A DNA stretch of 64,000 nt from contig NW_008705567.1 in NCBI RefSeq assembly GCF_000186865.1, forward strand, positions 1,501,457 through 1,565,456. The letters are read 5' to 3'. The notes beneath the pieces are model-generated. The model was given only the letters and a program-made list of their open reading frames with translations. It searched no databases and had not been told where the DNA came from. The DNA is from Aureococcus anophagefferens (lineage: Eukaryota; Sar; Pelagophyceae; Pelagomonadales; Pelagomonadaceae). Shown here one piece after another: positions 1-64,000 of the stretch (its first letter is position 1; the number at the start of each line of letters is the position of its first letter). The position numbers were made by a program, and so were the translations under genes.

Positions 1-39
1 CCGCCGCGGTCGCCGCGCGCCGCCGCGCCGGCGCCCCGC

Positions 40-76
<37 letters not shown>

Positions 77-483
77 TGCGGACGCCCGGGCAGTCCGCGG
101 CCGACGTCCAGTCGGCCGCCGCGTGGCGCCACCGCGTCGCCGAGGCCCGGTCCATCACGGAGGCCGAGGCCGCCGAGGCGGCCCGCGAGCAGGAGCGGCT
201 CCTCGCCGCGTCGTCGCGCCGCTACCAGTTCACGCTCAAGGCCAAGGCGCGGCCGCCGCCGCCGCCGCGGCCCCCGGGCGGCCCGCCGCCGCCCCACTGG
301 CGCTCGCCGGACCCCTACGTCGTCCTCGACGTGCGCCGCGACGCGTCCCGCGCCGCGGCGCGCAAGGCCTGGCTCCGGCTCGCCCTCAAGTACCACCCGG
401 ACAAGTCCAAGTCCCACGGCACGCGCGACGCGTTCATCGCCGTCTCCAAGGCCTACCGCGCGCTCTCCGCGAGGCTCGACTGA
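1..483 (+). CDS. J-domain (DnaJ-like) protein, C-terminal part; 5' end outside window
   Basis: The frame is open from base 1 and ends with TGA at 481-483, so the start lies upstream. The first part is Pro/Ala-rich low complexity, followed by a charged helical stretch and a terminal J domain with the HPD motif at bases 394-402, in the context KYHPDKSKS. The motif lets J proteins stimulate an Hsp70 ATPase. The J domain sits at the extreme C-terminus and no Cys-rich or substrate domain is visible, so this is a type III (class C) J protein. The client and compartment cannot be told from this fragment. Confidence 0.8.
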
Positions 484-729
484 GGCGCCTAGCTCCCCCC
501 TTCCCCACTGTTAATCCCGGCGTTGTCTCTGGTGAGCGTGCGGCCGCGTGGCTTCTAGCCCTCGAATGTCAAGAACATGGTCAAGAACTTGAATTCATGT
601 TGCCGAACTCAACAAGCGGGTTTGAGGCGCTCGAACGCGAGCGGGCTGCCCGTCGGCGCCGGCGTCGCGCATCGCGCCGGCCGTGTCGCGGCGGCCGCCG
701 GACCGCGCGGTCCGCGCCCCGCCGGCGGC
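484..729. other. Short intergenic region before BBS2
   Basis: This 246-bp stretch separates two co-directional genes. It has lower GC around 500-620 than the flanking coding DNA. The frame that becomes BBS2 is open from 577, but the first Met matching BBS2 homologues is at 730, so the part before it is probably 5' UTR. No clear TATA box is seen. Confidence 0.5.
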
Positions 730-3218
730 ATGGAGTGCGTCTTCAAGATCAAGCTGAAGCGGCAGTTCGAGGCGCGGCTCTGCGTCGTCGGCTGCTTCGA
801 CGGCCACCAGCCCGCCGTGGCCTGCGCGACGGGGAGCTGCGGCCAGGTGCTGCTCTACTACCCCCACGAGCAGGGCGAGCACGGGGGCAGCGACCCGGAG
901 ATGAAGGCGCTGAACTTCAACAAGGCGCTGACGTCGCTGGGCTGCGGGCCGCTGAACGCGTCGCTCACGGCGCGCGAGGTCATCGCGCTGCGGGGCGGCG
1001 ACCCGGAGGAGGCGGCGAAGCACGGCCGGGACCCGGACGCGAAGCGCGACGTGCTTTTGGTGGGCATGTCGTCGGCGCTTTTGGTCTACGACGTGGAGAT
1101 GAACAGCGACGTCTTCTACAAGGAGGTGCAGGACGGCGTCAACTGCATGTGCTTCGGCACGCTCCGCGGCGTCGAGGAGCCGCTGGTCATCGTCGGCGGC
1201 AACTGCAGCGTGCTGGGCTTCGACTGGCGCGGCGCCGAGGAGTTCTGGACCGTCACGGGCGACAACGTGCGCGCCGTCGCGGCCGCGCGGCCCGGCGACG
1301 GCGAGCCGGGGTCGGAGCTGCTCGTGGGCTCCGACGACTACGAGATCCGCGTCTTCCAGCACGAGGAGGCGGTGACGGAGGCGACGGAGGCCGACCGGGT
1401 CGTCGCGCTCGCGGGCCTCGACGGCGGGCGCTTCGCGTTCGGCCTCGCCAACGGCACGATCGGCGTCTACCGGGGCGCGGAGCGCAAGTGGCGCGTCAAG
1501 TCGAAGCACGCGCTCGTGGCCCTCGCGGCCCACGACGTCACGGGCGACGGCGCCTTCGAGATCATCGCGGGCTGGAGCACGGGCGCGCTGACGGTGCGCG
1601 TCGCGAGCAACGGGTCCGTCATCTACCGCGACGGCTTCAAGGCGTCCGTCGCGGCCGTGCTCTGGGCCGATTTGCGCATGAGCGGCGCGCCCCAGGTCGT
1701 CGGCGTGTCCGTGGACGGCGAGCTGCGGGGCTACGTCGCGGTGGACGCGACGCAGGTCGGCCGCGACGACGAGGAGCGCGCGGCGCGCGAGCAGCTCGGC
1801 GCGCTGCAGGCGCGGAAGCGCGAGCTGCTGCTGGAGCTGCGGTCCCTCGAGGACACGATCCGCCACGCGTCGGGCGACGGCGGCGCGAACGCGGGCGTCA
1901 TCCCCCAGGACACGCGCATCTCCATGGACATCGCGACGAACAGGGCGGGACAAGGGTGATTCAACGTCGCTTCAACGTGGGTGTTCCGCGCGCGCGCGTT
2001 TCGGAAACAGCATCCACGCTTCGAGACCGTTCCGAGAGCTGATCGCTCGTCCAAAAATCAGCCGAAACGAGCGGAAAACGACCGAGAAAGGAGCCTTTGA
2101 AGTTGGGAATTTCGCACTCTTGTCCTGCCCAGGCGACGAACCGCGACAAGTCGTCCTTCGAGTTCGTCTTCGCGACGACGAACGGCACCTTCGTGTCCTC
2201 CGTCGTCGTCCTCGACACGGACGGCGGCCTCTTCGACGGGGAGACGCTCGTGGCCATGCCCGCGCACCCGACGTCGTCGTGCGCGCTCGCGCTCTTCCCG
2301 CGGAAGAACTTCCCCGCGAACCTGAAGATCCAGATCCACGTCGGGTCGCGGCCGAGCTCGAAGGAGCTCCACGTCTTCGAGGTCGACTACGAGCTGCCCA
2401 AGTTCTGCTGCTTCCTCCGCGTCGAGGACCCGCGGCACGCGCCGCAGCCGACGAGCTACGTGCAGTTCTCGCTGCCCGTGACGCTGCCGCCCCTCGCGGA
2501 GTGGATCGAGAAGTCCTTCGTGAACATGGAGGCCGTCAAGTTCACGGGCGACTCCATCCAGGTCTACTACGTGAGCATACGGCGCCCGCCGGGCGCGGGC
2601 GCGCCGGGCGCGGCGCCCGGCGCGCCCGGCGGCGACGGTGACGCGGGCGCGCCCAAGCCCCTCTGGTTCGAGGCGCGCCAGGTCGGCGGCCAGGTCAACT
2701 GCAAGGTCTCGACGAACGAGATGGCGACGGCCGCGGAGGTCGTCCAGGACCTCGCGGCGTTCGTCGACGCGCGCGAGCTCGAGTCGGTGGCCGACTTCCC
2801 CGCGGAGATGACCGCGCTCGAGGACATCCTGAGCCGCGTCGCCAAGTTCAACGCCATCCGCATCCGGCTGACGGCGGACATGGCCGACGGGTCCGCGCGC
2901 ATCAAGGCGCTCGTGCTCAAGGCCGAGGACGCGCGGCTCATGGCCGACATGCCGCTCATGAAGCGGCACTACGCGGAGCTCTTCGCGCTGAACAACGAGC
3001 TCATCGCCGAGTACAACAAGCGCGCGAACAACCACGAGGCGCTCCTCGCGGCGCTCAAGGACGTGAACCAGATCATCCAGAAGGCGTCGAACCTCCGCGC
3101 CGGCGCCGCGAAGAGCCGCGTCGTCGCGGAGGCGCGCGCGGCCATCAAGACCAACGCCATCGACTCCCTCTACCAGATCGTCTGCGAGGGCCGCTCCAAG
3201 GTCAGCCCCGCCCAGTGA
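730..3218 (+). CDS. BBS2: BBSome subunit BBS2 (Bardet-Biedl syndrome 2 protein)
   Basis: Exons are 730-1932 and 2133-3218, giving 762 residues (human BBS2 has about 720). The N-terminal beta-propeller carries family-typical stretches such as FWTVTGDNV, ELLVGSDDYEIRVF and LANGTIGVY. A helical linker follows (LLLELRSLEDTIR), and the C-terminal platform carries MADGSARIKALVLKAEDARLMADM, here quoted in part as KAEDARLMADM. BBS2 is a core subunit of the BBSome, which moves membrane proteins in cilia. The start at 730 is chosen because MECVFKIKLKRQF aligns with the family N-terminus. The single intron is an introner element, and splicing it restores the frame exactly. A BBSome gene suggests a flagellated or formerly flagellated lineage. 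Confidence 0.95.
1942..2132 (+). mobile_element. Introner element (191 bp) forming the BBS2 intron
   Basis: The ends are inverted repeats: the left end reads AGGGCGGGACAAG and the right end TTGTCCTGCCCAG. The 9-bp sequence GCGACGAAC occurs directly before (1933-1941) and directly after (2133-2141) the element. The intron runs 1933-2132, exactly 200 bp, with a GC donor supplied by the first target copy and the AG acceptor at the element end. Removing it rejoins the pre-insertion reading frame (MDI-ATNRDK). About 90% of the interior matches the elements at 24001 and 43934. No transposase is encoded, so the copy is non-autonomous. Confidence 0.93.
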
Positions 3219-3391
3219 GGCGGGGGTCTAAGGTCCTCGCGCGGCGCGCGCGGGCCGTCTCGCTGGATTTTCAATTCTCAAGCCTTGTGGCAAATCTCTG
3301 CCCGCCGCGCGCCGCGCGAGCACGCAGCCAGAGTTCGCGTCGGCGGAGGCGCCGCCGTTCGACGTTCGCGTCCTCGACGCGCGCCGGCACC

Positions 3392-5090
3392 ATGGCCGGG
3401 GCCCCGCGGCACGGCGTGGGCGACATCGTCGAGGTCCTGGACAGCAGCAGCGGCTGGGTGCCCGCGCGCGTGCTCAGCGTCAACGCCAACGGGTCCTACG
3501 ACGTGAGCGTGCGCCTCGAGGACACGATCCACCTCGGGGACGTGGCCGCGGTCCTGAGCCTCATGTGCAGCGGGTCCCAGTCCGCCAAGGCGTCGGCCGC
3601 GCTCCAGTTCTACACGAGCGAGAGCACGGGCGACCTCACGTTCGCGGGGCTCCGGGCCTACCTCACGTCGGTCTTCAAGGTCATCTTCGAGGCGCAGCCC
3701 GAGCGCCAGTACGCCTACTCGCGGGGCAAGGGCGAGCTGCTGAGCCCGAAGCGCATGGGCGACGCGACGGCGCGCCGCGCGTTCGGCGACCACGGCCTCG
3801 ACCTCGCCGAGGAGCTGGACCTGGAGCAGTTCAAGCGCTGGTACGCCTACCACCTCGACGGCGGCAAGGACGCCGACGACGGCGAGACCGTGGGCACCGT
3901 GGAGCGCGTCCTCGACGAGGACGAGGGCGAGTGGACGGCGGGAGGGCTCGCGACGCGCGCGCTCGCGGGCGTGGACCTCGACGAGGCCTTCGAGCGCCTG
4001 AGCCGCTGGGCCGACGCGCGGGGCCGCGTGAGCCGCGGCGCCTTCGGGGCGGCGCTGGCGGACCTGGCGCACGCGGGCGACGGGTCCGCGAGCCTCGGGG
4101 CCGCGGCGTCCGTGCTCTTCGACGCGTTCGACGTCGACGGCGACGGCACGATCGACTTCGCGGAGCTCGGCGCGGGGCTCTCGGTGCTCTGCGGCGGCGA
4201 CCGCGAGAACAAGGTGCGGTCGACGTTCCGCCTCTTCGACCTCGACGGCGACGGGACCATCGCGTTCGAGGAGATGGCGCGCTACCTCCTCGCGGTCTTC
4301 CGCGTCGCCTTCGCCAAGGACGACACGCTCGCGGAGCGCGTCGGCGCGTCGCCGGAGGCGCTGGCGGAGGCGACGGCGGCGGCGGCCTTCCAGGACTGCG
4401 ACCTCGACGGCGACGGCAAGCTCGACTACGCGGAGTTCCGCCGGTGGTACCACGGCCAGCAGGGCTGGGCGGCCGTCGACTTCGACGCGCTCGTCACGGA
4501 GAAGGACGCCGTGCGCGAGCTCTCCACGGCGCTGCGGGGCCTCGACGCGACGAGCGTCTTCGACCGCCTCGGCTACTTCGCGGACGGCGACGGCAACCAC
4601 ACGCGGCAGCGGTTCTTCGCGGCGTTCGAGGCGCTCTTCGAGCCCCAGGTCGACGCGGCGGGCGACGCGGCGCTGCGGGCCGTGCTCGACAAGGCCTTCG
4701 ACGCCTTCGACGCGGACCACGACGGCGTCGTCGACGCCGCGGAGCTCGCGGCGGGCCTCGGCGCGCTCTGCGGCGGGTCGCGCGTCGACAAGATCCGGCT
4801 GACCTTCGACCTCTTCGACCGCGACCGCGACGGCTACCTCGACGAGTTCGAGATCCGGGCGTACCTCGCGTCGGTCTACAAGGTGTCGACGCACGACCTC
4901 GTGAACAACGACACGGGCGAGCCCGTGTCCGCGGACGAGCTCGCGGCCGCGACGGCCGCTGCGATCCTCGAGGAGGCCGACTCCGACGGCGACGGCCGCG
5001 TGAGCTTCGACGAGTTCGCGCGCTGGGTGAGCTCGGAGCACGTCGAGGAGCTCCCGGGCGAGGAGGAGACGGAGGACGACGACTCGTACT

Positions 5091-5124
<34 letters not shown>

Positions 5125-5770
5125 CCCGCCCGTCGCGTCGCGCGCGCCCGCGGCGCCGCCGGGCCCGCCGGCGTCCCAGGCCGTCGCCGTCGCCGAGCTC
5201 CGCGACGCGCGGCGCCTGCTGAACCTGGACCACTTCTCGCTCGACGAGCTCGTCGAGGTCGTCGTCGAGTGCGCGCCGCGGGGCACCGTGTCCGGCGAGG
5301 CCTTCAGCAAGGTCGCGCGGCGCCTCGCGACGCTGGGGGGCAACTGCCGCGACGACGCCGACGACCGCGCCGACGCCGCGCGCCTCGCGGACCGCGTCTA
5401 CCGCTGCTTCGACGTCGGCGACGCGGACGACGTCGACTTTGTGGAGCTCGCGTCGGGGCTGAGCGTGCTGTCGCCCGCGGCCATGGACGAGAAGATCGAG
5501 GCGGCCTTCGCGCTCTACGACGTCGCCAAGGGCACCGTCAGCTTCGACGAGCTCCGCCTCTACCTCCTCTCCATCTACCGCGTCCTCATGGCCTGCTCCA
5601 ACGACCTCCACGGCAAGATGGCCAAGGCCGGCGGGCCCGAGCAGCTCGCCCACGCGACGGCGAAGCAGTGCTTCGCCGACTACAACTTCCGGAGCGACGC
5701 CAAGATCGACTGCGCGGCCTTCAAGAACTTCATCATCCAGGGCATCGCGCGGCCCTACGAGCTGCCCTGA
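3392..5770 (+). CDS. Multi-EF-hand calcium-binding protein with N-terminal Tudor/Agenet-like domain
   Basis: This intronless gene encodes 792 residues starting at the Met in ACCATGG context at 3392. Residues about 5-45 (VGDIVEVLDSSSGWVPARVL) look like a small Tudor/Agenet barrel. At least six canonical EF-hand loops follow, including DVDGDGTID, DLDGDGTIA, DLDGDGKLD, DADHDGVVD, DRDRDGYLD and DSDGDGRVS. They are arranged in repeated modules of about 150-190 residues, each holding a phrase like LCGGxRxxKxRxTFxLFD as in calcineurin B/NCS proteins. The last module has lost its acidic loop residues. A poly-Asp tract (bases 5091-5121) separates the last two modules. The likely role is Ca2+ sensing or buffering; partners are unknown. 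Confidence 0.85.
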
Positions 5771-5842
5771 GGCCGCACCTCGCCGCCCGGGCGCGCCCGC
5801 AACCCCATCCCCCGACCACCCCGCGGCCACCAACGCCCCGGC

Positions 5843-6838
5843 TTAATACCAGTCTGGAGGCTCCTGCGCGGGCTCGTGGAACCAGCCGGCGGCCGCGACG
5901 CGCGCGCCCGCCTCCGTGGGCAGGACCTCGTGCGGCGACGCCACGGTGTCGAAGAGCACGAGCGTGCCCGCCCGCGTCGCCACGTCGACGACGTACTGGT
6001 CCGGGTCGTCGACGCACTCGACGGAGCGGTAGCCGGCCTCCGGCGTCATCGCGCCGAGCGCCGCGTGGAACGCGTCGGCGTCCAGCTCCGCGCGGCCGCC
6101 GCACGCGGCGGTCCACGCCGGCGACGCGCCGGAGAAGGGCTCCGACACGTAGCGCCGCTCGCGCCCGTCGACGACGTAGAGGCCGTAGCGCGCGTCGTCG
6201 CCGTCCCTCACGTAGGCGTCGAGGAAGACGGGGCGATTGCGCGGGAGCCAGCCGACCTGGACGTCGCCCTCGTGCGCGCCGACGTCTCCGGCGCTCTCGC
6301 GGCACCAGGCGCGGAGCTCGCCGCCGCGCTTCGCCTGTTGCAGGTAGACGAGCCAGGACACGGACCGCCGGGAGTCGTGGAGGAAGCCCGCCTCGCCCTT
6401 GCAGGCCTCGTGGCGCTCGTCCATGTGGCGCCCGAGGAACGCGCCCGGCGCGTGGATGGAATAGTACTGCTCCTCCAGCGTCAGCGGGCCCGGCGACCGC
6501 TCGGAAAGCGCGGCGCGCAGCCCCTCGAGGAGCCCGTCGAGCTCCGCGCGCGCGTGCACGTCGCCGCCGACGCTCGGGCCGAGCGTGCGGACCGCGCGGT
6601 CCTGCGCGCCGTAGCGCGACGCCGCCGCGGCCGTGTTGGACACGCCGGACTTCGAGAAGGCGCCCGCCTCCTGGAGCGCGAGCGCGTCGTCGCGCAGCGC
6701 GCGCGCGAGCCGCGGCTCGAGCCAGTCGTCCAGCACGTAGATGCCGCCGGATTTGATCGTCTTCGACGCAGCGCGCGCGTCGAAGGCCAGCGCGCGCGCC
6801 GAAGCTATGGAGCAGGCGAGCAGCCATGCTGCTTTCAT
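5843..6838 (-). CDS. Secreted/ER 2-oxoglutarate-Fe(II) oxygenase, prolyl-4-hydroxylase-like
   Basis: The product has 331 residues. The N-terminus (MKAAWLLACSIASARALA) is a signal peptide. The double-stranded beta-helix iron triad appears as HMD in GRHMDERHE (about residue 138) and a distal His in VASPHEVLPTE, with the following Arg in GARVAAAGW fitting 2OG binding. The C-terminus resembles prolyl-4-hydroxylase and leprecan-like oxygenases (LVLFDTVASPHEV). Substrate is not predictable. The gene is divergent from the gene at 7111 and convergent with the EF-hand gene, with about 72 bp between their stops. Confidence 0.8.
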   Translation of the reverse strand: MKAAWLLACSIASARALAFDARAASKTIKSGGIYVLDDWLEPRLARALRDDALALQEAGAFSKSGVSNTAAAASRYGAQDRAVRTLGPSVGGDVHARAELDGLLEGLRAALSERSPGPLTLEEQYYSIHAPGAFLGRHMDERHEACKGEAGFLHDSRRSVSWLVYLQQAKRGGELRAWCRESAGDVGAHEGDVQVGWLPRNRPVFLDAYVRDGDDARYGLYVVDGRERRYVSEPFSGASPAWTAACGGRAELDADAFHAALGAMTPEAGYRSVECVDDPDQYVVDVATRAGTLVLFDTVASPHEVLPTEAGARVAAAGWFHEPAQEPPDWY

Positions 6839-7110
6839 CGCAATTCCTCGAGCACAGAGAGATTACGGGCGCTCATCAGACGCGCGCACATACCATACTA
6901 GTATGCGATGCGCACACTCGCGCGCGCCGCGATCGCCGCGAGCGCGTCGCCGCCGGGTGTCCATCGGCATGGCAAGTACTCATCACCAAGGTCTTGTTAG
7001 AGAACGGCAAGCATGACATTGATTTGGCCAATTGGCAGCCCGGCGCCGTCACAGAGAGCACACGAAGTCTGTCATTTCTGGCAGCTCCGCACCGGCGCGC
7101 TGGCGGCAGC
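6839..7110. promoter_or_regulatory. Divergent promoter region
   Basis: This 272-bp stretch separates the start codons of two divergent genes (6838 on the minus strand and 7111 on the plus strand), so it must hold both promoters. It is less GC-rich than its flanks and contains ATACCATACTAGTATG at about 6891-6906, which is partly palindromic. No consensus TATA box is obvious in either direction. Confidence 0.4.
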
Positions 7111-8238
7111 ATGGAGGACTGGAAGCGGCGGTGGATCCTGCGGCGGCGGCAGCTCGGCTGGATGCGCGTCATCCAACCGACGCGCTGGGATTGGATCCGC
7201 GTCTATCTCTGCGTGGTCCCGCAGTGCGCCGCGACCATGCTCTGCGTCGCCCTCGCCTACGCGCTGCGGCAGAAATTGCGGTGCCACGGCCCCGCGAGCG
7301 TCCTCATGCGCCTCGCCATCGCGTGCATGCCCGACGACAGCAGCGCCGGCGTCGTCTACGGCAAGCGGCAGGGCTGCCTCCTCGACGGCGAGTCGGGCGT
7401 GACGCAGATGATGCGCGTGGGCCTCATGATCGCCAACTACTTCGGGGACCGCGTGACGAAGACGAGCGACGCCCACGCCGTCATCGTCACGAACGGCCTG
7501 CGGGACCGGCTCGTGTCGACGATGTTCGCGCTGAAACACGCGGCGCGGACGAGGGACGAGCGGACGGGCAACGTGACCATGTACTGGGTCAACTGGGGCG
7601 AAGACGGCTACCCCGTCGACGCCTACCTGGACACGGCGAAGCTCGCGGAGGACGGCCTCACGGTCGTCCAGGTCGACCACCCCTACGACTTCAAGATCCC
7701 GGGCCACGGGTCGCTCAAGTTCGCGCTGCTGGGGCTGGAGGTGCTGGACCTCGCGACGCGCCTCGACGGGCGGCCGGACTGGTCCTTCTTCATGACGAAC
7801 CCGCAGGAGGAGGACCCGGTCTCCGACGGCGACGACTTCTTCCACATCAACCTGAAGCCCGTCGTGCCGTACCTGACGGACGTCGGGCCGGCGGCCTGCG
7901 ACGCCAAGTTCACGACGGGCGAGCTCCTCACGCGCAACTACGGCGCGGACCTCGCCGTGACGCACGCCGCCGCCGAGCGGCCCGAGTGGCGGATCGTCTA
8001 CGACCCGAAGAGCGAGGGGCCCCTCCGCGTCGACGACGGCGCGCGCGCGATCACGCAGCAGCGCACGGACGACCTCCACGCGGACTCGCTCGCGAACCTG
8101 CGCTGCCTCGTCCAGTTCCGGACGCTCTACGTCGGCACGGCGAGCTCCTTCTGCGACGTCGTCCTCGCCTACAACATGGCCCTCCGGCGGCGCGACGCGG
8201 CCGCGCCGCGCCTGCGGATCGCGTGCTGCGCCGACTAA
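7111..8238 (+). CDS. Type II membrane protein, possible glycosyltransferase
   Basis: The product has 375 residues from ATG 7111. A short basic cytosolic tail (MEDWKRRWILRRRQ) is followed by one membrane segment at about residues 30-55, then a lumenal domain. That topology is typical of Golgi glycosyltransferases. The C-terminal motif YVGTASSFCDVVLAYNMA resembles the donor-binding end of fucosyltransferase-like folds, but I do not recognise the family securely. The gene ends with TAA at 8236-8238, overlapping the stop codon of the convergent methyltransferase gene. An upstream in-frame extension to 6826 exists but starts inside the divergent promoter. Confidence 0.55.
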   Translation: MEDWKRRWILRRRQLGWMRVIQPTRWDWIRVYLCVVPQCAATMLCVALAYALRQKLRCHGPASVLMRLAIACMPDDSSAGVVYGKRQGCLLDGESGVTQMMRVGLMIANYFGDRVTKTSDAHAVIVTNGLRDRLVSTMFALKHAARTRDERTGNVTMYWVNWGEDGYPVDAYLDTAKLAEDGLTVVQVDHPYDFKIPGHGSLKFALLGLEVLDLATRLDGRPDWSFFMTNPQEEDPVSDGDDFFHINLKPVVPYLTDVGPAACDAKFTTGELLTRNYGADLAVTHAAAERPEWRIVYDPKSEGPLRVDDGARAITQQRTDDLHADSLANLRCLVQFRTLYVGTASSFCDVVLAYNMALRRRDAAAPRLRIACCAD

Positions 8239-9278
8239 CGGGGCGGTGTGATCACGCGGAGGGCGGCCTGCTCGGCCGTGTGCGCGTCCGCCTTGCGCGG
8301 CGGCAGCGTCGGGGCCGCGCCCTTGCAGAGCCACTCGTAGCGGAACGCGGGGTGCCGGCGTTCGAAGTCGCGGAGCGCTCTCCACTCGCCGCCGTCGACC
8401 CACTCGCCGCCGTAATTCATGAGCTCGTCGAAGACGACGATGCTACCGGGCCGCAGCCGCGGCGCGAGGCGCTCGAGCACGAAGATCGCCGACGAGTACA
8501 AATCCGAGTCGACGTGGACGAGGCGGACCGGCCCGGGGTGCTTTTCCAAAAACGGCGGCAGCGTGTCCTCGAACCAGCCCTTGACGAGCGTCACGTTGTC
8601 CGGCACGGGCGGCAGCCGGCCGGAGACGTCGAATGTTTCCTTCGACGCGCCGCCCGCGGCCCAGTCCTCGGGCAGCCCCTCGAAGCTGTCGAAGCCGAAG
8701 ACCTCCGCGCGCGGGAACCGCCGCGCGACGTGCGACACGGTCTCGCCGCTGAAGACGCCGAACTCGAGCAGGAGGCCGTCGTCGGCGGAGACGTCGTCGA
8801 GCGCGGCGACGAGCACGTTCGAGAGCGGCCACGGCGGGAAGCGGTCGGCGCACGTCGGCGCCGCCGCGAGCCGCTCGACGTGCGGCAGCTCCGCAGCGAG
8901 GCGCCAGCGGTCCAGGAGGTGCCAGCGCGCGCGGCGCAAGACGACCTCGAGGACACGCGCCGCGACGTGGGGCCGCGGCGCCGCGACGGGCGGCGCGGGC
9001 GGCGGAGGCGCGGCGTCGAGCGTCGCCGCGGCGTCGCTCGACGCCTTCGCCTCCGTCGGCGCGGCGTCGACGCGGTCGAGGAGGTCGAAGGTCGTCCAAC
9101 CGACCAACGGCGCGGCGATCTCGAGGCGGAACTTGCAGGCCTTGGACAGCGTCGCGTGCGCGGCGCCGTGGACGGTCGTGCCCTGCGGCAGGTGGCCGAC
9201 CTTGGCGCTGTCGAGCTCGACGCCGGACCGCACGATGCAGCCCTTCTTTGCGCGCACCGTGTAGGCGTGGTGCAGCAT
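8235..9278 (-). CDS. TylF/macrocin-type O-methyltransferase with N-terminal SH3-like domain
   Basis: The product has 347 residues. Residues about 8-65 look like a bacterial-type SH3 module (VRSGVELDSAKVGHLPQGT). After an Ala/Pro linker, the SAM-dependent methyltransferase core shows LLLEFGVFSGETV (SAM motif I), FGFDSFEGLPEDW and VHVDSDLYSS, all typical of the TylF family (Pfam Methyltransf TylF) that methylates sugar hydroxyls. C-terminal VVFDELMNYGGEW fits the same family. The natural acceptor is unknown. Its stop codon TAG shares bases with the TAA of the convergent gene. Confidence 0.85.
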   Translation of the reverse strand: MLHHAYTVRAKKGCIVRSGVELDSAKVGHLPQGTTVHGAAHATLSKACKFRLEIAAPLVGWTTFDLLDRVDAAPTEAKASSDAAATLDAAPPPPAPPVAAPRPHVAARVLEVVLRRARWHLLDRWRLAAELPHVERLAAAPTCADRFPPWPLSNVLVAALDDVSADDGLLLEFGVFSGETVSHVARRFPRAEVFGFDSFEGLPEDWAAGGASKETFDVSGRLPPVPDNVTLVKGWFEDTLPPFLEKHPGPVRLVHVDSDLYSSAIFVLERLAPRLRPGSIVVFDELMNYGGEWVDGGEWRALRDFERRHPAFRYEWLCKGAAPTLPPRKADAHTAEQAALRVITPPR

Positions 9279-9357
9279 GTTCAGGGGCGCTCACTCCGCA
9301 AGCGCCCTGCTAGCAGCAGCCCATGCCGCTTTATTTACTTCAAGAACCACATCAACG

Positions 9358-12300
9358 ATGATGGAGCACCGACGCTCGTTTGCCAGCAAACGAGAGGACA
9401 ACCCATCGAAAACGATGGTGCCAACGGGCCATGCCGCGACGACGCCGGCGCGGCCGCCGTCGGCCGCGCGCGCGCGCGGCTCGCGCAGCGTCGAGGACAA
9501 GGCCAGCGACATCCTGGCCATGGCGCGGAGCCTCGTCGTGGACACGGCGAGCAAGCGCGGCGGCGGCCGGTCGCGCCCGCCGGCCGGCGCGACGACGTCG
9601 AAGAAGCGGCGGCCGGCCTCGGCGAAGCGCGACGGCGGCGGCGGCGACCCGTTGGCGGCGCCCGTCGCGAGCGCGGCCCAGGCCATGAGCCAGCTGCGCC
9701 AGCATCAGTGGAGCTCCGTCACGATGCAGCGCCTCGTGGCCTCGCAGGGCCTCGGCGCCGCCGAGCCGCCGGCGGCCTGGGAGGCGGACGACGACGACGT
9801 GGAGCCCCCGGCGCCCGCCGCGTCCAAGTTCGAGAGGAGCGCGAAGGCGCGCCGCGCGGCGTCGCCGAGGAGGCGCGCGCCCCGGAGCCCGCGGACGCCC
9901 GAGGCCGTCGCGCCGCCCTTCTTCGACCACGACGCGAACCTCGCGCCCGTGTCCTGGCACGCGCTCCACGGCGGCGCGCCCGCGCCGCCGGCGGCGGGCG
10001 CGCCGCCGCCGCGCGACGTCGCGGAGCTGCGCCAGGACTACGACGCGCGGTTCTCCGGCCTCCACGCCTACGGCGCCAGCGGCATGACGCGCCTCGAGGA
10101 GATGGTCGAGGCGGCGATGCAGGCGAGCGAGCGCGCGCACGCCGCGGCCAAGGCCGAGGCGCGCGCGCGGCGCCGGTCGCCGGGCGGCTCGCGCGCGCGG
10201 CCCCACGTCCAGTCGACGCGGTGCGCGGCGCTCCTCGCGCGGTCCGGCGCGCTCCACGTGACCTGCGCGGTCGCGTCGACGACGGACGCGTCCCTCTCCG
10301 TGTCCGCGGAGCGCGCCGCCGTGCTCCGCGCCGTCGCCGACGGCGACTCGGCCTTTTTGGGGCTCGTCGTCGCCGACGCGGCGAGCGACGAGCTGCCCGT
10401 GCCGGACGGCACCGCGCGCCAGGTGTTGGCGGAGTACGGCGACTTTCCCGTGTACCTCGTGAACCGGGACCTGCGCGCGCGGCGCATCACGACGCACGAG
10501 CTGTTCCCGCTGCGGCTGCCGCCGTCGCGCGCGCCGCCGGCGACGCGGCCGCCCATGGAGTCGGCGTTGCCGCCGACGGCGTCGGAGCTCGTCGACGCGT
10601 TCCTCCCTCCGGCGACGGCGCCGCGCGCGACGCGCGCGCTCCACTTCGACACGGAGCGGAGCGCGCGCCCGTCCGCGTTCGAACGGTCGTCGCGGCGGCC
10701 GTCGCGGCGGCCGCCGCCGTCGTCGAGCTCGGGCTCGCGGTCGCGGAGCCGGAGCGCCTCGGACTCGCGCAGCGGCTCGCGGAGCTCGGCGAGCCCCGAG
10801 GCGGCGCCGCCCGTCGCGAGGGCCGAGGCCGCGGCCTGGTCCGTCGACGACGTCGTCGCGTTCGTCGAGGCGACGCTGCGGAAGGACGCCTACTCGGCGA
10901 CGTTCCGCAAGGCCAAGGTCAACGGCGCGCTGCTCCTGCGGCTGGACGCGCGGGACCTCGAGGAGACGCTCGGCGTGGCCCACGGCCTCGACCGGCGGCG
11001 GCTCCAAGGCGCCGTCGCGCGGCTCGCGGAGCGGGGCCACAAAGGCTCGGCGAAGAAGCACGACCGCGCGCTCGGCGGCGACGCGGCCGCCGCGGACGAC
11101 CTCGACGCGTATCTGGGCAGCTTGGACAAGGACCGCGTCCGCGCGGTCGCGCGGCTCAAGGTCGCCTTCGACGCGCGCGCCGAGGGCGGCGAGCAGCCCG
11201 AGGACGGCGCGGACAGCGGCGACGAGGACGCGCGCCTCGACCTCGCCGGCTTCCGGGGCGCGCTCGCGGCGCTCGGGCGCGACCTCAACGCGCCGCACGT
11301 CCGCGAGTACCTCGACGGCGTCGACGGCCGGAGGCGGTTCCTCTTCCTCGACTTCGTCGACGCCTACGTGCTCCTCTTCGCGTCCGAGGACCCGGACCTG
11401 CGCATGTCGACTGGCGCGGCCGCCGCGATCGGCGACCGCGTCCGGCTCCTCAAGGGCGGCCACGTCGCCGTCGGCGGCGGCTCGAGCGACTCCGACGACT
11501 CGCCGCGCGACGCGCGCCGGACCCGGTCGCGCCGCGGCGCGTCGCGGCGCCGGCGCCGCGGGTCGTCGCCGTCGCCGTCCGAGAGCGGCGGCTCGCTCGA
11601 GGGCTGGGCGCCGACGAAGCGATCCTTCGCGGACGCGGCCCGGGCCGCGGACGCGACGCTCGGCAGCGTGCGGCGCCTCGCGGAGCTCAAGCAGAAGTTC
11701 GACCGCTTCGCCGTGGGCGACCGCGTCACGGGCAACGAGGCGCTCCAGGCGCTGACGGAGCTCGGGTCGACGCTGCCGCGGCGCGTCGCCGCGGCGTACT
11801 TCCGCGACCGCGGCTCCAACGGTTTCGCGCGCGACGTGACCTTCTTCGAGTTCCTGCGGGCCTTCGCGGCCCTCGAGCTCGAGGACGGGTCCCGGGAGCC
11901 CAAGCTCGGCCGGTCCCGGAGCCCGTCGTCGTCCGCGGACTCGCGCGCGTCCGTCGACCGCGCCGTCGCGCGCCTCGCGCGCGGCGCCTTCGACAAGCCG
12001 GCCTACAGACGGCCCCTGGAGCCCACGGCGAGGCGCACGCGGCGCCGGGAGCGCGAGCGCCACCACCGCGAGCTCGCGCGGCGCCGCGACCGGAGCGACT
12101 CGGACGACTCGCGCGACCGCCGCGCGTCGCGGCGGCGCCGGAGCCCGAGCCCGGACAGCCCGCCCGCGCGGTCCCGGTCCCGGCGGGCCGCGTTCCGCGC
12201 CGGCGACCGCGTCCGGGCCCAGTACCGCGGCCGGTCCAAGTTCTACCCGGGCAAGGTCGGCAAGGTCCACGCGGACGGCACGCTCGACGTCGACTACGAC

Positions 12301-15300
12301 GACGGCGAGCGCGAGGCGCGCGTGGACCCGGCGCTCGTCGAGAAGCGCGACGACGACTCCGACGACGGCCGGCGGCCGCGGGGCCGGGGCCTCCGCGAGG
12401 GCGCCAAGGTCGAGGCGCGCTACCGCGGCCGCTCCAAGTACTACAAGGGCAAGATCGCGCGCGCGCGCGGCGACGGCACGTTTGACATCGACTACGACGA
12501 CGGCGAGAAGGAGACGCGCGTCCTGGAGGAGTACATCAAGGCCGCCGACTCGGACTCGGACGACGACCGGCGCCGCGGCGGCAAGCTCGCCGTCGGCGAC
12601 AAGGTCGAGGCGCGGTACAAGGGCCGGTCCAAGTTCTACGCGGGCAAGATCGCGCGCGTCCACGCGGACGGGACCTTCGACATCGACTACGACGACGGCG
12701 AGAAGGAGACGCGCGTCGAGGAGCGGCTCATCCGCGCTAAGGAGGGCGGCTCGTCCGGCCGCGGCCGCCTCCGCGAGGGCGCGAAGGTGGAAGCTCGCTA
12801 CCGCGGCCGCTCCAAGTACTACAAGGGCAAGATCGCGCGGGACCGCGGCGACGGGACCTTCGACATCGACTACGACGACGGCGAGAAGGAGACGCGCGTG
12901 CTCGAGGAGTACATCAAGGGCGCGGACTCGGACTCGGACGACGACCGGCGCGGCGGCGACCGGCGCGGCGGCGACCGCCTCAGCGTCGGGGACAAGGTCG
13001 AGGCGCGCTACCGCGGCCGGTCCAAGTACTACCCGGGCAAGATCGCGCGCGTGCACTCCGATGGCACCTTCGACATCGATTACGACGACGGAGAAAAGGA
13101 GCGCAACGTCGACAAAGAGTACGTCAAGTCGACGGGCGGCTCCGGCGGCGGCCGCGGCCGCCTGCGCGAGGGCGCGAAAGTCGAGGCGCGGTACCGGGGC
13201 CGGTCCAAGTACTACAAGGGCAAGATTTCCCGAGATCGCGGCGACGGCACGTTCGACGTCGACTACGACGACGGAGAAAAGGAGACGCGCGTGCTCGAGG
13301 AGTACATCAAGGGCATGGACTCGGACTCCGACGACGACCGGCGCGGCGGGAGCCTGCGCGTCGGCGACAAGGTCGAGGCGCAGTACAAAGGCCGCTCGAA
13401 GAAGTACCCCGGGCAGATCGCGCGCGTTCATTCGGACGGCACCTACGACGTCGACTACGACGACGGCGAGAAGGAGAAGCGCGTCGAGGAGCGGCTCATC
13501 CACAAGCTCGGCGGCGGCTCCTCGAGCCGCGGCCGCCTCCGCGAGGGCGCCAAGGTGGAGGCGCGGTACCGGGGCCGGTCCAAGTACTACAAGGGCAAGA
13601 TTTCCCGAGATCGCGGCGACGGCACGTTCGACATCGATTACGACGACGGCGAGAAGGAGACGCGCGTGCTCGAGGAGTACATCAAGGGCATGGACTCCGA
13701 CGACGAGGACGACCGACGGCGCGGCGGCGACCGCCTCGGCGTCGGGGACAAGGTCGAGGCGCGCTATCGCGGACGGTCCAAGTACTACGCCGGGAAGATC
13801 GCCCGCGTGCACTCGGATGGCACCTTCGACATCGATTACGACGATGGTGAGAAGGAGCGGAACGTCGACAAGGAATACATCAAGTCCATGGGTGGCGGCT
13901 CTTCCAGCCGCGCCCGCCTGCGCGAGGGCGCGAAAGTCGAGGCTCGCTACCGCGGCCGGTCGAAGTACTACAAGGGCAAGATCTCTCGGGCTCGCGGCGA
14001 CGGGACCTTCGACATCGACTACGACGACGGCGAAAAAGAAACGCGCGTGCTCGAGGAGTACATCAAAGCTCTCGGCGGCGGCGGCAGCCGGAGCCCGAGC
14101 CCGAGCCGCGGCCGGCTGCGCGAGGGCGCCAAGGTCGAGGCGCGGTACCGCGGCCGGTCCAAGTTCTACCCGGGCAAGATTTCGCGCGACCGCGGCGACG
14201 GCACGTTCGACATCGACTACGACGACGGCGAGAAGGAGACGCGGGTCCTCGAGGAGTACATCAAGGCCGTCGGAGGCCGCGACCGAAGCCCGAGCCCGGC
14301 CCGCGGGAGCTCGTCTCGGCGCGGGCGCCTGCGCGAGGGCGCGAAGGTGGAAGCTCGCTACCGCGGCCGGTCCAAGTACTACAAGGGCAAGATCTCTCGG
14401 GACCGCGGCGACGGCACGTTTGACATCGACTACGATGATGGCGAGAAGGAGACCCGGGTCTTGGAGGAGTACATCAAGGGCATGGATTCGGACTCGGACG
14501 ACGACCGGCGCGGCGGCGGCAAGCTCGACGTCGGAGACAAGGTCGAGGCGCGCTACCGGGGCCGGTCCAAGTACTACCCCGGGAAGATCGCCCGCGTCCG
14601 CGGCGATGGCACCTTTGATGTCGACTACGACGACGGCGAGAAAGAGACGCGCGTGTTGGAGGAGTACATCAAGTCGACGGGTGGCTCTAGCGGTAGCCGC
14701 GGCCGGCTGCGCGAGGGCGCCAAGGTCGAAGCTCGCTACCGCGGCCGGTCCAAGTACTGCAAGGGCCGTATCGCGCGGGATCGCGGCGACGGGACCTTTG
14801 ACATCGACTACGACGACGGCGAGAAGGAGACGCGCGTGCTCGAGGAGTACATCAAGGGCTTGGACTCTGACGACGACGACCGGCGCTCCGGAGGCAGCCT
14901 CGGCGAGGGCGACAAGGTCGAGGCGCGCTACCGCGGCCGCGAGAAATACTACCCCGGGAAGATCTCGCGCGACCGCGGCGACGGCACCTTCGATATTGCA
15001 TACGACGACGGCGAGCGCGAGACGCGAGTCGAGGAGAAGCTCATCCGCAAGCTCGGCGGCTCCTCCTCGAGCCGCGGCCGCCTGCGCGAGGGCGCGAAAG
15101 TCGAGGCTCGCTACCGCGGCCGGTCGAAGTACTACAAGGGCCGTATCGCGCGGGATCGCGGCGACGGGACCTTTGACATCGACTACGACGACGGCGAGAA
15201 GGAGACGCGCGTGCTCGAGGAGTACATCAAGGGCTTGGACTCTGACGACGACGACCGGCGCTCCGGAGGCAGCCTCGGCGAGGGCGACAAGGTCGAGGCG

Positions 15301-17394
15301 CGCTACCGCGGCCGCGAGAAATACTACCCCGGGAAGATCTCGCGCGACCGCGGCGACGGCACCTTCGATATTGCATACGACGACGGCGAGCGCGAGACGC
15401 GAGTCGAGGAGAAGCTCATCCGCAAGCTCGGCGGCTCCTCCTCGAGCCGCGGCCGCCTGCGCGAGGGCGCGAAAGTCGAGGCTCGCTACCGCGGCCGGTC
15501 GAAGTACTACAAGGGCAAGATCTCTCGGGATCGCGGCGACGGGACCTTCGACATCGACTACGACGACGGCGAGAAGGAGACGCGCGTGCTCGAGGAGTAC
15601 ATCAAAGCTCTCGGCGGCGGCGGGAGCCGGAGCCCGAGCCCGAGCCGCGGCCGGCTGCGCGAGGGCGCCAAGGTCGAGGCGCGGTACCGCGGCCGGTCCA
15701 AGTTCTACCCGGGCAAGATTTCGCGCGACCGAGGCGACGGCACCTTCGACATCGACTACGACGACGGCGAGAAGGAGACGCGGGTCCTCGAGGAGTACAT
15801 CAAGGCCGTCGGAGGCCGCGACAGCAGTCCTGCGCGTGGTCGCCTGCGCGAGGGAGCCAAGGTCGAAGCTCGCTACCGCGGTCGGTCCAAGTACTACAAG
15901 GGCAAGATCTCGCGCGACCGCGGCGACGGCACGTTTGACATCGACTACGATGATGGCGAGAAGGAGACGCGCGTATTGGAGGAGTACATCAAGGGCATGG
16001 ATTCCGACGACGACCGCCGCTCCGGCGGCCGAGGCCGACTGCGGGAAGGCGCCAAGGTTGAGGCGCGCTACCGGGGCCGCTCGAAATACTACCCCGGGCG
16101 CATCGCCCGAGACCGGGGCGACGGGACCTTCGACATCGACTACGATGACGGCGAGAAGGAGACCCGCGTGCTCGAGGAGTACATCAAGGGCGGAGATTCG
16201 GACGACGATCGCGGCTCCTCGAGCCGAGGCCGGCTGCGCGAGGGCGCCAAGGTCGAGGCGCGGTACCGCGGCCGATCGAAGTTCTACCCGGGCAAGATCT
16301 CGCGCGACCGCGGTGATGGCACGTTCGACGTCGATTACGACGACGGCGAGAAGGAGACGCGCGTGCTCGAGGAGTACATCAAGGCCGCGGGCGGCGGCGG
16401 CGACAGCCCGCGCCGAGGTCGCCTGCGCGAGGGCGCCAAGGTCGAGGCGCGCTACCGGGGGCGGTCGAAGTACTGCCCCGGCCGCATCGCGCGGGACAGA
16501 GGCGACGGCACCTTCGACGTCGATTACGACGACGGAGAAAAGGAGACGCGCGTCGTGGAAGAGTACATCAAGGAAGTCGGAGGCCGCGATAGCAGTCCCG
16601 CGCGTGGTCGCCTGCGCGAGGGCGCCAAGGTCGAGGCGCGGTACCGGGGGCGGTCGAAATACTACCCCGGCCGCATCTCCCGAGATCGCGGCGACGGCAC
16701 GTTCGACGTCGACTACGACGACGGCGAGAAGGAGACGCGCGTGCTCGAGGAGTACATCAAGCCCATGGTTTCGCCGCGCGCGGGCGGCGGCCGCGGGAAC
16801 CAGGACGGGTTCACGGTGGGCGAGAAGATCGAGGCCATGTACAAGGGCCGGTCGAAGTGGTACCCCGGCCGCATCTCGCGGGACCGCAACGACGGGACCT
16901 ACGACATCGACTACGACGACGGCGAGCGGGAGACGCGCGTCTCGGAGGAGTACATCCGCTCCGCCGGCGGCACGCGCGTCGGCGACCACCGCGGGAGCCC
17001 GCGCTCGAACCGGCTCCAGGAGGGCGCCAGGGTCGAGGCGCGCTACCGCGGCCGCTCCAAGTACTACCCCGGCCGCATCTCGAGGGACCGGGGCGACGGC
17101 ACCTTCGACATCGACTACGACGACGGCGAGAAGGAGACGCGCGTCTTGGAGGAGTACGTCAAGTCCGCGGGCGGCGGCGGCGACGACGGCGGCGGCGGCA
17201 TGCGCGTCGGCGAGAGCATCGAAGCGCGCTACCGCGGCCGGTCGAAGTACTACCCGGGCAAGATCGGCCGCGTCCACTCCGACGGCACCTTCGACATCGA
17301 CTACGACGACGGCGAGAAGGAGCGCGGCGTCCAGAGGCACCTCATCCGGTCCATGGAGCGGCCGAGCTCCAACGCCATGTCGTCGCTCGATTAA
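9358..17394 (+). CDS. Giant SAM-domain protein with 27 tandem Tudor-like repeats
   Basis: A single uninterrupted exon encodes about 2,678 residues from ATG 9358. An in-frame ATG at 9277 overlaps the start codon of the divergent methyltransferase and is less likely. The N-terminal third is basic and disordered, with a SAM domain at about bases 10834-11030 (WSVDDVVAFVEATL) and EF-hand-like helices. RS/SR-rich linkers precede the repeats. From 12190 the protein consists of 27 units of about 60 residues built on EGAKVEARYRGRSKYYKGKI and DGTFDIDYDDGEKETRV, which is a Tudor-knot/Agenet-like barrel. Linkers alternate between acidic DSDSDDD and Ser/Arg types. Such modules often bind methylated histones or RNA; here the ligand is unknown. 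Confidence 0.85.
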   Translation: MMEHRRSFASKREDNPSKTMVPTGHAATTPARPPSAARARGSRSVEDKASDILAMARSLVVDTASKRGGGRSRPPAGATTSKKRRPASAKRDGGGGDPLAAPVASAAQAMSQLRQHQWSSVTMQRLVASQGLGAAEPPAAWEADDDDVEPPAPAASKFERSAKARRAASPRRRAPRSPRTPEAVAPPFFDHDANLAPVSWHALHGGAPAPPAAGAPPPRDVAELRQDYDARFSGLHAYGASGMTRLEEMVEAAMQASERAHAAAKAEARARRRSPGGSRARPHVQSTRCAALLARSGALHVTCAVASTTDASLSVSAERAAVLRAVADGDSAFLGLVVADAASDELPVPDGTARQVLAEYGDFPVYLVNRDLRARRITTHELFPLRLPPSRAPPATRPPMESALPPTASELVDAFLPPATAPRATRALHFDTERSARPSAFERSSRRPSRRPPPSSSSGSRSRSRSASDSRSGSRSSASPEAAPPVARAEAAAWSVDDVVAFVEATLRKDAYSATFRKAKVNGALLLRLDARDLEETLGVAHGLDRRRLQGAVARLAERGHKGSAKKHDRALGGDAAAADDLDAYLGSLDKDRVRAVARLKVAFDARAEGGEQPEDGADSGDEDARLDLAGFRGALAALGRDLNAPHVREYLDGVDGRRRFLFLDFVDAYVLLFASEDPDLRMSTGAAAAIGDRVRLLKGGHVAVGGGSSDSDDSPRDARRTRSRRGASRRRRRGSSPSPSESGGSLEGWAPTKRSFADAARAADATLGSVRRLAELKQKFDRFAVGDRVTGNEALQALTELGSTLPRRVAAAYFRDRGSNGFARDVTFFEFLRAFAALELEDGSREPKLGRSRSPSSSADSRASVDRAVARLARGAFDKPAYRRPLEPTARRTRRRERERHHRELARRRDRSDSDDSRDRRASRRRRSPSPDSPPARSRSRRAAFRAGDRVRAQYRGRSKFYPGKVGKVHADGTLDVDYDDGEREARVDPALVEKRDDDSDDGRRPRGRGLREGAKVEARYRGRSKYYKGKIARARGDGTFDIDYDDGEKETRVLEEYIKAADSDSDDDRRRGGKLAVGDKVEARYKGRSKFYAGKIARVHADGTFDIDYDDGEKETRVEERLIRAKEGGSSGRGRLREGAKVEARYRGRSKYYKGKIARDRGDGTFDIDYDDGEKETRVLEEYIKGADSDSDDDRRGGDRRGGDRLSVGDKVEARYRGRSKYYPGKIARVHSDGTFDIDYDDGEKERNVDKEYVKSTGGSGGGRGRLREGAKVEARYRGRSKYYKGKISRDRGDGTFDVDYDDGEKETRVLEEYIKGMDSDSDDDRRGGSLRVGDKVEAQYKGRSKKYPGQIARVHSDGTYDVDYDDGEKEKRVEERLIHKLGGGSSSRGRLREGAKVEARYRGRSKYYKGKISRDRGDGTFDIDYDDGEKETRVLEEYIKGMDSDDEDDRRRGGDRLGVGDKVEARYRGRSKYYAGKIARVHSDGTFDIDYDDGEKERNVDKEYIKSMGGGSSSRARLREGAKVEARYRGRSKYYKGKISRARGDGTFDIDYDDGEKETRVLEEYIKALGGGGSRSPSPSRGRLREGAKVEARYRGRSKFYPGKISRDRGDGTFDIDYDDGEKETRVLEEYIKAVGGRDRSPSPARGSSSRRGRLREGAKVEARYRGRSKYYKGKISRDRGDGTFDIDYDDGEKETRVLEEYIKGMDSDSDDDRRGGGKLDVGDKVEARYRGRSKYYPGKIARVRGDGTFDVDYDDGEKETRVLEEYIKSTGGSSGSRGRLREGAKVEARYRGRSKYCKGRIARDRGDGTFDIDYDDGEKETRVLEEYIKGLDSDDDDRRSGGSLGEGDKVEARYRGREKYYPGKISRDRGDGTFDIAYDDGERETRVEEKLIRKLGGSSSSRGRLREGAKVEARYRGRSKYYKGRIARDRGDGTFDIDYDDGEKETRVLEEYIKGLDSDDDDRRSGGSLGEGDKVEARYRGREKYYPGKISRDRGDGTFDIAYDDGERETRVEEKLIRKLGGSSSSRGRLREGAKVEARYRGRSKYYKGKISRDRGDGTFDIDYDDGEKETRVLEEYIKALGGGGSRSPSPSRGRLREGAKVEARYRGRSKFYPGKISRDRGDGTFDIDYDDGEKETRVLEEYIKAVGGRDSSPARGRLREGAKVEARYRGRSKYYKGKISRDRGDGTFDIDYDDGEKETRVLEEYIKGMDSDDDRRSGGRGRLREGAKVEARYRGRSKYYPGRIARDRGDGTFDIDYDDGEKETRVLEEYIKGGDSDDDRGSSSRGRLREGAKVEARYRGRSKFYPGKISRDRGDGTFDVDYDDGEKETRVLEEYIKAAGGGGDSPRRGRLREGAKVEARYRGRSKYCPGRIARDRGDGTFDVDYDDGEKETRVVEEYIKEVGGRDSSPARGRLREGAKVEARYRGRSKYYPGRISRDRGDGTFDVDYDDGEKETRVLEEYIKPMVSPRAGGGRGNQDGFTVGEKIEAMYKGRSKWYPGRISRDRNDGTYDIDYDDGERETRVSEEYIRSAGGTRVGDHRGSPRSNRLQEGARVEARYRGRSKYYPGRISRDRGDGTFDIDYDDGEKETRVLEEYVKSAGGGGDDGGGGMRVGESIEARYRGRSKYYPGKIGRVHSDGTFDIDYDDGEKERGVQRHLIRSMERPSSNAMSSLD
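12190..17360 (+). repeat. Coding tandem repeat array, 27 Tudor-like units
   Basis: Units of about 180-210 bp differ mainly in their linkers. Many alternate as A/B pairs (EGAKVEARY and VGDKVEARY types). A block of two units at about 14706-15080 recurs almost base for base 375 bp further on, including the variants DIAYDDGE and GREKYYPG. This marks a very recent in-frame duplication. The array is prone to copy-number change and assembly collapse. Confidence 0.95.
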
Positions 17395-17396
17395 AC

Positions 17397-18620
17397 TTAG
17401 TTGTGTTGTTTTCGCCGTTTCCGGGGCTCCGCGGGAGCGTCCGGCGCCGGGACCTCGCGCTCGCGCCGCCGCGGCGGCTCGTCCTCCTCGCCGACGCGCG
17501 CGGCGCAGCCGCACGCGACCAGGTCGACGAGCGGCGCGGTCGAGGCCGGGTCGAAGTCGACGACGGTCAAGCGGACGGCGTGGCGCGTGCCGACGCGCGA
17601 GAACGGGTAGGCGAGCTCCCTCGCGTCGCCGGCGCCGCGCGCGGCCTCCGCCGGCCGCGCCGCCGCGGCGCCGGTCCGGAACGCCGCGAGTCCCGGGCGG
17701 CTCATCTTCCCCAGGGCCGCCGCGGGGAACTCGCGCACGCCCGACGGCCGGTGGTCGAGCCAGCAGTTGACGAGGAACGTCACGCGCCGCTCCGCCGCGG
17801 GGGACCGCCGGAGATCGAGCCTGCGTGGAATTCAACCGCTGGTTTGGGTGGTCCTGACCAAACTTCTCTAGCTCGGTCAAATCGACGTCGATTCGGCTGA
17901 TGTTTGGACGAATCGATTGCTCTCATTGAGTTCTCGAAGCACAGCAGAAAAACTCGCGTCGACACGGTCGCATACGCGCACATTGAAGTCGGGTTGAAGA
18001 TTTGAATTCCACGCGGGATCGAGCGGCGCGCCGTGGAGCTTCCGGCCGTCGAAGCAGAGGTGGTTCCCGCGCGCCGGGTAGCACGCCGCGCCCTCGCCGA
18101 TGGGCTCGTCGGAGATGGCGCCCGTGAACGAGTCGGGCCGCCGGTCGAGGACGACCGTCGGCGCGCCGCCGTCCGTGAGATAGGTGACGGTCGACAGCTG
18201 CGGGAAGACGTAGAAGCCGTGGAGCGCGTGCGCGCGCTCGTCCTTGTCCCAGTGGAAGCAGACCTGCTTCGCGTCGTCGGCGCCCGCCGTCGGGTCCTTG
18301 ACCTGGACCCACCACTCCGCGCCCGACCGCGCCGCGCGCGCGAACGGGGACGCGCCGCAGTGGCGCTCGAAGACCGCGAGCGCGAGCGCCTCGAGCGCGC
18401 AGCGCGGCGCCGCGGCCGCGCCGATCCAGAACGTGTCCTGCGTGATCAGCGGCGAGTTGGCCAGGGCGCAGTCCCGCAGGAGCTCCCCGTGTTGTGTGTC
18501 GTCGAGCTGCAGCGCGCCTTCGAGGCACCGCGTGCCCAGGTCGAGGTCCGCGGTCGTGCCTTCGATGGTGCCGTCGTGCGCGAGGTTGACGAAGAAGTCG
18601 TCGTCGAGGCAGTCGTCCAT
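17397..18620 (-). CDS. 2OG-Fe(II) oxygenase-like protein, two exons
   Basis: Exon 1 is 18620-18025 and exon 2 is 17820-17397, giving 339 residues. Iron ligands are visible as HWD in VCFHWDKDE and His in GRKLHGAP. The Arg of RRVTFLVNCWLDHRP, just after the splice junction, fits the 2OG-binding position, so the intron splits the catalytic core and must be removed. The start MDDCLDDDFFVNL at 18620 is preferred; the upstream frame runs into a minisatellite. The intron is an inverted-repeat element unrelated in sequence to the 191-bp family. The gene ends two bases from the Tudor-repeat gene. Substrate is unknown. Confidence 0.8.
17821..18015 (-). mobile_element. Introner-like element of a second family (195 bp) in the 2OG oxygenase gene
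   Basis: The two ends carry the perfect 13-bp inverted repeat GCGTGGAATTCAA (bases 17823-17835 on the plus strand, complement near 18003-18015). Read on the coding strand, GCTCGATCC precedes the element and GCTCGATCT follows it, an 8-of-9 direct repeat. The intron is 17821-18024 (204 bp), with a GC donor in the first target copy and a CAG acceptor at the element end. It is AT-richer than the flanks and has no coding capacity. It has no interior similarity to the 191-bp elements. Confidence 0.88.
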
Positions 18621-18639
18621 CGTGTCGTTGCGACGCGAC

Positions 18640-18752
18640 GGCGCCGCTGGTGATGGTCTCCTCGACGCCGCTGGTGATGGTCTCCTCGACGGCGCGCCGA
18701 TGGTGGTCTCCTCGACGGCGCGCCGATGGTGGTCTCCTCGACGGCGCTGGTG
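18640..18752. repeat. Minisatellite, about five units of 24-26 bp
   Basis: Tandem units contain TGGTCTCCTCGACGG, with spacers CGCCGCTGGTGA or CGCGCCGATGG. The array lies just upstream of the minus-strand start at 18620, in the presumed promoter or 5' UTR of the oxygenase gene. Both the plus and minus frames read through it, which is a repeat artefact, not evidence of coding. Confidence 0.85.
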
Positions 18753-18903
18753 TCCAAGCCTGAGAGCTACCACAGCTCGCCGAATGCATCTCGAATGCAC
18801 CATCGTATGTTGAAGTCAACGAGCAGTACGGGATAACCAAATCGCGATCCACGCGGCGCCGCAAGTCAAACGAGTTCCGATTTAGGCCGCCCCGCCTCGG
18901 CCC

Positions 18904-19851
18904 CTATTTTTTGTCGTCCTTCTTGTCGCCGTCGCGGTGTTTGAGGATGAGCGCGATCATCATGATGGTGATGAGGAAGAGGAGCAGCGCGATGCAGATG
19001 CGGGGCCGCGCGGCCTTCTGGTACTGCTCGGCCTTCTCGATCTCGACGACGCCCTTGCGCGTGTGCTCGGCGACCTGCTCCATGTTGAAGTCGATGCGGT
19101 CGAGCACCGTGCCCTGGTCGATGACGAGGACCGCGAGCTCCTTGAAGATCGTCGACAGCTCCTGGATGGACTCGGCGATCTGCTTGATCTCGCCGTCGCG
19201 CTCGTCGACGAGGTTCTCCACGTCGACGACGGCCGCGAGCTGGCGGTCGTTGAAGTCGACGCCCTCGGCGGCCGAGCTCGCCTCGCCGCCCGAGAGGAAG
19301 TCAAAGGTGCCCGTCGAGCCCTCCTTCTGCGACTTGAGGCGCACCATGTACTCCTTTTGGGCCTTCCGGAAGTCCGTGTTCAGCGCCTGGATGCGCATGG
19401 CCACGGACCGCTGGATGTTCGACCGGATCGTCCGCTCGCTGTCGCTGAGGTCGTCGCCGCCGTGCGCGGCGACGCGCTTCAGGGAGCTCTCGCAGGCCCG
19501 GAAGAGCTTCGTGGCCTCGCGCTGCTTCGCCGCGATCTCGTCGTCGAGCGCGGCCTCGCCCGCGTCGTCGAAGCTCACCATGAGACGCTTCGTGTGCAGC
19601 GCGGCCAGATCGCGCGTCGCCCGCTCGATCTTGAGGACGTCGCCCTCGACGCGCTCGACGAGGTCGACCCAGACCGGCGGCAGGGTCGGCGGAAGCGTCG
19701 CGGGCTCCGGCGGCTCCGACGTGTCGCTCGCGTAGCCGCCGACGAGGGACCGGTCCTCGCGGCTGTTGGACCGGAGCGCACCCGGCGCCGCGCGCCGCGG
19801 CCGCGCCGACCGCCACTCGACGAACTTGCGCGTCAGGTCGCGCGACGCCAT
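18904..19851 (-). CDS. STX16: Qa-SNARE, syntaxin-16/Tlg2 type
   Basis: The intronless gene gives 315 residues. The N-terminus MASRDLTRKFVEWR fits the Sly1/Vps45-binding N-peptide of syntaxin-16/Tlg2. A helical Habc region follows at about residues 65-180. The SNARE motif (about 205-270) has the ionic-layer Gln in AVLVIDQGTVLDRIDFNMEQ (read as its central part IDQGTVLDRID). A single C-terminal membrane anchor (CIALLLFLITIMMIALIL) and a basic tail end the protein. The role is fusion of endosome-derived vesicles at the trans-Golgi network. The start at 19851 is chosen because upstream sequence loses syntaxin similarity. Confidence 0.93.
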   Translation of the reverse strand: MASRDLTRKFVEWRSARPRRAAPGALRSNSREDRSLVGGYASDTSEPPEPATLPPTLPPVWVDLVERVEGDVLKIERATRDLAALHTKRLMVSFDDAGEAALDDEIAAKQREATKLFRACESSLKRVAAHGGDDLSDSERTIRSNIQRSVAMRIQALNTDFRKAQKEYMVRLKSQKEGSTGTFDFLSGGEASSAAEGVDFNDRQLAAVVDVENLVDERDGEIKQIAESIQELSTIFKELAVLVIDQGTVLDRIDFNMEQVAEHTRKGVVEIEKAEQYQKAARPRICIALLLFLITIMMIALILKHRDGDKKDDKK

Positions 19852-20598
19852 GGGTGCGAACGCGCGCGGGGGCCCGCGCTCCCAGTTGGCGCCGCAGCTC
19901 TTGCCGCGCTCCTGCCTCGAACCACACGATTTGGAGGGGCAACAACGGGGGGGATTGCCGGCATAGTGCAGCGCGCGCCACCGCTCCCACCGCTCCTCAG
20001 CGGTCGCGTTAATTTCTCCACCCGGGCGTTCCCGAAGCCTCGGCCCCTGAAGCGTCCCGAAACCAAGGGGCGCGTACAGTGACGTCGATGGCGCCGAGAT
20101 CAGTGGTGCCGGATTTGTCCGTAAACGTACGTGGGACCACAGTGGACGAACAGGCCCGCGAGGTCGAATTTTGGCGGAGACCGAAATTGCGCCCGAGGCG
20201 CCCACCAACCGTCCAGGGCAGCGCCAGGGGTCATGGGACGTCGCCCCGACCACGAAAAACGACCGCTCGGCGCATTGACGCAGCGTATGGCTGGCGCGTA
20301 TACGCGCGTATTCGTACGCAGGAGGTCTTTGAGGGAGCATATCGTCCCGATATGGTCGAGTTTGAGAGAGCTTGCTGCACTTCCCGAAGCCCACCGGGCA
20401 GGACTGGTACAAACTCGCGGGTGGGGAAATTCATTGGTGCGCGCGCGCGCGCCGCCGGCGCCGGCTTGTGGCAACACCCCCCATGGCAACAAGTCGGCAA
20501 CAGGCCGACGGTGCCGCGGCTCGATGCAGTCGACGATGTGATGCCGTCGTCGCGGGGCTGCAGCTAATGCGGCATCCGGTGCCCCGACCAGCGTCGTG
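19852..20598. other. Intergenic region between divergent syntaxin and glycosyltransferase genes
   Basis: These 747 bp contain no convincing gene. GC content falls relative to coding DNA, and a CG-alternating microsatellite (gcgcgcgcgcgc) lies near 20441-20452. Short ORFs on both strands show no family features. The region presumably carries both promoters. Confidence 0.5.
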
Positions 20599-21465
20599 AT
20601 GCATCGGCTACTCGTCTTCGCTGCGACCGCGAGTGCCGCAAAGCAGCAACGGTGCGGCTGCGCGGTCATCGGCGCCAACGCGTCGCTGGCGGCCAACCCG
20701 GCGTGCCCGGAGCGCTTCCGCGGCCACGACGCGCTGGACGCCGGCACGGCGGAACTCACGGTCGCCTATTTGTACTACCGCGACGTCGCCTACGCGGCGC
20801 GGCACGTGGCCGCGTGGAACGCCTACGACGACGCGCTGCTCGCGAAACTGCTCTTCCTCATCGTCGACGACGGCTCGCCGCGCGACGCCGCGGCGGACGT
20901 CTTCGGGGCGCTCGCGCCGCGCGGCCGCGTCGTCGTCGTCCGCATCGCCGAAGACCTGGCGTGGAACGTCGGCGGCGCGAGGAATTTGGCGTTTCACGTC
21001 GCGCCGACGTCGCACGTGCTCGCCGTCGACTCGGACCAGAAGCTCTCGCCCGCGCTCTTGGACTGGGCGCTCGCCCACAGACCGGCCGGCTGCGCGGTCC
21101 TGCGCGGCTTCCCCCGCGTCCTCGAGTCGTCGGGCCGCAAGCATCGGCGCGTGCACCCGGGCGTCGTCCTCGAGTCGCGGCGGACCTACTGGACCGCGGG
21201 CGGCTGCGACGAGGACTTGGTCGGCCACTACGGCTTCACGGACCTCGCCCACTACGGGCGCGTCGAGAAGGCCGCGGGCTGCGCGCTCGAGGCCGCGGCG
21301 TCGGCGCCGCCGCTCGTCTACATGGACGAGCCCCGCGAGAAGGCGGCCTTCTTCTCGCGGTCGACGCGCCGGAACCGCGGCGTCCTCGACGCGAAGCTCG
21401 CCGGCGACGCGGCCTGGTCCGCGGACTACCTGCGCTTCTCCTGGGACTTCGTAAGGCTGTCGTGA
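20599..21465 (+). CDS. Secreted GT-A fold glycosyltransferase (GT2-like)
   Basis: The product has 288 residues. A short signal peptide (MHRLLVFAATASAA) starts at ATG 20599. The fold is seen in LLFLIVDDGSP (the nucleotide-sugar VDDGS motif), WNVGGARNLAF, and VLAVDSDQKLSP, which supplies the DxD-like metal site. The later GGCDEDLVGHYGFTD resembles the acceptor-side motif GxDED of galactosyl/N-acetylgalactosaminyl transferases. The sugar and acceptor cannot be assigned. It probably acts in the secretory pathway. Confidence 0.75.
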   Translation: MHRLLVFAATASAAKQQRCGCAVIGANASLAANPACPERFRGHDALDAGTAELTVAYLYYRDVAYAARHVAAWNAYDDALLAKLLFLIVDDGSPRDAAADVFGALAPRGRVVVVRIAEDLAWNVGGARNLAFHVAPTSHVLAVDSDQKLSPALLDWALAHRPAGCAVLRGFPRVLESSGRKHRRVHPGVVLESRRTYWTAGGCDEDLVGHYGFTDLAHYGRVEKAAGCALEAAASAPPLVYMDEPREKAAFFSRSTRRNRGVLDAKLAGDAAWSADYLRFSWDFVRLS

Positions 21466-21606
21466 TGCTTGAGGTCTGTGGGTGCCGTTCGCCTCGACCT
21501 CGTGGCAAGGCATGCTCCTCGTATGCTCCTCGTCGTCGCGAGGCTGTCGTGATTGAAGGCGTGATTGAGGTCATGAGTGCCGCTCGCCAACTTGTAGGGG
21601 CAAGGC
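21460..21606. repeat. Imperfect direct repeat in the intergenic region upstream of the methyltransferase
   Basis: A segment near 21467-21512 (TTGAGGTCTGTGGGTGCC through GGCAAGGC) recurs imperfectly at about 21564-21606 (TTGAGGTCATGAGTGCC through GGCAAGGC). The repeat lies between the stop of the glycosyltransferase gene and the methyltransferase start, so it could duplicate a terminator or promoter segment. Confidence 0.55.
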
Positions 21607-21615
21607 GCCGCTCGT

Positions 21616-21706
21616 GGTCGCATCAATGCTGCCGAGTCTGCGCGCCGCGGCCGTGCTCGCGGTCGCATCGATGCTACTGAGTCTGCGCGCCGCCGCCGCG
21701 CTCGCG
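21616..21706 (+). repeat. 45-bp tandem duplication inside the leader-coding sequence
   Basis: Two 45-bp units start at 21616 and 21661, each beginning GGTCGCATC and each containing its own ATG. The duplication is in frame (15 codons) and doubles the hydrophobic leader. It gives two potential start codons, each with a complete short leader. Confidence 0.85.
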
Positions 21707-22561
21707 CCGCCCTTGCTGCGACGGGCGCGCCGCGGCGCCGCGCGAGCCGCGAGCGTCTACGAGTCGCCGGAGCTCTACGACGCGGCCTTTGGCTTCCGCG
21801 ACTTCGCGTCCGAGGTCGACTTCCTGCTCGGCGCGCACGCGCGCCACGGGTCCACGGGGCCGGCGGCGTCGGTGCTCGAGCTCGCCGCGGGCCCCGCGCG
21901 CCACGCCGTCGAGGCCGCGGCGCGCGGCCTCGACGCGGCCGCGCTCGACAACAGCGCGGCGATGGCGGCCTACGCGAGGACCGTCGCGGACGAGCGCGGC
22001 GTCGACGTGCCCTACGTCGTCGGCGACATGGTCGACGCATCGGCCTACGGGACCATCGGACGCGTCGACACGGCCTGGCTGCTCCTGGGAAGCGCGGGGC
22101 ACCTGCTCACGGCCGACGCGGCCGTCGCCGCGCTCCGGAACGCCGCGGCGAGCCTCGCGCCGGGCGGCACGCTCGTCCTCGAGCTGCCGCACCCGCGCGA
22201 GACCTTTCGCCTGGACGACGTCGGCTGCGACGCCTGGGTCGCGACCGCGCGCGACGGCGCGGACGTCGAGGTCGCGTGGGGCCGCGACGACGACGCGTTC
22301 GACCCGCTCACGCAGATCCGCAACGCCACCGTCGCCTTCGACGTCTACGGCGGCGGCGACGTGCGCACCAAGGTCGCGTCCCTCGTCGACGTCGTGCCCA
22401 CGCGCGAGTTCTCGCTCCAGGAGGTCCTGCTGCTCGCGCGGCTCGCGGGCGCCTTCGAGGCCGACGTCGCCACCTACGGCGCGCTGGACCCGGACTTCGT
22501 CGCCGCCGACGACGACGAGCTGGCGTTCCGGCTGGTCGTGGTGCTGACGACGAAGAGATAA
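21626..22561 (+). CDS. Class I SAM-dependent methyltransferase with hydrophobic leader
   Basis: The product has 311 residues from ATG 21626. The leader (MLPSLRAAAVLAVAS followed by MLLSLRAAAALA) is a duplicated signal-like segment and may be the ER-entry part of a bipartite plastid signal. The core has SAM motif I in SVLELAAGPARHAVEAA, an acidic residue after strand 2 (AALDNS), and a post-core LVLELPHPRETF. It belongs with the Methyltransf_25/11 group. The substrate is unknown. A second in-frame ATG at 21671 marks the start of the second leader copy and could also be used. Confidence 0.75.
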   Translation: MLPSLRAAAVLAVASMLLSLRAAAALAPPLLRRARRGAARAASVYESPELYDAAFGFRDFASEVDFLLGAHARHGSTGPAASVLELAAGPARHAVEAAARGLDAAALDNSAAMAAYARTVADERGVDVPYVVGDMVDASAYGTIGRVDTAWLLLGSAGHLLTADAAVAALRNAAASLAPGGTLVLELPHPRETFRLDDVGCDAWVATARDGADVEVAWGRDDDAFDPLTQIRNATVAFDVYGGGDVRTKVASLVDVVPTREFSLQEVLLLARLAGAFEADVATYGALDPDFVAADDDELAFRLVVVLTTKR

Positions 22562-22760
22562 TTTCGGAGGCGCGTGCACGCGGCGTACGCCTGGACTTCA
22601 ACATGATGCCATTGATGGGGCAAAGGTTGCAACGGGCGAAGTCGCCTGGCGCCTTCCTGACGACGTTGGCAATCGGCTTCGCCGCGCTGTCGCTCGGCCG
22701 GTACTTGTCGCACTCCGTCTGCCCCAGCAGTAGTCCGTCGCGTTCGTGTCCATCGCAACC

Positions 22761-23453
22761 ATGCTCGGTCGCGACGTAGACTTCGCGACGCTCGTTGAAG
22801 ACGCCCTCGACGACCTCGAGGATTTCGAGCTGCGCCAACAGCAGCCGCCGCTTCCCGAGGAACCGTCGTACTTCGCGCACCTGAAGGGCACCCTCACGCA
22901 TGTCCTCACAATCCCGCTTCTCGCGAAGGAGAAGGCCACCCGCGCGCTCGCGGCGCGGTACGCGGCCGCGCGACGGCTCCTCGCGAATCGCTTCGTCGTC
23001 TACGACTTCCTCGAACGGGACGTGCCGATCGACACGCCGATCCGGTACGTCGTCGCGCTCGCGCGAGCGCGCGCGATAGGGGCCGTGCCGGCGCTGCTGA
23101 CGAGCCCGCTGCGCGCGCTGGCGAGCCCGCTCCGCGCCGTGTCGCCGCTGCTGGCGACGCCGCTCCGCGCGGCCCGGCGGCGCGCGCGGCGCGCGCTCGG
23201 CCGCGTCGACGGCGCGCTCTTCGAGGACGCGCTGCCGCTGCACGCGCCGCCGACGCCCGTCGTCAACACGCCCGTGCCGCTCGCGCCCGTCGCGCCCGCC
23301 GCGCCCGCGCCCGCCGCGCCGCGGCCCGCGCCGGCGTGGATCGAGTACGCGTCGCCGCAGAAGAAGAAGCGCGGCCTCAGCGCGCGGGACCCGAACGTGC
23401 CCCCGTCCCCGCCGAAGAGCCCCGCGAAGGACTACGGCCCGCCCCTCTGGTAA
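22761..23453 (+). CDS. Unrecognised 230-residue protein with Pro/Ala-rich C-terminus
   Basis: The ORF starts at ATG 22761. The first 100 residues are moderately conserved-looking (VDFATLVEDALDDLEDFEL and FVVYDFLERDVPIDTPIRY). A stretch with repeated SPLRA/TPLRA motifs and a Pro/Ala linker follows. The C-terminus is basic with SPQKKKRG and PPSPPKSPAK, which resembles a proline-directed kinase or SH3-binding region. The family is not recognised. It converges with GNB1L, with a 9-bp gap between stops. It could be a structural or scaffold protein. Confidence 0.55.
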   Translation: MLGRDVDFATLVEDALDDLEDFELRQQQPPLPEEPSYFAHLKGTLTHVLTIPLLAKEKATRALAARYAAARRLLANRFVVYDFLERDVPIDTPIRYVVALARARAIGAVPALLTSPLRALASPLRAVSPLLATPLRAARRRARRALGRVDGALFEDALPLHAPPTPVVNTPVPLAPVAPAAPAPAAPRPAPAWIEYASPQKKKRGLSARDPNVPPSPPKSPAKDYGPPLW

Positions 23454-23462
23454 GAAGGAAGC

Positions 23463-25369
23463 CTACGACTCCCCCCGCTGCCTGGGCGGGAAGCGCGCCC
23501 CGACGTCCCAGAGGGCGATCTTCTGGTCCTTGGAGCCCGTGACCAGCAGCCGCGAGTCGTCGGAGAAGTCGAGCGCGTTGACCGCGGCGTCGTGGTACTT
23601 GAGCACGGCGAGGGGCTTGAACTTGGGCGCCTTGGCGGAGAAGAGGCGCACGCGGAAGTCCCAGCCCGCGGTCGCCAAGACCCTCCCGTCGGGCCGGAGC
23701 GCGAGCTGGCCGATGCCCTCCTTGCGGTCGACCTCCTCGACGGCCTCGCAGCTCACGGGCAGGCCGATGTCGTGGCGCGGCCGCAGCGCGCCCGGCGCGA
23801 GGGCGAAGGCGCGCGCGGCCGTCTCGACGCCGCCCGCGAACATGACCGTGCCCTCGCGGTTCACGTCGAGGCCCATGAGCGGGCTCTTGAAGACGTTCCG
23901 CGGCGTCACGCTCCAGGGCCGCGGCCGCAGCGCCGTCAGGTCCCAGGCCATGACCGACCCGTTCTCGTAGCCCACGAGCGCGAGGGGCGGCGTGCCGGAC
24001 CTGGGCAGGACAAGAGAGATTCAACGTCGTTTCAACGTGAGTGTTCCGCGCGCGCGCGTCCCGTAAAAAGCATCCGCGCTTCGAGACGGTTCCAAGAGAT
24101 GATCGCTCGTCCAAAAATCAGCCAAAACGAGTGGAAAACGGCCGAGATATGAGGCTTTGAAGTTTGGAATTTCGCTCTCTCGTCCTGCCCTGTGCCGGAC
24201 GCGCAGCCGCCGTAGGGCAGCCAGAGCTTCGCGGACATGGCCATGCCAATGACGGGACTGTCGCCCGCGCGGACCTTGCTCCGGTCGCCGCCGTCGGGCT
24301 GGAACCGCAGGGCCGGCCGATCGCAGCGCGTGTCCCACAACACCATGGCCTCGGGCGGCTCCGTGGGCGCGAGCACGAGGTGCCGCGGCGCGCCCGCTTT
24401 CCCCGACCAGTGCGCGGCGACCGCGGCCTCGCGCCACTCGTCGTCCGCGGCCCGGGCCTCCGCCTGCCAAGCATGACGGTAACGTTTTCTCGTCGTTTTC
24501 ACGCCCCAAATCTCTCGAAAATCGTCGCGCCCACAGGACGCTGGCCTCCGCCGCCGACGCCGCGTCGTCGTCGGCGTCTAACGTCGCGCCGATGCCGCCG
24601 GCGGGCTTCGCGCGCGGCGGCGGCGGCGGCGGCGGCGACGGCGGGGCCGGGGGTTCGTAGACGTAGGCGCAGTCGGACCGCTTCGCGACCTGGGCGGGTG
24701 AGCGTCAACTTGAGCGTTCCGCGCGCGCGCGTTCCGGAAAAAAAGCATTCACGCTTCGAGAGATGATCGCGAGGTGGCCCCGCAGCGCGAACTCCGGCTC
24801 GCTCGTCCAAAAATCAGCCGAAACGGGTGGAAACCGGCCGGAAAAAAAGCATTCACGCTTCGAGAGATGATCGCGAGGTGGCCCCGCAGCGCGAACTCCG
24901 GCTCGCTCGTCCAAAAATCAGCCGAAACGGGTGGAAACCGGCCGAGAGAGAAGTTGGGAATGTCGCGCCCTTTTCCCGCCCCGGTCGCGACGGCGCAGCG
25001 CGTGAAGAAGTAGCTGTCCGTGAAGAGCGTCCGCGCCAGGGCGTCCTCGGGCTTGGCGCCGCCGGCGAGGCGGTCGAGGTCCCAGAGCCGGATGCGGCCG
25101 TCGCGGTGCTGCGTGAGCAGGCTCTCGCCGCCTCCGTGCTCGTGCGTCTCGAGGACGCCCTGGTCCGACGCGCTCCAGGACGCGACGGGCCGCCGCGCGC
25201 TCAGGCTCCAGAGCTTCGCCACGCCGCTCGTGTCGCCCGACGCCACGAGCTGCTGGTCGCCGGCCGCGACGAAGCGCACGCAGCTGATGGCCGCGAGGTG
25301 GCCCCGCAGCGCGAACTCCGGCTCCGGCGGGGAGTCGTGGAGGCGCTGGACGTGCTCGTAGCCCGCCAT
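23463..25369 (-). CDS. GNB1L: WD40 protein GNB1L / ASTRA-associated Asa1 homologue, four exons
   Basis: Exons are 25369-24992, 24689-24552, 24463-24201 and 24000-23463, totalling 438 residues with all phases consistent. The WD40 propeller begins with EPEFALRGHLAAISCVRF and ends with LATAGWDFRVRLF, PLAVLKYHDAAVNALDF and VTGSKDQKIALWD, closely following human GNB1L. In yeast the orthologue Asa1 belongs to the ASTRA/TTT assembly of PIKK kinases. Introns 1 and 3 are introner elements; intron 2 is a short intron flanked by a 9-bp repeat. A Pro-rich low-complexity insert lies in exon 2. Confidence 0.9.
24001..24191 (-). mobile_element. Introner element (191 bp) forming GNB1L intron 3
   Basis: The ends read CTGGGCAGGACAAGAGAG and CTCTCTCGTCCTGCCCT on the plus strand, a near-perfect inverted repeat. 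The 9-bp GTGCCGGAC flanks it on both sides (23992-24000 and 24192-24200). The intron is 24001-24200, exactly 200 bp. On the coding strand the GT donor is the start of the target copy GTCCGGCAC and the AG acceptor is at the element end. The interior is in the opposite orientation relative to transcription from the BBS2 copy. Confidence 0.93.
24464..24551 (-). other. GNB1L intron 2, 88 bp with 9-bp direct repeats (possible short introner)
   Basis: On the coding strand GCGGAGGCC occurs at the donor (24551-24543) and again immediately after the CAG acceptor (24463-24455). The 79 bases between have no obvious terminal inverted repeat. Splicing GC-AG joins DAASA to EARAADDEW in frame, which the reading frames require. 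The arrangement matches the introner rule, so this may be a decayed or different short element. Confidence 0.75.
24690..24982 (-). mobile_element. Enlarged introner element (293 bp) forming GNB1L intron 1, with captured host exon sequence
   Basis: Ends CTGGGCGGGTGAG and TTTTCCCGCCCCG are diverged versions of the family inverted repeat. Flanks CTTCGCGAC (24681-24689) and GGTCGCGAC (24983-24991) match at 7 of 9 bases. The intron is 24690-24991 with a GT donor. The interior holds a perfect 104-bp tandem duplication, and each unit carries 33 bases identical to GNB1L exon 1 (around 25294-25326) inserted at the conserved GATCGC/TCGTCC point of the element. Confidence 0.88.
24738..24945. repeat. Perfect 104-bp tandem duplication inside an introner
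   Basis: Two units run 24738-24841 and 24842-24945 and appear identical. Each starts with seven A residues followed by GCATTCACGCTTCGAGAG and ends AAACCGGCCG. The absence of differences implies a young event. Each unit contains the captured GNB1L exon piece. Confidence 0.92.
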
Positions 25370-25614
25370 CGTTGTTGTTGCTGTTTATGCTCGTGCGGCT
25401 CTAGTTGCTGTTTATCCTGCGTGAGGCTCGGGTCGCAGCGGCGCTCAGCGGTGCGCGCCGTCACGCATGCTCTGCCGCAAGGCCAAGCTCTCCCGCAAGT
25501 GCAGTGCAAGTAACTGATTGAAGCGCCGCCGCGCCGTCAAAACCAGCACCAAGCGGCGCGCCTGCAGCCCACGCGCGGCGCTCGACGACGGCGCGACCGC
25601 GCGCGCTGCAAAAC
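25370..25614. promoter_or_regulatory. Divergent promoter region of GNB1L and the dehydrogenase gene
   Basis: This 245-bp stretch lies between minus-strand ATG 25369 and plus-strand ATG 25615. It contains repeated GTTGCTGTTTAT motifs (about 25375-25387 and 25402-25415). No TATA consensus is clear. Confidence 0.4.
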
Positions 25615-26965
25615 ATGCGCGTCTCCGTCGTGAGCGGCATCGCCTCGCTGCTGCCCACGGTGCAGAAGGAGCTCTCGCGCTACCCGGCCCTCGCCGGCGT
25701 GGAGCTCGTGGCCCTGGCGCCCGAGGACTGCGTGGCCGGCAACGCGGCGTGGGCGCGCGAGAGCAGGGTCGTCCTCGCGGACCCGGGCCTCGTCGCGGGG
25801 CCGCCGCTCGCCGCGTGCCGCTCGCTCGAGTGGCTCCAGTCGACGTGGGCGGGCGTCAACGCCCTCGCCGGCGGGCGCAGCGACTTTGCGTGCACGAAGC
25901 TCAGCGGCTGTTTCGGCCCGCTCATCGCCGAGCACGTCTTCGCGCACGTGCTCCGCGTCGAGCGGCGCGTCGACGAGTAGGAGAGCCCGGGCGGCGAAAG
26001 GGTGATTCATGAGTGTTCCGCGCGCGATCGTCCAAGAGAAAGCATCCACACTTCAAGAGCGATAATCGCCCGTCCAAAGATTAGTCGAAAAACGACCGAG
26101 ATTGGGAGTTTCGCACCCTTTTTCCATGCCCAGATCGAGCTGTTTCGGCCACGCCAGCGGGGGTCCTTCGCAGGCTGCGCGCGGCGGAGACGACGGCCAC
26201 CTGGGCCCACGGCGACTTCGCGGCGGCCGCGCGGCCGCTCGGGTCCCTCACGCTCGGCGTGCTCGGCGCGGGCGACATCGGCCAGCACGCGCGCGAACGG
26301 CGCGGAATCTTTGGGGGGGCGAGAGCCGGTGGTTTGGGGAGCGCGCCTCCGAGAGCCGAGAGCCGGTGGTTTGGGGAGACGCGCCGTTCGTCCGTCCCCC
26401 CAAAAACGAGGGCCCTCGGCGACTTTCGCGGCGACGTTCGGCGGTTTCGGCGCGACGTCCTCCCCGCGCCGCCGCGCCGCAGGTCGCGGGCGTCGCCAAG
26501 GCCTTTGGCATGCGGACCCTGGGCTGGGCCCGCGACGGCGGGCCGCGGCGCCACTTCGACGCGACGACGCGCGACGTCGATTCCGTGCTCGCGGACTGCG
26601 ACGTTCTCGTCTCCGCGCTGCCGTCCACGGCGGCGACGCGGGGCCTCCTGGGCGGCGGGCGCCTCGCGGCCTGCGGCCGGAGCCCGCTGTTTCTCAACGT
26701 GGGCCGCGGCGACCTGCTCGGCGAGGACGACGTCCTCGCCGCGCTCGCGGCGGGCCACGTCCGCGAGGCGGTCTTGGACGTCTTCGCCGAGGAGCCGCTG
26801 TCGGCGGACTCGCCGCTCTGGGCGTCGCCGGGGGTGCGAGTGACGCCCCACGTCGCCGCGCTGAGCCTGCCCGCCGATGTTGCTGTCGTTTTCTGCGACA
26901 ACCTGGATCGGTGGACGCGCGGGGAGGAGCTGCGGTATGTCGTGGACTGGGAGAAGGGGTACTAG
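25615..26965 (+). CDS. GhrA-like glyoxylate/hydroxypyruvate reductase (D-isomer 2-hydroxyacid dehydrogenase)
   Basis: Exons are 25615-25976, 26174-26288 and 26483-26965, giving 319 residues (E. coli GhrA has 312). The NAD(P)-binding Rossmann motif GVLGAGDIGQH crosses into VAGVAKAFGMRTLGW after the second intron. Catalytic residues are the Arg in NVGRGDLL, the Glu in FAEEPLSADSPLW and the His in VTPHVAAL. The ending VDWEKGY matches the GhrA subgroup. It likely reduces glyoxylate or hydroxypyruvate, relevant to photorespiration, but the compartment is not evident. Intron 1 is GT-AG and intron 2 is GC-AG by frame. Confidence 0.88.
25985..26130 (+). mobile_element. Decayed introner element inside intron 1 of the GhrA-like gene
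   Basis: Bases from GGGCGGCGAAAGGGTGATTC to CACCCTTTTCCATGCCCAG keep the family ends, and the interior keeps GAGTGTTCCGCGCGCG, AAAGCATCCACACTTC and GAAAAACGACCGAGATTGGG in the same order as the intact copies. It is about 45 bp shorter and more diverged. The functional splice sites (donor GTAGGA at 25977, acceptor CAG at 26171-26173) now lie outside the original ends, and no clean target duplication remains. Confidence 0.8.
26289..26482 (+). other. Intron 2 of the GhrA-like gene (194 bp), with internal direct repeat
   Basis: The frame requires joining GDIGQH to VAGVAKAF, giving a GC donor (GCGCGCGAAC) and a CAG acceptor at 26480-26482. The interior carries a direct repeat of AGAGCCGGTGGTTTGGGGAG (near 26325-26344 and 26360-26379). 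It has no similarity to the 191-bp introner and no clear 9-bp target repeat. Confidence 0.75.
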
Positions 26966-27069
26966 GGTTCTTTTTTTGGTGTGTGCTGTTGTCGCGCGGG
27001 GCGATCGCGCCGGGGGGGGGGCGCAGCGCGGGCAACGGTGATGTACGCCTTGGCGCCGGGCCCTCAAAG

Positions 27070-27250
27070 GGGCCCCTGCATATAGGAAATGAGCCGTAGT
27101 GATTATAATTGCCCAACGTATATATCATAAACGATGCGAGCCATTCGTTTAAAGGTCTGCATCTCCTTCAATATAAGCTGTGCGCTCCGAGCCATCAATA
27201 TCCCAAAATTCATCATAGATTGTGAAGTTTATTCCGTCAAGGGTTAGTTT
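27070..27250 (-). other. AT-rich island with a short coding-like segment
   Basis: GC drops sharply here within DNA that is otherwise near 70% GC. On the minus strand bases about 27250-27149 translate to a protein-like stretch containing LTLDGINFTIYDEFWDIDG and ending at a stop, with A/T-rich codon use unlike any neighbour. No start codon or further exon of the same character is visible. It may be a fragment of an organellar, viral or low-GC foreign gene; I do not recognise it. Confidence 0.45.
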
Positions 27251-27279
27251 TGCATATGTGCGCGACGGTGCGTGCCGCG

Positions 27280-27500
27280 GTCCCCGGCCACGTCCCCGGC
27301 CCGTGCCCGGGCCGTGCCCGGGGCCCCGTGCCGGGCCCGTGTGCCGGGCCTCCCCGGCCCGTGCACAACCCCGTGCCCAGGGCCCGTGCCGAGTGCCGGG
27401 CCCGTGCCGGGACTCCCCGGCCCGGCCCAAGCCCGGCCCGTGCCCGGGGCCCCGTGCCGCGTGCCGGGCCCGTGCCGGGCCGCGTGCCGGGAGCGCATTT
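27280..27500. repeat. Degenerate GC-rich minisatellite
   Basis: The sequence is built from imperfect copies of CCCGTGCCGGG and CCGTGCCCGGGG over about 220 bp, with variable spacing. It lies about 360 bp upstream of the light-harvesting start at 27864. It can form strong hairpins on either strand. Confidence 0.85.
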
Positions 27501-27863
27501 ACCGTGCCGGAACCCCCGTGCCCGCCGTCCCCGGCCCCCGTCCCGAGCCGGACCGTCGTGCAAAGCAGGTGCAGGGCCTCAAGCCTAAACTTCAACGGAA
27601 TTATTGGCCCCGCTTCACCCGAGCGCGTGTGGTCCACGCGACCTCGACGATCTTCCCACTCGCATCGCAGCTCTATCCGCAACCAAACAGGTTCAGTTCG
27701 CGGCGTCCGCGACCCACCCACACACACCCGCAACCCGCCCGCCTCCTCCCCATTGCCCCCCCATTGCCCTTGCAACCGCGCCGCGCAACAGAGACAACGC
27801 GCGCGCCGCGCGCGCACGACAAAAAAAGGTTCATCGCGGAAACTCCCTCGCAGCAGCTCAACC

Positions 27864-28613
27864 ATGAACCGCCTCGTCCTCGCCCTCGCCGCCCTCGCGC
27901 CCGCCTCCGCCTTCGTGGCGCCGGCGGCGCAGTCCGCGACCGTCAAGGTCCAGGAGACCAAGGCCGACCTCGAGGCGCTCGCCGTCGAGCTGAACCCGAT
28001 CGTGGGCTTCTACGACCCGCTCGGCCTCGCGGACGCCGAGTTCTGGGACACGACGAACGAGGAGACCATCGGCTTCCTCCGCCAGGCCGAGATCAAGCAC
28101 GGCCGCGTCGCCATGGCCGGCTTCGTCGGCTACTGCCTCCACGCGAACGGCGTCCAGTTCCCGCTCCACATCCCGGGCGACTACACGACGAAGAACCCCG
28201 GCGAGCTCTGGGACCAGGTCCCCACGGAGGGCAAGCTCCAGATCCTCGGCTTCATCGCCTTCCTCGAGTTCTTCGGCGAGCTCGGCTCCCGCACGAACGA
28301 GGGCGCGCCGCACTACATGCGCGGCGGCAAGCCCGGCGCGTACCCGTCCTTCAAGAAGTACCTCAACGGCGTCTTCCCCCACCCCGTGCCCCTCGACCTC
28401 TTCGACCCGGCGGGCCTCACGAAGAACGCCTCCGAGGAGAAGAAGGCCCGCGGCCGCCTCATCGAGATCAACAACGGCCGCCTCGCGATGATCGGCCTCT
28501 TCGGCTTCCTCGCCGAGTCCAAGGTCGCCGGCTCCGTGCCCCTCCTCTCCTTCATCCTCCCCTACGACGGCGACTACATGGCGCCCCTCCAGCCCCTCCA
28601 CATCCTCTCCTAG
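27864..28613 (+). CDS. Fucoxanthin chlorophyll a/c-binding (light-harvesting) protein 1
   Basis: The intronless gene encodes 249 residues. The leader MNRLVLALAALAPASAFVAPAA is a bipartite plastid signal with an ASAF cleavage motif. The LHC fold shows helix 1 EIKHGRVAMAGFVGY and helix 3 EINNGRLAMIGLFGFLAE, the two Chl-binding helices with their Glu and Arg ion-pair residues, plus a middle helix (LQILGFIAFLEFFGEL). The motif NPIVGFYDPLGL is typical of stramenopile LHC proteins. It should sit in the thylakoid membrane and bind chlorophylls a and c with fucoxanthin. It is a paralogue of the gene at 29228. Confidence 0.96.
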   Translation: MNRLVLALAALAPASAFVAPAAQSATVKVQETKADLEALAVELNPIVGFYDPLGLADAEFWDTTNEETIGFLRQAEIKHGRVAMAGFVGYCLHANGVQFPLHIPGDYTTKNPGELWDQVPTEGKLQILGFIAFLEFFGELGSRTNEGAPHYMRGGKPGAYPSFKKYLNGVFPHPVPLDLFDPAGLTKNASEEKKARGRLIEINNGRLAMIGLFGFLAESKVAGSVPLLSFILPYDGDYMAPLQPLHILS

Positions 28614-29227
28614 GCGGCGAGCCGCCCTCGACGGCCGCGCGCGGCCGGCGCTCGACGAGGAGCCCCACGCACGGCGCTCTCGGACGGCGCCGGGCCGCGC
28701 GGGACCGCTCGCGCAGGACGCTAATAACAAGGAACATAGCCTCGTGCGCGTGGCTGACGAGTCGTCGCCCCGGACTTCGCGGCCGCCGTCGGTCGCGGGC
28801 TCGGCCCGTCGGAAGACAACACGCGGCTTCGGACGGCGCGCGCGGACCACTCGCACGGACGTGGCGTTCTAAGCATAGCTGTCTGCGGCGCGTGGCTCGC
28901 GAGTCGTCGCCTTGGACTTCGCGGCCGTCACGGTCGTCGCGGGCTCGGCCCGTCGGAAAACAACGCGCGGCTGTTTGATCCTCGCCGGATCCTCCAGCGA
29001 AAGGCGGCCTGCCCCTCCTACGCGGCAAAGCCGACGACCGCGGTCCGCAGCGAGGCCGAGGTGCGCGCCGCTCGCTCGAGGCAGAGCCGAAAAAAATCGA
29101 ACGGAAACTTCAGCAAGCCGAGGTTTGACCGCGCGCCGAGCGTGCGCGCTCGTCGAGGCACGAGCTCGAAGTCGATCCTCGTCCGACGCTTTGCCTATAG
29201 ATAGCAACCTCGCATTGCAAGACCACC
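28614..29227. promoter_or_regulatory. Intergenic region between the two light-harvesting genes
   Basis: These 614 bp hold the 3' end of the first and the promoter of the second light-harvesting gene. A TATA-like TATAGATA occurs near 29197-29204, about 24 bp before the ATG at 29228. An imperfect direct repeat of about 80 bp (28749-28827 and 28890-28971) occupies the middle. Confidence 0.5.
28749..28971. repeat. Imperfect direct repeat of about 80 bp
   Basis: Copies at 28749-28827 and 28890-28971 share GAGTCGTCGCC, GGACTTCGCGGCCG and CTCGGCCCGTCGGAA in order. The copies differ by small indels. They may duplicate a regulatory block shared by the light-harvesting pair, or a former gene end. Confidence 0.7.
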
Positions 29228-30135
29228 ATGAAGACCGCCATCCTCGCGCTCTGCGCCTCCAGCGCCAGCGCGTTCGTCAACATCCCGAAGCTCCAGAGCC
29301 TCAAGACCGTCGTCCGCGCCGAGGACGACGAGGCCGAGGCCGCGCCCTCGCCGGCGCCCGCGCCCGCACGGCCACCCGCGTCCGTTGCAACACGCCACCG
29401 CCCGCCCACACCCACACCCCCCCCATATAGGCGCCCGTGGCCTCGTCCGGCGGCTTCGGCCTCGCCCAGCTGCAGGCCCTGGCCGCGGAGCAGAACCCGA
29501 TCGTCGGCTACTTCGACCCGCTGGGCCTCAGCGAGGACATGTTCTTCGAGGAGACCAACGAGGCGACCATCGGCTTCCTGCGCCAGGCGGAGCTCAAGCA
29601 CGGCCGCGTCGCCATGGCGGGCTTCGTGGGCTTCCTCGTGCACGCGCAGGGCATCACGTGGCCGTTCCCGATGGCGCTCTCGGGCGACAAGTGGCCGACG
29701 CTCGGCGAGGGCGGCGTGCCGGCGCTCTGGGACCAGCTCCCCCAGGGCGCCAAGTGGCAGATCATCCTCGCCATCGGCTGCGCCGAGTGGTACGACGAGT
29801 GGCAGTACGACGTGCCCTCGGCGGACATGGGCCTCGCCGCCGACAAGCCCAAGCACTACATGCGCGGCGGCGAGCCGGGCCGCTACCCCAAGTTCGAGGG
29901 CTACCCGCTCAACCTCTTCGACCCCTTCGGCTTCTTCAAGAAGAACTCCGAGGAGAAGAAGGCCAAGGGCCGCAACGCGGAGGTCAACAACGGCCGCCTC
30001 GCGATGATCGGCCTCTTCGGCCTCCTCGCCGAGTCCAAGGTCCCCGGCTCCGTGCCCTTCCTGACCCAGTTCAACTTCCCCCAGTACTCCGGAAACGTCA
30101 TGGTCCCCTTCGAGGGCCAGTTCTCCCTCTTCTAG
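29228..30135 (+). CDS. Fucoxanthin chlorophyll a/c-binding (light-harvesting) protein 2, two exons
   Basis: Exon 1 is 29228-29353 and exon 2 is 29431-30135, giving about 276 residues. The leader MKTAILALCASSASAFVNIP has the ASAF plastid motif. Helix 1 (ELKHGRVAMAGFVGF) and helix 3 (EVNNGRLAMIGLFGLLAE) match its neighbour closely. The preferred intron 29354-29430 (77 bp) is GC-AG with the near-repeat GCGCCCGCG/GCGCCCGTG at donor and acceptor. A GT donor at 29384 also keeps the frame and would give a 47-bp intron. The intron lies just after the leader, where paralogue 1 has none. Confidence 0.94.
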
Positions 30136-30438
30136 GCGCCGCACCGGGTGACCGCGGGCGCAAGACCCGTCGTCCGACCCGGGCCGCCGAACTCCGCGGC
30201 GGCCACACACTCGGTGAGCTCGGCTTCGGTGAGACTCCGACACGCCTTAAGATGCTCCCACCTGTGTTCCCGTTTCGGCGCGGTGGGGTTCGGAGCCCGG
30301 GGGCGGCGATCGCGGCGCCGACGCGACGGTGGCGCGGCGACTCAGATCGCGGTCGCGACTCACGGGCGCGCGAGTGCTTGCGCTGGCGAAATTCCATCTC
30401 GGCGCGCGCCCGTCCGACGCCCGCCCGGCGCGACAAAC
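30136..30438. other. Short convergent intergenic region
   Basis: These about 300 bp separate the convergent light-harvesting and PDZ genes. The sequence is GC-rich, holds short spurious ORFs only, and shows no clear repeat or RNA gene. Confidence 0.5.
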
Positions 30439-31687
30439 CTACTTAATGCCGCGCTCGAGGATGAGGACGACCTCCGGGTCGCCGACGGGCGCGTCCAGGT
30501 TCGACCGGACGCTGTCCATGACGTCGTCGAAGGGCTGCATGTCGCAGGGCACGAGCGTCCTCCGGAGCTCGGGCGCCTGTAGACCACGCGTGCGCTTTTC
30601 TCGCGTGCAGTCGAATCCCCGGGACGAGCTCTCGAGGCGTCTCGTCCGGGGGAGTTCCGCGGCCCCCGCTGACGCTCAAATCTCTCGACGCGGAAAATCT
30701 CTCGAAGGGTTCCGCGGGACGCCGCCCGAGCGCCGAGCCGGCCTCCGGCGCCGCGGCGCCGCCGTAGCGGATGCCCCGCGTCACGGCGGAGCACGCGCGG
30801 AGCACGTCGCCGACGCGCACGTCCGCCCGCTCGCCCGCGGAGCCCTCGACGACCTCGGCGACGACGATCGCGCCGCCGCCGCCCTCCTCCAATATGACGC
30901 CCATGGGCGGGAAGGCGCCTACCGAGGGTCGGACGTCTTCCCGTGTCCCGGCGCGAATCGCGCGAAAAAAAAGCGCGCCCGTTCCTCGACGCGGGAGTGC
31001 GCCGACGTAGCGCTCGCCGACTAAATACGGAAGGAGCTGGACGACGCAGACCGTGTAGTCGCGCTGGCACAGGTCCAGGGCCTTGAGGAAGCCCTTCCAG
31101 TCCAGCTCCGGGTGCAGCAGGTCCGCCGCGGGCCCGCCCAGGATGACCTTCGCGAGCGCCGGCAGCTGCGTCTTCGTCAGCGCCGTCTCGTCGAGCAGGT
31201 CCATGATCTTCACCGCCGTGCCCCACTCGCGCAGCCGGTGGAGCGGACCGCCGTAGGTGAGCCAGGGCTGCGCGGCGTTGACCTCCGCGGCCTCGCCGGA
31301 GAGGTCGTCGAGCACGTCCATGTCGAGCTCCAATTCCTCGTCGATGTCGTTCCAGTACTGGACGACGCGGAGGGTCGCGGCCGCGACGACGTAGGTGTCC
31401 TCGTTCTCGGCCGCGGCGGCGGCGTCGGCGACGACCCGGGCCTGGTCGGGCGACGCGCCCTCGGCCGTCGCGTCCCACGTCACGCTCTTCCAGGGCCTGC
31501 CGCCGCTGCCCTGGGTCGTCGACGCGTCGACGCTCCACTGCAGCTCGTCGAGGTCGTCCTGCACGTAGAGCAGCGTCTTCGAGTCCTCGGCCCAGAAGAT
31601 CTGGCGGATGCCGCGGTACGCGTCGACCGGCAGCGCGCTGGCTCTCACATATGGCAGCCCGGGCGCAGCTTCACCGTGAAGTGGCAT
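30439..31687 (-). CDS. PDZ-domain protein with upstream S9-peptidase-like segment, three exons
   Basis: Exons are 31687-31003, 30918-30734 and 30576-30439; phases agree at both junctions. The PDZ core spans the last two exons: PPMGVILEEGGG, VVEGSAGERADVRVGDVLRA, then PCDMQPFDDVMDSV and EVVLILERGIK at the C-terminus, typical of algal single-PDZ proteins. The first exon begins with DAYRGIRQIFWAEDSKTLLY, resembling the blade start of S9 peptidases, followed by unrecognised sequence, so it may be a fusion or two genes. Both introns are GC-AG with imperfect 9-bp repeats (7 of 9). The ATG at 31687 is the first in frame. Confidence 0.65.
30577..30733 (-). other. PDZ gene intron 2 (157 bp), GC-AG with imperfect 9-bp repeat
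   Basis: On the coding strand GCGCTCGGG at the donor and GCGCCCGAG after the CAG acceptor match at 7 of 9 positions. The interior contains CTTCGAGAGATTTTC and CGTCGAGAGATTTGAGCG, motifs faintly like those in introners and in GNB1L intron 2. Splicing joins PEAGS to APELRRTLVPC. Confidence 0.7.
30919..31002 (-). other. PDZ gene intron 1 (84 bp), GC-AG with imperfect 9-bp repeat
   Basis: On the coding strand GCGCACTCC at the donor and GCGCCTTCC after the TAG acceptor match at 7 of 9 positions. Splicing joins GERYV to GAFPPMG in frame, whereas reading through loses the PDZ start. The interior carries a run of eight T residues. Confidence 0.7.
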
Positions 31688-31770
31688 TGACGTCCATCTC
31701 GACCTCCGCACGACCTCCGCTCGGCTGAGCGGCGTCCTGCGCTTCAGTCCCGCGCTGCTTCCTCCTCCTC

Positions 31771-32247
31771 ATGGAGATTGAAATTGATGACGTGATTAGT
31801 GCGACCGTACTCCCGGACGATAGCCCGACGAGACAGCGGTTGATTCAGATCCAAGGCGATCGCAAGCTCGCGCGTTCGCTCGCGTATTTTACGGATCGGT
31901 ACCGTGACGCGCAGCTCACGGGGCACAAACCGGAGCGAGTACTGCAGCTGTCGACCACCTACCCGGGTACCCGCACACGCATCCCCGTGAAGCAGCTGAT
32001 GCCGCTGTGGAAGGTGGAGATCATGGAGTACTGGGACGGTTCCGCCGCATTGATCCTTAAACATTACGGTTCTACTCAGGAAGCTACAGCTTCACAGGAC
32101 GCGGAGCGGCCCTCAATCCGCGACTCGATCACCCAGCACATCACCGATGTTGCGCGTCCGCCGCGTCCCGAGCCCGGGGGGAACTCGCGCGCCGCGCGCG
32201 CACGCCCCGGCCGGCGGAACCGCTTCCGCCGACGCAGGTGCAGATGA
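31771..32247 (+). CDS. Unrecognised protein, lower GC than neighbours
   Basis: The ORF encodes 158 residues from ATG 31771. The first 110 residues look like a folded domain (IEIDDVISATVLPDD, TYPGTRTRIPVKQLMPLWKVEIMEYWDG). The last 40 are Arg/Pro-rich and may be readthrough of an intron or UTR. It overlaps the next ORF by 10 bp in another frame, so the two could be exons of one gene. Codon use is less GC-biased than usual for the window. No family is recognised. Confidence 0.45.
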   Translation: MEIEIDDVISATVLPDDSPTRQRLIQIQGDRKLARSLAYFTDRYRDAQLTGHKPERVLQLSTTYPGTRTRIPVKQLMPLWKVEIMEYWDGSAALILKHYGSTQEATASQDAERPSIRDSITQHITDVARPPRPEPGGNSRAARARPGRRNRFRRRRCR

Positions 32248-33431
32248 AATCTGAACTCGTCCACTCCTGCTCACCGTCGGCGTTCTACGACTACATCGCG
32301 ACGGCGGGCCAGGGCGTCGACGCGACGCGCCCGGACCTCAAGTTGCTCCAGGAGGGCCTCCTCACGCACCACCTCGCTCGCCAGGCGGCGGGCGTGCACG
32401 GCGCGGGCAAGGCCTACCAGCTTGAACAGAAGGCGGGCGCGGTGTGGAACAACGTCACGACCTGCGCTCAGTACAAGTTCACGGACCCGCACGACAAGTG
32501 CGTGAACCTCGTCTGGGACCTCCTCGTCGCTGCCGAGGCGGGCACGCGCATCCGCGACTCCGACCAGCTCCGCTTCGCGGCGGTGGCCGTGCTGTGCGGC
32601 CTACGATGCGAGAACGCGGACAACGTCGAGGGCCTCCCGCTCATGGAATTCTTTGCAGCCGACGAGGACAAATTCAACGACTCTTTCTACGAGCGCCTCG
32701 AGGACGACGTCGTGGAAAATTTCATGGACTGGGACCAGCACCAGGGCGTCTACAATCAGCACGTCGTGATGCTCGACCGGTCCAAGGGCGATTCCTGCCC
32801 CAACGTCTCGCTCATCACAATCCCGGCTGTGTTGTTCGACAAAATGGGCGGGACGATGTCGGAGGTCCTGCGCTTCATCGAGCTCTCGTCGCGATCGAAT
32901 CCTCGTGCTATTGGCACCCCTGTGATGAGCTTCGTGAATGAGAAAGTGATCAACTGCTTTCGCGATGAATTCCACGGCCTCGACGCTCCACACGTGGAGG
33001 CGTCGTACAGCCACGGGAAGAACTCGACGGAAGGGAATTGCAGGTCGCTTTCGCGCATGGTTGGGCTGTTGTTTCAGATCGGGTTGAAATCGCACCCTTC
33101 GGAATTGGAATGCCTTGGATCTCTCCCCGCCGTCGATATTTGTGGCATCGTGGGCGCGCAAAACGGAGATGCGCTCGACCGCTACCGCCAGCCGTACTAT
33201 AGAGGCAGGGAAGCAGTGTGGTACTACATTTGGTGTTGGTTCGAGAAGGCATCTCCCGGGCCGGGCTACGAAGCCATCGGATGGCGAGTCACTGTGTATT
33301 TCGATGACGAGGATGAATGGTTCGAAGGCACCATCGTGGACTTCAACGGCATTCTCCACTGCGTCAACTACGACCAAGGGGGCGAGGTCTACGAGGACCT
33401 CACCGATGGACCCTACGAGCGCATCGACTAG
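32238..33431 (+). CDS. Unrecognised protein with C-terminal Tudor-like domain
   Basis: The ORF encodes 397 residues without introns and with GC clearly below its neighbours. Residues 1-330 are an unrecognised, globular-looking region (YIWCWFEK near its end; AVLCGLRCENADNVEGLP and YSHGKNSTEGNCRSLSRM within). The C-terminal 60 residues (GWRVTVYFDDEDEWFEGTIV, HCVNYDQGGEVYEDL) form a Tudor/Agenet-like barrel of the same general kind as the units in the giant protein at 12190. It may be a mobile-element or viral-derived gene, or simply a diverged nuclear protein. Confidence 0.5.
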   Translation: MQMKSELVHSCSPSAFYDYIATAGQGVDATRPDLKLLQEGLLTHHLARQAAGVHGAGKAYQLEQKAGAVWNNVTTCAQYKFTDPHDKCVNLVWDLLVAAEAGTRIRDSDQLRFAAVAVLCGLRCENADNVEGLPLMEFFAADEDKFNDSFYERLEDDVVENFMDWDQHQGVYNQHVVMLDRSKGDSCPNVSLITIPAVLFDKMGGTMSEVLRFIELSSRSNPRAIGTPVMSFVNEKVINCFRDEFHGLDAPHVEASYSHGKNSTEGNCRSLSRMVGLLFQIGLKSHPSELECLGSLPAVDICGIVGAQNGDALDRYRQPYYRGREAVWYYIWCWFEKASPGPGYEAIGWRVTVYFDDEDEWFEGTIVDFNGILHCVNYDQGGEVYEDLTDGPYERID

Positions 33432-33818
33432 GCGCGCGCCGCGCCGTCACCCATACCCCATCCCATTCTCCTCCCGCATAGCTCCCCGGGGCCCCGAAGA
33501 TGTAACGTGTCAACGTTTGATGCATTTAAGCCGATAGTACCTAATTGACGCACATTGGCCGCCTGCCCGCGAGGGATGGGGGAGCCCGCACCGCGCGGCG
33601 CGGTGACGCGCCACCGCGATGCCCAGCAACGGACCGCGGCGGGTGGGTGGAGCGGCGGGTGGTTCGACGGCGCGCGCATGGGCGTGACTCCGCCGACTAC
33701 TTTATCCAACACCGCACGACTCAGAGTCATGTAACGACAACGGCGCTGTCGCGGCGCCCGGCTCGCCCGGCGACGCGCTGATCGCGTTCCCGCTGACGGT
33801 TTAGTGCAGTGCGGCACC
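33432..33818. other. Intergenic stretch before the transporter fragment
   Basis: These about 390 bp show no supported gene. A possible splice acceptor (TTTAGTGCAG, ending 33809) immediately precedes the transporter frame, which would imply an upstream exon, but none with membrane-segment character is found here. Confidence 0.4.
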
Positions 33819-34060
33819 ATGCCCCTCGGCGCCCGCGCCGTGGAGCGCTTCGGCCCGCGCGCGGCGACGCTCGGCGGCGGCGGCCTCGTGGCGCTCGGCG
33901 TCTTCCTCGCGTCGTTCGCGTCGACGCTCCGCGCGTTCCTCGCGTGCTACAGCGGCCTCGTCGGCGCGGGCATCGCCCTGGCCTACACGGCGCCCCTCGT
34001 CGCGGGCTGGTCCTGGTTCCCGGACGCCCGGGGCTTCGTCAACGGCGACGTCGTTGGCTA
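33810..34060 (+). pseudogene. Major facilitator (OFA-like) transporter fragment
   Basis: The frame from 33810 reads GTMPLGARAVERFGPRAATL, two hydrophobic helices (GGGLVALGVFLASF and YSGLVGAGIALAYTAPL) and WSWFPDARGFVNG. This matches helices 2 to 4 and the loop of oxalate/formate-antiporter-like major facilitators (ERFGPR is the A-loop motif). Only about 80 residues exist. The first helix is missing upstream and transporter character ends at about 34050, where the sequence enters the antisense plastid gene. It appears to be a truncated relic, unless exons lie beyond what I can join. Confidence 0.65.
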
Positions 34061-34594
34061 CGACCGGCGCAAGGCGACGCCCATCGTCGGCGACCCGATC
34101 CGCGAGGCCGGCCGCGCGAAGCTCGTCGCGCAGATCGCCGCGGACCACACGTGCGCGTCGTTTGAGTTCGTTTCGTCCTCCCGACGCCGGACCGTCGCAG
34201 TCCGCCGGAACGCGACGCTCGCCCCGGGCTCGAACCAGGGCTGCCACTCCGCGGGCGTCGACCGCGTCGCCACGCCGCCGGCGTCGCCCGCCTCGTCGAA
34301 CTGGTCGAGCTCGATCTTCGCCGCGAAGCACTTGCCCGTCCAGGGCACGAGCTCGCGCGCGTCGACGCCGGCGACGACCTCCGGCCGCGGCGGCGGCGGC
34401 GGCGGCGGCGCGACCGGCGGCGCGATCTCCTTCTCGAGCTGCGATGCCTCGGCGCGCAGCGACGCGGCGGCCGCCAGCAAGGCATCGGCGTCGTCGCTCG
34501 CGGCGGCGCGCGGGAGGCTGCGTCGTCTTTGACAAGTGGATTGCTGGAGGCCTTGGGCGGTCAAGAGCGCGGCGAACAGCGCCAGGGAGCGCAT
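34058..34594 (-). CDS. Predicted plastid-targeted unknown protein
   Basis: From ATG 34594 the product has 178 residues. It begins with a hydrophobic leader (MRSLALFAALLTAQG), an Arg-rich transit-like segment, then DADALLAAAASLRAEASQLE, a helix common near the start of stramenopile plastid proteins, and a poly-Pro linker. The conserved-looking part is LVPWTGKCFAAKIELDQFDE and STPAEWQPWFEPGASVAF. The last 45 residues look unlike the rest and overlap the transporter fragment on the other strand, so the true C-terminus may be in another exon or lost. Confidence 0.5.
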   Translation of the reverse strand: MRSLALFAALLTAQGLQQSTCQRRRSLPRAAASDDADALLAAAASLRAEASQLEKEIAPPVAPPPPPPPRPEVVAGVDARELVPWTGKCFAAKIELDQFDEAGDAGGVATRSTPAEWQPWFEPGASVAFRRTATVRRREDETNSNDAHVWSAAICATSFARPASRIGSPTMGVALRRS

Positions 34595-34689
34595 GCTGCG
34601 CAAGGATTTACACGCGCCCATCACGCGGCCCCTGAGACTTGCTGATCTTGCTGTGGCAATGAAAACATTCAGCGACGCCGAGCGTCGCG

Positions 34690-35580
34690 ATGGTGCGCCT
34701 CCTCGTAGCGCTCGCGCTTTTCACTGTAACAACGGCAACCAACCCCGCCGCGAAGCGGTTCAAAGAGTGGCGCACGGCGAATCTCGGGCCCGCGGGGCAG
34801 TTCAAGGAGTGGCGGCGCGCGCGCTTCGGCAACGGCTTCGGCGGCTGGGCCTACTGGCGCTGCACCGGCGAGCTCAGCGACCCGTCGACGGGCGCGATCC
34901 TCGCGCGCATCGAGGGCGTCGAGGCGACGCGCGACGTCGGCCCGGCGGCGGACACCGACCTCGACTACCTCGTGGCGCCGCGCGCGGCCCGCGTCGCGCG
35001 GCGCTACGCGTACGGCGACGCGGCGACCGGCGCGGAGTTGGAATCAAAAGCCCTGCGGCCCGGCGGTCCGGCGCGGCCCGTGCCGCGGCCCGCGGCCTAC
35101 GCCGCCGACGTGTCCCACGGCCTCCTCGCCGACGGCGCCTCGGTGGCGCTGCGCGCGGCGCGCGGCGCGGGCGACGTGTCGCCGCGCGCGGCGACGTTCG
35201 CGGCGACGGGCGGCGGCGAGCGGCGCGTCGAGGCCTACGTCGCCGCGGACGGCTCGCCCGCGCCGCCCCCGTCGTCCCGTCGATTCGTGGGCTTCGGCCT
35301 CGGCGGCGGCGCGTCGAAGCGCCTCGCGCGCGCGCAGCGGGGGCTCAAGTGCCGCGAGTCGTACGTCGTCGCGGGCCGCGGGCCCTTCGCGCGGCCCGCC
35401 GTGACCTACCGGCGCCTCGGTGAGTGCCCGGCCTGGGCCGGGCCGGGCCGGCTCTGCGCCTGCGACGTGACCATGACGCGCGTGTCGCGCCGGGGCCTCT
35501 TCCGCGGCGCGTCCGACCTCACGCGCGACCTCGCGGCGAAGCTCGTCGGGGACGTCGAGGGTTTAGCCACGAAACGTTAG
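34690..35580 (+). CDS. Secreted protein of unknown family
   Basis: The product has 296 residues with a signal peptide (MVRLLVALALFTVTTATN). Two imperfect copies of FKEWRxA near residues 22-45 follow it. The conserved-looking core is FGGWAYWRCTGELSDPSTGAI, then a Cys-containing C-terminal part (LKCRESYVVAGRGPF and LGECPAWAGPGRLCACDVTM). No enzyme motif is visible. It may be a plastid or secreted protein specific to heterokont algae. Its TAG stop overlaps the TAA of the convergent JmjC gene at 35577-35580. Confidence 0.55.
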   Translation: MVRLLVALALFTVTTATNPAAKRFKEWRTANLGPAGQFKEWRRARFGNGFGGWAYWRCTGELSDPSTGAILARIEGVEATRDVGPAADTDLDYLVAPRAARVARRYAYGDAATGAELESKALRPGGPARPVPRPAAYAADVSHGLLADGASVALRAARGAGDVSPRAATFAATGGGERRVEAYVAADGSPAPPPSSRRFVGFGLGGGASKRLARAQRGLKCRESYVVAGRGPFARPAVTYRRLGECPAWAGPGRLCACDVTMTRVSRRGLFRGASDLTRDLAAKLVGDVEGLATKR

Positions 35581-36962
35581 AAGCCGCACTTGCCGACGTC
35601 GGCCTGCCACGCCGTCGAGTGGCCCGAGCGCGAGTTGCACTGGAAGTTCGTGCCCAGGGACATGATGTAGTGGATCCAGTAGCCCGGGATGTAGAGCACG
35701 TCGCCGGGCTCGAGGACGACCTCGAGCGCGCGCATCTTCGCCCACTTGGGGAACTTGGCGCCGTCGACGGGCCGCGACCAGTCGATCTCGCTGTGGCGGC
35801 CCGACGGGTGGCCCTTGGGCAGGAGGTACGCGTTGCGGCACTCGAGGGGCCGCGCGAGCATGTAGCGGCGCCGGCCGCTGTTGAAGTGGCCGAGGCTCTC
35901 CGGCGGCCCGCCGAGCTCGACGACCATGTTGCGCGACCCGTCGAAGTGGGCCTCGGCGATGATGCCCGCGTAGCCGAAGCGGCAGTGGACGCCCTTCGAT
36001 TCCTTGAACTTGGGCATGAAGAGCGGGTCGTCGCGCGAGAAGATGGGCACGTCCTTGGGCGTCATGTCCGGCGGCGACACGCGGAAGTAGTAGTGGTCCT
36101 CGAGCACCGTCGTGTTGTAGGCGTTGCGCGCGTAGGCGAGCCAGTCCGCGTAGCGCATCTGCACGTTCTCCGTCGGCGACGACCACCCCCGCAACCCGCC
36201 GTGGCCCCCGTGGTACATGAAGTGGTTGTCGTCGGACCGCTCGCAGCGGTAGTACTTCGTGCCCAGCCTCCTCTCTAAAACGCCCGGCGTCGACCACTCC
36301 TTCACGACGGCGTCGACCTCGCCGATGTGCCGCACGACGAACGGCAGCTCCTTCTTCCGGAACGCCGTCGCCTGCCGCCGCTGGATCTCGTCCTCGTGGT
36401 CGAAGACGCAGAGGGACGCGAAGTGGCGCGGCGGCACGGCGACGGAGTCCGGCGGCCAGTTCTCGATGATCTGCGTGATGGGGTAGTGCGCCGGGTAGTG
36501 CGCCGGCGGCGCGACGCCGTAGGAGGAGCAGTTGCCCGCGACGGCCTCGACCGCGACGGAGTCGCCCGACGGCGTCGCGTAGAAGCCCGACCGCGTCGCG
36601 GCGTCGGCGCCGCCGATAAAGGCGCCGACGCGGTGCGGCTCGAGGGGCCGGCCCGCCATGTACGCGCCGCCGGGCTCGCTGCTCGCGCGCCACTGGCCGC
36701 CCCAGCTCTCGCCGACCCGCCACCTCCGCGTCGCGCCGGGGTCCGGGCCGCGCTTCTCGTGCGGCGCGCCGACGGTCGACGCGTGCACCGCGACGTAGGG
36801 CTTCGCGACGTCGTCGTCGCTCGGGCCGGCGTAGCGCGGGTCGTAGAGCTGGTAGCCGAGGTAGCACAGGGAGGCCAAGGCCAGGCCGAAGCAGACCGCC
36901 GCTTTAAATTCTGGGGTCTGCCAGAAGCGGTAGCGCTTCGATTTGCCCGTCGCGAGCTGCAT
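35577..36962 (-). CDS. Membrane-anchored JmjC/cupin-8 type oxygenase
   Basis: The product has 461 residues. One membrane segment (FKAAVCFGLALASLCYLGYQL) lies at about residues 29-49, giving type II topology. The cupin-8/JmjC domain at about 330-440 has the HxD iron motif in IIAEAHFDGSRNMVVEL and the distal His in VLEPGDVLYIPGYWIHYIMS. Family members hydroxylate proteins, so a secretory-pathway 2OG hydroxylase is likely. The N-terminal lumenal stretch is unassigned. The gene is divergent from the SfsA gene at 37271, with about 300 bp between starts. Confidence 0.85.
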   Translation of the reverse strand: MQLATGKSKRYRFWQTPEFKAAVCFGLALASLCYLGYQLYDPRYAGPSDDDVAKPYVAVHASTVGAPHEKRGPDPGATRRWRVGESWGGQWRASSEPGGAYMAGRPLEPHRVGAFIGGADAATRSGFYATPSGDSVAVEAVAGNCSSYGVAPPAHYPAHYPITQIIENWPPDSVAVPPRHFASLCVFDHEDEIQRRQATAFRKKELPFVVRHIGEVDAVVKEWSTPGVLERRLGTKYYRCERSDDNHFMYHGGHGGLRGWSSPTENVQMRYADWLAYARNAYNTTVLEDHYYFRVSPPDMTPKDVPIFSRDDPLFMPKFKESKGVHCRFGYAGIIAEAHFDGSRNMVVELGGPPESLGHFNSGRRRYMLARPLECRNAYLLPKGHPSGRHSEIDWSRPVDGAKFPKWAKMRALEVVLEPGDVLYIPGYWIHYIMSLGTNFQCNSRSGHSTAWQADVGKCGF

Positions 36963-37270
36963 CTTTGGCGGGTACGCGCGACGCGCTGCTCGGCGACGGC
37001 GCCCGAGGGCGGCCCCAGCTCGTGTCGAGAGCCGCCGGCACTACAGGTGGCAAGTTTTGGCTTCAGCGAGCGACGGAGAAGAAGCGACTGCGTCACGTCG
37101 CGCCAGGACACCAGCGCCGTCGTATCGAGACCGCGTCCGGGGCACCAACACGCGCAGCAGCTAAGCACCACAGCAAAGCACCGCAGCGGCCACAAAGTGG
37201 TGCAAAGGCGCCGTCGCAGCAACAGCAGCGCATCATCGCTCGCCGCTACACCACCCTCCTCCTCGTCGCC
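36963..37270. promoter_or_regulatory. Divergent promoter region of the JmjC and SfsA genes
   Basis: These 308 bp separate ATG 36962 (minus) and ATG 37271 (plus). The second half is rich in CAGCA motifs and less GC-biased. The SfsA frame is open back to 36965 but lacks SfsA similarity there, so it is treated as 5' UTR. Confidence 0.4.
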
Positions 37271-38284
37271 ATGAGCAAGCGCGCCGCGGCGATGACGACG
37301 CCGACGAGGAAGCCGGCGGCCAAGCGTCGCAAGGCGCCGGCCGCCTCGCCGAGCAAGAAGGTGCTCGCGCCGGGCCCGCTCCTCGGCGCCGACGAGCCGC
37401 TCTTCGCGCTCGGCGAGCCCGGCGCGCTCGCGCTCGTGCCGTGCACGGTGCTGCGCCGGCCGTCCGCGCGGAACCGGAGCCCCTACGTCGCCGACGTGGA
37501 GCTCGCCGACGGCCGCGTCGCTTTGTGCCACGTGCCGTCGCTGGGCCTCGGCGGCAAGGCCGACGCGGGCGCGCGCGTGCTCGTGAAGCCCGCGGTGGAC
37601 AAGAAGACGGGCGGCCCGCTCGGCGCCGACGCCGTGAGCCCGAAATACGGCACGCCCAAGTGCGAGTTCATCTGCCAGCTCGCGGAGCTCGAGGGCGGCG
37701 GCTACGTCGGCGCGCACCCGTCCATCGGCGAGTCCGCGGCGAACGCGCTGCTCGCGCGGACGAACCTGCTCGGCGACGTCTGGGACGGGGACCGCGGCGC
37801 CGCGGAGATCCGGCGCGAGGTCGTGGCGCCCTTCGGCGCCGACATGCGCGCGGACTTCGTCGTGTCCGGCGGCGCCAAGGACGCCGTCGTCGAGGTCAAG
37901 ACCGTCGTCGACAGCGACTTCGACGTCGGCTTCGGGGACGGCACGAGCGGCGGGCCCCGCGCGGCCATCTTCCCCTGGGGCAACAGCAACCAGAAGGGCC
38001 CGGACGGCGAGAAGGTCGTCTCCGCGCGCGCCATCAAGCACGTCGACGCGCTCGCGGACATCGCGCGGTCCGGCGACGGCGCCGCGGCCGTGCTCTTCGT
38101 CGCCGTACGCGACTGCGCGGTCTTCAAGCCCAACGCCGAGGCCTGCCCGTCCTTCGCCGCGCACCTCCGCGCGGCGTCGCGGGCCGGCGTCGCGGTCCTC
38201 GCGCGGAAGCTGCGCTGGGACGTCGCCGACGGCGTCGCGCGCGCCTACGACGCCGGGCCCGTGCCCGTGGACCTCCTCGAGTAA
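37271..38284 (+). CDS. SfsA-family protein (bacterial sugar fermentation stimulation protein homologue)
   Basis: The product has 337 residues. A basic N-terminus (TRKPAAKRRKAP) could be a nuclear signal. The OB-fold half contains SARNRSPYVADVELADGRVALCHVP. The C-terminal nuclease-like half has RADFVV, then AVVEVKTV, matching the conserved D and ExK positions of SfsA, and later AIKHVDALADI, AVLFVAVRDCAVFKPN and AGVAVLARKL in the family order. SfsA is widespread in bacteria and archaea and is thought to bind or cut nucleic acid. A eukaryotic copy probably came by lateral transfer. No intron is seen. Confidence 0.85.
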   Translation: MSKRAAAMTTPTRKPAAKRRKAPAASPSKKVLAPGPLLGADEPLFALGEPGALALVPCTVLRRPSARNRSPYVADVELADGRVALCHVPSLGLGGKADAGARVLVKPAVDKKTGGPLGADAVSPKYGTPKCEFICQLAELEGGGYVGAHPSIGESAANALLARTNLLGDVWDGDRGAAEIRREVVAPFGADMRADFVVSGGAKDAVVEVKTVVDSDFDVGFGDGTSGGPRAAIFPWGNSNQKGPDGEKVVSARAIKHVDALADIARSGDGAAAVLFVAVRDCAVFKPNAEACPSFAAHLRAASRAGVAVLARKLRWDVADGVARAYDAGPVPVDLLE

Positions 38285-38476
38285 GGCGCGCTGTCCATCG
38301 GCGGGGGTGACTTCAGCGTGCTGTCCATCGACGGGGTTGTCGCCGGCGAGGCCGCGGCGGCCGGGGAAGTGCGCCGCCCCTTACCGACCGCGAGGGTGTC
38401 TCGGAGAAGGTCTGAGGACGGCCTCTGTTTCCACCACAGTCTGAAGGTTCACACCGTGACCGCCCGCGCGAAGACG

Positions 38477-39455
38477 ATGTCTTATGAGCATCTTGAGCGA
38501 GAATACATCATCACGAAGAGCGCGACACGCGCGGGCCTCCCGCCGCTCCCGGAGGACCCCAAAGAAGCCCTCGCGTGGATGCGGAGCGGAGTGAAAAACG
38601 ATGATTCGCGAGCGACTTTTGAGCTGGCTCAAGCGTATCAATAGGGTAAATGCGGGATCTCGATAAATGCGATGAACCAGCGTATTTTCGGTGTTAGGGG
38701 GGCAGCGACGGCGTTTGCTCGGCGCCGCGGCGTCGATCGCGGCCGCGCGCGACGTCTTCCTCGCTCTCGCCCGAGCGGCCGCGCGCGACGTCTTCCTCGC
38801 TCTCGCGTCGAGGCGAAACGCACGAACCCCTCGCAGATGAAGACGGCCGTCAAGCTGTACAAGCGCGCGGTGGAACTCGGTAGCACGGACTCGATGGTGC
38901 AGCTGGGATTCTTTTACGAGTTCGGACGCAAACCCGCGCGACTCGACAAGCAGAAGGCGCTGGCATTGTACAAGAAGGCGGCGGACTCGGGCGACCCGAA
39001 CGGCCAGTTCTATTATGCCCGAACCGTGTGCCCCGACCTCACCAAGTACACGCTCGCGGACGCCATGCGGAGGGATCCGAAGATCCTGGAGGCGGCCCAC
39101 TACTTCAAGCTGTCCGCCGACCAGGGAGACACCGACGGCGTCGCCGCCAGGGAGTGCGGTATTTGCCTCCAGCTCGTTCACGACTCGACCCCACTTTGGC
39201 GCGATTCGCCTGTTTGCGCGCGCGTCGTGGAAAGGCGACCGGATGGCGATGAAGCTCCTCGCGGCGGAGGTCTGCAATTTATGCTTGCCGCTGGTCGCCT
39301 ATTGGTGCAAAGGATGGCTCGCGGCGATCGTCATGGTTCTCTTCTGCGAGTTCGACACCGGCTACGTGTTGAAGCTCTGGTGGCGCTTCGGCCGCTGGAT
39401 CAAGGGCGAGCCGCCGCGCGACCCCGAGACAAACACGTACGAAGTCGAATCTTAG
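38477..39455 (+). CDS. Sel1-like repeat protein with C-terminal membrane segment, gene model incomplete
   Basis: The first part (ATG 38477) ends LAQAYQ before an in-frame TAG at about 38639. Sel1 helices resume at 38837 after a CAG (MKTAVKLYKRAVELGSTDSM, KQKALALYKKAADSG, AHYFKLSADQGDTDG). The C-terminal part in another frame has MAMKLLAAEVCNLCLPL, a membrane segment (LAAIVMVLFCEF) and stops at 39455. At least one intron or frame change is needed at each join, and I could not find splice sites that satisfy both. The intron region holds a 36-bp tandem duplication. It is either a spliced adaptor gene or a pseudogene. Confidence 0.5.
38735..38808. repeat. Short tandem duplication in the presumed Sel1 intron
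   Basis: The block GCGCGACGTCTTCCTCGCTC occurs twice about 36 bp apart (near 38747 and 38783), each preceded by CGGCCGC. It lies between the two coding-looking parts of the Sel1 gene. Confidence 0.75.
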
Positions 39456-39655
39456 GAGATTCGGCGAACTAAGGTCCTGTTTGTGTGAGCCCGCCGAGTC
39501 CCGGAGAGCTCGCTTTGACGAGTCTTTCGCCAGTTCGCCGCGGCGCAAGGAGGAATCGAAGCCCACATGCGACGCCGCCCCGTCACCCCGAAGCTAGTGG
39601 CGAGATAAGGTGGGCGCCGCGCCGCGCGCGGCGTTTCCGGGGGCCGGCCGCCCCG

Positions 39656-42600
39656 TCACCCCGAGTAGTGCATGGTCTGGCGGTTCGCGTTGCCGGTCCG
39701 TCGGCGGCCCGCGGCGAGGAGGGGCGAGATCTTCTCGTCCTCGGCGTCCTCCTTTTTCGTGTGGACGACCTGGCTCAGCGTGCGCTGGAAGATGGCGACG
39801 TCGTCGACGGACTTGACGGCCACGGACGAGCGGCTCTTCTTGTTCGCCTGCTGGCGCGCGCGGAGCCGCGCGATGTGCGGCGGCGGCTTCGCGGCGTTCT
39901 TGAACCGCGAGCCCGCGACGGTGGTCTCGCGGCGGCGCACGTTGCCGCCGATGCCCGTGCCGGACGTGCGGCGCTCGCCACCGGCGCCCTCGCCCGTGAG
40001 CGAGTAGCGGCCGTTGGGCAGGCCGCTGTTCGAGCCGCGCTGGACGACGGACCGGCGGCCGCCGGACGACGGCGGCCGGTCGCCGCCGTCGTCGTCGGCG
40101 TGGACGCGCGGGTTGCCGACGGCCATGGACTGGCGCCGGCCGCCGAAGAAGTCCGTGATGCGGCGGCCGCCGCCGGGCGTGGACGGCCGGTCGTCGTCGG
40201 GCGCGCCGCCGATCTGGCTCGGCCGGCTCCGGAGCGTGAAGCGGCTCATGCGCTGCGTGATCGTCGGCGGGGCCAGGGTCGTGATGTCGGGCCCCAGCTC
40301 CTCGAACTCCTGCATCTCGAGCTGGATCTCCATCTTCTGGCGGAGGCAGTCGCGGTACATTTCGGTTTTCGTGTCCTCCTGGTCGTCCAAAATGAGGCCG
40401 CTCGTGTCGAGGCCGTCGCGCCCGAACTTGCGGTAGTGGGCCATGCGGTCCCGGCGGCTCTTGGCCACGTTCTTCATGTACTTGATGATGTCGGGCGGCG
40501 CGAGCTCGAGCGCGGACTTGAGGCCGACCTGGCTCATGGAGTAGACGATGGACACGGTCTTCGTGGTGACGTTCGCCGTGCGCTGGCAGCCCAGGATGAC
40601 GGCGCAGTCCCCGAAGTAGCAGCCGTCGGCGATGGTCTCGATGGTCGTGCAGTGCTCGCCCTGGCCCTGCGTGATGTCGCAGACGCCGCTGTAGATGAAG
40701 TACATCTTGTCGCCCGTCGTGTGCTCGTGGATCATCTTCTCGCCCTCGAGGCCCACGGACAGCGTGAGCGTCGGGACGACGGCCTTGACGAAGTTCTCCG
40801 GCGCCGTGAAGAGCAGGGGCACCTTGGAGAAGAGGTCGCGCGTGTTGTAGGCCAGGATCTCGTTGCGGAGCGACGGGCTCAGCTCCCGGAGGATCTTGTC
40901 CTCGTCGAACATCTTGCCCTCGGAGTACTGGACCGTGTAAAAGTCCTTGACCTTGTCGCGGAGCGCCGCGGGCAGCGACTTGGACCGCATGTACTCGTTG
41001 ACCTGCTGCACCTTGTCCCGGTACGTCCGCGCGCCGACGTTCGTGCTGAGCACGATCATGGAGATGTTGGAGATGAGCAGCGAGTAGAAGATGGCGCCAA
41101 AGTAGAGGGCCACGAGCGTGAGCCAGTGCTCCACGGCGCACCACTGCCGCACGGTCTCGCAGGACTGGTTCACGGCCGCGGGCGTCTCGAAGCCGATGAC
41201 GATCATCTGCGCGAGCGCCTTGTAGTAGGCCCACATGTACTGGCGCGACACGGGCGCGTCCTCGAGCTTCGCGAAGCGGACCCACGAGTCGCGCGGGAAG
41301 CCCGCCGTCGCGACGATCATGAACTGGATGCAGCCGATCCAGTGCGCGCCGATGAGGAGCATGAGCAGGAGCTGCGTCATCTTGATGAGCGACTCCGGGA
41401 TGACGACGTGGTAGCGGTCCTCGTAGTGCATGACGAGGTTCCGGAGCATCGTGAACGTCTTCGAGAACCGCAGCAGCCGGAAGAGCTTCATGATGCGGAA
41501 GAGGCGCACCAGCTTCAGGAGCCGCGCGGCCCGCGCGTAGCGCTGGTCCGTCGCCTTGCACTGGTCGCCCCAGGAGATGACGTCGTAGGGGAACGACGAC
41601 ACGAGGTCGAAGAGGAAGAGCGACTTGAGGTAGCGCACGGAGATGCGGTAGCGGCTCATGACGATGGTCGTGTTCTCGTCGACGAAGCCCGTGTTGAACT
41701 GCTTGATGATGTCCATGACGAAGAACGCGTCGATGGACAGCGTGAGGTAGAAGAGCGAGCACGCGAGCTGCTCGAACGCGAGCGTCAGGGGTAGAAGCAC
41801 GAGCGTCAGCACGAGCATGAGCGTGATCCAGAGCTCCCAGTCCGCGTGGACCGGCGCGTGGGGGTGGAGCACCATCCACGAGTTGCCGTGGATCTTCTTC
41901 TTCGGCGCGCGCGCGAGCTCCTGCACGCCGTCGCGCATGGCCTGCATGAGCACGGGGTGCGTCGCCGTCGAGTTCCAGACCTTGACGAACTCGCCGAAGC
42001 TGAGCTGGCCGTTGCCGTCGTTGTCGAAGTCGTCGATGAACTCCGTGATCACCGACTCGGTGATGAAGTCGCGGCCGCACTTCTCGAAGACCTTCTGGAG
42101 CTCCGTCGGGTCGAGCTGGCCGTCGCCGTTGATGTCGACCTCGTTGAAGATGGTCTTGAGCTGGTCCACGGACGTGAAGTTGAAGATCGTCGAGTCCTTC
42201 TTCGCGGGGACGGCCTTGAGGCCGCTCTCCTGGCTCTTCGCCTTCGACTTCTTCGCGGACGGCGAGAGGGCCTTGCCCTCGGGCTTCGGGGAGTCGCCGG
42301 GCCGCGGCGAGCCCTTGAAACCCACGGTCTTCTTCGCGGGCGGGCTCGACGACGATGGCGGCGACGACGGCGCGCCGTCGAGCGCGCGGCGCTCCCGGTC
42401 GACGTCGAGGAAGTCGATGCCCTTGGACTCGGACCGCCCGCCGTCCGCGGCCTTGGTCTCCTCGTTTCGCTCGTGCGTCGAGCTCCGCGCCGAGCCCGCC
42501 GTGCCCGGCCGCGGGCCGACGATGTAGGGCTGGCTCATGCGCTTCACGCCCTTGGGGTGCTGCGCGGACACGACGGGCGCGGCCTCGTCGTCGTCGCCGT

Positions 42601-42826
42601 CCGCGAGCCACTGGAGGCGGCTCGACAGGTCGCCGACGTACTCGCCCAGGTCGTTGTGGTCGCTCAGCCGCGCCCGCGCGTCCCGGGGCAGGCTCTCCAT
42701 CTCCTCGACGGCCATCTGCAGCATCATGAGCGCGCGCGCGGCCGTGTGCGTGCTGTGGCCGTCCGCGTCCGCCATGAGCACGCTGCCGTCGGCCTCGGTC
42801 CGCACGAGCGAGCTCCGCGGGTCCAT
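39656..42826 (-). CDS. HCN-like cyclic-nucleotide-gated channel with N-terminal EF-hand pair
   Basis: From ATG 42826 the protein has 1,056 residues. EF-hand loops DINGDGQLDPTE and DNDGNGQLSFGE lie at about residues 230-280. Six membrane segments follow, with an S4 sensor RAARLLKLVRLFRIMKLFRL. The pore helix and filter read AYYKALAQMIVIGFETPA where HCN channels have CIGYG. A C-linker (YRDKVQQVNEYMRSKSLP) and cyclic-nucleotide-binding domain (GDKMYFIYSGVCDI, GCYFGDCAVILGCQRTANV) complete it. The Arg/Ser-rich tail ends at 39656. It should be a plasma-membrane cation channel sensing voltage, Ca2+ and cNMP. An in-frame extension to 43162 is possible but crosses a TATA-like box. Confidence 0.92.
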   Translation of the reverse strand: MDPRSSLVRTEADGSVLMADADGHSTHTAARALMMLQMAVEEMESLPRDARARLSDHNDLGEYVGDLSSRLQWLADGDDDEAAPVVSAQHPKGVKRMSQPYIVGPRPGTAGSARSSTHERNEETKAADGGRSESKGIDFLDVDRERRALDGAPSSPPSSSSPPAKKTVGFKGSPRPGDSPKPEGKALSPSAKKSKAKSQESGLKAVPAKKDSTIFNFTSVDQLKTIFNEVDINGDGQLDPTELQKVFEKCGRDFITESVITEFIDDFDNDGNGQLSFGEFVKVWNSTATHPVLMQAMRDGVQELARAPKKKIHGNSWMVLHPHAPVHADWELWITLMLVLTLVLLPLTLAFEQLACSLFYLTLSIDAFFVMDIIKQFNTGFVDENTTIVMSRYRISVRYLKSLFLFDLVSSFPYDVISWGDQCKATDQRYARAARLLKLVRLFRIMKLFRLLRFSKTFTMLRNLVMHYEDRYHVVIPESLIKMTQLLLMLLIGAHWIGCIQFMIVATAGFPRDSWVRFAKLEDAPVSRQYMWAYYKALAQMIVIGFETPAAVNQSCETVRQWCAVEHWLTLVALYFGAIFYSLLISNISMIVLSTNVGARTYRDKVQQVNEYMRSKSLPAALRDKVKDFYTVQYSEGKMFDEDKILRELSPSLRNEILAYNTRDLFSKVPLLFTAPENFVKAVVPTLTLSVGLEGEKMIHEHTTGDKMYFIYSGVCDITQGQGEHCTTIETIADGCYFGDCAVILGCQRTANVTTKTVSIVYSMSQVGLKSALELAPPDIIKYMKNVAKSRRDRMAHYRKFGRDGLDTSGLILDDQEDTKTEMYRDCLRQKMEIQLEMQEFEELGPDITTLAPPTITQRMSRFTLRSRPSQIGGAPDDDRPSTPGGGRRITDFFGGRRQSMAVGNPRVHADDDGGDRPPSSGGRRSVVQRGSNSGLPNGRYSLTGEGAGGERRTSGTGIGGNVRRRETTVAGSRFKNAAKPPPHIARLRARQQANKKSRSSVAVKSVDDVAIFQRTLSQVVHTKKEDAEDEKISPLLAAGRRRTGNANRQTMHYSG

Positions 42827-43117
42827 GGCGGGCGCCGCCGCGGAGAAGGCCTCGAGCGCCGTGGACTCGCCGCGCGGCGGCGCGCGCCCCGCGGCGTTCA
42901 GGCCGCCGCCGGGGGCGGCGCGCGGCGCCCAGGCGACGCGGCTCCGCCGGTACCCCTCGGACGCGAGGGTGCCCGGCGGCGAGATCAAGCCCGCGCCCGG
43001 CCCGAGGCCCGGAGCGTCGACCTGACCGGACGGCGACTCACCGGCTCCAGGGCGGCCCGGGGCTCGTCTTCTCGCGTTGGGGCCGTCTGGGCGGAGCGCC
43101 TCAGGACGGTCCGTAGG

Positions 43118-43124
43118 ATTTATA
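43118..43124 (-). promoter_or_regulatory. TATA-like box for the channel gene
   Basis: On the minus strand TATAAAT occurs here, in ACCATATAAATCC, about 290 bp before ATG 42826. Such an AT-rich motif is exceptional in this GC-rich surrounding and supports transcription starting downstream of it, and so the shorter reading frame. Confidence 0.45.
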
Positions 43125-43133
43125 TGGTATCTA

Positions 43134-43204
43134 CAAGGTGATGTTTTCCTAACTAGGGGCATGGGCGCCGCCGGGGGTCAAGGTGATGTTTTCCTAACTA
43201 GGGG
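43134..43204. repeat. Perfect 26-bp direct repeat
   Basis: The same 26 bases, starting CAAGGTGATGTTTTCC and ending CTAGGGG, occur at 43134-43159 and 43179-43204. The copies are 45 bp apart, between the channel gene promoter and the end of the AlgH gene. They are AT-rich compared with the flanks. Confidence 0.9.
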
Positions 43205-43285
43205 TCGGCGTCGGCGGGGGACTGCCAGTGCCGGGACTCGTGACTTGCCGGACTTGCCGGGGGTCTTCGCGATGACCGTCGAATC

Positions 43286-44670
43286 TTAGGAGTCCCCGAA
43301 TTCGAGCTCGTCGGGCCGCGCGGGCCCGCCGTCGTCGGCGGCGCGCGGGAGCCGGGCGCCGCGGACGAGGGCCTCGACGTCCGCGCTCGCGCCGCCGAGC
43401 GCGCGCATGAGGTCCCGCCAGATGGACGCGTCGTCGACCTTGGCCTCGCCGAGCAGGAGGCCGCCCGCGCAGGCCGCGGGCTGGTAGAGGCCGTCGCGGG
43501 CCGCGCGCGCGAGCTCGCCCGGGCCGAAGTCGCAGCGGCCCACGAAGAACGCGAACTCGGCCGCGTCGGCGTCGCCGCGCGCGACCATGCTCGCGGCCGC
43601 GGCCGCGCCGCCGCGGTAGATGCCGCAGCCCGGCGACAGCTCCGCGGCGCCCGCGAGGCCCGGCCGCGCGTGGAGGAGGAGCGCCTCGCCCTGCCAGTTG
43701 ATGCCCTCCCAGTCGCTGTCGCCGGCGCCGCGCGAGCCGATGTAGACGGCGACGTCGGAGCCGAACGCCGCGTGGAACTCGTGGAAGTCCGCCAAGCCCC
43801 CGTCGTCGGCCTCGAGGAACGCGTAGAGCGCCGCGCTCCGCCGCCGGCTGCCCCAGGGCGCGCACTTGTCCTGGCGGCCGAGGCGCAGGCCCGCGCCGCC
43901 GCCGTCGCCGTCCGCGGAGAGCACGAGCACGACCTGGGCAGGACAAGAGATATTCAACGTCGCTTCAACGTGAGTGTTCCGCGCGCGCGCGTTCCGGGAA
44001 AAGCATTCACGCTTCGAGACCGTTCCGAGAGATGATCGCTCGTCCAAAAATCAGCCGAAACGAGTGGAAAACGGCCGAGAAAGGAGCCTTTGAAGTTGGG
44101 AATTTCGCTCTCTTGTCCTGCCCTGAGCACGACGTCGCGCGCGCGTTCGATGGCCGACGCGCGGTCCGCGAGGAACCACAGGTCCTTCTCCGTCCGGTCC
44201 TCAAAGGGCGTCGCCGCGATGCGCTGCGCCTCCGAATCCGCGTAGCGCCGCGCGTCGCCGCGGAGGCCGCGCCGCGACGGCCGCCGGGGCCCGTCCGCGG
44301 AGCCGCGCGCGTCGGCCATGCGCCGCCGCGTCGAGAACCGGAGCACGTCGTCGCGCCAGGGCGACGCGGCGTGGATGAGAGTCGCCGAGAACGGCAGGGC
44401 CAGTAGCAAGCCGCCGGCCTCGGGCGCTGGCAGCGCGTGGATCCAACCGCCGCGCGTCGACGCGTCGCGGTCCCAGGCCTCGCGGTCCGCGGCGTCGAGG
44501 CCCGCGCCCTCGAGCTTGGCGCGGAACGCGCGCCAGTCGAGCTCGGGCGTCTCCTTCTCCTCGACGCCCGACGGCGTGGCTCGGCGGTGCGCTTTTGGAG
44601 GAGGTGCGTTCGTGACGAAGCTCTGCGCCAGCGGCAGGAGCCACAGGGAGCACAGCATGGCGCGTTGCAT
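43286..44670 (-). CDS. Plastid-targeted AlgH/YqgE (DUF179, UPF0301) protein, two exons
   Basis: Exon 1 is 44670-44134 and exon 2 is 43933-43286, totalling 394 residues. The leader MQRAMLCSLWLLPLAQSFVT has a hydrophobic core and an SF cleavage-like motif, as in stramenopile plastid precursors. The DUF179 fold is visible after the splice: VVLVLSADGDGGGAGLRLG, VYIGS, LLLHARPG, LSPGCGIYRGG, FAFFVGRCDFGPGELARA and LWRDLM-like IWRDLMRALGG. Function of this bacterial-type family is unresolved. The intron is an introner element inserted between RARD and VVLVLS. Confidence 0.85.
43934..44124 (-). mobile_element. Introner element (191 bp) forming the AlgH gene intron
   Basis: Ends read CTGGGCAGGACAAGAGA and TCTCTTGTCCTGCCCT. 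The 9-bp GAGCACGAC flanks it on both sides (43925-43933 and 44125-44133). The intron is 43934-44133, exactly 200 bp. On the coding strand the GT donor comes from the target copy GTCGTGCTC and the CCCAG acceptor from the element. The interior is nearly identical to the BBS2 copy, so both are young. Confidence 0.94.
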
Positions 44671-44980
44671 TCGTGGTGAGCGGAGCACGGCGTGTCGCGA
44701 CGGCGATGATGGCATCCTAGATCGCGCGTTTGGCGGCTGCCATGCCTTCGAGGCACGAGACGCACGCGCGAGGAAGAAATCGAATCGGGCGATTCGACCA
44801 CTGGCAGGGGACGCGTCGCCCGCACGCGTCGCGATGTGCTCGGCGATGGGCCGCAAAACACGTCAGCATTAGTCACCCACCCAGGTCTGCGAAGTGCCCA
44901 GCATGCAGCCGAAAAGGCGCGTGCGTCGCCGACTCGCCGACGGCGTCACGCGCGAGCGGGCTACGGACACCATGAGGTTC
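44671..44980. other. Intergenic region upstream of the AlgH gene
   Basis: These 310 bp lie between the AlgH start (44670) and the stop of the next minus-strand gene (44981). The AlgH frame is open back to 44856 but the leader-like segment begins at 44670. No gene or repeat is seen. Confidence 0.5.
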
Positions 44981-45925
44981 TTACAACTCCTTCTTCGCCG
45001 CCTTCTTCCGCCGCCGCTTCTTCTTCTTGCCCGTGAGGTCGTCGTAGTGGTCCGGCCCCGTGTTCTTCTTCGTCGGCGGGAACTTGGACGAGCCGTCGTA
45101 GCGGGGGAAGAACTCCTTGGCCGCGTCGACGTCCGCGTCGTCGTCGCAGACGCCGGCGATGCGCAGGCACACGTCGGAGTAGAGGTCGTCGTAGGGCCGG
45201 TGCGCCTCGCCCGTCAGGGCCTCGTGGGCCGCGGCGACGCGGACGAAGTCGCGGAGCGCGCCCGGGTCGCCGCCCGTCCGGTCCGGGTGGAGCTCGCGCG
45301 ACAGCCGGCGGTAGGCGCGCTTGATCTCGTCCACGGCCGCGTCCGGCGCCACGCCCAGCACCGCGCGGTGGTCCGCGGGCGCCTCGCCCGCGGCGTCCGC
45401 GTCCGCCGCGCGCTTGGCCTCCTCGCGGCGCCGCACGTTCGCGAGCCCCGCGCTCCGTATGGCCTCGCCCAGCGTATCCTCGTGGGCCTCCAGCAGGCCG
45501 TCGCAGTAGCTCCGGAGCGCGCGCTTGTCCCAGGTGTAGTGGTCGCCGCCGATGGTCATGGACCCCGCGATGTGCACGGAGCCGGCGGCGACGGAGTGGC
45601 GCTGGTAGTAGCCCTTGCCGTCGGCCATGCGCGTGACGCCGTAGTGCGTCATCGCCGGGCAGACGGCCTCGAGGACTTCCAAGGTCCGTAGTTCGCTCAC
45701 GGCGTAGTCGACGACCTTGCCCTGCTTGCCGCCGGACAGCGTGTTGCGCAGGTCGACGTTCATGCGCGGTTTCTCGGTCTCGAGATTCCGCTCGAGCTCG
45801 GCGACGATGGAGCAGCAGGCGCTGCACTTCATGGCCTGGAAGTCCTCCTCCTGCTGCTGCGCGACGTCGTCGGCGTAGGCGACGAGGAGCGCCGTTGTGA
45901 CGGCGAGCAGGCGCCGGGCCACCAT
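44981..45925 (-). CDS. ER canopy (saposin-like, DUF3456) - J-domain fusion protein
   Basis: The product has 314 residues. A signal peptide (MVARRLLAVTTALLVAYA) is followed by a canopy-type domain at about residues 30-165, with MKCSACCSIVAELERNLE, LEVLEAVCPAMTHYG and LRSYCDGLLEAHEDTL carrying the conserved Cys pattern. A J domain at about 187-245 has AYRRLSRELHPDRTGGD with an intact HPD. The C-terminus is lysine-rich and ends KKEL, an ER-retrieval-like signal. Canopy proteins chaperone surface receptors in the ER, while J domains recruit BiP. The fusion suggests a dedicated co-chaperone. Confidence 0.85.
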   Translation of the reverse strand: MVARRLLAVTTALLVAYADDVAQQQEEDFQAMKCSACCSIVAELERNLETEKPRMNVDLRNTLSGGKQGKVVDYAVSELRTLEVLEAVCPAMTHYGVTRMADGKGYYQRHSVAAGSVHIAGSMTIGGDHYTWDKRALRSYCDGLLEAHEDTLGEAIRSAGLANVRRREEAKRAADADAAGEAPADHRAVLGVAPDAAVDEIKRAYRRLSRELHPDRTGGDPGALRDFVRVAAAHEALTGEAHRPYDDLYSDVCLRIAGVCDDDADVDAAKEFFPRYDGSSKFPPTKKNTGPDHYDDLTGKKKKRRRKKAAKKEL

Positions 45926-46047
45926 GCTTTTTAGTTTTTAGTTAGTTTTTAGCGTCATCTTGACGCGATGTTGACGTCCCAAATTAAGCAGCCCCAGTGT
46001 CGGGATTGGCAGCCTTCCAGCCGATCGCCCGCTCTCCTCGCAGAATC
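45926..46047. promoter_or_regulatory. Short divergent promoter with TGACG motifs
   Basis: Only 122 bp separate minus ATG 45925 and plus ATG 46048. The sequence has repeated TTTTTAG, a perfect inverted repeat GCGTCA-TCT-TGACGC (45952-45966), and TGACGTC at 45972-45978. TGACGT is the core bound by bZIP proteins, including the stramenopile aureochrome photoreceptors. Regulation by such a factor is inference. Confidence 0.5.
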
Positions 46048-47430
46048 ATGCTCCGCCTTGCCCTCCTCGTCCTGCCCTTCGCGGCCGATGCCGTGAAGGA
46101 GTTCGTCGCCATGGTGCCCGCCGCCGCCGACGCCCACGAGACCAAGCCGACCGTCGAGTGGGTCCAGCTCGACTACGCCGCGGACGTCAGCGACGCCAAC
46201 GACGTGCGGATGGCCGTCGTCAACGACACGGACGGGTCGAACGAGATCGGCGCCTGGCGCCACCTCGACCTCTCCGTCGGCGGCGGCTCCGGCGCCATGC
46301 TCAGCGCCAAGGTGATCGACGACAAGATGTACGTGCTCGTGGAGAAGGTCGCGACCGAGGGCGCGGGCGGCGGCTGCTGCGCGGACACGCTCCGCGTCTA
46401 CGACCAGGCCGACGGCAGCGCCGACGAGGTCGACCTCAACGCGCTCAACAAGGGCTTGTTCGCGCCGGACAACGTGAGCTGGGCCTACGCGACGCACACG
46501 TTCGACGTCTTCAAGGGCGACGACGGCAAGGTCTACGCGCTCCTCCAGGTCCAGTACGAGGACCCCCACGTCGCCGGCGCCAAGGTCAACTCCATCGTCA
46601 AGCTCGACGTGCAGGCGAAGGCCGCGGTCCCGACGAAGGACGGCGACGCGTACTGGTCCATCGAGAAGCGCCTCGGCGAGGAGACGTTCGACTACAACTC
46701 GTCCGTCTACAAGCTCCAGTACGTCAACGGCACGGGCACGGAGGAGTGGCACGGCAACGGCGTGCTGCGCTTCGCCGACAAGGCGGGCAACACGCTCCTC
46801 GCGCTGACGCACCGCTTCTACGAGGAGGCGTTCGTCGTCAAGGACCCGTGGACGTACGCGATCGCCGACGGCGCGGACGCGATCCTCCAGCGCTTCGGCA
46901 CGTCGCCCTTCCGCAGCGGCGACGACGACGAGCTGTCGTTTGACGTCGACGGCAAGCCGTCGGCCGTCTTCCACCGCTTCGGCCTGCCCGCGACGGCGCG
47001 CCAGTGGACCGGCGGCGTCCACAACGTCTGGTACACGCCCGCGTCCAAGACCAAGGCCGGCGGCCTCGAGGGCAAGGAGACGATCACGCTCTTCGTCAAC
47101 TCCATCCAGGGCCGCGCCACGTCCTTCGTCTTCGAGTTCGAGCTCAAGCTCGTCCCCGAGGACCCGAAGGTCCCCGTGTCCGACGACGTCTTCGGCGGCG
47201 TCGCCTACACGTGGGCCCAGTGCGGCTTCAAGGCCCAGGCCATGGGCGGCGCGCGCGTCATCGGCGACGGCGTCTACCTCGTCGCCTCCGGCGGCGGCTC
47301 CGGCGGCCAGTTCGAGGTCGTCACCGCCGGCGACACGAACAACACGAAAATCTCCGTCGTCTACCCCGGCGACACCGCGGCGGCGACGAACCTCTACGAC
47401 ACGTACGCCCGCGTCGTCGTCGAGGCCTAG
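46048..47430 (+). CDS. Secreted beta-rich protein of unknown function
   Basis: The product has 460 residues with a signal peptide (MLRLALLVLPFAADA). The remainder is beta-rich with repeated strand-turn patterns suggesting a propeller (KMYVLVEKV, KVYALLQVQYE, NTLLALTHRFYEEAFVV, WTGGVHNVWYTP). The segment GTGTEEWHGNGVLRFA and later HNVWY place histidines where arylsulfotransferase-like propellers have theirs, but I cannot assign the family. Potential N-glycosylation sites (NDT, NSS, NGT) are present. Confidence 0.6.
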   Translation: MLRLALLVLPFAADAVKEFVAMVPAAADAHETKPTVEWVQLDYAADVSDANDVRMAVVNDTDGSNEIGAWRHLDLSVGGGSGAMLSAKVIDDKMYVLVEKVATEGAGGGCCADTLRVYDQADGSADEVDLNALNKGLFAPDNVSWAYATHTFDVFKGDDGKVYALLQVQYEDPHVAGAKVNSIVKLDVQAKAAVPTKDGDAYWSIEKRLGEETFDYNSSVYKLQYVNGTGTEEWHGNGVLRFADKAGNTLLALTHRFYEEAFVVKDPWTYAIADGADAILQRFGTSPFRSGDDDELSFDVDGKPSAVFHRFGLPATARQWTGGVHNVWYTPASKTKAGGLEGKETITLFVNSIQGRATSFVFEFELKLVPEDPKVPVSDDVFGGVAYTWAQCGFKAQAMGGARVIGDGVYLVASGGGSGGQFEVVTAGDTNNTKISVVYPGDTAAATNLYDTYARVVVEA

Positions 47431-47498
47431 GGGCCCACCCGAAGCGGCGCGCCTTCCCGCCGCCGCGGGGATGTGCCATCTAACGTAAACGCGCCGGT

Positions 47499-47990
47499 TC
47501 AATTATGGCCGTTCGCCGGCGCGGACCGGTGGAAGTGGACGAGCTGCCACTTGGACAGCGCCGAGTCGCCCGCGGGCATGCGGCGCCAGACCCGCGTCTC
47601 CTCGCAGCGCGTCGTCCTGAAGCCGTCCTGGACGAGGCGCACGTAGGCGACGACGGCGACGTCGCCGACGACGCGCGTGTGCGGGTCGACCATCGTCGTG
47701 TTCTTCTTTCGCGGGGCGGCGTCGTCCGCGCGCGCGAGGTCGAAGTAGTACTTGTGGAAGTCGATGCCCTGGACGAGGTGGCCGCAGCCCTCGGGCTCGA
47801 AGCACGTGAGGTCGTCGCTCACGAGGCACGAGTACGTGAGGTAGTCGCCGCTCGCGATGGCGTCGAGGAGCCGCGCGTTCGCGATCTCGATGTCGCGCAC
47901 GTCCGCGTCCTTGGCGAGCTCCTTTTGCGCTTGCGCGCTGGCCTGCTGCTGCTGGGCGGCGCCGGCGGCGGGGAAGGAGACGAAGGACAT
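47499..47990 (-). CDS. Free-standing CaMKII association-domain protein
   Basis: From ATG 47990 the product has 163 residues. After a Gln-rich start the whole CaMKII association domain is present: EIANARLLDAIASGDYLTY, LTCFEPEGCGHLVQGIDFHK, TTMVDPHTRVVGDVAVVAYV, RCEETRVWRR and KWQLVHFHRS, matching the hub domain of animal CaMKII. No kinase domain precedes it. The frame continues upstream to 48197 through a Ser/Arg repeat (PSRSFSKKSNFD twice) that may be coding. Hub domains form 12-14-mers. Confidence 0.9.
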   Translation of the reverse strand: MSFVSFPAAGAAQQQQASAQAQKELAKDADVRDIEIANARLLDAIASGDYLTYSCLVSDDLTCFEPEGCGHLVQGIDFHKYYFDLARADDAAPRKKNTTMVDPHTRVVGDVAVVAYVRLVQDGFRTTRCEETRVWRRMPAGDSALSKWQLVHFHRSAPANGHN

Positions 47991-48057
47991 GTTGCTTAGG
48001 GTCGGCACGTCCCAGGCGTCGCCGTGGATGGCGACCGTCGCCGGGTGCCAGCCGGCG

Positions 48058-48133
48058 TCGAAGTTCGACCGCTTCGAGAAGCTGCGCGATGGTTTGTCGA
48101 AATTCGACTTCTTCGAGAAGCTGCGCGATGGTT
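48058..48133. repeat. Imperfect 39-bp tandem repeat upstream of the association-domain gene
   Basis: Two units contain TTCGAGAAGCTGCGCGATGG preceded by GAAGTTCGACCGC or GAAATTCGACTTC. If translated on the minus strand they give two copies of PSRSFSK(K/R)SNFD. Confidence 0.8.
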
Positions 48134-48268
48134 GCAGCCGCAGGAGGCGACGAGCACGGCGCGCGCGACGCAGCCGCAGCTCCAGGAGGCGGCTCAACGA
48201 GGAGATGTTGAGGAGTACTACAGGAATACGACGACCTCTACTTCGACCTCTACTGGGAGGCGCGCGAC

Positions 48269-50258
48269 CTACTTACCCTCCAGCCGCCGCTTGTCCCGGG
48301 CCAGCGTCGCCGCCGACTTGTAGCGGCTCTCGTTGTACTGCCCCATGACGGGGCAGTCGTTCGCCGCCTTCGCGAGCGACAGCGCCGTGAAGAACCACGG
48401 CCCTGGCGATTTCTCGGCCGCCGGGATGAGGTCCGGGGAGCGAGGATCCGGCGCCTCGAGGATGACCTTGGCGCGGCGGCGGCAGGTCTCGCACTGCTTG
48501 AGCATCTTGACCAGCGCCGGCCGGCCCTTGTAGCCCTCGGGGATCTCGCACCCGCCACTCGAGCCGTCGCAACCGCCCGGCAGGTAGCACGCGCGCCCGT
48601 CGCTCTGGACCCTCGCATCTCTCGCAGCGCTCGTCGCGCGCTTCGCAGCCGCCGCCTCCGCGGGCGTCGCGTACTTGAAGTTGCTGAACTTCCCGTCGGC
48701 CTTCGCCTGCGACGGCGCGGTCCGTCGGGTACGCGGCGCGCGACGCGCGGGAGACGCCCGCGCAGCGAGCGGTCGCGCGCCCCGGGGACGCCGGCGCGCG
48801 CCTTCGCGCGCCCGTCGACCGCGGCGTCGCCCCACGGGTGGCTGTAGCTGCCCGCCGCGACCGCCTGCGACGGCGCGGTCGCGAACGCGCGACGAACGGT
48901 CGCGCGACGCGCGGCGGACGCCGGCGCGGCGAGCGGTCGCGCGCCCCGGGGACGCCGGCGCGCGCCTTCCGGTGCGGGTCGTCCGGGCCGTCGCCCCACG
49001 GCTTGCCGCCGTGCCTGCCCTCCTCGAGCGCCTGCGACGGCGCGGTCGGGAACGCGGCGAACGGTCGCGCGGTCGCCGGCGCGGCGAGCGGTCGCGGGCC
49101 CCGGGGACGCCGGCGCGCGCCTTCGCGCGCCCGTCGACCGAGGCGTCGCCCCACTTGTACTTGTCCGCCGCTTGCGCCTGCGACGTCGCGGTCGCGAACG
49201 CGACGAACGGTCGCGCGACGCGCGGTGGACCCGGCGGTGCGCGCCTGCCGGCAGGGCGAGTCATCGCCCTGCCAGAGCGCCTTGGACCGCGCCGACCGCG
49301 CCGCGCCGAGGACCTTGAAGGCCGGGCCGAGGCGCCGGTAGCAGCCGGAGTAGAGCGACGACGGGCCCGACGTCGCGAGCTTGAGGTGGCCCATGAAGGC
49401 GTCGACGGCCAAGTCGCTGTCCACGTAGAGCGCCTCCGTCGCGTTGAACGTCTTGTACTTCTCGGCGAGAGGGTTCTTCATGAGCTTGTCGATGTCCGCG
49501 GGCTTCTTCAATCCGAAAGCGCGGAGGAACGCGTCGGGATGGAGGAAGTGGCCGAGCAGGAGGCCGGACGGAGCGCCGAGCTTGACGAGGATGCGCTTGG
49601 CGAAGGCCGGCTGCTCGGCGCCGACGCTGAAGAAGGCGGGGCGGGACCCGCGCGCGAACTCGTTCTCGTTGAGGAGCGCCACGAGGTAGGCGTCGTAGGC
49701 CTCGAGGAGGCGGTTGAGGTTGTCCGCGCCGTAGCGCTGCACGAGGAGCTTGTCCGGGCCGCCGGCGGCCTGGCAGGCCTTCACCGCCAGCACGACCGGG
49801 ATCCGGTCGATCACGACGACCGCCGCGGCCGCGGCCGTGGCCGCCTGCGCGTTGATCGTGTGGACCTTGTAGAGCGCCGTGAAGAGCCCCTTGAGCTGGA
49901 AGCCCGCGCAGGGGTTCGTCTTGCGCGTGTGGCCGTCGCCCTTCTTGTTGCCGCTCTTGGGGTCGTAGTTCATGGCCATCACCGCTGCCGCCGCAATCAC
50001 CTCGGAGGCGCGCGGTATGCTCACCTCCTCCCGCGGGATCCCGAGCTCGTCGACGACGACGTAGAACGCCGCGAGCATCAGCGCAGACAGCCGCGCGAGG
50101 CTGGCGGCCGTGACGCCGCGGCGGCTCGGGTCGTCGCACCGGCGGCCCTCTTTCGCGGGCGGCTGTTGCACATCGGCATCGGCAGCAGCGACCGCGGCGG
50201 CACGGCGCTTGGGCCGCGGCTTAGCGCGGTCGCCTCCGTTCGTGATTTCGGTGAGCAT
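48269..50258 (-). CDS. Unknown protein with tandemly duplicated short exons, five exons
   Basis: Exons are 50258-49245, 49177-49121, 49031-48966, 48864-48802 and 48706-48269; all junctions are phase 0 and give 545 residues. Exon 1 starts MLTEITNGG with a basic, possibly nuclear segment (KPRPKRRAA) and a helical domain (LARLSALMLAAFYVVVDELG) I do not recognise. Exons 2-4 each encode about 20 residues around KYKWGDASVDGRAK or KPWGDGPDDPHRK. The last exon has a Cys-rich knot (ACYLPGGCDGSSGGCEIP, CETCRRRAKV). All four introns are GC-AG with donor GCGCGCGCC or GCGCGCACC and acceptor GTCGCAG. Confidence 0.75.
48707..49244 (-). repeat. Array of four near-identical introns separated by 57-66-bp exons
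   Basis: Introns 49178-49244 (67 bp), 49032-49120 (89 bp), 48865-48965 (101 bp) and 48707-48801 (95 bp) share GCGCGACCGCTCG, GCGCGACCGTTCG and the end GTCGCAG. Together with the exons between them they form repeat units of about 155-165 bp. The pattern indicates tandem duplication of an exon-intron unit followed by small indels. Confidence 0.85.
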
Positions 50259-50559
50259 GGTGCTGCGCGTGAGCTGGGGCGCGCGCGTGAGAGCCGAGTG
50301 TCTCGCGTCGAGCAACAGGACGAGCTTCGGCTGGGCGCGGCTCGACGGCACGATCACGGAAACGGCGCCTCGCGATTGGCTGAATTTGAGTGCATCCGTG
50401 CTGGGCTGCCTCGGCGTGGGTCGAAAGCGGGGCCACGCCGGACGACGACGCACCGCGGCCCAAAGCAACGCGCGAGCAGCGCCGCGACCTCGCTCGAGGC
50501 CACCGGCACGACCGCGACGTCGAGAGACTTGGGCGGCGAGGCGAACTGCGGTCGCGCGC

Positions 50560-50935
50560 AGCATGCCTGTCGGCGGTCTTCCGCCAGCGCGACTCTGCCT
50601 TCGTGTCCCTGCTCAACGAGCTCCGCGTCGGCCGCGCGTCCTCGGACGTCGCACGCGCGCTCGAGGCGACGAACGCGCTCTAGGACGGCGACATCGAGCC
50701 GACCTCTGCAAGGCAAGGCGATGACCGCGGGAGTTAGACTTCGAGGGCTCGAGCTCGGGCGACGCGCTCTACTCGTACGTCGCGTCGAGCGTGCTCCAGC
50801 TCGGCGTCAAGGCGCACCTCCTGCTGTACATCGACTAGGCCATCAAGGCCGGCGACATGTGGTGCGAGGGCGAGGGCGAGATCATGCCGGCGGTGGCCGC
50901 GGGATGCCTGCTAGTGTCGCAACTCAGGGGCCGAG
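50560..50935 (+). pseudogene. PIF1-like helicase relic
   Basis: The frame around 50575-50680 reads VFRQRDSAFVSLLNELRVGR, the conserved motif of PIF1-family helicases. A stop follows, then DGDIEPTS, the next conserved PIF1 segment, another stop, then in a shifted frame LQLGVKAHLLLYID, corresponding to the LKVGAQVMLxxNxD motif, again ending in a stop. The order and spacing are right but stops and a frameshift break it. Upstream helicase motifs were not found. It may derive from a Helitron or a decayed cellular PIF1. Confidence 0.7.
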
Positions 50936-51477
50936 TTGTAGGCTTGAGTTTTTTTAGGCCCATTCGCCGAAGGGCGGTGTTTCGCGCCGGGGAAGCAGGC
51001 ATGACCTGCCATGACCACGATTCCGGTGGGGCCGACGCGGCAGGCCTCGCGGCTGCGGTACGGTGACTAGCCTGAGCTTGACGCTCCGACGATCTCGGAC
51101 AATGAGATCGCCGGCGAGCCGCGGGCTTGAAAAGCTTGGGCGAGCGTCCTCCGAGGTGGGCGGGCGAGGTGCACTAAGCTCTTCGCTGGTCAACGTGGAT
51201 AGCGGCGTCCGACTATCACGAGAGAGGAAAGAGAGGGGCGCAACGCGACGAGACTACCGCTGGGAAACGGCGGCGGCGGCGGCTCACCGCATCGCGGCAG
51301 CCTCCTCGTCGCCGACGGCCGCTGCGCCGCGACGACGGAGGCGCGCGCCGCCGCCCGCGGGTGCTGTTGCGCCCTCCGGAGCTGCGCCCGACGGCTGCGA
51401 CGACGCGACTGCCGCGCGAACGAGAGACTCTGGGGCCGCGCGCGCCGACGCCGACGCCGACGCTCTCGTAGGCGACG
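50936..51477. other. Intergenic region upstream of eIF3c
   Basis: These 542 bp between the helicase relic and ATG 51478 contain no recognisable gene. The second half is GC-rich and probably carries the eIF3c promoter and 5' UTR. No TATA consensus is seen. Confidence 0.45.
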
Positions 51478-54400
51478 ATGGCCTCGTCGCGCTTCTGGGC
51501 CGGGTCCGACGACGACAGCAGCGAGGATGCCTCCGACGCGTCCTCCGTCGAGGAGGAGAAGGTGAAGACGGCGAACCGCTGGGCGACGGTGAGCGACTCG
51601 GAGTCGTCGGACGAGGGCGAGCGCGTCGTCAAGTCGGCCAAGGACCGCGCGTGGGACGGCATGAAGGCCGTCATCGCGAAGATCGGCAACAGCAAGAAGA
51701 TCGGCGACTGGAACGGCATCCAGACCGAGTTCGAGAACTTGAACAAGATGGTCGACAAGGCGAAGATGCACATCATGAAGGAGGGCCTGCCGCGGTTCTA
51801 CGTGCGCACGCTCGCGGAGCTCGAGGACTTCCTCTTCGAGGCCTTGAAGGACAAGGAGGCCCAGAAGAAGATGAGCGCGTCCAACGGCCGGTCCCTGAAC
51901 CGCATGAAGCTCACGCTGCGCAAGCACAACAAGACCTACGAGTCCCAGATCGCCGCGTACAAGGCGGACCCCGACGCGCCCGACGCCGAGGACGACGCCG
52001 CGTCGTCCGACGACAGCTCGAGCGACGACGACTCGTCCGACGACGACTCGTCCGACGACGACGACTCCGACGACGACTCGGACGCGTCCGAGTCCGAGAA
52101 GGAGAAGAAGGCCGAGAAGCCCAAGAAGGAGGCGAAGAACCTGGAGGACATGGACAGCGACGACTGGGCGTCGTCCGAGTCCGAGTCGTCCGAGTCCGAG
52201 TCCGAGGAGGAGACGGGCGCGCTCAAGGGCCGCGCGAAGTGGCTCAAGACGACCGTCGTGACCACCAAGCGCGTCAAGAAGGAGAAGAAGGTCGACCCGA
52301 AGAAGAAGGAGAAGAAGGTCGAGGACGCCGCGTCCCTCGCGTCCAAGGCCAAGTCGTCCCTCGCGGCGCTCAAGCTCGACGAGCCCATGTCCGGCGAGAC
52401 CTTCGACAAGAAATTGCTGGAAGTCGTCGCGTCGCGCGGCCGCAAGGGCACGGACGCGCGCGAGCTCCTCGCGGCCCTCGAGGCCCTCGCCGGCAAGGCG
52501 AAGCGGTCCTTCGGCTACGCGCGCGAGCTCGGGGCCCTCATGCACCTCATCGCGGCGCAATTCGACGCGAACCGGACCATCGACGACTACATGGACGTCG
52601 CGACGTGGCGGTCCTGCCACGGCCAGCTCGGCCGCGTCGTCGCCGTGCTCAGCGCCCACCCCGGCGTCTCCCTCGGGTCCATCGACGACGACGACTTCGC
52701 CGACATGCACGTCGCGCACGCGCTCGCGAAGAAGAAGAAGGGCGAGGACGAGGAGGAGGAGGAGGACGAGAAGCCCGAGGCGGCGGCGGCGCCCAACGAC
52801 GACCCCGACGCCGTCAAGGTCGTGGGCAACCTGCTCACCTTCCTCGCGCGCCTCGAGGACGAGTACGTCAAGAGCCTCCAGCGCATCAACCCGCACACGC
52901 ACGAGTACGTGTCGCGCCTCCGCGACGAGGCGCCGCTCACGGACCTCGCCGCGGGCGTCCAGGCCTACTACGTGCGCGTCGGCGACGACAAGGCCGCGGC
53001 GACCGTGGCGCTGCTCCGCGTGGAGCACATGTACTACAAGCACGAGTCCATCGCGTCCGCGGTCCGCGACGCGCAGGCCTACCGCGCCAAGTGGGGCAAC
53101 CGCGGCGACGCCCACGCGGCGTCGCGCCACGCGTCCGTCGCCAGCGAGCGCGACTCCTCCAAGTCGCACCCGGGCGCCTGGCTCGGCGCGGCGACGGCGG
53201 CGGCGACGGCGCCCGACGACGAGGTCGTCGGCGACGCGTCCGCGTCCGTGCGCAAGCTCTGCGAGTACGTCTACGCCCACGGCGACGACCGCTGCCGCAC
53301 GCGGGCGCTGCTCTGCCACGTCGCGCACCACGCGCTCCACGGCCGCTTCTACGTCGCGCGCGACCTGCTCCTCATGTCGCACCTCCAGGACACGGCGTAC
53401 ATGTCGGACGTGGAGACGCAGATCCTCTACAACCGGTCCATGGTCATGCTGGGCCTCTGCGCCTTCCGCAACGGCCTCATCCACGACGCCCACGCGTGCC
53501 TCGCGGAGATCTGCTCGTCGCGCGTCAAGGAGCTGTTGGCGCAGGGCATGCAGTCGGCGCGGTTCTCGGACAAGAACCCGGAGCAGGAGAAGGCGGAGCG
53601 GCGGCGCCAGACGCCCTACCACATGCACATCAATTTGGATTTGTTGGAGTGCTGCCACCTGACGGCGGCCATGCTCCTCGAGGTGCCGAACATGTCCGTC
53701 GAGGCGGGCGGCGCGGGCGGCCACAAGCGGCCCATCTCGCGCCACTTCCGCAAGCACCTGGACATCTTCAACCGCCAGGTCTTCACGGGCCCGCCGGAGA
53801 ACACGCGGGACCACGTGCTCTGCGCGGCCAAGGCGCTGGGCGTCGGCGACTGGAAGACGTGCGCGGACCTCGTGCTCCGCCTCGACGTCTGGGCCTTGGT
53901 GCCCGGCGCGGGCGAGGGCGACCGCGTCAAGGCCATGATCGAGGACAAGATCAAGGCCGAGGCCCTGCGCACCTACCTCTTCGCCTACTCGTCGGCCTAC
54001 GACGCGCTGAGCCTGCCCCAGCTCTGCGACATGTTCCAGTTGCCGAAGAACGTCGCGCACGGCCTCGTGTCGAAGATGATGATCAACCGCGAGCTCAAGG
54101 GCGCCTGGGACCAGCCCACGGAGACCATCGTGCTCCACCGCCTCGAGCCGTCGCCCCTGCAGGCCCTGGCGCTCCACTACGCGGACAAGGCCGCGGCGCT
54201 CGTCGAGTCGAACGAGCGGCTCCTCGACGCGCGCGCGGGCGGCCACGGCTACAAGGACGGCGACCAGCAGGGCCGCCGCTGGGGCGACCGCGACGGCGGC
54301 CGCGGCGGCCGCTGGAACGACCGCGGCGGCGACCGCGGCGACCGCCGCGGCGGCTACGGCGGCGACCGCCGCGGCGGCGACCGCGGCGACCGCCGCGGCG

Positions 54401-54496
54401 GCTACGGCGACCGCCGCGGCGACCGCGGCGACCGCCGCGACGGCGGCAACCGCGGCTCCAACGCCAACTACAAAGCCCGCCACGGCGACAACCAGG
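51478..54496 (+). CDS. EIF3C: Translation initiation factor eIF3 subunit C, 3' end lost in assembly gap
   Basis: About 1,006 residues are visible from ATG 51478, without introns. The start MASSRFWAGSDDDSSEDASD matches the acidic eIF3c N-terminus that contacts eIF1 and eIF5. The eIF3c_N domain includes WDGMKAVIAKIGNSKKIGDW and GLPRFYVRTLAELEDFL. The PCI domain near residues 820-920 has YLFAYSSAYDALSLPQLCDM and NRELKGAWDQPTETIVLH. An RGG/DRGDRR-rich tail runs into the gap at 54497. It is a core scaffold of eIF3 on the 40S ribosome. Confidence 0.95.
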
Positions 54497-54719
54497 NNNN
54501 NNNNNNNNNNNNNNNNNNNNNNNNNNNNNNNNNNNNNNNNNNNNNNNNNNNNNNNNNNNNNNNNNNNNNNNNNNNNNNNNNNNNNNNNNNNNNNNNNNNN
54601 NNNNNNNNNNNNNNNNNNNNNNNNNNNNNNNNNNNNNNNNNNNNNNNNNNNNNNNNNNNNNNNNNNNNNNNNNNNNNNNNNNNNNNNNNNNNNNNNNNNN
54701 NNNNNNNNNNNNNNNNNNN
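54497..54719. other. Assembly gap (Ns)
   Basis: A run of 223 N bases interrupts the end of the eIF3c gene. The coding frame before it is repetitive (Gly/Asp/Arg codons), which probably caused the break. Reading frames that cross the Ns are not evidence of continuity. Confidence 1.
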
Positions 54720-55013
54720 AATCGCCGCGCGGTCCACGACATCATCCTCTCCAGCTCGCACCCGCTCGAGGGCGGCGTGCGCAAGGGCAGCACCGTCCTC
54801 GATGCCCTGTACGACAACGCGGAGGGCCGCTGCTGCAAGATCACGCCGAACTCGGTCCAGCGCGAGATCGAGTACGTGAAGATGTACCCGATGATGATGG
54901 CCATTAAGAAGCGCGAGACGCCGCTCGACGGCAACAACCTCCATTCCGAAACGCACGGCACCGAGTGGATCCCGTACCGCTCCGGCACGCCAAGCCACAT
55001 CACGGACCGGTGA
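54720..55013 (+). CDS. C-terminal part of an unrecognised protein (5' end in gap)
   Basis: The frame is open from the gap edge to TGA 55011-55013 and encodes 97 residues with a natural-looking composition (HDIILSSSHPLEGGVRKG, CCKITPNSVQREIEYVKMYP, NNLHSETHGTEWIPYRSG). It does not continue the eIF3c RGG tail in character, so it is probably a separate gene whose start lies in the gap, although a misjoined contig is possible. No family is recognised. Confidence 0.5.
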   Translation, partial: NRRAVHDIILSSSHPLEGGVRKGSTVLDALYDNAEGRCCKITPNSVQREIEYVKMYPMMMAIKKRETPLDGNNLHSETHGTEWIPYRSGTPSHITDR

Positions 55014-55527
55014 CCGCGGCGCGGCGAGTGCCGCGCCGCGGTCACGCCTCTCAAAGGCCTCAACCGCGCATCCCGCCCGCCGGCCGCCGCGACCCTCCCC
55101 CCCTACTCTTCGCGTCCAAGACGCCTTCCCACGACTCCTCCCGGCACGCACCAGGCACGCACCACATAACCCCACCCCCCAAAAGAGATTCCTGGGGTTT
55201 GACCAGGAAGATTCCATCAGGCCGAACTGCGCCACCAGTGGGGCTGTCGATGTTGAGGTCCCACGTGCCGCTTTCGATGTCTTTCGCTTCTAGCGGTGTC
55301 TCTTGGGGTCGTCACTCCAGATCTCGAAGCCCCAAATCCTCCACTGTGCCACTCGGCGATTTTGAGCCACCCCTCCGAAACCGAGAAACCATAAACCCCC
55401 AATCGTTACGCCGCCTCGCCGCGGAAGCACTGCGTGTTGAAGAGGTCCGCGCCGGCGCAGGCGGCCCGGGGCCCGACGGCGAGGGCCGCCCAGTGGGCCT
55501 CCGCAGTCCTCGCGTTGTCGTCCGCGG
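55014..55527. other. Intergenic region with degraded duplicate of the F-box/YHS pair
   Basis: The first 200 bp show nothing. From about 55245 to 55335 there is a degenerate copy of part of the F-box gene, and from 55406 to 55530 a nearly intact copy of the last 125 bp of the YHS gene. The two pieces are in the same order and orientation as the intact genes downstream. Confidence 0.75.
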
Positions 55528-55530
55528 CTA
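55406..55530 (-). repeat. Duplicated 3' end of the YHS gene
   Basis: The segment matches 56748-56872 with only about two mismatches in the first 115 bp, including the stop codon and the terminal codons for LFNTQCFRGEAA. Flanking intergenic sequence (55363-55405 against 56693-56747) is similar but more diverged. The F-box gene stop codon lies exactly at the edge of this block. Confidence 0.88.
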
Positions 55531-56586
55531 CGACCAATCCACATGCCGTTCGAGCAGGCGTTCGACGTGCGAGACCTCCATGCTCCTCCGGTCCTCGTTG
55601 GCGTCCTGCCATTCGAATTCCATGATGAGCTCGGCGGGCTCGCCCAAAAATTCGTTCGGTGAAATGCTGATTCTCGTGATCGGCTCGGGAGACGCAACTT
55701 TCCACTCCATGTGCTCATACTCCAATGAGTTCATGAGTAAATCGAGAGCCGCGGAGCGCAAATCCAGAAAGTGTGCCTCTCCTGTCTGAATTTCCCCGTA
55801 TATCATGCCGCGGTAGAGCACAAAGGTCTCGACTTCGAGAGAGTTTTCCCTGGCGACGAGTGAGCGTAAAAAGAAATCGTCATCCAGCAGCCTGCTAGCC
55901 GGCGTGGAAAGCGATGCCAGGGGTTTGATCAGCTGCATGTTACTGATGGAGCTTGTGGTCCCATCCGCGAGGTCCCACGTGCTGCTCTCGAGGAGGACCC
56001 CTCCGTACTCCGGATCCTTGGTCCAGATCTCGAAAGCAAACGTGTACTCAGTCACCGCCGGAGGCGGCGGCAGGATCGGACTCTTGTTGGATTGAAGCTT
56101 CCGCTTCGATTGAAGGTACAGTCGGCGCCACTCGCTCGGGCCGAGAGGAAGAGAACCCGCGAGGAGACGCAGCATCGGGTAGTGCAACAGAGCGAGCGTT
56201 TGCCAGCAGCGAGACGCGTGTTTTGATAGAGAACGAGAAGAGATCTCGGAGGCGCTCAACATCTCAAAGTCACCGAAGGATAGCACGTGCGAGAGGACGT
56301 CCGGCGCGAGGTCCAGCGCGCGTTCGAACCCGTTCGCGGCGATGGCGCGCTGCATCTCGCGCTTCTTCCCGAGCGCGATCTTACCGCCGGCGGTCTGCTT
56401 AAACAGGCCGTTGAAGAGACCCCAGTCTAGGTATTTTGCCAAGGCGTGAGGAGGCGACAAATTATACAACTCAGAGACCGTTTCCAGGAGCTCATCGCGA
56501 GGGATCGCACGACGGCCATCGATTTTCGCTTGCACGAGCGTTTCTTTTATACGAGAGGCGGCGTAGGTAAGCCCCATATCGCGCAC
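55528..56586 (-). CDS. F-box-like protein
   Basis: The intronless gene encodes 352 residues with moderate GC, lower than its neighbours. An F-box-like helix bundle lies at about residues 90-145 (FERALDLAPDVLSHVLSFGD and ASRCWQTLALLHYPMLRLL). The C-terminal half (YTFAFEIWTKDPEYGGVLL, LVARENSLEVETFVLYRG, SLEYEHMEWKVASPEPITR) is beta-rich and probably recruits a substrate. F-box proteins link targets to SCF ubiquitin ligases. The frame ends HVDWS at the junction with the duplicated YHS segment, so the native C-terminus may have been altered. Confidence 0.7.
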   Translation of the reverse strand: MRDMGLTYAASRIKETLVQAKIDGRRAIPRDELLETVSELYNLSPPHALAKYLDWGLFNGLFKQTAGGKIALGKKREMQRAIAANGFERALDLAPDVLSHVLSFGDFEMLSASEISSRSLSKHASRCWQTLALLHYPMLRLLAGSLPLGPSEWRRLYLQSKRKLQSNKSPILPPPPAVTEYTFAFEIWTKDPEYGGVLLESSTWDLADGTTSSISNMQLIKPLASLSTPASRLLDDDFFLRSLVARENSLEVETFVLYRGMIYGEIQTGEAHFLDLRSAALDLLMNSLEYEHMEWKVASPEPITRISISPNEFLGEPAELIMEFEWQDANEDRRSMEVSHVERLLERHVDWS

Positions 56587-56747
56587 GGGAGGCTTTTACT
56601 TTCGTGTCGCGGCCTGCACCGACGCTCGAGCGATGGCGCCCCAGTCCCGGATTCTCCACTGCAGTCTGCACGGCTCGTGACCGAGAGCTTGCTCTGGCGA
56701 TTCGAGCCGTCCCTCAGAAGCGACACACACACAAAACCCCCGGACTG
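56587..56747. other. Spacer between F-box and YHS genes
   Basis: These 161 bp on the minus strand hold the 3' UTR of the YHS gene and the promoter of the F-box gene. A CACACACACACA microsatellite lies near 56724-56735. Parts recur in diverged form at 55330-55405. Confidence 0.5.
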
Positions 56748-57497
56748 TTACGCCGCCTCGCCGCGGAAGCACTGCGTGTTGAAGAGGTCCGCGCCGGCGC
56801 AGGCGGCCCGGGGCCCGACGGCGAGGGCCGCCCAGTGCGCCTCCGCGGTCCTCGCGTTGTCGTCCGCGGCCGCGAGGAAGAGGCGCATCGCGTCGGGCCC
56901 GCGGAAGGTGTAGAGCGCGTCGCCGTCGAGCCACCAGACGTCCGGGTCCACGGGCATCGTGTAGAGCTTGGCGAGCTGCGGGTGGAGGTTCCGCGGGTCC
57001 GCGCCCGTGAGGCCGAAGGCGCAGAAGCCCCCGAGCTTCGGCGCGTAGGCCGCCGGGTCCGCGCGGAACGCGTCGCGGTTCGCCGCGCTCGCGAACCAGA
57101 ACGTGAAGCCGTTGTGGGCGGCGGCGAAGGCCGCGTCGCCCTGGACGTGGGGCTCGCGCGCGGCGTCGTCCGCGGACCACGTCAACGACCGATAAGCGAC
57201 GACGTCCGCGCCGCCGAGGGCCGGCGCCGTCGGCGCGTTGCAGAGCTCGTCGCGCGCCGCGTAGGCCGTCGGCGACGCGCAGAGCGAGGCGTCGCTCGCC
57301 TTCGGCGGGGGGTTCGCCGCCGCGAGGGCGACGGGGGCGGCGGGTTTCGAGGCCGGGAGGGTGCCGCCGAGTCCCAAGACCCAGACGCCGACCGTCGCGG
57401 CGACGAGGAGGGCGCGCGGCAGGGGGCGACCGAGCCACGCCGGCCCGACGCGGCCGGCGGAGGACGAGGCCCCGTCCACGGCGCCGTAGCTCGTCAT
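56748..57497 (-). CDS. Membrane-anchored YHS-domain protein
   Basis: From ATG 57497 the product has 249 residues. One membrane segment (LPRALLVAATVGVWVLGLGG) lies at about residues 25-45. The YHS domain follows: ALGGADVVAYRSL, HNGFTFWFASAANRDAFRADPAAYAPKLGGFCAFG in outline (conserved F-A-S-x-N-R and the final GGFCA). YHS domains of this kind occur in metal-related and heavy-metal-transport proteins, but the ligand here is not known. A conserved Cys-rich end (CAGADLFNTQCFRGEAA) closes it. Its last 125 bp are duplicated beyond the F-box gene. Confidence 0.75.
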   Translation of the reverse strand: MTSYGAVDGASSSAGRVGPAWLGRPLPRALLVAATVGVWVLGLGGTLPASKPAAPVALAAANPPPKASDASLCASPTAYAARDELCNAPTAPALGGADVVAYRSLTWSADDAAREPHVQGDAAFAAAHNGFTFWFASAANRDAFRADPAAYAPKLGGFCAFGLTGADPRNLHPQLAKLYTMPVDPDVWWLDGDALYTFRGPDAMRLFLAAADDNARTAEAHWAALAVGPRAACAGADLFNTQCFRGEAA

Positions 57498-57543
57498 GCT
57501 GGGCAGCCGTGAGAAGGTAGGAAAAGTATCCAGCTCATTTTGT

Positions 57544-57690
57544 TGAATGGTTAATTGAAGGTTCGAAAGACGATGGGCAGCTAGAACACGATGCATGAAG
57601 CGCTTCGTGGCGTTCGTCGCTGAATGGTTTACTTGAAACACGATGGGCAGCTAGAACACGATGCATGAAGCGCTTCGTGGTGCTCGCCGC
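57544..57690 (+). repeat. Tandem duplication of about 70-77 bp spanning a start codon
   Basis: Two copies share CGATGGGCAGCTAGAACACG followed by ATGCATGAAGCGCTTCGTGG (57571-57610 and 57641-57680). The first copy's ATG at 57595 opens a 13-codon frame that stops at TGA; the second ATG at 57665 opens the long gene. A 7-bp indel separates the copies. Confidence 0.9.
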
Positions 57691-58654
57691 CCTCTCCTGG
57701 AACGTCGACGGCGAGGAGCGGAAGTGGAAGAAGAGCTTCGATGACGCGTCCTGCTTCTGCGACGACGCGGCCGAGTTCTGTGGGAGCGCGGCGCTCTGGG
57801 ACCACACCTGCGCCGAGGAGCCCTGCGCCGCCGACGACGACGGGTCGCGGACGCGCAACGCGTACGTGCGCGGCGTCTGCTGCGGCGGCTGCGCGGACGA
57901 GCCGCCCGTCTTCGACGACGACGGCGGCGCGGTCCAGGGCGGCACGTCCGGCAAGTGGATCCTCGTCAACGCCGGCATCGTCGTCGCGCTCGCGGCGGCC
58001 TGGGCCTGCGCCTACTGCTCCGGCTTCGACGGCCCCGTGCGCGACGACGGCGTCGCCGTCGGCCTCGGCGCGGCGGCGCGCGCGGCCCTCGGCGGCCGCC
58101 AGGGCCGCCGCGCGCTCGCCTTCGAGGCCGTCGGCCTCGGGCTTTTCGTGCTCTTCGGCGAGACGGACCGGCGCGCGCGCGTGCAGATCGCGGCGGCCGT
58201 CGCACATCTCGCAAGTTTTGTGCTCTACGCCATCTACCCGGGCTCGGCGCGGCTCGAGTGCCGGACGACGGGGCGGCTGGGCACCGCAGGCTCCGCGTGG
58301 CTATGCTGCGGCTGGGCGTCCATGTGCACGCTCTGCGGGCTGCTCTTCCACTCGCGGTGGATGCTGTACTTCTTCTGCTGTCTGCCGTGCTTTGGGTGCA
58401 TCAAGGCCGCGCGGGTCCTCGCCTTCGGCGCCCCGGTGAAGCGGCGCGCGCCGCGCGTCGCGCCCGCGAACGAGGGCCCCGTGACGGCGACGCGGATCCC
58501 GCTCGCTGTCGCCGCATGGCTGCCCGCCGTGACGGTGGAATACGCCTACGCGGACGAGGAGCCCGCCGTCGGCGTCGTCGTCACGGCGCAGCCCGCGGGC
58601 GCGGCGACGGCGCGCGACCGCGGCGCCGCACTCCCGCGGGCGACGGAGCTCTGA
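57665..58654 (+). CDS. Cys-rich secretory-pathway membrane protein
   Basis: The product has 329 residues. A leader (MKRFVVLAALSWNVDG) precedes a lumenal Cys-rich domain (CFCDDAAEFCGSAALWDHTC, CGGCADEPP). Membrane segments lie at WILVNAGIVVALAAAWACAY, VQIAAAVAHLASFVLYAI and WLCCGWASMCTLCGLLFHS with WMLYFFCCLPCFGC. The cytosolic tail is rich in Ala/Arg. The Cys clusters at membrane edges could be acylated. I do not recognise the family. Confidence 0.6.
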   Translation: MKRFVVLAALSWNVDGEERKWKKSFDDASCFCDDAAEFCGSAALWDHTCAEEPCAADDDGSRTRNAYVRGVCCGGCADEPPVFDDDGGAVQGGTSGKWILVNAGIVVALAAAWACAYCSGFDGPVRDDGVAVGLGAAARAALGGRQGRRALAFEAVGLGLFVLFGETDRRARVQIAAAVAHLASFVLYAIYPGSARLECRTTGRLGTAGSAWLCCGWASMCTLCGLLFHSRWMLYFFCCLPCFGCIKAARVLAFGAPVKRRAPRVAPANEGPVTATRIPLAVAAWLPAVTVEYAYADEEPAVGVVVTAQPAGAATARDRGAALPRATEL

Positions 58655-58769
58655 TATGTTGTACTCGAAGCGTGGCTGGCGCGTCCCCGGGGCCGACGGA
58701 GCTCCAGATGTCATGTTGTTCAACTAGTACTCATGATCAAAGCCAGGCCCACCCGCGTGACATGAAAAA

Positions 58770-59552
58770 TCAAAACGTAAAATCGACGGCGACGGCCGTC
58801 GCGCCGCCCACCTCGAGCGCGACGCGCGCGGCGCCGCAGTCGCTCTCGGCCATGGTCGCCGCTAGCGCGTCCCCCGGCACCGCGGGCCGGAGGTAGGCGA
58901 CGTCGACGCTCGCCGGCGGCCCCCGGTCGCCCGCGGCGCGGAGCGCGTCCGCGGCGAGGTAGGCCCACTTGGCGTTGTTGACGTGGCCGAAGTCGTCGGC
59001 GTCGGACCCGCGCACGACCGTGGTCCAGTCCACGGGCGCCCACGCGCCATCCGGGAACTCCAACGCGTCCGCCCGATCCTCGCCCGTCGCGAGCGGCCGG
59101 AGCTCCGCGAGCATCGCGTCCGACATCTCGACGGCGCGCGCATAGGTCTCCGTGTCGACGTGCACGAAGGTGCCGTGCGTCGTCGCGAGGAGCTCGTCGC
59201 TCGCCGCGTCGCGGAGGTCGCAGCGCCAGCCGAACGATCGCCTCGAGACGCGGGCGAGCCGCGGGGCGACGGACACCGCCGGCACGCGCATGTGGACGGC
59301 ATCGTGCGGCGTCGCGAAGGCGACGCCGTGGACGCGCGTCACGAAGGAGTTCTCGCGGTCCCAGACCTCGCGGAAGTTCGGGCAATGCTCCATGGGCAAG
59401 CCGGCGGCCTCCGCCGACAGCGTCAGGCAGCGCGCGGACCAGTCCCACCACGTGCTCGTGTCGCCCCAGGCCACGCACGATGTGATCGATGATTGGTGGC
59501 GTCGCCGCGGTCGCGCGGCGGGGCGTAGGAGAGCTCGCAGAGCGCGGGCCAT
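58770..59552 (-). CDS. Acyl-ACP thioesterase-like double hotdog protein
   Basis: From ATG 59552 the product has 260 residues. A basic N-terminus (MARALRALLRPAARPRRR) could be a mitochondrial or plastid presequence. The first hotdog holds NSFVTRVHGVAFA and the second begins GSDADDFGHVNNAKWAYLAAD, the D-x-G-H-x-N-N signature of 4-hydroxybenzoyl-CoA and FatA/FatB thioesterases. The role is probably release of fatty acid from ACP or CoA. The alternative upstream frame to 59867 overlaps the PLAC8 gene and is not coding. Confidence 0.78.
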   Translation of the reverse strand: MARALRALLRPAARPRRRHQSSITSCVAWGDTSTWWDWSARCLTLSAEAAGLPMEHCPNFREVWDRENSFVTRVHGVAFATPHDAVHMRVPAVSVAPRLARVSRRSFGWRCDLRDAASDELLATTHGTFVHVDTETYARAVEMSDAMLAELRPLATGEDRADALEFPDGAWAPVDWTTVVRGSDADDFGHVNNAKWAYLAADALRAAGDRGPPASVDVAYLRPAVPGDALAATMAESDCGAARVALEVGGATAVAVDFTF

Positions 59553-59629
59553 CGTGCTCTGCAAAGCCAATCGAGCACTGCAAGTTGCAGTGCAAGACCA
59601 TGGCGCTGAACGAGCGCTAGCCGGCATCG

Positions 59630-60118
59630 TTAGCGGTCCATGGTCTCCGGGCGCGCCGGCGCGCCGATCTCGACGAAGGGGCAGCCCCAGGTCTTGTTCT
59701 CCTTGACGAGGATGAGGTTCATGTCCTGGACCAGCGCGCAGCACGAGCAGCAGCAGTGCGCGCACACGGACTTGAGCATGGGCTCGTCGATGTTGTACTT
59801 CTCCGTGAGCTTGCTCCGGTTGTGCGCGCCGACGCAGCAGGGGCAGCACTGCACGGCGCAGCAGCACTGCGCCGAGGGGCCGAGGCCGCCGGCCTCGATC
59901 GCGGAGCCGTAGTTACCTGATCGGCGTGCGCGCGATTGTGAGCGGAAGTTTTGTGCGAAGTTTAAGCCGTGCGAAACACGCAAGTGGGGAAGCATAGACG
60001 CCGCAGCAGCACAGGAAAAACAGCAGCAGGTCTTCAGGCAGCAGCCTGGCCCGCAGTCTTTCACCAAAAGGCAGCCGAAGAGGCCCGTGGGATACTCGCC
60101 CTTGGTCGGCGTCGCGGC
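59630..60118 (-). CDS. PLAC8 (Cys-rich, DUF614) family protein, 3' exon
   Basis: Reading from a splice acceptor (TTCTTAG, ending 60119 on the minus strand) gives GEYPTGLFGCLLVKDCGPGC and CLKTCCCFSC, then QCCCAVQCCPCCVGAHNRSK and LKSVCAHCCCSCCALVQDMN, the paired Cys blocks of PLAC8 proteins. The upstream exon is probably tiny, from an ATG near 60230; its donor is not settled. Bases for ASMLPHLRVSHGLNFAQN look out of place and may be a small in-frame intron. PLAC8 proteins act in metal resistance, organ size and membrane trafficking; the specific role is unknown. Confidence 0.72.
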   Translation of the reverse strand, partial: AATPTKGEYPTGLFGCLLVKDCGPGCCLKTCCCFSCAAAASMLPHLRVSHGLNFAQNFRSQSRARRSGNYGSAIEAGGLGPSAQCCCAVQCCPCCVGAHNRSKLTEKYNIDEPMLKSVCAHCCCSCCALVQDMNLILVKENKTWGCPFVEIGAPARPETMDR

Positions 60119-60286
60119 CTAAGAACGAGCCGCGATCGCGATGCGCCGAGGCTCAAGCGGCGCGACTCTCTCTGCCTCCGCGAATTAACCAAACTGAGCG
60201 CGAAAGGGAACGAGCGCGCGGGCCGCACCATGCTTGCGAGTGGTGAGGGCAGCCAGGTTTGTTGAACATCAACAATCGCCTGTTCC

Positions 60287-61756
60287 TTGTGGCAGCTCGA
60301 GATGGACGCCAAAAGCAGCACGCTTCGGCGGCGCAAGCCCGCAAGTAGTTCCGGGACGGAGAAGCCGCCACGCAAGCGCAAGCCGTCCAGCCCTGCGAGC
60401 ACAGGCATGGACGCCATGGACAAGGCCATGCTGGCCGTCGTCGTCACGTGTTTGGCGCTGCTCTACTTTTACTTCCACGCGGAGGCGCTGCACATCCTGC
60501 ACGTGGCGTGGCACCACTGGCGCCCGGTCCAGAAACTCGTCGCGCGGCTCACGCCGAGCGGCCCGACCGCCGCGGCCGTGGACGTCGGCATCGCCGTCCT
60601 CGGCGGCCTCGCCGTCGTCGCCGTCGTCCATCTCCGGCAGCCGTCGCGCGAGAAGGCGAAGAGCCGGCGCGCGGAGCGGCTCGCGGCCATCGCCGCCGGC
60701 AAGAAGCCGGCGCTGCCCGAGGCGTCGGCGGTGAAACACGTCGTGCCCGAGGCGCACTTCGGCCCGGCGCACTCCGGCGCCGCGGGCGTCCACGCGCTCC
60801 ACGACCCGCGGCGCGACGCGGCGCGGCGCCTCGGCGCCGGCGACCTCGAGACCTACGACCGCGAGGGCTACGTCGTCGTCCGCGGCCTCCTGCGGCCCGC
60901 GGAGCTCGAACGGTTGAAGGCGGAGATGAACCGCATCGTCGACGCGTGGCCCGCCGACGGCACGGCCGCGCCCGGCGACGCGCCGGAGACGCCGCTCGTC
61001 GCTTTTGATCCGGCCGTCGTCACGGGCCAGCTCAAAGTCAAAACCCGCGCCGACGGCGTGCGGCGCCTCTTCCGCATGGCCGTCCACGACGCGTTCTTCG
61101 CCCGCTTCGCGAAGGACGCGCGCTTCGTCGACTTTTTGGCGCGATTGTGGGGCCCGAACGTCGCGCTGCTCCAGTCCATGGCGCTCATGAAGCCGCCCAA
61201 GACGGGCGAGAAGCGCTTCCACCAGGACCAGGCCTACTTCCGGCTCGCGCCGTCGCGCGTCGCCGCGTACTGGATCGCCGTCGACGACGCGGACGCGGAG
61301 AACGGCTGCATGCACGTCGTCCCCGGGTCGCACAAAGCCGGCGTCGCGCCCCACGGCGCCAAAGTGGGGCTCGACCCGTCGGACCCGGAGTACCGGCGGC
61401 TGAACCTGGGCGGGGTCTACTACAGCGCGCTCGAGCCGCCGGCCGCGAGAGACGTCGTCGCGGTGCCCATGCGAGCGGGCGACGCCGTGCTCTTCCACGG
61501 CGACCTCGTCCACGGCACGCCGCCGAACGCGTCGCACAGCCGGCGGCGCTTCGCCGTCCAGCTCCACTACGCCGACGCGAACTGCCGGCCGACGGCGTGC
61601 GAGGACGGCGTCCCCGCGCCGAACGCGACCTACGGCCCGGGCGGCGGCTTCGACTGCGCGCCGGAAGCCGGCGGCGCCTGCGTCGAGCCCCAGTACTGGT
61701 TCTACCGCCAGGCCGAGCTCATCGTCGCCGGGAAGCGCGTGCCGGGCTGCATCTAA
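60287..61756 (+). CDS. Membrane-anchored phytanoyl-CoA dioxygenase (PhyH) family oxygenase
   Basis: The product has 489 residues from ATG 60287 (ATG 60302 is an alternative). A basic tail precedes two membrane segments (AMLAVVVTCLALLYFYFHAEAL and VDVGIAVLGGLAVVAVVHL). The PhyH domain starts YDREGYVVVRGLLRPAEL and has the HxD iron motif in KRFHQDQAYFRL, then AENGCMHVVPGSHKAGV, and the distal His and Arg in LFHGDLVHGTPPNASHSRRRF. It is a 2OG-Fe(II) enzyme; the lipid or other substrate is unknown. It converges with the DUF1996 gene with 10 bp between stops. Confidence 0.88.
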   Translation: MWQLEMDAKSSTLRRRKPASSSGTEKPPRKRKPSSPASTGMDAMDKAMLAVVVTCLALLYFYFHAEALHILHVAWHHWRPVQKLVARLTPSGPTAAAVDVGIAVLGGLAVVAVVHLRQPSREKAKSRRAERLAAIAAGKKPALPEASAVKHVVPEAHFGPAHSGAAGVHALHDPRRDAARRLGAGDLETYDREGYVVVRGLLRPAELERLKAEMNRIVDAWPADGTAAPGDAPETPLVAFDPAVVTGQLKVKTRADGVRRLFRMAVHDAFFARFAKDARFVDFLARLWGPNVALLQSMALMKPPKTGEKRFHQDQAYFRLAPSRVAAYWIAVDDADAENGCMHVVPGSHKAGVAPHGAKVGLDPSDPEYRRLNLGGVYYSALEPPAARDVVAVPMRAGDAVLFHGDLVHGTPPNASHSRRRFAVQLHYADANCRPTACEDGVPAPNATYGPGGGFDCAPEAGGACVEPQYWFYRQAELIVAGKRVPGCI

Positions 61757-61766
61757 TGTTTACTTA

Positions 61767-63107
61767 CTACTCGCCCTCGAAGAAGCACTCGCCGCCCTCA
61801 TACATGCACCGCGACGCCGCGCCATGCTTCTTGCACTTCTGTTTGCTCTTGAGCTCGCCGCACGCATCCTTCGCAATGCACCGCTTCTCCTTCTCGTCCT
61901 CTAACCGCCGATCCTCGTCCTCGTCCTCCTCGTCCTCGTCTCCGTCCTCGTCGTCCTCGTAGTCCGCCGTCCACTCGCACGCTCTTCGCTCGCCGAACTT
62001 GCCACCCAACGGAAACTCCGTGTCAGAGTAGCGGAGGGCTTTGCACGCCTTCTTGGACCCCTGTTCGGCGCAGCGAGGCGTGGGGTTCACGAGCGGCTCG
62101 TTCTCTCCCGGCAGGCTTGGGACGTCGTCGACGGCCTCGTCGGAGATGGCCGTCGCGTCGAAGGCCGGCGGCTGGAGCGGGACGAGCTTCTCGCGGAGCT
62201 CGTCGTCCTCGATTTCCTCGTCCTTCGGCGCGTCCCGGAACGTGACGTGGTCCTCGCACCAGCCGTTCGACGCCGAGAACATGAAGTCGTTCTCGCACCT
62301 GTCGAGCACCTTCTGCAGCTTCTTGGCCTTCCAGCCGCTGAAGTAGTCCGCGTGAAAGTAGCCGGTCCCGTCGCTGAACAGGTGGACGCCGCCGAGGTAC
62401 GGTGCGATCCTCGTGAAGACCGCGATCTGCGGGAGGCGCACGGGGTGCGTCTTCGGGCACTTCCCGTCGGCCTCGCCGCGCTTCGGGTACGCCACGTGCG
62501 AGCGATGGTCCGCGCTGTCCAGGTTCGCCCCGTCCCAGCACGACGGCATGAGCATCGACATCTCGAGCTCGCCGCACGTCGTCGCCGGGAAGAAGTCGTT
62601 CCACCGCTCGCAGTCCCCGTCCGGGCAGGGCCCCGGGTTCGAGCAGTCGGCCTCGGGCCTCGAATCCGCCAGCGTGCCGGCGCCGCCGCCGATCATCTTG
62701 AAGCCGTCCGGGAAGGCCGTCGTCTCGCCCGTGGGCCAGATGTAGTACGTACTGAAGTACGACGTGTTCTGGACCGTGAAGCGCCCGCGGCGCTTGTCGT
62801 AGCGGTAGATCGTCGGATGCCAGTAGAGGCTCTTGTTTTCCTCGACGTTGGCGGTGTTGCCCGCCGCCTTGCGGAGCTTCTTGTACGTGGTGCTGGGCGC
62901 CGCCTCGCTCGCGCCATAGAAGCTGTGCACGTGCGTCGACAGGCCGCCCGGGTGCGTGATGGGGTCAGTGCGCACGTTCGTGAGCCGCAGGTAGTCCATC
63001 TTCATGCTGGTGGCGCCGGCCTGCCGCACCGCGGCCAATGCGAGAGCGACGTGCAAGAACATCGTGTGCCTGCGCCGCCCGAGAGCAAGTCGCATCGTGC
63101 GCGGCAT
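61767..63107 (-). CDS. Secreted DUF1996 protein with acidic Cys-rich tail
   Basis: The frame encodes 446 residues from 63107; ATG 63062 (MFLHVALALAAVRQAGATS) gives a better signal peptide. The DUF1996 domain shows RTDPITHPGGLSTHVHSFYG, SLYWHPTIYRYD, FPDGFKMIGG, MPSCWDGANLDSADHRSHVA, CPKTHPVRLPQIAVF and GYFHADYFSGW in the family order. Such proteins are secreted or cell-wall associated in fungi and heterokonts; activity is unknown. The tail is a poly-Asp/Glu stretch (61915-61965) followed by a small Cys-rich knot. Confidence 0.88.
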   Translation of the reverse strand: MPRTMRLALGRRRHTMFLHVALALAAVRQAGATSMKMDYLRLTNVRTDPITHPGGLSTHVHSFYGASEAAPSTTYKKLRKAAGNTANVEENKSLYWHPTIYRYDKRRGRFTVQNTSYFSTYYIWPTGETTAFPDGFKMIGGGAGTLADSRPEADCSNPGPCPDGDCERWNDFFPATTCGELEMSMLMPSCWDGANLDSADHRSHVAYPKRGEADGKCPKTHPVRLPQIAVFTRIAPYLGGVHLFSDGTGYFHADYFSGWKAKKLQKVLDRCENDFMFSASNGWCEDHVTFRDAPKDEEIEDDELREKLVPLQPPAFDATAISDEAVDDVPSLPGENEPLVNPTPRCAEQGSKKACKALRYSDTEFPLGGKFGERRACEWTADYEDDEDGDEDEEDEDEDRRLEDEKEKRCIAKDACGELKSKQKCKKHGAASRCMYEGGECFFEGE

Positions 63108-63237
63108 GCCGGCATTTGCTGGGGTTTTTTAGCGACCCCAACAACCGAGGCAAACATGCGTTATTGGGCAGCGGCGGCGCCAGATGACAGGGTTGTCGAT
63201 GGAGGTTGCGAGCTAGCCATGGCGGCTGCCTAAAGTG

Positions 63238-64000
63238 ATGCAGTTCACGTTCCTCGGCGACAATTCGCCGAAGCCGTTCTCCTTCGACTACCTCGGCGAC
63301 AACACGCCGCCGGCAGCGGCGGCGGCGGCGGCGGCGGCGGAGGACGACGAGGACGAGGAGGATGCGCTCGACGACCACGAGGCGCTCGACCACATCGGCG
63401 ACGTGGGGCCGGAGGTCTTCGTGGACTACTCGACCTTCGAGGACCGCGACGGGTCCGACGGCTCGACCCAGGAGGAATCCGAGGAGAACCCCATGCGGGC
63501 GCCCGGGCGCCGCGGGTCGGCCGCGCTCGAGTTCGACGACTTCCTCGGCGGCGGCGGCGACTACGAGGAGGAGCCCGAGGCGAACCCCATGGCGCGCCAC
63601 GGCGGCGCGCCGAAGAAGCGCGGCAGCGCGGCCTTCGTCGACGCCGCCGCGTCCTACCCGGAGGGCGGCGGCGCCGTTCTCGCGGAGAATCCCATGGCCG
63701 CGCACCGCACGGCGGCCAACTACGACGCCGCGAGCCTCGACGACCTCGACGAGCCGTCGCTCGTCGGGCCGACGCGGCGCGCGTCCGAGGCGCCGCCGGC
63801 GCGGGAGCGGGCGAGGGCGCGCGCGACCCGGAGCCGGACCGAGCCGCCGGTCCGAGCCGCCGGTCCGCCGGGCCGCCTCTTCAAGCCCAAAAAGCGGCGG
63901 TCGTCGCTCAAGGACGACCTCCTCGCGCGCCAGACGACGACGGCGACGCGGCGGTCGAGCTCGCTCCGCGAGGACCTGCTGAGCGGCGCGAACCCGACGC
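63238..64000 (+). CDS. Acidic protein with repeated ENPM motifs, 3' end outside window
   Basis: The frame opens at ATG 63238 and is still open at 64000 (254 codons). It has no cysteine-rich or catalytic domain so far. Features are a poly-Ala and acidic tract (AAAAAAAEDDEDEEDALDDH), four ENPM/ANPM motifs at intervals of about 35 residues, each preceded by acidic residues, and two late copies of SLxDDLL (SSLKDDLLARQ and SSLREDLLSGANP). The short linear repeats suggest a scaffold or adaptor. It is divergent from the DUF1996 gene. Confidence 0.7.
   Translation, partial: MQFTFLGDNSPKPFSFDYLGDNTPPAAAAAAAAAEDDEDEEDALDDHEALDHIGDVGPEVFVDYSTFEDRDGSDGSTQEESEENPMRAPGRRGSAALEFDDFLGGGGDYEEEPEANPMARHGGAPKKRGSAAFVDAAASYPEGGGAVLAENPMAAHRTAANYDAASLDDLDEPSLVGPTRRASEAPPARERARARATRSRTEPPVRAAGPPGRLFKPKKRRSSLKDDLLARQTTTATRRSSSLREDLLSGANPT

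Follow-up and report, generated by a model that had tools for sequence, protein, structure and literature searches.

A chimeric introner of Aureococcus anophagefferens that holds a tandemly duplicated block of its own gene's first exon

The WD40 gene and its first intron

The window, that is the whole stretch of 64,000 nucleotides of Aureococcus anophagefferens DNA that was analysed (C7:1501457-1565456), carries on its minus strand a gene whose product was recognised in a homologue search as a WD40 protein with pelagophyte homologues, at 55% identity (taxon id unclassified Pelagophyceae) and at 46% identity (Pelagophyceae sp. CCMP2097). The start codon is predicted at 25369-25367. The interval 24690-24991, which a first-pass annotation made from the letters of the DNA had described as a chimeric introner in a gene it called GNB1L, corresponds exactly to a GT..AG intron of this gene. 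When it is removed, the predicted protein reads ..FTRCAVA followed by KRSDCAYVYEPP.. and matches the relative P0001 (96% identical, ..FTRCAVAKSSDCDYVYEPP..).

24992-25369, minus strand: exon 1 of the WD40 gene (splice-site scan, start codon)
24690-24991, minus strand: intron 1 of the WD40 gene, 302 bp, GT..AG, made of a rearranged family-A introner and one copy of the target-site duplication (splice-site scan; spliced protein compared with P0001)

A second family-A introner can be placed as intron 3 of the WD40 gene. Intron 2 was modelled at 24464-24539, other splice choices being possible, and is flanked by 9-bp copies of GGCCTCCGC at 24455-24463 and 24543-24551; with this model the WD40 protein has 4 residues more at this place than P0001. 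Intron 2 may belong to another introner family, one which carries both splice sites, and in the available part of PMC9860276 one Aureococcus introner family is described as adding 12 bp to the transcript. Upstream of the start codon, outside the gene, lies a diverged and internally deleted family-A introner (25988-26125; 85.3 bits).

The introner family and the structure of the focal copy

The uninterrupted 24-mer core of family A was found 1032 + 1001 = 2,033 times, with at most 2 mismatches, in the genome searched (49.05 Mb in 86 contigs), these being sequence matches, and the reversed control pattern of the same core gave no genome match. Splice evidence covers the two copies in the WD40 gene, the GT..AG intron 1 and the copy that fits as intron 3, and it is this combination of many similar copies with intron-forming members that characterises the family as introners. 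The consensus of 72 distinct sampled copies (>140 bits) starts with CTGGGCAGGAAAAG and ends with CTTTTCCTGCCC, of which 12 bp are inverted; the family thus has terminal inverted repeats, the left one being shortened in the focal copy. It should be added that the 72-copy sample leans to intact copies, as most loci were taken from best matches or exact cores, and that the focal copy itself is represented by two fragments (95.6 and 97.8 bits) below the 140-bit cut. Direct repeats of at least 7 bp, mostly of 8 or 9 bp, stand at the element ends in 48 of 67 sampled copies, the search zone overlapping the element by 2 bases. Where introners are expected to show a target-site duplication of about 8 bp, the focal copy has one of 7 bp without mismatch.

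24683-24689, no strand: left target-site duplication TCGCGAC, 7 bp (located by sequence; direct repeats at the ends of sampled copies)
24985-24991, no strand: right target-site duplication TCGCGAC, which provides the minus-strand GT donor (splice-site scan, sequence)

Compared to the consensus, the focal copy is shortened at its left end, lacks 11 bp in a stretch of CGAGA repeats and 9 bp near the right end, and carries an insertion. The 9-bp deletion is nothing special (7 other rows of 92 share its model position, and 3 show an 8-bp deletion). Among the 14 best matches listed for the focal element the closest is L004, with 78% identity. A pattern with the focal 11-bp deletion and without the insert gave three matches with 2-3 mismatches (L072-L074); these progenitor candidates are absent from the 14 best matches listed. 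Two observations on variation among introners were made aside: a second, related family of the GTGTGGAAATCAAATCTTCAACCC type occupies 17858-17998 on the minus strand and was also met in several other loci sampled, and one family-A introner (L024, 2247-2393) matches only to model position 145, after which GC-rich sequence follows.

The captured exon block and its junctions

The insertion of the focal copy contains a 33-bp maximal exact match to exon 1 of the WD40 gene, present at three places of the window, all on the plus strand; the minus strand of the 64 kb carries none. The block lies at the position where other family-A copies read GATCGC-TCGTCC and, together with flanking element sequence, it is present in both of two identical 104-bp units arranged in tandem.

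25292-25324, plus strand: donor stretch within exon 1, the minus strand of which encodes EPEFALRGHLA (exact match; EPEFALRGHLA in P0001 and P0003)
24768-24800, plus strand: captured exon-1 block, copy 1, with CGC microhomology on the left and TC on the right (exact match, junctions)
24872-24904, plus strand: captured exon-1 block, copy 2, which in the sense of the gene is in the host frame, ..SEPEFALRGHLA.. (exact match, frame)
24734-24837, plus strand: first 104-bp tandem unit, composed of element, exon block and element (sequence repeat)
24838-24941, plus strand: second 104-bp unit, identical to the first, with CCG at the tandem join common to both parents (sequence repeat, junction strings)

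The description of a chimeric introner with captured host-exon sequence is therefore confirmed in its observed parts: the block identical to exon 1 and in the same orientation as the exon copy, and the two identical units at 24734-24837 and 24838-24941. The donor distance, given earlier as about 500 bp, was fairly estimated, since the gaps between the intronic blocks and the exon copy are 387 and 491 bp.

Both edges of the block can be read to the base. On the left the element can be followed through GATGATCGC, with CGC (3 bp) common to element and block; on the right it resumes at TCGCTCGTCC with an overlap of TC (2 bp). The TCGC of the element stands on both sides of the block as a 4-bp element repeat and the net gain at the insertion site is 32 bp. 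The left flank of the donor, GATGGCCGC, matches GATGATCGC of the element imperfectly, in 7 of 9 bases. In a null of random junctions built from one family copy and the donor region, microhomology of at least 3 bp occurred with a frequency of 0.019 and of at least 2 bp with a frequency of 0.072; overlaps of 2-3 bp are small, and one of 2 bp by itself is not improbable. Junction microhomology, filler or a small deletion are the marks by which repair-mediated duplications are recognised, and here the junctions show 3 bp, 2 bp and the 4-bp element repeat.

Chance identity and the local background of repeats

Chance was rejected as a source of the identity on the basis of composition, a 33-base match having a probability of about 1.7e-18 per position pair at the base composition of the window, although the empirical control is weaker. 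Among 302-bp windows placed at random with the focal region left out, 257 of 2853 contain a same-strand exact match of at least 33 bp within 1 kb. Such matches cluster, in 500-bp bins, at 12.0-17.5, 18.5, 48.5-49.5, 54.0-55.5, 56.5 and 57.5 kb and in the focal bins, and all pairs of at least 30 bp in the window other than the focal pairs (counted where more than 150 bp apart and passing a complexity filter) belong to an array at 12.2-17.3 kb or to a pair at 28.5/30.0 kb. Local exact repeats of at least 33 bp are not rare in the window and come from a few repeat-rich stretches. What makes the focal case distinct is the presence of exon sequence inside an element of which many copies are uninterrupted. 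As for the repeats themselves, exact copies 30-54 bp in length are numerous in the array (12222-17330). Pairs of at least 30 bp occur as well in the neighbouring stretches L067 and L068, and L068, left of the window, has a 33-bp exact direct repeat at 1720-1752 and 3700-3732, 1980 bp apart.

Uniqueness of the block in the genome

The first-pass annotation had proposed a discriminating search: the same insert in other introners would mean that capture preceded mobilisation, whereas a unique insert would mean local repair. The 31-mer core of the block, with up to 3 mismatches, has three matches in the genome, all in the WD40 gene, namely the two tandem copies and the donor; the block has thus one other source, situated nearby, as repair-mediated duplications do. 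By that test the capture is local; in all likelihood it took place where it now stands, without spreading further in the genome searched.

Further captures were looked for by genome pattern searches with exact anchors. A gap of 8-38 bp at the insertion site was found twice, both times in the focal element, and no other family-A copy with exact anchors had such a gap there; at three other stretches of the element, searches for insertions of about 12-44 bp, likewise with exact anchors, gave none. These anchors stand at normal spacing in 43 of 67 sampled copies at the focal site and in 15, 28 and 7 of 67 at the three other stretches, and since only 7 to 43 of the 67 copies are covered, rarer variants and diverged copies may be missed. 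The largest single insertion in the 72 sampled copies is 4 bp. An exact 16-base core was doubled with a spacer of 60-90 bases in the focal copy only, with a spacer of 91-121 in none and with a spacer of 29-59 in one other copy (L075). The latter, at 1457-1591 of its locus, is an introner with an imperfect internal tandem duplication of 67-68 bp, the units differing by one base in length, and no exon block was seen in it. The searches, limited as they are, suggest that further captures in introners are rare, and they gave no sign that the process recurs in family-A introners.

Origin of the block and the proposed mechanism

The peptide EPEFALRGHLA is kept in the relatives P0001 and P0003, related changed forms occur in P0005, P0008 and P0014, and P0004 has a different N-terminus. 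Because the peptide is conserved in relatives, so that exon 1 looks ancestral, and the intronic block is surrounded by element sequence, exon 1 is likely the source of the block. The insert is present in both units, from which it follows that capture probably preceded the tandem duplication, in agreement with the order proposed earlier.

It is considered probable, at roughly four chances in five, that the capture was a local templated insertion during the repair of a break or fork, from a donor about 0.4 kb away, and that a tandem duplication followed. A break or a stalled fork inside the resident introner would have been repaired by templated insertion, in which the 3' end ..GATGATCGC would have annealed at CGC to exon 1 of the same gene, within the 7-of-9 match to GATGGCCGC. 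In the next step 30 further exon-1 bases would be copied from the donor before the strand returned to the element by annealing at TC, so that TCGC of the element came to stand on either side. The 104-bp tandem duplication of the chimeric element, joined at CCG, would be a later and separate event. The nearby donor, the microhomology of 2-3 bp, the imperfect primer end, the acceptor repeat and the second join of 3 bp fit templated insertion when taken together. Theta-type end joining, synthesis-dependent gap filling and microhomology-mediated break-induced replication are candidate pathways, among which the sequence alone does not decide. In the genome, matches to A-family polymerases lie at two places; those of the piece L070 are about equally good to DNA polymerase theta (1e-28), DNA polymerase I (9.4e-28) and polymerase nu (1.3e-26), so Pol theta is not established in the host. 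That the two units do not differ from each other, nor the block from the exon, suggests recent events, although 104 and 33 bases make a weak clock.

The template could also have been RNA, the break being patched from the gene's own transcript and not from the exon DNA. The block has the sense of the transcript and falls entirely inside one exon, and RNA-mediated end-joining repair has been described (PMC11390984, available part), but nothing in the block requires RNA and no exon junction is crossed, which leaves this explanation improbable. A comparably small probability is given to an assembly or library artefact, either a wrong unit count or a chimeric sequence. Identical tandem units are the usual site of miscounting and the case rests on the assembly sequence; however, a genome of 49 Mb in 86 contigs suggests a long-read assembly, and an artefact would not readily put a block of the neighbouring exon inside an introner in both units.

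Two ideas of the first-pass annotation survive in part. One is the comparison with Pack-type transposons, in its strict form an introner that acquired the exon sequence at an earlier time or another place and was mobilised afterwards. The family does have terminal inverted repeats, target-site duplications and many copies, and a host block is present in the element. The left inverted repeat is shortened, though, a single gene contains both donor and acceptor, and the block occurs only in the WD40 gene, while multicopy Pack-TIRs are mobilised jointly with their cargo. A mobilised Pack-type element was rejected as very unlikely, there being no copy of the block outside this gene in the assembly searched; the resemblance that holds is to single-copy, transposition-independent Pack-TIRs (PMC8277862, available part). 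The other idea concerned the route, of which local repair or template switching is supported by the uniqueness of the block, whereas ectopic gene conversion from exon to intron, for all that it would suit an identical tract in the same gene and orientation, is hardly credible and was rejected on the junction structure, as the edges share only 3 and 2 bp exactly and the 32 bp are a net gain and not a homologous replacement.

Consequences for the gene

Splicing at the predicted sites would remove the whole chimera, and no effect on the protein is expected; in the protein comparison P0001 has the corresponding joined protein. Should intron 1 be retained, the copy of the block next to exon 1 would be in frame, reading SEPEFALRGHLAII versus EPEFALRGHLAAI in the host frame, and a stop would follow after 80 intron codons. 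Nothing suggests function or mobility of the chimera. That introners are hot spots of intragenic repair which copy nearby exon sequence into introns, as raw material for exon duplication, is a bold extension with little probability. It can be said that an introner continues to change by ordinary microhomology-driven repair after it has become an intron, and can acquire coding sequence of its own gene, and the present one is a clean example because every junction is readable. If captures proved to be common, one genome with its thousands of similar introners would offer a natural assay of templated insertion.

Comparison with known systems

In the following comparison the cited sources are represented by the available parts of their text. 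Searches of an open-licence library turned up no published host-exon capture by an introner. The introners of PMC9860276, those of Aureococcus included, share with family A the arrangement in families of similar introns, the inverted repeats and the target-site duplications (8 bp in the Aureococcus example); in the main text of that paper "chimeri" occurs 0 times and "captur" once, in another sense, and no host-exon capture was seen in the available part. Repeated fungal introns have been reported to undergo microhomology-mediated deletion inside the intron, which is not exon capture (PMC8469720).

The closest parallels come from studies of repair. A survey of vertebrate genomes, limited to interruptions of at least 50 bp, found 1,136 transposable elements interrupted by sequence present at one other place, with the donor within 5 kb in all but 312 of them, and includes a case, ACSBG2, in which an intron received an entire exon of the same gene in the opposite orientation (PMC2671141). 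In the present case, by contrast, the acceptor is an introner, the block has 33 bp and is oriented as in the exon, and the chimera was then duplicated in tandem. Single-copy Pack-TIRs, which mostly have nearby donors and a median microhomology of 2 bp, are ascribed to transposition-independent gap filling (PMC8277862). The focal element resembles them in having host sequence in an element of a family with terminal inverted repeats, a nearby donor, short microhomology, a single copy and internal breakpoints, and differs in that the block is far too short to reach their match-score cut-off of 100, it sits in a spliced intron and the left repeat is shortened. Templated insertions have also been described at P-element breaks, where they are made by Pol theta end joining (PMC2895639), and as products of MMBIR, where imperfect microhomology is frequent (PMC8421209). 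A short tract copied from a nearby template with (imperfect) microhomology is common to them and to the present insertion, those cases being from flies and human genomes. The event is thus of a known kind and mechanistically ordinary, and what is unusual about it is the acceptor, an introner.
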